In this document: positions 1 through 15,644 of the stretch, piece after piece
Numbering within the stretch: the stretch's first letter is position 1
Layout: each line of letters starts with the position of its first letter
Assembly (NCBI GenBank): GCA_017416665.1
Contig: JAFQBO010000047.1
Span: 1 to 15,644, forward strand
Reading direction: 5' to 3'
Source of the DNA: Oscillospiraceae bacterium
GTDB lineage: Bacteria > Bacillota > Clostridia > Oscillospirales > Ruminococcaceae
DNA length: 15,644 bases
Notes under the pieces: model-generated
Databases searched by the model: none
Seen by the model: the letters and a program-made list of their open reading frames with translations, nothing else
What the model was told of the DNA's origin: nothing
Program-made: the position numbers and the translations under genes

Positions 1-356
<356 letters not shown>

Positions 357-365
357 AATTATTCC

Positions 366-386
366 GGGAGCTGTTATACAGCTCCC
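366..386 (+). terminator. Hairpin after serS, possible weak terminator
   Basis: A perfect 8-bp stem (GGGAGCTG / CAGCTCCC) with a 5-nt TTATA loop begins 9 nt after the serS stop. It is GC-rich for this genome, but only a poor T run (TTTGTG) follows, so it may terminate partially or just protect the 3' end. No clear -35/-10 pair is visible between it and the next start at 425, so the dockerin gene may partly depend on read-through. Confidence 0.5.
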
Positions 387-424
387 AATGTTTGTGCCTT
401 AACTAAATTACAAAGGAGAAATTT

Positions 425-2419
425 ATGAAAAAAATGAAATGCATAAAGAAATTTTTAGCGTTCAGTACAGCTGTATTGTGTTGTGTTTTACCAATGTTTT
501 CGTTAGAAAATTCAGTATCTGCTTTAGAGGAAATACTGCCGGAGGTATCATATAATCTTGAAAGTGAATTAATAAATAATTCATATCTTACAGCAACAGA
601 TGATGGTTACATGCGAGTATTTTACAATAACGAGTATGTTGGAATAGAATATTACGACAACGACTTTAATATTCAGTCCTTCATGTCGATTGCAATGGAA
701 ATGGATATATGGGGTGGATTTTACGAAGGAACTGATGCCTACTATCTGATTGAAGGATGCGACAACGTTGAGGAAGTAGATGCAACAGAGGTAGTCAGAG
801 TCATTAAATATGACAAGAACTGGAACAGACTTGGTGCGATAAAAATAACAGGAAACAGTGCTATAAACGGCAGAGATGTGAGTCGTATATTTGATCATGG
901 TTGTGTACAGGTTACTGAATATAACGGCCATTTATTTATTGCTACCGGACGTGAAGGTTATTTTGATTCAGCTACTAATACAAGGCATCAGGGATTTATT
1001 ATGATTGATGCTGATACAGAAAGTATGAACGGCAAAATAACATATGGTGAATTCAGACATTCATTTGCACAGTATATTGAAAATAATAATTCAGATATAT
1101 ATGTTGTTGAAAAGAGTGATGGAAAAAGATGTACAAACCTTTTTAAATTTGATGCAAGCGATTTAAGTACAATTGTACTAAAGAAAGAAACACAGTTGTT
1201 TAATTATGGAGGAGTTAAAACAACAGGAGGAACACTTGAATGTTATGCAAGCGTTGATGGTATGGCACTGTCATCGGATAATATTTTATGTGTAGGAACA
1301 TCAATAGATCAATCTGAATATGATAATGTGACAGACGAGACACCTCATAATATTTATATTACTGTAACACCAATGTCAGGTGTATCAGAAGACTCAACTG
1401 AGGTTAAATGGCTTACAGATTATACAGGAGATGGGAAGTCTTTTATCGGTCTTAAAATTACAGAGATAAACGACGATAAGTTTATGATTTCATGGGAAGA
1501 AAGTTATTCATCTGGTGAAGATATGAAAATTTCAGATATGCCAGATATTCTTTCAAGACATACACTTCATTATATTTTTATAGATGGCGATGGAAAGAAA
1601 CTTGGTAAAGAATATACAGTAAATGCTGCTATATCAGATTGTCAGCCTATAGTAAAAGATTCAAAAGTTATATATTATTCTTCTGGTGCAAATATGGTTA
1701 ATTTTTATTCGATAGATTCTGTTACAGGCGAATTTGAAAAAAAGGTGTATGGTATTGCAGGCAAAAATGTGCAATGGAATGTTGTTGATAATGTACTTAC
1801 AATTTCCGGAACAGGAATATTTAATATTGAGTGCATATTGTATAAACGTCATCCATTGTCTACAGCATCAAGCGTGGATTATTTTTATGATAATCCATGG
1901 GCAGATATGAGAGATAATATAGAAAAAATCATTATAAAAAGTGGTATAACTGCTATAAATGCGGAACAGTTTAAGTGTTATCCAAACCTGGTTGAAGTTG
2001 TTATAGAGGATGGTGTTGAAAGTATAGGAACAAAAGCTTTTTATGACTGTGATAATCTGAATAAGATAACAATTTCATCAAGTGTTACAGAAATCGGTGA
2101 AAATATTTTATGGACAGGAGCTAGTTGGGATAGTGACAATTCACCTGTTGTAAATGCTGTAATTCATACTCCAGCCGGTTCTTATGCTGAAACATATGCA
2201 AAGGAAAATGACATTAAATATGTTACAATTACGCAGACTATAAAAGGTGATGTCAACAATGACGGAGCTTTTGATGTAAGTGACATTGTTGCACTTCAGC
2301 TGTATGTTTTAATTGGTGATTTTGAAATAAATATGGACACAGCTGATTTATGCAGTGATGGAAAGGTAAACATATTCGATCTTATGGCATTAAAAAGATA
2401 TTGTGCAGATGTATATTAA
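425..2419 (+). CDS. Secreted beta-propeller-like / LRR protein with C-terminal dockerin
   Basis: This is a 664-residue exported protein of unknown exact function. Residues 1-33 form a signal peptide (KK-rich start, hydrophobic core, likely cleavage VSA|LEE after Ala33). Residues 40-445 resemble the extracellular repeat-blade region found in uncharacterised clostridial surface proteins (VVRVIKYDKNWNRLG, then GREGYF and TRHQGF, then HSFAQYI). Residues 448-464 (NVQWNVVDNVLTISGTG) and 495-560 (VEVVIEDGVESIGTKAFYDC) are of BspA/LRR_5 type. Residues 607-664 are a dockerin with two calcium-loop repeats: D609-N611-D613-D617-D620 and D641-C643-D645-N649-D652. A dockerin docks its carrier onto a cohesin of a scaffoldin, so this is a likely cellulosome or cell-surface component. 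The start ATG follows AAAGGAGA by 6 nt. Oddities are Cys643 at a usual Asn/Asp ligand position, and AT-richness visibly greater than in its neighbours. No catalytic domain is recognised. Confidence 0.88.
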   Translation: MKKMKCIKKFLAFSTAVLCCVLPMFSLENSVSALEEILPEVSYNLESELINNSYLTATDDGYMRVFYNNEYVGIEYYDNDFNIQSFMSIAMEMDIWGGFYEGTDAYYLIEGCDNVEEVDATEVVRVIKYDKNWNRLGAIKITGNSAINGRDVSRIFDHGCVQVTEYNGHLFIATGREGYFDSATNTRHQGFIMIDADTESMNGKITYGEFRHSFAQYIENNNSDIYVVEKSDGKRCTNLFKFDASDLSTIVLKKETQLFNYGGVKTTGGTLECYASVDGMALSSDNILCVGTSIDQSEYDNVTDETPHNIYITVTPMSGVSEDSTEVKWLTDYTGDGKSFIGLKITEINDDKFMISWEESYSSGEDMKISDMPDILSRHTLHYIFIDGDGKKLGKEYTVNAAISDCQPIVKDSKVIYYSSGANMVNFYSIDSVTGEFEKKVYGIAGKNVQWNVVDNVLTISGTGIFNIECILYKRHPLSTASSVDYFYDNPWADMRDNIEKIIIKSGITAINAEQFKCYPNLVEVVIEDGVESIGTKAFYDCDNLNKITISSSVTEIGENILWTGASWDSDNSPVVNAVIHTPAGSYAETYAKENDIKYVTITQTIKGDVNNDGAFDVSDIVALQLYVLIGDFEINMDTADLCSDGKVNIFDLMALKRYCADVY

Positions 2420-2501
2420 ATCTGTTTTAATATAATTTTATAAAATTAAAGTAAGATTTGTTCCTGTTTTTGGAATAAATGTGGAATTTATAAGGTTAGC
2501 G

Positions 2502-2530
2502 TTGACTAATGAAACTTTAAGTGCTATAAT
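2502..2530 (+). promoter_or_regulatory. Sigma-A promoter of the ABC transporter operon
   Basis: TTGACT (2502-2507), a 17-bp spacer and a perfect TATAAT (2525-2530). Transcription should begin near 2537, giving a 5' leader of about 214 nt before the ABC ATPase start. The promoter therefore lies just upstream of the structured leader, as expected for a riboswitch-controlled operon. Confidence 0.85.
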
Positions 2531-2550
2531 GTAATCAACAAATAGAAAAC

Positions 2551-2722
2551 GTCCTGTGAGGGAGTAGTTGGCGAAATATCGTGGCAAATCAACATCATGG
2601 CTTTTTAAGTCTGGTTTGTCTTAAATAACGAGACTCACGTACTGGCTTGATAGCAGAGCTGTGCGTGTGTGTGAATTATGAAGCTAACGGGTACAGCAAA
2701 TTGAAGGCTGTACCCGTTTTTT
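2551..2722 (+). promoter_or_regulatory. Candidate yybP-ykoY (Mn2+) riboswitch leader with expression platform
   Basis: Seen directly: outer stem P1, GTGAG 2556-2560 with CTCAC 2634-2638; GGAGTAG (2561-2567) on its 5' side and AACGAGA (2627-2633) on its 3' side; small hairpin GCGA/TCGT (2571-2574/2579-2582); stem P3, GGCAAATC 2583-2590 with GGTTTGTC 2613-2620; asymmetric internal loop AACATCAT (2591-2598); and apical stem GGCTT/AAGTC (2599-2603/2607-2611). The order GGAGTAG, long arm with a CATCAT-type loop, GAGAC closing P1 is the layout I know for the yybP-ykoY family, whose members bind Mn2+ and usually switch genes ON. The 3' part (2636-2722) holds alternative pairings and an intrinsic terminator. 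The structured leader is solid; the class assignment was made by eye and is less certain. Confidence 0.6.
2686..2722 (+). terminator. Intrinsic terminator inside the ABC operon leader
   Basis: A perfect 12-bp stem, AACGGGTACAGC (2686-2697) with GCTGTACCCGTT (2707-2718), has a 9-nt loop and a run of six T (2717-2722). It lies 28 nt before the ATG of the ABC ATPase and 150 nt downstream of that operon's own promoter, so it is an attenuator and not the end of the upstream gene. Its 5' arm (2691-2697) can instead pair with GCTGTGC at 2658-2664, giving an antiterminator. Confidence 0.88.
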
Positions 2723-2750
2723 GTTGTAATGATATGAAAGGATTGATAAT

Positions 2751-3449
2751 ATGTTTATTGAAATCAGTGGAATTAAGAAAGGTTTCGGAGAAGGAGAGAG
2801 CCGTGTTGAAGTTTTAAAGGGAATAGACCTTGAATTGCAGAAGGGTGAATTCTGTGTACTTCTTGGCCCATCAGGTTCAGGGAAATCTACATTGCTCAAT
2901 ATAATCGGCGGTATTGATAATCCCGACAGCGGATTTATCACCGTCAATGGCGAAAAGACAGCTGACATGAACGAGAAAAATCTCACCATTTACCGCAGAA
3001 AGCATTTAGGCTACATTTTCCAGATGTATAACCTTATCCCGAATCTTAACATAAAAGAAAATGTTGAAGTCGGAGCATATCTGAGTGATAATCCGCTTGA
3101 TGTTGATGAAATACTCAACATTCTCGGTCTTTATGAGCACCGTCACAAGCTTCCGAATCAGCTTTCAGGCGGACAGCAACAGCGTACAGCAATCGGAAGA
3201 GCAGTAGTAAAAAATCCTGATATACTTCTTTGTGATGAACCGACAGGAGCACTCGACTATAATACTTCAAAGGAAATTTTAAAGTTGATTGAGGATATAA
3301 ACAAGAAGTATGGTAATACAGTAATAATGGTAACACATAATGATGCTATAAAGGATATGGCAGACAGAGTTGTGAAACTGCGTGACGGAATGATTCGTAA
3401 GAACTATGTAAATGAGAACAAGATTTCAGCAATGGATCTTGACTGGTAA
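2751..3449 (+). CDS. ABC transporter ATP-binding protein, MacB/LolD type
   Basis: A 232-residue cytoplasmic ATPase that powers the FtsX-type permease encoded next to it. All ABC motifs are intact: Walker A GPSGSGKS at 39-46, Q-loop Gln91, signature LSGGQ at 138-142, Walker B ILLCDE at 158-163 followed by the D-loop ALD, and H-loop His196. The PTGALD and short C-terminus are typical of the MacB/LolD/BceA branch, which exports or extracts amphipathic peptides, lipids or drugs and does not import sugars. The start follows AAAGGA (2737-2742). It is the first gene of a two-gene operon under the riboswitch-like leader and the attenuator ending 28 nt upstream. The substrate cannot be read from the sequence; no two-component system lies next to it, unlike typical bacitracin-type modules. 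Confidence 0.95.
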   Translation: MFIEISGIKKGFGEGESRVEVLKGIDLELQKGEFCVLLGPSGSGKSTLLNIIGGIDNPDSGFITVNGEKTADMNEKNLTIYRRKHLGYIFQMYNLIPNLNIKENVEVGAYLSDNPLDVDEILNILGLYEHRHKLPNQLSGGQQQRTAIGRAVVKNPDILLCDEPTGALDYNTSKEILKLIEDINKKYGNTVIMVTHNDAIKDMADRVVKLRDGMIRKNYVNENKISAMDLDW

Positions 3450-3468
3450 TAAGGGAGGTGTTGAAAAA

Positions 3469-5715
3469 ATGAAAAATCCTCTTACAAAAAGACTTCCGAA
3501 AGAATTAAAATCTGAACTTGGAAAGTACATTGTTTTGTTTGTATTTATCACAGGTATGATTGCACTTGTTTCAGGTTATCTTGTAGCCGGAAAAAGCATG
3601 ATGAATGCATACAATGAAAGCTTTGACAAGTATAATATTGAAGACGGTAATTTTGAAAGTTTTCAACAGCTTAACAGTGAAGTGTTGAAAACTTTAGAAG
3701 AAGAACAGGTCGAAATATATGAAAACTTTTACATAGAAGAAAATGTTAAAAATAATGACAGTACACTCAGACTTTTTTCAGAACGTAAAGAAGTAAACAA
3801 AGTATGCATCATGGATGGTAACCTTCCGGAAAATCCACAACAGATTGCGATCGACAGAGTTTATGCAAAAAATAACGAAATATCTGTTGGTGATACACTT
3901 ACTGTCGGTGAAAAAGATTTTGAAGTAACTGGTTTCGTTGCACTCTCAGATTATTCAACACTTTATCAGAATCCGTCGGATATGATGTTTGATGCTATTA
4001 AATTTGGTGTAGCCGTACTTACTGACGAAGGATTTGACAGCTTTACCGATAGCAATATGCATTATAGCTATTCATGGACTTATAACACGCCTCCTGCTGA
4101 TGATATTGAGGCAAAGACAATGTCAGAAGATTTTCTGGAGGTACTAAGCCAGAATACCATGCTGACAAATTATCTTCCTGCATATACCAATCAGGCTATT
4201 CAGATGGCTGGAAATGACATGGACGGCGATACACAGATGATGGCTGTTCTGCTTTATATGATGATGGCGATTATAGCGTTTATTTTTGCAATTACAACAA
4301 GTAATACTATTATGAAAGAATCAGCTGTAATAGGCACACTCCGTGCATCAGGATATACAAAAGCAGAATTAATCAGACATTATATGACAATGCCGATGAT
4401 TATTACACTTCTGTCAGCTGTTGCGGGTAATATTTTGGGCTATACGGCACTTAAAGAATTTGCAATAAATATGTATTATAACAGTTTCAGCCTTACAACC
4501 TATAAAACGCTCTGGAATGGTGAAGCCTTTGTAATGACAAGCGTAGTTCCGCTGATAATGATGTTTATTATAAATTTCCTTATTCTTGCAAAAAAAATGA
4601 AACTTTCACCGCTTAAATTTATAAGACGTGATTTAAGTACAAGAAAAAAGAAAAAAGCGTTTAAGCTGAATACGAAAATAAATATTCTGACAAGATTCAG
4701 ATTAAGAGTAATATTCCAGAATATTCCGAATTATATTACAATTATTGTTGGGATAGTATTTGCAAATCTTATTTTACTGTTTGGATGCGGACTTGAACCG
4801 CTTATCGATCATTATAGTAAAGAAATAACTTCAAATATGATTTCGGATTATCAGTATATTTTAAAAGCTCCGCTTGAAACTGAAAATCCTGACGCTGAAA
4901 AATTCTATGCAAATAGCCTTAAAGTGACAGAAAAATCAGAAGAGGGTGTAAACGTTTACGGAATAGTACCTGACAGCCGTTATATTGACCTTGATTTAAC
5001 TTCAGAGGGTATTTATATATCCAACGCTTACGCCGAAAAATATGGTATAAATGAAGGCGATACGGTAAAGCTCAGAGGCAGTTATGACGAAACGGAGTAC
5101 AGCTTTGAGGTAGACGGAATATATTATTATCCATCAACTATTGCAGTTTTCATGTCAGACAGTATTTTCTGTGAAACATTTGATATTGATGCAGAAAATT
5201 TTGCAGGATATTTTTCAAGTACAGAAATAACAGACATTGAAAAAATGTATATTGCTACAGAAATAACCGAAGAAGATCTTACAAAGACATCAAGACAGAT
5301 GAAAAATTCATTCGACGGTATGGGCGGACTTCTTTCGGCATTCGGTATAATTATATTTATGCTGATTATTTATATGCTTTCAAAAATTATTATTGAAAAG
5401 AATGCACAGTCGGTATCAATGACAAAGATATTAGGCTATTCAGACAGGGAAATAAACAGTCTTTATATAACAACTACTTCAATAGTGGTTATAGCATCAT
5501 TAATCCTTACAATGCCTCTTGTAAGTATCTTTATAGACAAGGTAATGGATATTGCATTATCAGGATATTCAGGTTATTTACCGTTTTATGTTCCTTTCAG
5601 TGTGTACGTAAAGATGGTAGCATTAGGCGTAGTATCTTATGCAGTTATAGCCTTTATGCAGATGCGAAGAATAAAGAAGGTTCCGCTTGATATTGCACTC
5701 AAGAATGTTGAATAA
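3469..5715 (+). CDS. ABC transporter permease, FtsX/MacB-type, two FtsX domains
   Basis: A 748-residue membrane protein. An in-frame ATG exists at 3412 inside the ATPase gene, but the start at 3469 has a strong GGGAGG (3453-3458) at 10-nt spacing and gives the expected N-terminus, so it was chosen. About eight membrane segments are visible in a 1+3+1+3 layout: 20-40, an outside domain 41-255, then 258-278, 308-326 and 355-374 (FtsX domain 1, with the loop ESAVIGTLRASGYTKAELIRH), 424-443, a second outside domain 444-615, then 621-642, 667-689 and 713-732 (FtsX domain 2, with KILGYSDREINSLY). This architecture fits mechanotransmission or export ABC systems acting on lipids or peptides. It lies 19 nt downstream of the ATPase in one operon. 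The substrate is unknown. Confidence 0.93.
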   Translation: MKNPLTKRLPKELKSELGKYIVLFVFITGMIALVSGYLVAGKSMMNAYNESFDKYNIEDGNFESFQQLNSEVLKTLEEEQVEIYENFYIEENVKNNDSTLRLFSERKEVNKVCIMDGNLPENPQQIAIDRVYAKNNEISVGDTLTVGEKDFEVTGFVALSDYSTLYQNPSDMMFDAIKFGVAVLTDEGFDSFTDSNMHYSYSWTYNTPPADDIEAKTMSEDFLEVLSQNTMLTNYLPAYTNQAIQMAGNDMDGDTQMMAVLLYMMMAIIAFIFAITTSNTIMKESAVIGTLRASGYTKAELIRHYMTMPMIITLLSAVAGNILGYTALKEFAINMYYNSFSLTTYKTLWNGEAFVMTSVVPLIMMFIINFLILAKKMKLSPLKFIRRDLSTRKKKKAFKLNTKINILTRFRLRVIFQNIPNYITIIVGIVFANLILLFGCGLEPLIDHYSKEITSNMISDYQYILKAPLETENPDAEKFYANSLKVTEKSEEGVNVYGIVPDSRYIDLDLTSEGIYISNAYAEKYGINEGDTVKLRGSYDETEYSFEVDGIYYYPSTIAVFMSDSIFCETFDIDAENFAGYFSSTEITDIEKMYIATEITEEDLTKTSRQMKNSFDGMGGLLSAFGIIIFMLIIYMLSKIIIEKNAQSVSMTKILGYSDREINSLYITTTSIVVIASLILTMPLVSIFIDKVMDIALSGYSGYLPFYVPFSVYVKMVALGVVSYAVIAFMQMRRIKKVPLDIALKNVE

Positions 5716-5720
5716 ATTTT

Positions 5721-5917
5721 TCCAGCTTTTTGAAAAAAGCTGGGCAAAAACTTTTAGTTTCGCTTTTAGCTTGATTGTATATGTTTCTTTAAGCACGAAG
5801 TGATAATAAAAGCAAAACGGTGTAATTTCAGATAAGTCATCGTGCTGTATGCTATGAATTATATTTAACTATGCCCGATATTAAAAGTTTTTTGGTTCTT
5901 TTTTTCAAAAAAGAACA
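5721..5917. repeat. Hairpin-capped intergenic element A (MITE-like)
   Basis: A gene-free block between convergent genes. The left cap is CCAGCTTTT (5722-5730) with AAAAGCTGG (5735-5743). The right cap is GTTCTTTTT (5895-5903) with AAAAAGAAC (5908-5916). Just inside, the left end reads GGGCAAAAACTTTTAG (5742-5757) and the right end, read on the other strand, CCAAAAAACTTTTAA, so the ends are inverted copies. An internal inverted repeat AGCACGA/TCGTGCT (5792-5798/5840-5846) adds structure. There is no coding potential. The same plan recurs at 10029-10448 and 13467-13631. Confidence 0.5.
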
Positions 5918-5936
5918 GAAAAATAAATATAAAAAT

Positions 5937-5978
5937 AAGGCGTTACCACATTAAGAGTGATAACGCCTTGATTTTTTT
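5937..5978. terminator. Bidirectional terminator between ABC permease and secF
   Basis: Stem AAGGCGTTA (5937-5945) with TAACGCCTT (5961-5969), extended by CAC/GTG after one mismatch. On the plus strand seven T follow (5972-5978); on the minus strand ATTTTTA follows. It sits at the meeting point of the converging permease and secDF transcripts, 18 nt from the secF stop, and can serve both. Confidence 0.8.
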
Positions 5979-5995
5979 ACACGCCTGAAAACGGC

Positions 5996-6931
5996 TTATT
6001 TTGTCTTTTTTGAAACGGCTCTTTTTTCGTTCCACCATACCCAGAGTGGTGAAGCGATGCAAAGACTTGCATAAGTACCTGCAATCATACCTACGATCAT
6101 AGGAATTGAGAAACTTAAAATTGAGTTTACGCCGAAAATGTAAGCTACAACTGAAACAATAAGCATTGTTGCAACAGTTGTTATAGAAGTTCTGATTGAA
6201 CGTCTGAGAGACTGTGATGTACTTGTATTAACAAGTTCTGTAATAGAAGTTGACTTTGGCATAGTAGCCTTATTTTCTCTGATTCTGTCGTAAACAACGA
6301 TAGTATCATTTACAGAGTAACCTAAAATAGTAAGTACAACAGCTACAAAGTTTGAGTTGATTTCATATCCAAGAACAACGAATGCACCGAATACGAAAAT
6401 GAGGTTGTGAATAAGTGCAATAACAGCACATACACCTGCTGACCAGCCACTGATTTTCTTGAATCTGAAAGCGATGTAAACGATGATCAGAATTGCAGCA
6501 AGAATTGAAACAATGATGCACTTGATGAAGAACTCACGACCTGAAGTAGGGTTTACGTCATTTGAGTCAAGAAGTTCAATATTGTTGTCAGCAAACTTTT
6601 CAGTTAAGAGAGCTGTAAGTCCGCCCTGCATTTCAGGTGAAAGACCATTGTTGTTACTGAAAGAGATTGAGAAGCTGTTTGAATCGCTTGCAAGGTTTTC
6701 ACCTTCCTGGATGTTCACAGGAGTCTGAAGATAATCTTCAATTTCAGACTGATATGACTTTATATCAGCATCGCCTTCATATGAATATGAAACGATTGAA
6801 CCACCTTTGAATTCAAGAGCGATTTCAACCCCTCTGATTACGGAAAAGAGAGCGATTGCAGCAATAAGTGCAAGAGAAATTATAAACCAGATTTTTTTCT
6901 TTCCGACAAAATCGTATATTTTATTATTCAT
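5996..6931 (-). CDS. secF: Protein translocase subunit SecF
   Basis: A 311-residue membrane subunit of SecDF, which uses the proton gradient to help pull preproteins through SecYEG on the outer side of the membrane. The start was placed at ATG 6931 (MNNKIYDFVGKKK) because GGAGGTG (6944-6938) precedes it by 6 nt; an upstream ATG at 7015 lies inside secD and has no such support. TM1 is at 14-33, followed by the SecF signature EFKGGS at 40-45, an outside domain to about 133, and five more membrane segments. GYSVNDTIVVYDRIREN at 204-220 is the conserved motif of this family. It overlaps the end of secD by 8 nt (ATGAATAA), so translational coupling is likely. Confidence 0.97.
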   Translation of the reverse strand: MNNKIYDFVGKKKIWFIISLALIAAIALFSVIRGVEIALEFKGGSIVSYSYEGDADIKSYQSEIEDYLQTPVNIQEGENLASDSNSFSISFSNNNGLSPEMQGGLTALLTEKFADNNIELLDSNDVNPTSGREFFIKCIIVSILAAILIIVYIAFRFKKISGWSAGVCAVIALIHNLIFVFGAFVVLGYEINSNFVAVVLTILGYSVNDTIVVYDRIRENKATMPKSTSITELVNTSTSQSLRRSIRTSITTVATMLIVSVVAYIFGVNSILSFSIPMIVGMIAGTYASLCIASPLWVWWNEKRAVSKKTK

Positions 6932-8327
6932 TGCTTGCACCTCCATAGAATTTCTTGTTTCTGAGGAACTTAAATCTTGAAAGTGAAGTAACCATAAGTC
7001 TTGAAGCGAATACACCCATGATGAAGTTTAAGAGTGTACCAACAAAGAGAGTAAAGCCGAATGAGTAGATAACACCTTCAGTTGTTGCACCGATGCCGAA
7101 CAGGCTGAGGAGCTTGTTGAGCCAGCTTGCGAGGAAACTGTCAGGAGTACCAAATGCAGCCATAAGAATTACAGCAACGATAAGACCTGTAAGGTTACCA
7201 TCAAGGATTGATGAGAATGCTCTCTTGTAACCTGAACGGAGGGCACTGTCGAGACTCTTGCCAGAGTTAAGTTCTTCTCGGATACGTTCACCTGTAATGA
7301 TATTGGCGTCAACACCCATACCAACAGTGAGGATAATACCGGCAATACCAGGGATAGTAAGTGTTGAACTTTCGTTAAAGCCGAACCAGCCTGAGATACA
7401 TGCAAGTGTTACAGCAACCTGACCGATAATTGCAACTGATGCAACAAAACCAGGAATTTTGTAGAGAACGAGCATGTAAACAAAGATAAATGCGAAAGCG
7501 ATAAGACCACTTATAATCATAGCCTTGAGAGCACCTGTACCGAGTGTAGGTGAGATAGTCTTAAAGCTTGAGATTTCGAGATTGAAAGGAAGTGCACCGC
7601 CATTGATCTTGTCAGCAAGGCTCTTGGCACTTTCAGAAGTAAAGTTACCTGAAATAGTAGCCTGACCACCTGTAATTGCTTCATTTACTGTAGGAGCGGA
7701 GATCATAGTATCGTCCATCCAGATAGAAATTGCTTCATCTGTACCTGCCATTGTTGAGGTAACTGATGCAAAAACGTCAGAAGCAGAATCGGTAAGATCG
7801 AGTGCAACCACCCATTCATATGTACCATCATCGTTAGGCATTCTTACAGCTTCTGCCTTTTCAACGTCGCTGCCCTGTAAAACGAGGTCGCCTGCCGGAG
7901 ATCCGTCTTCATTTGTTTCTGTACCGACTCTGAAAGAGAGAACAGCAGTATCACCGAGTTCGTCAACCGCAGCTTCAGGATCGAAGTCTTCTTCGCCTGC
8001 CTGCCAAGGGAATCTTACGATTACACGATCGTTTGCATCATCTTCATAAACCTCATAGTCGTTGATTTTGAGGGTGATGAGTCTTTGCTTGATAACTTCA
8101 GATACAGCATCGAGCTGTTGTGTAGTTGCGTCAACGTCGTCCGCCGGAACGAATGTTACATCAACACCGCCCTGGATGTCAACACCAAGACGAATGTCTT
8201 CAACACTCTTGATATAGGTTGTCTTAACGTCACCATACTGTGAACTGAAACCGAAAACAACCGAAGCGGCGAAGGCAATGATTAACACAAATACAATAAA
8301 AAACACTGGTTTTTTTGCATTTTTCAC
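6924..8327 (-). CDS. secD: Protein translocase subunit SecD
   Basis: A 467-residue partner of SecF in the proton-driven SecDF complex. It begins with GTG (8327-8325), supported by GGAGG at 8340-8336 with 8-nt spacing; no ATG fits better. TM1 is at about 7-26, followed by the family motif LGVDIQGGVDVTF (47-59), a large outside P1 domain to about 260, and five C-terminal membrane segments. GMGVDANIITGERIREE at 336-352 carries the conserved aspartate of the proton path. The length is close to the usual clostridial SecD, shorter than E. coli SecD. It has its own promoter (8398-8426) and is followed by overlapping secF. yajC is not next to it. Confidence 0.97.
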   Translation of the reverse strand: MKNAKKPVFFIVFVLIIAFAASVVFGFSSQYGDVKTTYIKSVEDIRLGVDIQGGVDVTFVPADDVDATTQQLDAVSEVIKQRLITLKINDYEVYEDDANDRVIVRFPWQAGEEDFDPEAAVDELGDTAVLSFRVGTETNEDGSPAGDLVLQGSDVEKAEAVRMPNDDGTYEWVVALDLTDSASDVFASVTSTMAGTDEAISIWMDDTMISAPTVNEAITGGQATISGNFTSESAKSLADKINGGALPFNLEISSFKTISPTLGTGALKAMIISGLIAFAFIFVYMLVLYKIPGFVASVAIIGQVAVTLACISGWFGFNESSTLTIPGIAGIILTVGMGVDANIITGERIREELNSGKSLDSALRSGYKRAFSSILDGNLTGLIVAVILMAAFGTPDSFLASWLNKLLSLFGIGATTEGVIYSFGFTLFVGTLLNFIMGVFASRLMVTSLSRFKFLRNKKFYGGASNE

Positions 8328-8362
8328 TTTTAAAGCCTCCTGATATTTTTTTGATTTGGTAG

Positions 8363-8384
8363 GATATTGAAATCATTCAATATC
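8363..8384 (-). other. Hairpin in the secD 5' leader
   Basis: A perfect 9-bp stem, GATATTGAA with TTCAATATC around a 4-nt loop, lies between the secD promoter and start. No T run follows in the direction of transcription, so it is not a terminator. It may stabilise the mRNA; no protein binding site is recognised. Confidence 0.4.
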
Positions 8385-8397
8385 GACAATCATATAC

Positions 8398-8426
8398 ATT
8401 ATATTATTATTTTAAAAAAAAGTCAA
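8398..8426 (-). promoter_or_regulatory. Sigma-A promoter of secD-secF
   Basis: On the minus strand, TTGACT (8426-8421), a 17-bp spacer and TATAAT (8403-8398), the same hexamers and spacing as the ABC operon promoter. Transcription should start near 8391, leaving a leader of about 64 nt. secDF can therefore be expressed independently of purB, which ends 38 bp upstream. Confidence 0.85.
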
Positions 8427-8464
8427 GTAAAACACGGATATTTTCACAATATCTTCAAATTGTA

Positions 8465-9904
8465 TTAGTTTTTCATTTCAAACTTTTCGCCGAGAATGTC
8501 CTTGTTAGCATCGAGAACAGGCTTTACACATTCATTTACGAATTCTTCAACCTGCTGAGGACATCTGCCGGTAAAGTTTTCAGGCTGCATGATAGCGTCC
8601 ATTTCTTCCTTTGTGATAGGGAACATAGGATCATTTAAGATTCTGTCACAGAGATCGTTGTCAAGACCTTCCTGCTTAACCTGCTTGCCGGCTTCCATAG
8701 AAAGCTGTCTGATTCTTTCATGAAGTTCCTGTCTGTTTCCGCCCTTGTTTTCAACAATATCCATCATGATATTTTCTGTAGCCATGAAAGGAAGTTCAGC
8801 CATAACTCTCTTTCTGATAATCTTAGGATAAACAACCATACCGCTTGTAACATTAATCATGATATTGAGGATAGCATCACAGGCAAGGAATGCTTCAGCA
8901 ACAGAAATTCTCTTGTTTGCAGAGTCATCAAGAGTTCTTTCAAACCACTGAGTACCTGAAGTGAAAGCAGGGTTTAAAACGTCGATCATGAGGTATCTTG
9001 AGAGGGAAGTAATTCTTTCACATCTCATAGGGTTTCTCTTGTATGCCATAGCACTTGAGCCGATCTGACTCTTTTCAAATGGTTCTTCCATTTCCTTGAA
9101 TGACTGTAAAATTCTCATATCATGTGAGAACTTACTGCATGACTGTGCGATACCTGCCAGAGCGTTGACAACAAAAGAGTCAACCTTTCTTGAGTATGTC
9201 TGACCTGAAACAGGAACACAGCTTTCAAATCCCATTTCTTCAGCAATCATCTGTTCAAGCAGTTTGATTTTGTCTGTGTCGCCCTTGAAAAGTTCCACAA
9301 AAGAAGCCTGAGTACCGGTAGTACCCTTAGAACCGAGGAGCTGAAGATCAGAAATTCTGCGTTCGATTTCCTTTAAATCGTAGAGAAGTTCATTTGTCCA
9401 GAGAGTAGCTCTCTTGCCGACAGTAGTAAGCTGTGCCGGCTGAAGGTGAGTATATGCGAGACAAGGCATGTCCTTATACTCCATAGCGAAGCCTGAAAGC
9501 TGTGCGATAACATTGATAAGCTTTCTTCTGATAACGTTGAGAGCATCACGCATAATGATAACGTCTGTGTTGTCACCGACATAGCATGAAGTAGCACCAA
9601 GATGGATAATACCTGCCGCATTAGGACATGCATCACCGTAAGTGTGGACATGTGCCATAACGTCATGACGGAACTTGAATTCCATTTCTGCCGCCTTTTC
9701 GTAGTCAATGTTGTCGATATTGGCTTCAAGCTCTGAAACCTGTTCCTGAGTTACTTTAAGACCGAGTTTCATTTCAGCTCTTGCGAGTGCAACCCATAAA
9801 CGACGCCATGTTGTGAATTTTTTGTCTGCTGAAAAGATATACTGCATTTCTTCGCTTGCATATCTTGTGCAGAACGGACTTTCGTAGCTGTTTGTATTGC
9901 TCAT
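8465..9904 (-). CDS. purB: Adenylosuccinate lyase
   Basis: A 479-residue cytoplasmic enzyme of the fumarase/aspartase superfamily. It acts twice in purine synthesis: SAICAR to AICAR plus fumarate, and adenylosuccinate to AMP plus fumarate. Visible motifs are RHDVMAHVH (79-87), GATSCYVGDN (103-112), THLQPAQ at 152-158 with the catalytic histidine His153, and the superfamily signature GSSAMAYKRNP at 282-292 on the mobile loop with the catalytic serine. The start ATG at 9904 has AAGGAGA at 9919-9913; an ATG at 9909 is out of frame and hits TGA at once. The length fits the longer PurB form. It is monocistronic here, apart from other pur genes, behind a promoter with an operator-like palindrome. 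Confidence 0.97.
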   Translation of the reverse strand: MSNTNSYESPFCTRYASEEMQYIFSADKKFTTWRRLWVALARAEMKLGLKVTQEQVSELEANIDNIDYEKAAEMEFKFRHDVMAHVHTYGDACPNAAGIIHLGATSCYVGDNTDVIIMRDALNVIRRKLINVIAQLSGFAMEYKDMPCLAYTHLQPAQLTTVGKRATLWTNELLYDLKEIERRISDLQLLGSKGTTGTQASFVELFKGDTDKIKLLEQMIAEEMGFESCVPVSGQTYSRKVDSFVVNALAGIAQSCSKFSHDMRILQSFKEMEEPFEKSQIGSSAMAYKRNPMRCERITSLSRYLMIDVLNPAFTSGTQWFERTLDDSANKRISVAEAFLACDAILNIMINVTSGMVVYPKIIRKRVMAELPFMATENIMMDIVENKGGNRQELHERIRQLSMEAGKQVKQEGLDNDLCDRILNDPMFPITKEEMDAIMQPENFTGRCPQQVEEFVNECVKPVLDANKDILGEKFEMKN

Positions 9905-9942
9905 AACATATTTCTCCTTAATAAAATTTTGTTTAACACTTT

Positions 9943-9972
9943 ATTATATCATGTTTTTACATGATATGTCAA
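9943..9972 (-). promoter_or_regulatory. purB promoter with embedded palindrome (possible operator)
   Basis: On the minus strand, TTGACA (9972-9967), an 18-bp spacer and TATAAT (9948-9943). The whole spacer is occupied by a perfect inverted repeat, TATCATGT (9947-9954) and ACATGATA (9959-9966), centre TTTT, which also overlaps the upstream edge of the -10. A dimeric regulator bound there would block RNA polymerase. The sequence is not a PurR box that I recognise. Confidence 0.75.
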
Positions 9973-10028
9973 CGATTAATTAATATTGTAAAAAAGAAAA
10001 TTTTTATTTATTATTATAAATTTTTTCT

Positions 10029-10448
10029 GTACTTTTCTTGCTTGCACAAGAAAAGTACCAAAAGAATGCCCAAACTTTCTTTGTAAAGAAAGTTTGAACA
10101 AAGAAAAATCAACTACGTATCTCCAATAAACTAGACTGTTACCCATGAAAAGCATAAGAAAAGCAGAAAGAAAGTAAAATCATAATTGATAGCAAACTTA
10201 TAACACAATGCTCCCATATTTTATAAGAGGGTAGTCTTTTCTCGAGCAGATAGAAAATTATTATGCCTTTAAATTAAGGCTTCCAGCCGAAGGGATGAGT
10301 TGGCGGTACATAGCTCAAAACTGCCGTAGAAAGTTTTGTAACGGTTTTACTTTTGATTTTTTCTTTTTTGATTAAACTTTTTTCTATTCGAAGAAAAGAA
10401 AAAAGTTTATGCTTTTCTTTGGTTCGTTTCTTTGTGCACACAAAGAAA
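10029..10448. repeat. Hairpin-capped intergenic element B (MITE-like), gene-free
   Basis: This fills most of the 656-bp gap between the metallophosphoesterase and purB. The left end has two hairpins: GTACTTTTCTTG (10029-10040) with CAAGAAAAGTAC (10047-10058), and CAAACTTTCTT (10071-10081) with AAGAAAGTTTG (10086-10096). The right end, read inwards, has TTTCTTTGT/ACAAAGAAA (10427-10435/10440-10448) and a 13-bp stem TAAACTTTTTTCT (10373-10385) with its complement (10397-10409). Both ends follow the order hairpin, ACCAAA(A)GAA, AAACTTT hairpin, CAAA..GAAAAA. Between them (10097-10372) I see no ORF, RNA gene or promoter I can defend, only a short GCCTT/AAGGC hairpin near 10263-10280. The flanks 9973-10028 and 10449-10560 are AT-rich and empty apart from a weak GATAAAT/ATTTATC stem (10468-10485). 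Confidence 0.45.
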
Positions 10449-10560
10449 TGAATAATTGCTTTTGTGCGATAAATATAAATTTATCTTACGATAAACCATT
10501 GTATATTAAATTGAATTTACACATAATGTATGTCTGGAAAGATCCACTGTGAACAACTGC

Positions 10561-11388
10561 TTACATTTCTATTTCAAGATACAGTATTTCAGAAGGATTA
10601 AAAACTCTTAATTTACCGATACCAGCAGAAACGATCATTTTTTTGTCCTCGTGTTCATAAATACCCTTTATGTACTTCGGAAAAAATTTACGTTCCGGAG
10701 ATAAAATACCGCCAAACGGAGTATTGATGATTCCTGCGTGAACATGTCCCGAAAATGTAATATCAGCACCCCATTTTGCGTACTCGCTGAAAAAGAACGG
10801 ATTGTGTGCAATAAGAAGTGACGGACTTTGTGGTTTTTCAAAAATTTCCTCAAGCTCCTGAGCGGTATAGCTTTCGAGATTTGAAAAACCGCCGTCTGAG
10901 TTGCGGTAGATGCTGCGTTTGAGATCAGCACCATAAATATTGAGTGAGATACCGTTTTTTTCAAACGTTGATTTTCCGTTTTCAAGAAGTATCGCACCAT
11001 TGCTTGTTACGGCATCACGAAGCCTTGCCATACGTTTTGGAGGCATGTCAAGCTCGTGATTGCCTCTTGCGTAGAAAACAGGACAGATTTTACAAAGCCT
11101 GTTGATAAGAATACCTGTGTATTCAAAATTTTTCTGGGAACGTGAAACAAGATCACCCGAAATTATAATAATATCAGGAGAAAGCCTGTTTATTTTTGTG
11201 CAAAGACAGTTCCAGTCATTGGGATAGGTTTTATTGTGAAGATCGGAAATCTGAACAATTTTCAGTGTTTTCCCGTATTTTGAATCAAGCGTTGTTTTAT
11301 ATTTGCGTACTATAAGCAGTCGGCTTTCAATCCATACATAAACCAGAAACAGAATAAAAACAACAATGCAGCAAATCAGTATTTTCAT
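10561..11388 (-). CDS. Membrane-anchored calcineurin-like metallophosphoesterase (YkuE/YaeI type)
   Basis: A 275-residue hydrolase with an N-terminal hydrophobic anchor (about 2-20, MKILICCIVVFILFLVYVW). The two-metal site is complete: DLH (D49, H51), GDL (D79), GNHE (N110, H111), H195 in IAHNP, and GHVH (H215, H217). The C-terminal INTPFGGILSPERKFFPKYIKG is typical of the YkuE/YaeI branch of phosphoesterases at the cell envelope. The anchor suggests that it acts at the membrane on a phospho-lipid or similar substrate, which is an inference. It starts 3 nt after the stop of the flippase gene, with its AAAGGA inside that gene's last codons, so the two are co-transcribed and probably coupled. 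The exact substrate cannot be told. Confidence 0.93.
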   Translation of the reverse strand: MKILICCIVVFILFLVYVWIESRLLIVRKYKTTLDSKYGKTLKIVQISDLHNKTYPNDWNCLCTKINRLSPDIIIISGDLVSRSQKNFEYTGILINRLCKICPVFYARGNHELDMPPKRMARLRDAVTSNGAILLENGKSTFEKNGISLNIYGADLKRSIYRNSDGGFSNLESYTAQELEEIFEKPQSPSLLIAHNPFFFSEYAKWGADITFSGHVHAGIINTPFGGILSPERKFFPKYIKGIYEHEDKKMIVSAGIGKLRVFNPSEILYLEIEM

Positions 11389-11391
11389 AGC

Positions 11392-12819
11392 TTATCCTTT
11401 CCTTCGTGAAAGAATGCTTTTTACGGCTGTGATAAGCGGACGGAAGTTTACTGCAATAATAAAAAGTCCGATTAAAATAAGGTAAATATTTTTGCTGTTG
11501 TCGAGATTTACCTGTAAAACGGCAAGAGCAAGCAGTGAGATTATATTTATTGCCGTATAGATGTGATTTACCTTGAAATAAATATATCTTCTTGCATCTA
11601 TAATTCTGATAATATAGCAGACGATATAGCTTACAAAAGTAGTTGCAACTGCACCATGTACGCCATAGTATCTGATAAGGAAAACGTTTAAAATCAGATT
11701 TAAAACGGTTACAACAAGACTTGTCCAGAATGAGTGTTTGGTTTTTTCGGCGGCTGTGTAAATACTGCTCAAAAACATATTAAAGCACATCATGAGGACG
11801 GAAAGAACCAGAACAGGCGTGTAATTTACGGCAAGGGCGTATTCCGGATGTACGTTGTAATTGAGAAGAAGTCTTGAAAGTGGTTCTACAAGTACGATAA
11901 TACCTGCTGATGCAATAAACATAATCGACTGATATGCGTCAAATACCTTTTCATAAAATTTGCCGATACCCTTTGAGCCGTATTCGGAAATTGCAGACAT
12001 ATTCCATGCCTGAAAGAAAACGGTTGAAACCATAGAAACCAGGTTAGGAATTCTTGAAGCGGCAGTGTACAGACCTGCTGCCGTGTCACCGACTTCACCA
12101 TCAGGCCCCGGAAGATACTTAATAAAGATTCTGTCTGAAAAACCAGTGATAATCCACATAATAGAAGTCGGGATCATCGGTATTGAAAAACGCATCATGG
12201 TTCTTGTAATATCTTTGTCAACAGCTTTGATACTGAAATTTTTCCATAGTTTTGTTGTAAAAAACAGGAATATAAATGAAAACAGATCCGATGCGATAAT
12301 AGAGAACATAAAGCCTTTAAGTCCCATATCAAGATAGGAGATAAAGAAAATGTTAAACAGAAACAGCGTTAGGGTTGCTATTATGCCGTCAAGAGCGTAC
12401 AGCTTCATGAAGCCTATTGAACGTATGAAAAGGGAGGTGGTCTGTCTTAGTGCAGAGACAATGACGTATACGACAAGCAGAGACGTGTAACCTTTTATAA
12501 ACGGAATGAATGACAATAAAGGCGAAAGAGCCGTCAGTATAATCATTCCGAAGAACTGTACGGAAATAGCAGTTGAAAAAACCTGTTTGTTGTCAAAATC
12601 CTTGTCAAGACCGTATCTGATAACAGATTCGGAGATTGCTAAGGTAAAAACAGGTATAAGGAAGTTTGCAGTTGTTTCGATAAGTTCCTTTGTACCGAGA
12701 ATGTCCGCACCCATATATGTTGTGTAGAGCCTTGTAAGGAACATTGCAAGGATTTTTGATCCGAATGTTCCGACAGCAAGGATCATAGTGTTAAAGATCA
12801 GATTTTTATATTTATTCAT
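11392..12819 (-). CDS. Polysaccharide flippase, Wzx/MVF (MOP superfamily)
   Basis: A 475-residue membrane protein with about 12-14 hydrophobic segments throughout, no large soluble domain, and the N-terminal look of oligosaccharide flippases (NTMILAVGTFGSKILAMFLTRLYTTYMG). RIPNLVSMVSTVFFQAWNMSAISE in the middle is typical of the polysaccharide biosynthesis/RfbX family. It should move lipid-linked saccharides across the membrane for capsule, teichoic acid or surface glycan assembly. An in-frame ATG at 12831 has no ribosome site; the ATG at 12819 has GGAG (12829-12826) at 6-nt spacing and was chosen. It heads an operon with the metallophosphoesterase. No glycosyltransferase is nearby, so it is not in a visible glycan cluster. 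SpoVB/MurJ-like function is an alternative. Confidence 0.9.
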   Translation of the reverse strand: MNKYKNLIFNTMILAVGTFGSKILAMFLTRLYTTYMGADILGTKELIETTANFLIPVFTLAISESVIRYGLDKDFDNKQVFSTAISVQFFGMIILTALSPLLSFIPFIKGYTSLLVVYVIVSALRQTTSLFIRSIGFMKLYALDGIIATLTLFLFNIFFISYLDMGLKGFMFSIIASDLFSFIFLFFTTKLWKNFSIKAVDKDITRTMMRFSIPMIPTSIMWIITGFSDRIFIKYLPGPDGEVGDTAAGLYTAASRIPNLVSMVSTVFFQAWNMSAISEYGSKGIGKFYEKVFDAYQSIMFIASAGIIVLVEPLSRLLLNYNVHPEYALAVNYTPVLVLSVLMMCFNMFLSSIYTAAEKTKHSFWTSLVVTVLNLILNVFLIRYYGVHGAVATTFVSYIVCYIIRIIDARRYIYFKVNHIYTAINIISLLALAVLQVNLDNSKNIYLILIGLFIIAVNFRPLITAVKSILSRRKG

Positions 12820-12851
12820 AAAATTCTCCATAAATTAAACTATACTTACTT

Positions 12852-12880
12852 ATTATATCAAATTTTTTCAGAAAATGGAA
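12852..12880 (-). promoter_or_regulatory. Promoter of the flippase-phosphoesterase operon
   Basis: On the minus strand, a perfect TATAAT (12857-12852) preceded by TGA forms an extended -10. The best -35 at 17-bp spacing is weak (TTCCAT, 12880-12875). It diverges from the mazF promoter region. Confidence 0.55.
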
Positions 12881-12917
12881 TAGTAAAATTAAATTTTATC
12901 TGAAGTTATATTTTTTC

Positions 12918-12951
12918 GGTGATCACCCAAAGCTCTTTTGTATAATATAAT
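12918..12951 (+). promoter_or_regulatory. Putative mazF promoter region with palindrome
   Basis: Two overlapping TATAAT boxes (12941-12946 and 12946-12951) follow a perfect 10-bp palindrome GGTGATCACC (12918-12927) that lies where the -35 would be; the -35 itself is poor. This suggests a regulated or activator-dependent promoter with a leader of about 120 nt. That leader includes a small AGAGT/ACTCT hairpin (13048-13063) ending 7 nt before the mazF ribosome site. Confidence 0.4.
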
Positions 12952-13079
12952 GTCAATATATGGTATTTAATGGACAGTTATGTTTTTGAGGTATAAAACA
13001 TATGCTTTAAGTCAATTATAATTTCAGAAATAAATTTGAATCGCAAAAGAGTTGAAAGACTCTCGGAATGGAGAATATT

Positions 13080-13424
13080 ATGTCAGTTAAACGAGGAGAA
13101 ATCTACTATGCCGATTTAAGCCCTGTTGTAGGTTCTGAACAGGGCGGAATAAGACCGGTACTTATAGTGCAGAACGATGTCGGCAACCGTCACAGCCCGA
13201 CTGTTATAGCAGCAGCAATAACCAGCCAGAAGGAAAAGGCAAAACTTCCGACACATATTGAACTCAGTGCAGATGGATGTGGACTTTCAAAGGACAGCGT
13301 TGTTCTGCTCGAACAGATACGTACTATCGACAAAAAACGCTTAAAGGAACGTATGGGCGAACTCGACAACGGCTCTATGACCAAAATAGATACCGCCCTT
13401 TCCATCAGCTTCGGCCTTGCATAG
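13080..13424 (+). CDS. mazF: MazF/NdoA endoribonuclease toxin
   Basis: A 114-residue, sequence-specific single-strand endoribonuclease of the PemK/MazF family. The start at 13080 gives [23 protein letters not shown], which lines up with the Bacillus NdoA start and puts the catalytic residues at Arg25 and Thr48, as in B. subtilis MazF. GGAG at 13070-13073 lies 6 nt upstream; an in-frame ATG at 13068 overlaps this site and is unlikely to be used. Other conserved blocks are [13 protein letters not shown] (24-36), AKLPTHIEL and [16 protein letters not shown]. Length and residues predict an active toxin. The usual partner antitoxin mazE (ndoAI) is not upstream: 12832-13067 has no suitable reading frame. 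The gene is therefore an orphan here, with an antitoxin elsewhere or a purely regulatory role. Confidence 0.95.
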
Positions 13425-13466
13425 TTAAGCTAAAACAACAGTTTATTGCAGTATTTACAAAATTTA

Positions 13467-13631
13467 TTGAGGGAGACCCTTTTGAAAAAGTGTCTCCCTC
13501 AAACTCCCTCCCGAAAACTTCTGTTTAAATTTCTGCCCTATGGGGATTTATCCCCATAGGGCAGAAATTTCAGTAAAAGTCTTTGGAAAGGGGTTCGGGG
13601 AAAACCCTTTCTTCAGAAAGGCTTTCCCCGA
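13467..13631. repeat. Hairpin-capped intergenic element C with 20-bp palindromic core
   Basis: A gene-free block between the convergent mazF and metG. Left cap: TTGAGGGAGAC (13467-13477) with GTCTCCCTCAA (13492-13502), with inner CTTT/AAAG pairs. Core: a perfect 20-bp inverted repeat, 13527-13546 with 13551-13570, loop TTTA, containing CTGCCCTATGGGG. Right cap: TCGGGGAAA (13595-13603) with TTTCCCCGA (13623-13631), inner CCTTTC/GAAAGG. Between caps and core, the left reads CTCCCTCCCGAAAACTT and the right, on the other strand, CCCCTTTCCAAAGACTTTT, so the ends are diverged inverted copies. It may also act as the 3' end for both genes, although no long T run follows any stem. Confidence 0.6.
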
Positions 13632-13663
13632 TAGACCTTGTATATGTTACAATAAACGGCTGT

Positions 13664-15604
13664 TTATCTTATCTTTGTACCAGGAGCGACGTCGTCGCTG
13701 AGGAATACGACCTTAGCACTGCCATCAGGCATATCAGCCGCACAGATCATGCCACAGCTTTCTTCTCCGCAAAGCTTGACAGGTTTTAAGTTTGCCACGA
13801 TCATAACTGTTTTTCCGATAAGATCGGCAGGATCGTAAAACTGTGCAATACCTGAAACTACCTGTCGTCCGCCCATACCGTCATCAAGCTGAAGTTTTAA
13901 GAGTTTTTTCGACTTTTTAACCTTTTCGCACTCTTTTACTTTAGCGGCACGGAGTTCTGTTTTAAAAAATTCGTCAATAGTTATTTCAGGTTCAAGTTCG
14001 ATTTTCTGCTGCTGTGCTTCAGCTTCAGCCATCTGCTTTTCGATGAGCTTGTTAAGTTCGTCAATTTCTTTTTCTGTATCAATACGAGGGAACAGAACAT
14101 CACCCTTTGAAACTGTGACATTTTCGGAAAGAACGCCGAAAGTGCCTGCATTTTCGTATGTTACATCACTTTCAGATGCACCGATCTGCTTCCATACTTC
14201 CGGCATGGTTGTCGGCATGAATGGAGCAAGGAGTGATGAGGTGATTCTGATTGTTTCAAGGAGATTGTATAAAACGGCTGCAAGTCGAGGCTTGTTTGAC
14301 TCGTCTTTTGCAAGTACCCAAGGAGCAGTTTCATCAATATACTTGTTTGCACGGGAAACAACCTTGAAAATTTCAGCAAGAGCATTCTGGAGCTGAGTTT
14401 TGTCCATGCAGTCGTCGATCTTGTCACGGAGAGCCTTGCATTCAGCAATAAGTTCATCATCGAATTCGCCTGACTGCTTTTCTGATGGAAGTGTACCATC
14501 AAAGTACTTGATTGCCATAGCAACAGTTCTTGAAACGAGGTTTCCGAATCCGTTTGCGAGGTCTGAATTTATACGGTTAATCATGATTTCGTTAGAGAAT
14601 GAGCTGTCTGCACCGAGAGCCATTTCACGGAGAATGTGATAACGGATAGCATCAGCACCATATCTTTCGCCGAGAATAAAAGGATCAACGACATTTCCGA
14701 GAGATTTACTCATTTTCTGACCATTGAATGTAATCCAGCCGTGAACAGCAAGATGCTTTGGCAGAGGAAGTTCGAGAGCCATAAGCATAGCAGGCCAGAT
14801 GATAGCGTGAAATCTCATGATGTCCTTTGCAACCATATGTGTGTCGGCTGGCCAGTATTTTTCAAAATCGTTGTGGGCGTTGTTTTCGTAACCCATAGCT
14901 GTAATGTAGTTTGAAAGAGCGTCGATCCATACATAAACAACATGATCAGGATCGAAAGTTACAGGAATACCCCACTTGAAACTTGTTCTTGAAACGCAGA
15001 GATCCTCAAGACCCGGCTTGATAAAGTTGTTTACAAGTTCTGTAGCTCTTGTTTTTGGTTGAAGATAGTCGGTTTCTGTAAGAAGTTTTTCAATTCTTTC
15101 AGCAAAAGGAGACATTTTAAAGAAGTATGCTTCTTCTTTTGCTTCAATAACTTCTCTGCCACAGTCAGGACATTTTCCGTCAACGAGCTGAGAGTCAGTC
15201 CAGAAGCTTTCGCAAGGTGTACAGTATTTGCCTGAATATTCACCCTTATAGATGTAGCCTTTATCATAGAGAGCCTTAAAAATTTTCTGTACAGATTCAA
15301 CATGATAATCGTCAGTAGTTCTGATATATCTGTCATAGCTGATGTTCATGTAGCTCCAGAGTTTTTTGAATATTTCAACAATATTGTCAACGTATTCCTT
15401 TGGAGTAATACCTGCTTCAGCGGCTTTCTGTTCTATTTTAAGACCATGTTCGTCAGTACCTGTAAGAAACATGACATCATAGCCCTGCATTCTTCTGTAA
15501 CGTGCTATTGAATCGCATGCTACTGTAGTATAGCAGTGACCGATATGCGGATTTCCCGAAGGATAATAAATCGGTGTAGTAATGTAAAATGGTTTCTTTG
15601 ACAT
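13664..15604 (-). CDS. metG: Methionyl-tRNA synthetase with C-terminal tRNA-binding domain
   Basis: A 646-residue cytoplasmic class I synthetase that charges initiator and elongator tRNA-Met. The Rossmann core has HIGH as HIGH at 20-23 and KMSKS at 297-301. The zinc knuckle is C128-x2-C131 and C145-x2-C148 (one knuckle of four cysteines). VYVWIDALSNYITA (223-236) is the conserved methionine/adenylate region. An alpha-helical anticodon domain follows. Residues 542-646 form an EMAP/Trbp111-type OB-fold domain (DEFFKTELRAAKVKECEKV, VSGIAQFYDP) that binds tRNA and dimerises, as is common in Firmicutes. The start ATG has GGAGGT (15616-15611) 6 nt upstream. The gene is complete. Confidence 0.98.
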   Translation of the reverse strand: MSKKPFYITTPIYYPSGNPHIGHCYTTVACDSIARYRRMQGYDVMFLTGTDEHGLKIEQKAAEAGITPKEYVDNIVEIFKKLWSYMNISYDRYIRTTDDYHVESVQKIFKALYDKGYIYKGEYSGKYCTPCESFWTDSQLVDGKCPDCGREVIEAKEEAYFFKMSPFAERIEKLLTETDYLQPKTRATELVNNFIKPGLEDLCVSRTSFKWGIPVTFDPDHVVYVWIDALSNYITAMGYENNAHNDFEKYWPADTHMVAKDIMRFHAIIWPAMLMALELPLPKHLAVHGWITFNGQKMSKSLGNVVDPFILGERYGADAIRYHILREMALGADSSFSNEIMINRINSDLANGFGNLVSRTVAMAIKYFDGTLPSEKQSGEFDDELIAECKALRDKIDDCMDKTQLQNALAEIFKVVSRANKYIDETAPWVLAKDESNKPRLAAVLYNLLETIRITSSLLAPFMPTTMPEVWKQIGASESDVTYENAGTFGVLSENVTVSKGDVLFPRIDTEKEIDELNKLIEKQMAEAEAQQQKIELEPEITIDEFFKTELRAAKVKECEKVKKSKKLLKLQLDDGMGGRQVVSGIAQFYDPADLIGKTVMIVANLKPVKLCGEESCGMICAADMPDGSAKVVFLSDDVAPGTKIR

Positions 15605-15638
15605 AGTTTTACCTCCTATGAATTTTGGTATTAGTTAT

Positions 15639-15644
15639 ATTATA
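15639..15644 (-). promoter_or_regulatory. metG: Possible metG -10 box at window edge
   Basis: TATAAT on the minus strand sits 35 nt before the metG start; a -35 would lie outside the window. If this is the promoter, the leader is too short for a T-box. Confidence 0.3.

Follow-up and report, generated by a model that had tools for sequence, protein, structure and literature searches.

A predicted compact manganese riboswitch of the yybP-ykoY class ahead of a type VII ABC transporter operon whose leaderless homologs mostly carry an iron-type operator

The window analyzed here is the whole stretch of 15,644 nucleotides at positions 1 to 15,644 of contig JAFQBO010000047.1 (assembly GCA_017416665.1) from an Oscillospiraceae bacterium. 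The promoter, leader and two genes described first lie on its + strand. A sigma-70-type promoter, TTGACT-17-TATAAT with a TG before the -10 element and 11/12 consensus matches, is found at 2502-2530 and is followed by a structured leader and two genes. The first encodes an ABC ATPase of the MacB/LolD/FtsE type (2751-3449, 232 amino acids), recognized by family matches, and the second encodes an ABC permease with two FtsX domains (3469-5715, 748 amino acids), recognized by family and fold matches, for which the start at 3469 is more likely than one at 3412. Directly upstream of the leader, positions 425-2419 encode an LRR_5 protein that carries a type I dockerin, which may point to a cellulosome-type Ruminococcus as host. 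A small protein at 13068-13424 resembles MazF by eye. A preliminary description of this DNA had named a promoter, a P1 helix, a core, a P3 helix with an internal loop and an attenuator, and all of these were found where it had placed them. The present analysis adds a hairpin (T1) overlapping the P1 3' strand, an antiterminator pairing, and an iron-box-like site over the -35 element.

The leader stretch at 2537-2730 is more stable than its shuffles (z = -3.9), and a compact aptamer of the yybP-ykoY (Mn2+) class is predicted within it at 2551-2643 from covariance-model score and covariation. P1 pairs GTGAG at 2556-2560 with CTCAC at 2634-2638, as indicated by sequence, covariation and fold. The L1 core, GGGAGTAG at 2560-2567 (GG(G)GAGUAG in the class), is invariant in 21 relatives and runs into an inner closing helix of GTT at 2567-2569 with AAC at 2627-2629, where 3/3 pairs have changed on both sides. 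A P2 hairpin (2571-2582, strands 2571-2574/2579-2582) is supported by a 79-leader alignment and by the fold, and P3 (2583-2620, strands 2583-2590/2613-2620) by alignment columns and covariation. Within P3, the L3 sequence AACATCAT at 2591-2598 lies below an upper stem (2599-2601/2609-2611), and the 3' core, AACGAGAC at 2627-2634, is identified by sequence and invariant columns. The minimum free energy structure of 2556-2638 consists of P1, the inner helix, P2 and P3 (-17.1 kcal/mol). P3 is joined to the 3' core by the linker UCUUAAAUA, which forms no helix, so P4 and a four-way junction are absent.

The RNA resembles known yybP-ykoY members (L. lactis yoaB, E. coli mntP and X. oryzae) in its L1 GGGAGUAG, its L3 UCAACAU with an invariant A, and its 3' CGAGAC core. 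The TCAACAT motif lies at 2589-2595 and has identical letters in E. coli mntP; A2591 is invariant in 21 relatives. By our placing, A2591 is presumably the counterpart of the X. oryzae Mn-site adenosine. The L3 adenosine is reported to confer Mn2+ specificity in the X. oryzae riboswitch (PMC6754395). Unlike the four-way structures of L. lactis and X. oryzae, the window RNA without P4 would form a three-way junction. This also applies to the S. pneumoniae mgtA Mn riboswitch, described as a three-way junction, which makes P4 optional in the class (PMC9495176), but there the target is a P-type Ca/Mn ATPase.

The match to Rfam model RF00080 that the preliminary description had expected was not found: no hit in the window reached the gathering score, and a cut-off relaxed to E<=10 brought up nothing in 2480-2780 or in the source genome, a fragmented assembly that is 64% complete. 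The preliminary description had named such a negative, combined with a lack of covariation, as grounds for rejecting the class, and controls were therefore run on the model. The E. coli alx leader, which we take to be one of the validated class members, gave no RF00080 match, and the E. coli mntP leader scored 41.6 bits, under the gathering score of 45. A set of 20 relatives of the window leader, including 17 that lie ahead of a gene for MntP, a P-type ATPase or a CaCA protein, gave no score at gathering and one match at E<=0.1 (L020, 21.1 bits). Alignment to E. coli mntP indicates that the pairs of the model are P2, P3 and P4 only; it has no P1 and stops short of the 3' core. The negative is uninformative for the window because the alx and mntP controls fail and because the model includes a P4 that this RNA lacks. 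RF00080 was discarded as a judge of class after the E. coli controls failed.

A leader search by blastn (E<=0.01) gave matches in 40/297 family genomes, the source genome included; most of them cover the aptamer, and a few are confined to the terminator. Foreign leaders with the full motif precede MntP, cation P-type ATPases and CaCA antiporters, and two (L003 and L005) precede the same ABC ATPase as in the window. The 29 foreign loci were reduced to 21 by omitting three without the full motif (L024, L029 and L031), the two ABC leaders, one whose contig ends before the downstream gene is readable (L012), and two near copies (L008 and L021). The resulting alignment (A1), which is free of ABC leaders and whose members all precede an MntP, P-type ATPase or CaCA gene, was used to build a covariance model (R1). 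RNAalifold on A1 recovered the inner helix together with P1, P2 and P3, and 11/24 pairs showed double changes. When 79 leaders were aligned to R1, an alignment that was fitted to the R1 structure, 22/25 pairs had changed on both sides, each of the five helices had such pairs, and 94.7% of paired cells were standard pairs versus 28-46% with the partners slid. The covariation check proposed in the preliminary description was thus strongly positive in both alignments.

R1 scores the window at 87.9 bits (E 4.3e-22), which is not a blind test because the training set was itself assembled through similarity to the window leader. Eleven other ABC leaders score 71.6-85.8 bits and the L156 leader scores 64.2 bits. 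R1 finds the E. coli mntP riboswitch at 20.4 bits in the same position as the RF00080 match, and it has no match in the E. coli alx leader. With this score and 22/25 covarying pairs, the earlier class call stands: judged from its sequence, 2551-2643 is an aptamer of the yybP-ykoY class without P4. The leader is very likely a manganese aptamer, with Mn2+ as the predicted ligand. The Rfam model overlooks a compact form that is common here, with R1 matches (E<=0.001) in 218/394 sampled genomes of the order versus RF00080 gathering at 0/20 loci.

The identity of the ligand can be addressed through gene context. Downstream genes were read at 60 of the 150 R1 matches listed, hand-picked from the top to about rank 126 (64.7-92.9 bits), with weaker matches outside the sample. 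A gene for MntP, an MntP-like protein, a P-type ATPase or a CaCA protein lies downstream at 56/60, in fetched stretches of 2.5 kb or less at contig ends, and 52 of these 56 export-type genes are <=350 nucleotides from the aptamer. By eye, the other four have a P-type ATPase fragment (L095), a DUF47/PiT pair (L110), a UPF0016/GDT1-like gene (L133) and a TetR gene (L142). An ABC ATPase of the window type follows 0/60 of the sampled order-wide elements. Since Mn-export-type genes predominate so strongly, the gene context of R1 elements is that of a Mn2+ switch, in agreement with the earlier statement that the class normally precedes metal exporters. The preliminary description had offered two accounts of the ABC target, a manganese-linked envelope or export function or a variant aptamer for a different ligand. 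The first fits better, judging from the shared core and the context of the sampled relatives. Separately, one weak R1 element (L081, 31 bits) is followed by a gene that by eye resembles oxaloacetate decarboxylase beta.

The target itself, an ATPase with a two-FtsX-domain permease, is as first described. The MacB/LolD-type ATPase and a permease combining FtsX domains with an extracytoplasmic domain are the marks of type VII systems. Among the families compared, the permease shares its fold with BceAB, YbbAP, HrtBA and LolCDE at about 10-16% identity, with 30 permeases from the best 120 of 7996 scored serving as structure input. At E<=0.001 no NCBIfam family matched the permease, and a PDB search by sequence gave nothing but weak LolF matches (E 0.3-0.5). 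The operon is, on these family and model-based features, a type VII (FtsX/BceB/YbbP-like) ABC system, for which any substrate is conjectural.

The combination of riboswitch leader and ABC target recurs at 13 loci. The leader is present at 4/30 family ABC loci and at 9/13 loci fetched by close protein similarity, and in 25/29 family genomes with a permease match no leader was seen on it, although in a few, among them L157 and L166, the contig ends first. A strict ortholog trait was rejected, as the close homologs L146 (61%), L148 and L149 (57%) lack the leader. A tree of 38 kept sequences, which left out the fragments L042, L043, L044, L172 and L173, needs at least two changes of the riboswitch label. 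In the simplest reading of this tree, the ABC transporter would have gained the riboswitch at least twice. At L156 (genome G226), a second promoter-like stretch lies between the riboswitch leader and the ATPase gene, with a GAACA..TGTTC-type palindrome that by eye is TetR-operator-like.

Homologs that lack the leader have a different upstream signal. Within 220 nucleotides of the ATPase gene, a perfect GTTAG-N6-CTAAC is found at 15/25 leaderless homologs and a copy with <=1 mismatch at 20/25, a count that omits L157, L166, L170 and L171 (ATPase not located) and L173 (too little upstream sequence). Against 200 shuffles of each region, 0/200 were as good for 14 of the 15 perfect boxes and 1/200 for that of L165. 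No box occurs in the 220 nucleotides before the ATPase at the 13 leader-bearing ABC loci, a stretch that is filled by the leader. In eight genomes, the pattern occurs 6, 10, 8, 11, 12, 0, 9 and 4 times versus 3, 0, 1, 2, 1, 0, 0 and 3 times for the reversed pattern in the same order; G160 is the genome with 0, and G019 has no excess (4 vs 3).

The genes next to these boxes point to iron. Neighbors in 20 box regions include FeoA, FeoB, Fe_dep_repress, DUF3793, DUF2325 and ABC exporters (17 box-adjacent genes were run against Pfam and the others read by eye), and some regions have no recognizable iron gene (e.g., L198, L202, L203, L206, L209 and L210). In the source genome, 5/5 perfect boxes precede feoA, feoB, flavodoxin, DUF3793 and DUF2325 genes, and an Fe_dep_repress gene lies on contig C66, where the feo and flavodoxin boxes are also located. 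The genome of the close relative L032 (G297) has eight perfect boxes, at FeoA, FeoB, DUF2325, NifH-like, iron-hydrogenase-like and flavodoxin genes, some of them recognized by eye. GTTAG-N6-CTAAC is, from this distribution, the mark of an iron-type (DtxR-type) regulon with a putative DtxR-type regulator. The likeness to DtxR-type iron regulons with FeoAB and flavodoxin lies in the palindrome at feoA, feoB and flavodoxin and in the Fe_dep_repress gene on the contig; the differences are a GTTAG-N6-CTAAC spacing that appears unlike the usual DtxR box and the presence of a Mn riboswitch in the same leader. Iron-related roles are also suggested for DUF3793 and DUF2325, because both carry the box that marks feo and flavodoxin genes. 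Boxes at such genes were seen at L212, L214 (on the source genome's contig C16), L193, L199, L205 and L208 (by eye).

A pattern search places a candidate operator, GTTAGCGTTGACTAAT, at 2495-2510 in the window, one mismatch from GTTAG-N6-CTAAC and overlapping the -35 element. It is the only box with <=1 mismatch in the window, where 63/200 shuffled windows also hold one somewhere; for the upstream region the shuffle frequency is 0.004. It is kept letter for letter in the same place in L032. At 6/13 leader-ABC loci, a box with <=1 mismatch touches the edge of the aptamer or lies within the 100 nucleotides before it, versus 0.017 expected from shuffles. These six (the window, L032, L033, L036, L038 and L156) represent about four lineages, and the box is perfect in L036 and L038. 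At canonical (non-ABC) leaders the count is 0/21. Counting against the site, in 8/8 riboswitch-ABC genomes searched the box at <=1 mismatch is rarer than the reversed pattern. The L036 box has the ABC operon on one side and a divergently oriented gene on the other and may serve the latter, and L038 looks alike. Whether the window promoter has a working iron box is finely balanced, and binding of the regulator there is a prediction from the sequence.

These distributions bear on the possibility that the ABC system is simply an exporter of Mn2+ or a Mn complex in place of MntP or a P-type ATPase, with the iron box irrelevant here. This would agree with the leader's usual position ahead of Mn-export-type genes. 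Consistent with it, 10/12 riboswitch-ABC genomes searched have no R1 element at the main MntP gene, and GGAGTAG was not seen within 420 nucleotides in the 8 MntP upstream regions located (of 9 fetched). Such an exporter is nonetheless unlikely, given that most leaderless homologs have the iron-type box and that the permease has the fold of BceAB, YbbAP, HrtBA and LolCDE, systems that handle amphipathic substrates or act mechanically and do not handle free ions. Replacement of MntP by the ABC system is likewise not supported, because 16/16 genomes searched have an MntP match, 15 of them over the cut-off and that of the source genome weak.

The leader's expression platform suggests how the aptamer would act on the operon. 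An intrinsic terminator, T2, is predicted at 2686-2718 (-19.9 kcal/mol) with a U-run at 2717-2722, ahead of the start at 2751, and represents the attenuator that had been proposed before the ABC genes. A simple terminator scan of the window with a loop limit of 8 found none; T2 was missed because its loop is 9. Upstream of it, folds place the hairpin T1 at 2636-2667, with its 5' arm overlapping the P1 3' strand. Folding of 12 ABC leaders gave two hairpins in each, T1 overlapping the P1 strand and then T2. T1 has a U-run in 10/12 of them and none in the window, and T2 is thus taken as the window's terminator. In the close relative L032, there is a U-run at T1 and the U-run of T2 is interrupted.

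In relatives with a single terminator, the P1 3' strand doubles as the terminator 5' arm. The arrangement resembles the L. lactis riboswitch, where a P1 strand is reported to be common with the terminator and Mn2+ to stabilize P1.1 and prevent termination (PMC11087558). In the window, an antiterminator (AT, 2658-2697) is predicted from folds and arm swaps, in which 2658-2664 of the T1 3' arm pair with 2691-2697 of the T2 5' arm, extended by pairs at 2666-2668/2687-2689. At high Mn2+, docking of the aptamer would stabilize P1, which would keep the strand needed by T1. The freed T1 3' arm and the T2 5' arm would then form the antiterminator, allowing read-through into the ATPase-permease operon. 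At low Mn2+, T1 would form, T2 would fold, and transcription would end at about 2722.

When P1 is imposed on a transcript that stops short of the T2 3' arm, AT is part of the best fold of the window (-16.6 kcal/mol vs -19.9 for T2). With P1 forced in the full leader, the minimum fold still forms T2, and the relay must therefore be kinetic. In 21 leaders with a second hairpin, whose arms were chosen by hand from folds and in which similar hairpins may pair by descent, T1:T2 arm pairing is on average stronger matched than swapped (permutation p 0.0002). The values are p 0.0006 for leaders without a T1 U-run and p 0.015 for ABC leaders alone. Pairing is below the swapped mean in 6/21 (L004, L005, L034, L036, L038 and L040), and 5 of these 6 are ABC leaders. 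An ON switch working by termination seems quite probable, the ON direction being a prediction, and a functional T1/AT/T2 hairpin relay is about an even call. A review on C. difficile describes the class as OFF switches and gives a P-type ATPase as the single target predicted for a Mn riboswitch in that genome (PMC11477304). The OFF label counts against a Mn-ON reading and is at odds with L. lactis, where the mechanism shown is an ON switch (PMC11087558).

A different account of the platform is that T2 is a constitutive attenuator and that the window switch, having lost the T1 U-run, is decayed or responds weakly to manganese. This would fit the split between the window and L032, the forced-P1 fold of the full leader that keeps T2, and the fragmented, 64% complete state of the source genome. 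Decay appears quite unlikely when set against an intact, high-scoring aptamer and the formation of AT under forced P1 before the T2 3' arm exists. In addition, six leaders that similarly lack a T1 U-run (L006, L009, L014, L019, L022 and L028) pair above the swapped mean, and L034 does not.

Together, these data are most likely explained by recruitment of a Mn-ON riboswitch onto an iron-regulon type VII ABC system. The aptamer class, its covariation, the alternative hairpins, the target genes and the operator distribution are established at the level of sequence. They probably reflect a compact, P4-less yybP-ykoY Mn-ON transcriptional switch ahead of an ABC operon whose leaderless homologs mostly carry an iron-type box. 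In some leader-ABC lineages, including that of the window, an operator-like site would have been left at the promoter. The transporter would then be expected to act in Mn/Fe imbalance. More tentatively, and with somewhat less than even confidence, the two signals may form a two-metal gate, in which an Fe-repressor site open at low Fe and a Mn-ON riboswitch with its relay would lead to the exporter being made at high Mn:Fe. Gut bacteria may in this way switch a transporter on by the balance of manganese versus iron. In E. coli, a surplus of Mn is reported to cause iron starvation (PMC9603457), and a high-Mn/low-Fe gate is physiologically sensible for this reason. If such a gate is true, FtsX-type ABC systems of gut Clostridia would have a role in metal imbalance, with a Mn riboswitch recruited at least two times.

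It is very unlikely that the aptamer is a variant for another ligand (Fe2+, Ca2+ or a metal complex) suiting an iron-linked transporter, an idea drawn from the missing P4, the target's kin in the iron regulon, and the reported Ca2+ binding, besides Mn2+, by the three-way S. pneumoniae mgtA aptamer (PMC9495176), given that the ABC leaders keep the core letters that are invariant in MntP-type leaders and that their R1 scores (71.6-87.9 bits) fall inside the spread of scores seen for the 60 order-wide leaders that were sampled.

The Mn-ON switch proposed here combines known and new elements. The class to which the riboswitch belongs is known, and the new elements are a compact form that Rfam does not detect, an ABC operon as target, a proposed relay of hairpins and a candidate iron box as partner. 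The window RNA differs from known yybP-ykoY examples in its tandem hairpins with a possible antiterminator, in its FtsX-type ABC target, and in falling below RF00080 detection. The literature searched, at the level of titles and abstracts, gave no Mn riboswitch ahead of an FtsX-type ABC operon; it does not extend to the founding papers of the class, where an earlier mention is possible. For the type VII systems BceAB, YbbAP, HrtBA, LolCDE and MacB, metal-sensing RNA control was likewise not found in that literature. With this locus, the targets of Mn riboswitches would come to include an operon for an FtsX-type ABC system. The locus would also link an uncharacterized ABC family of gut Clostridia to metal homeostasis through an iron-type operator and, independently, through a Mn riboswitch. 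A further compact member of the class may already be filed in Rfam under another name. SSRC10 (RF02617), listed as a Streptococcus sRNA, aligns end to end with the MntP-linked leader L027:1501-1616 (genome G060), scoring 33.2 bits where gathering is 56, and SSRC10 is itself probably a P4-less yybP-ykoY riboswitch.
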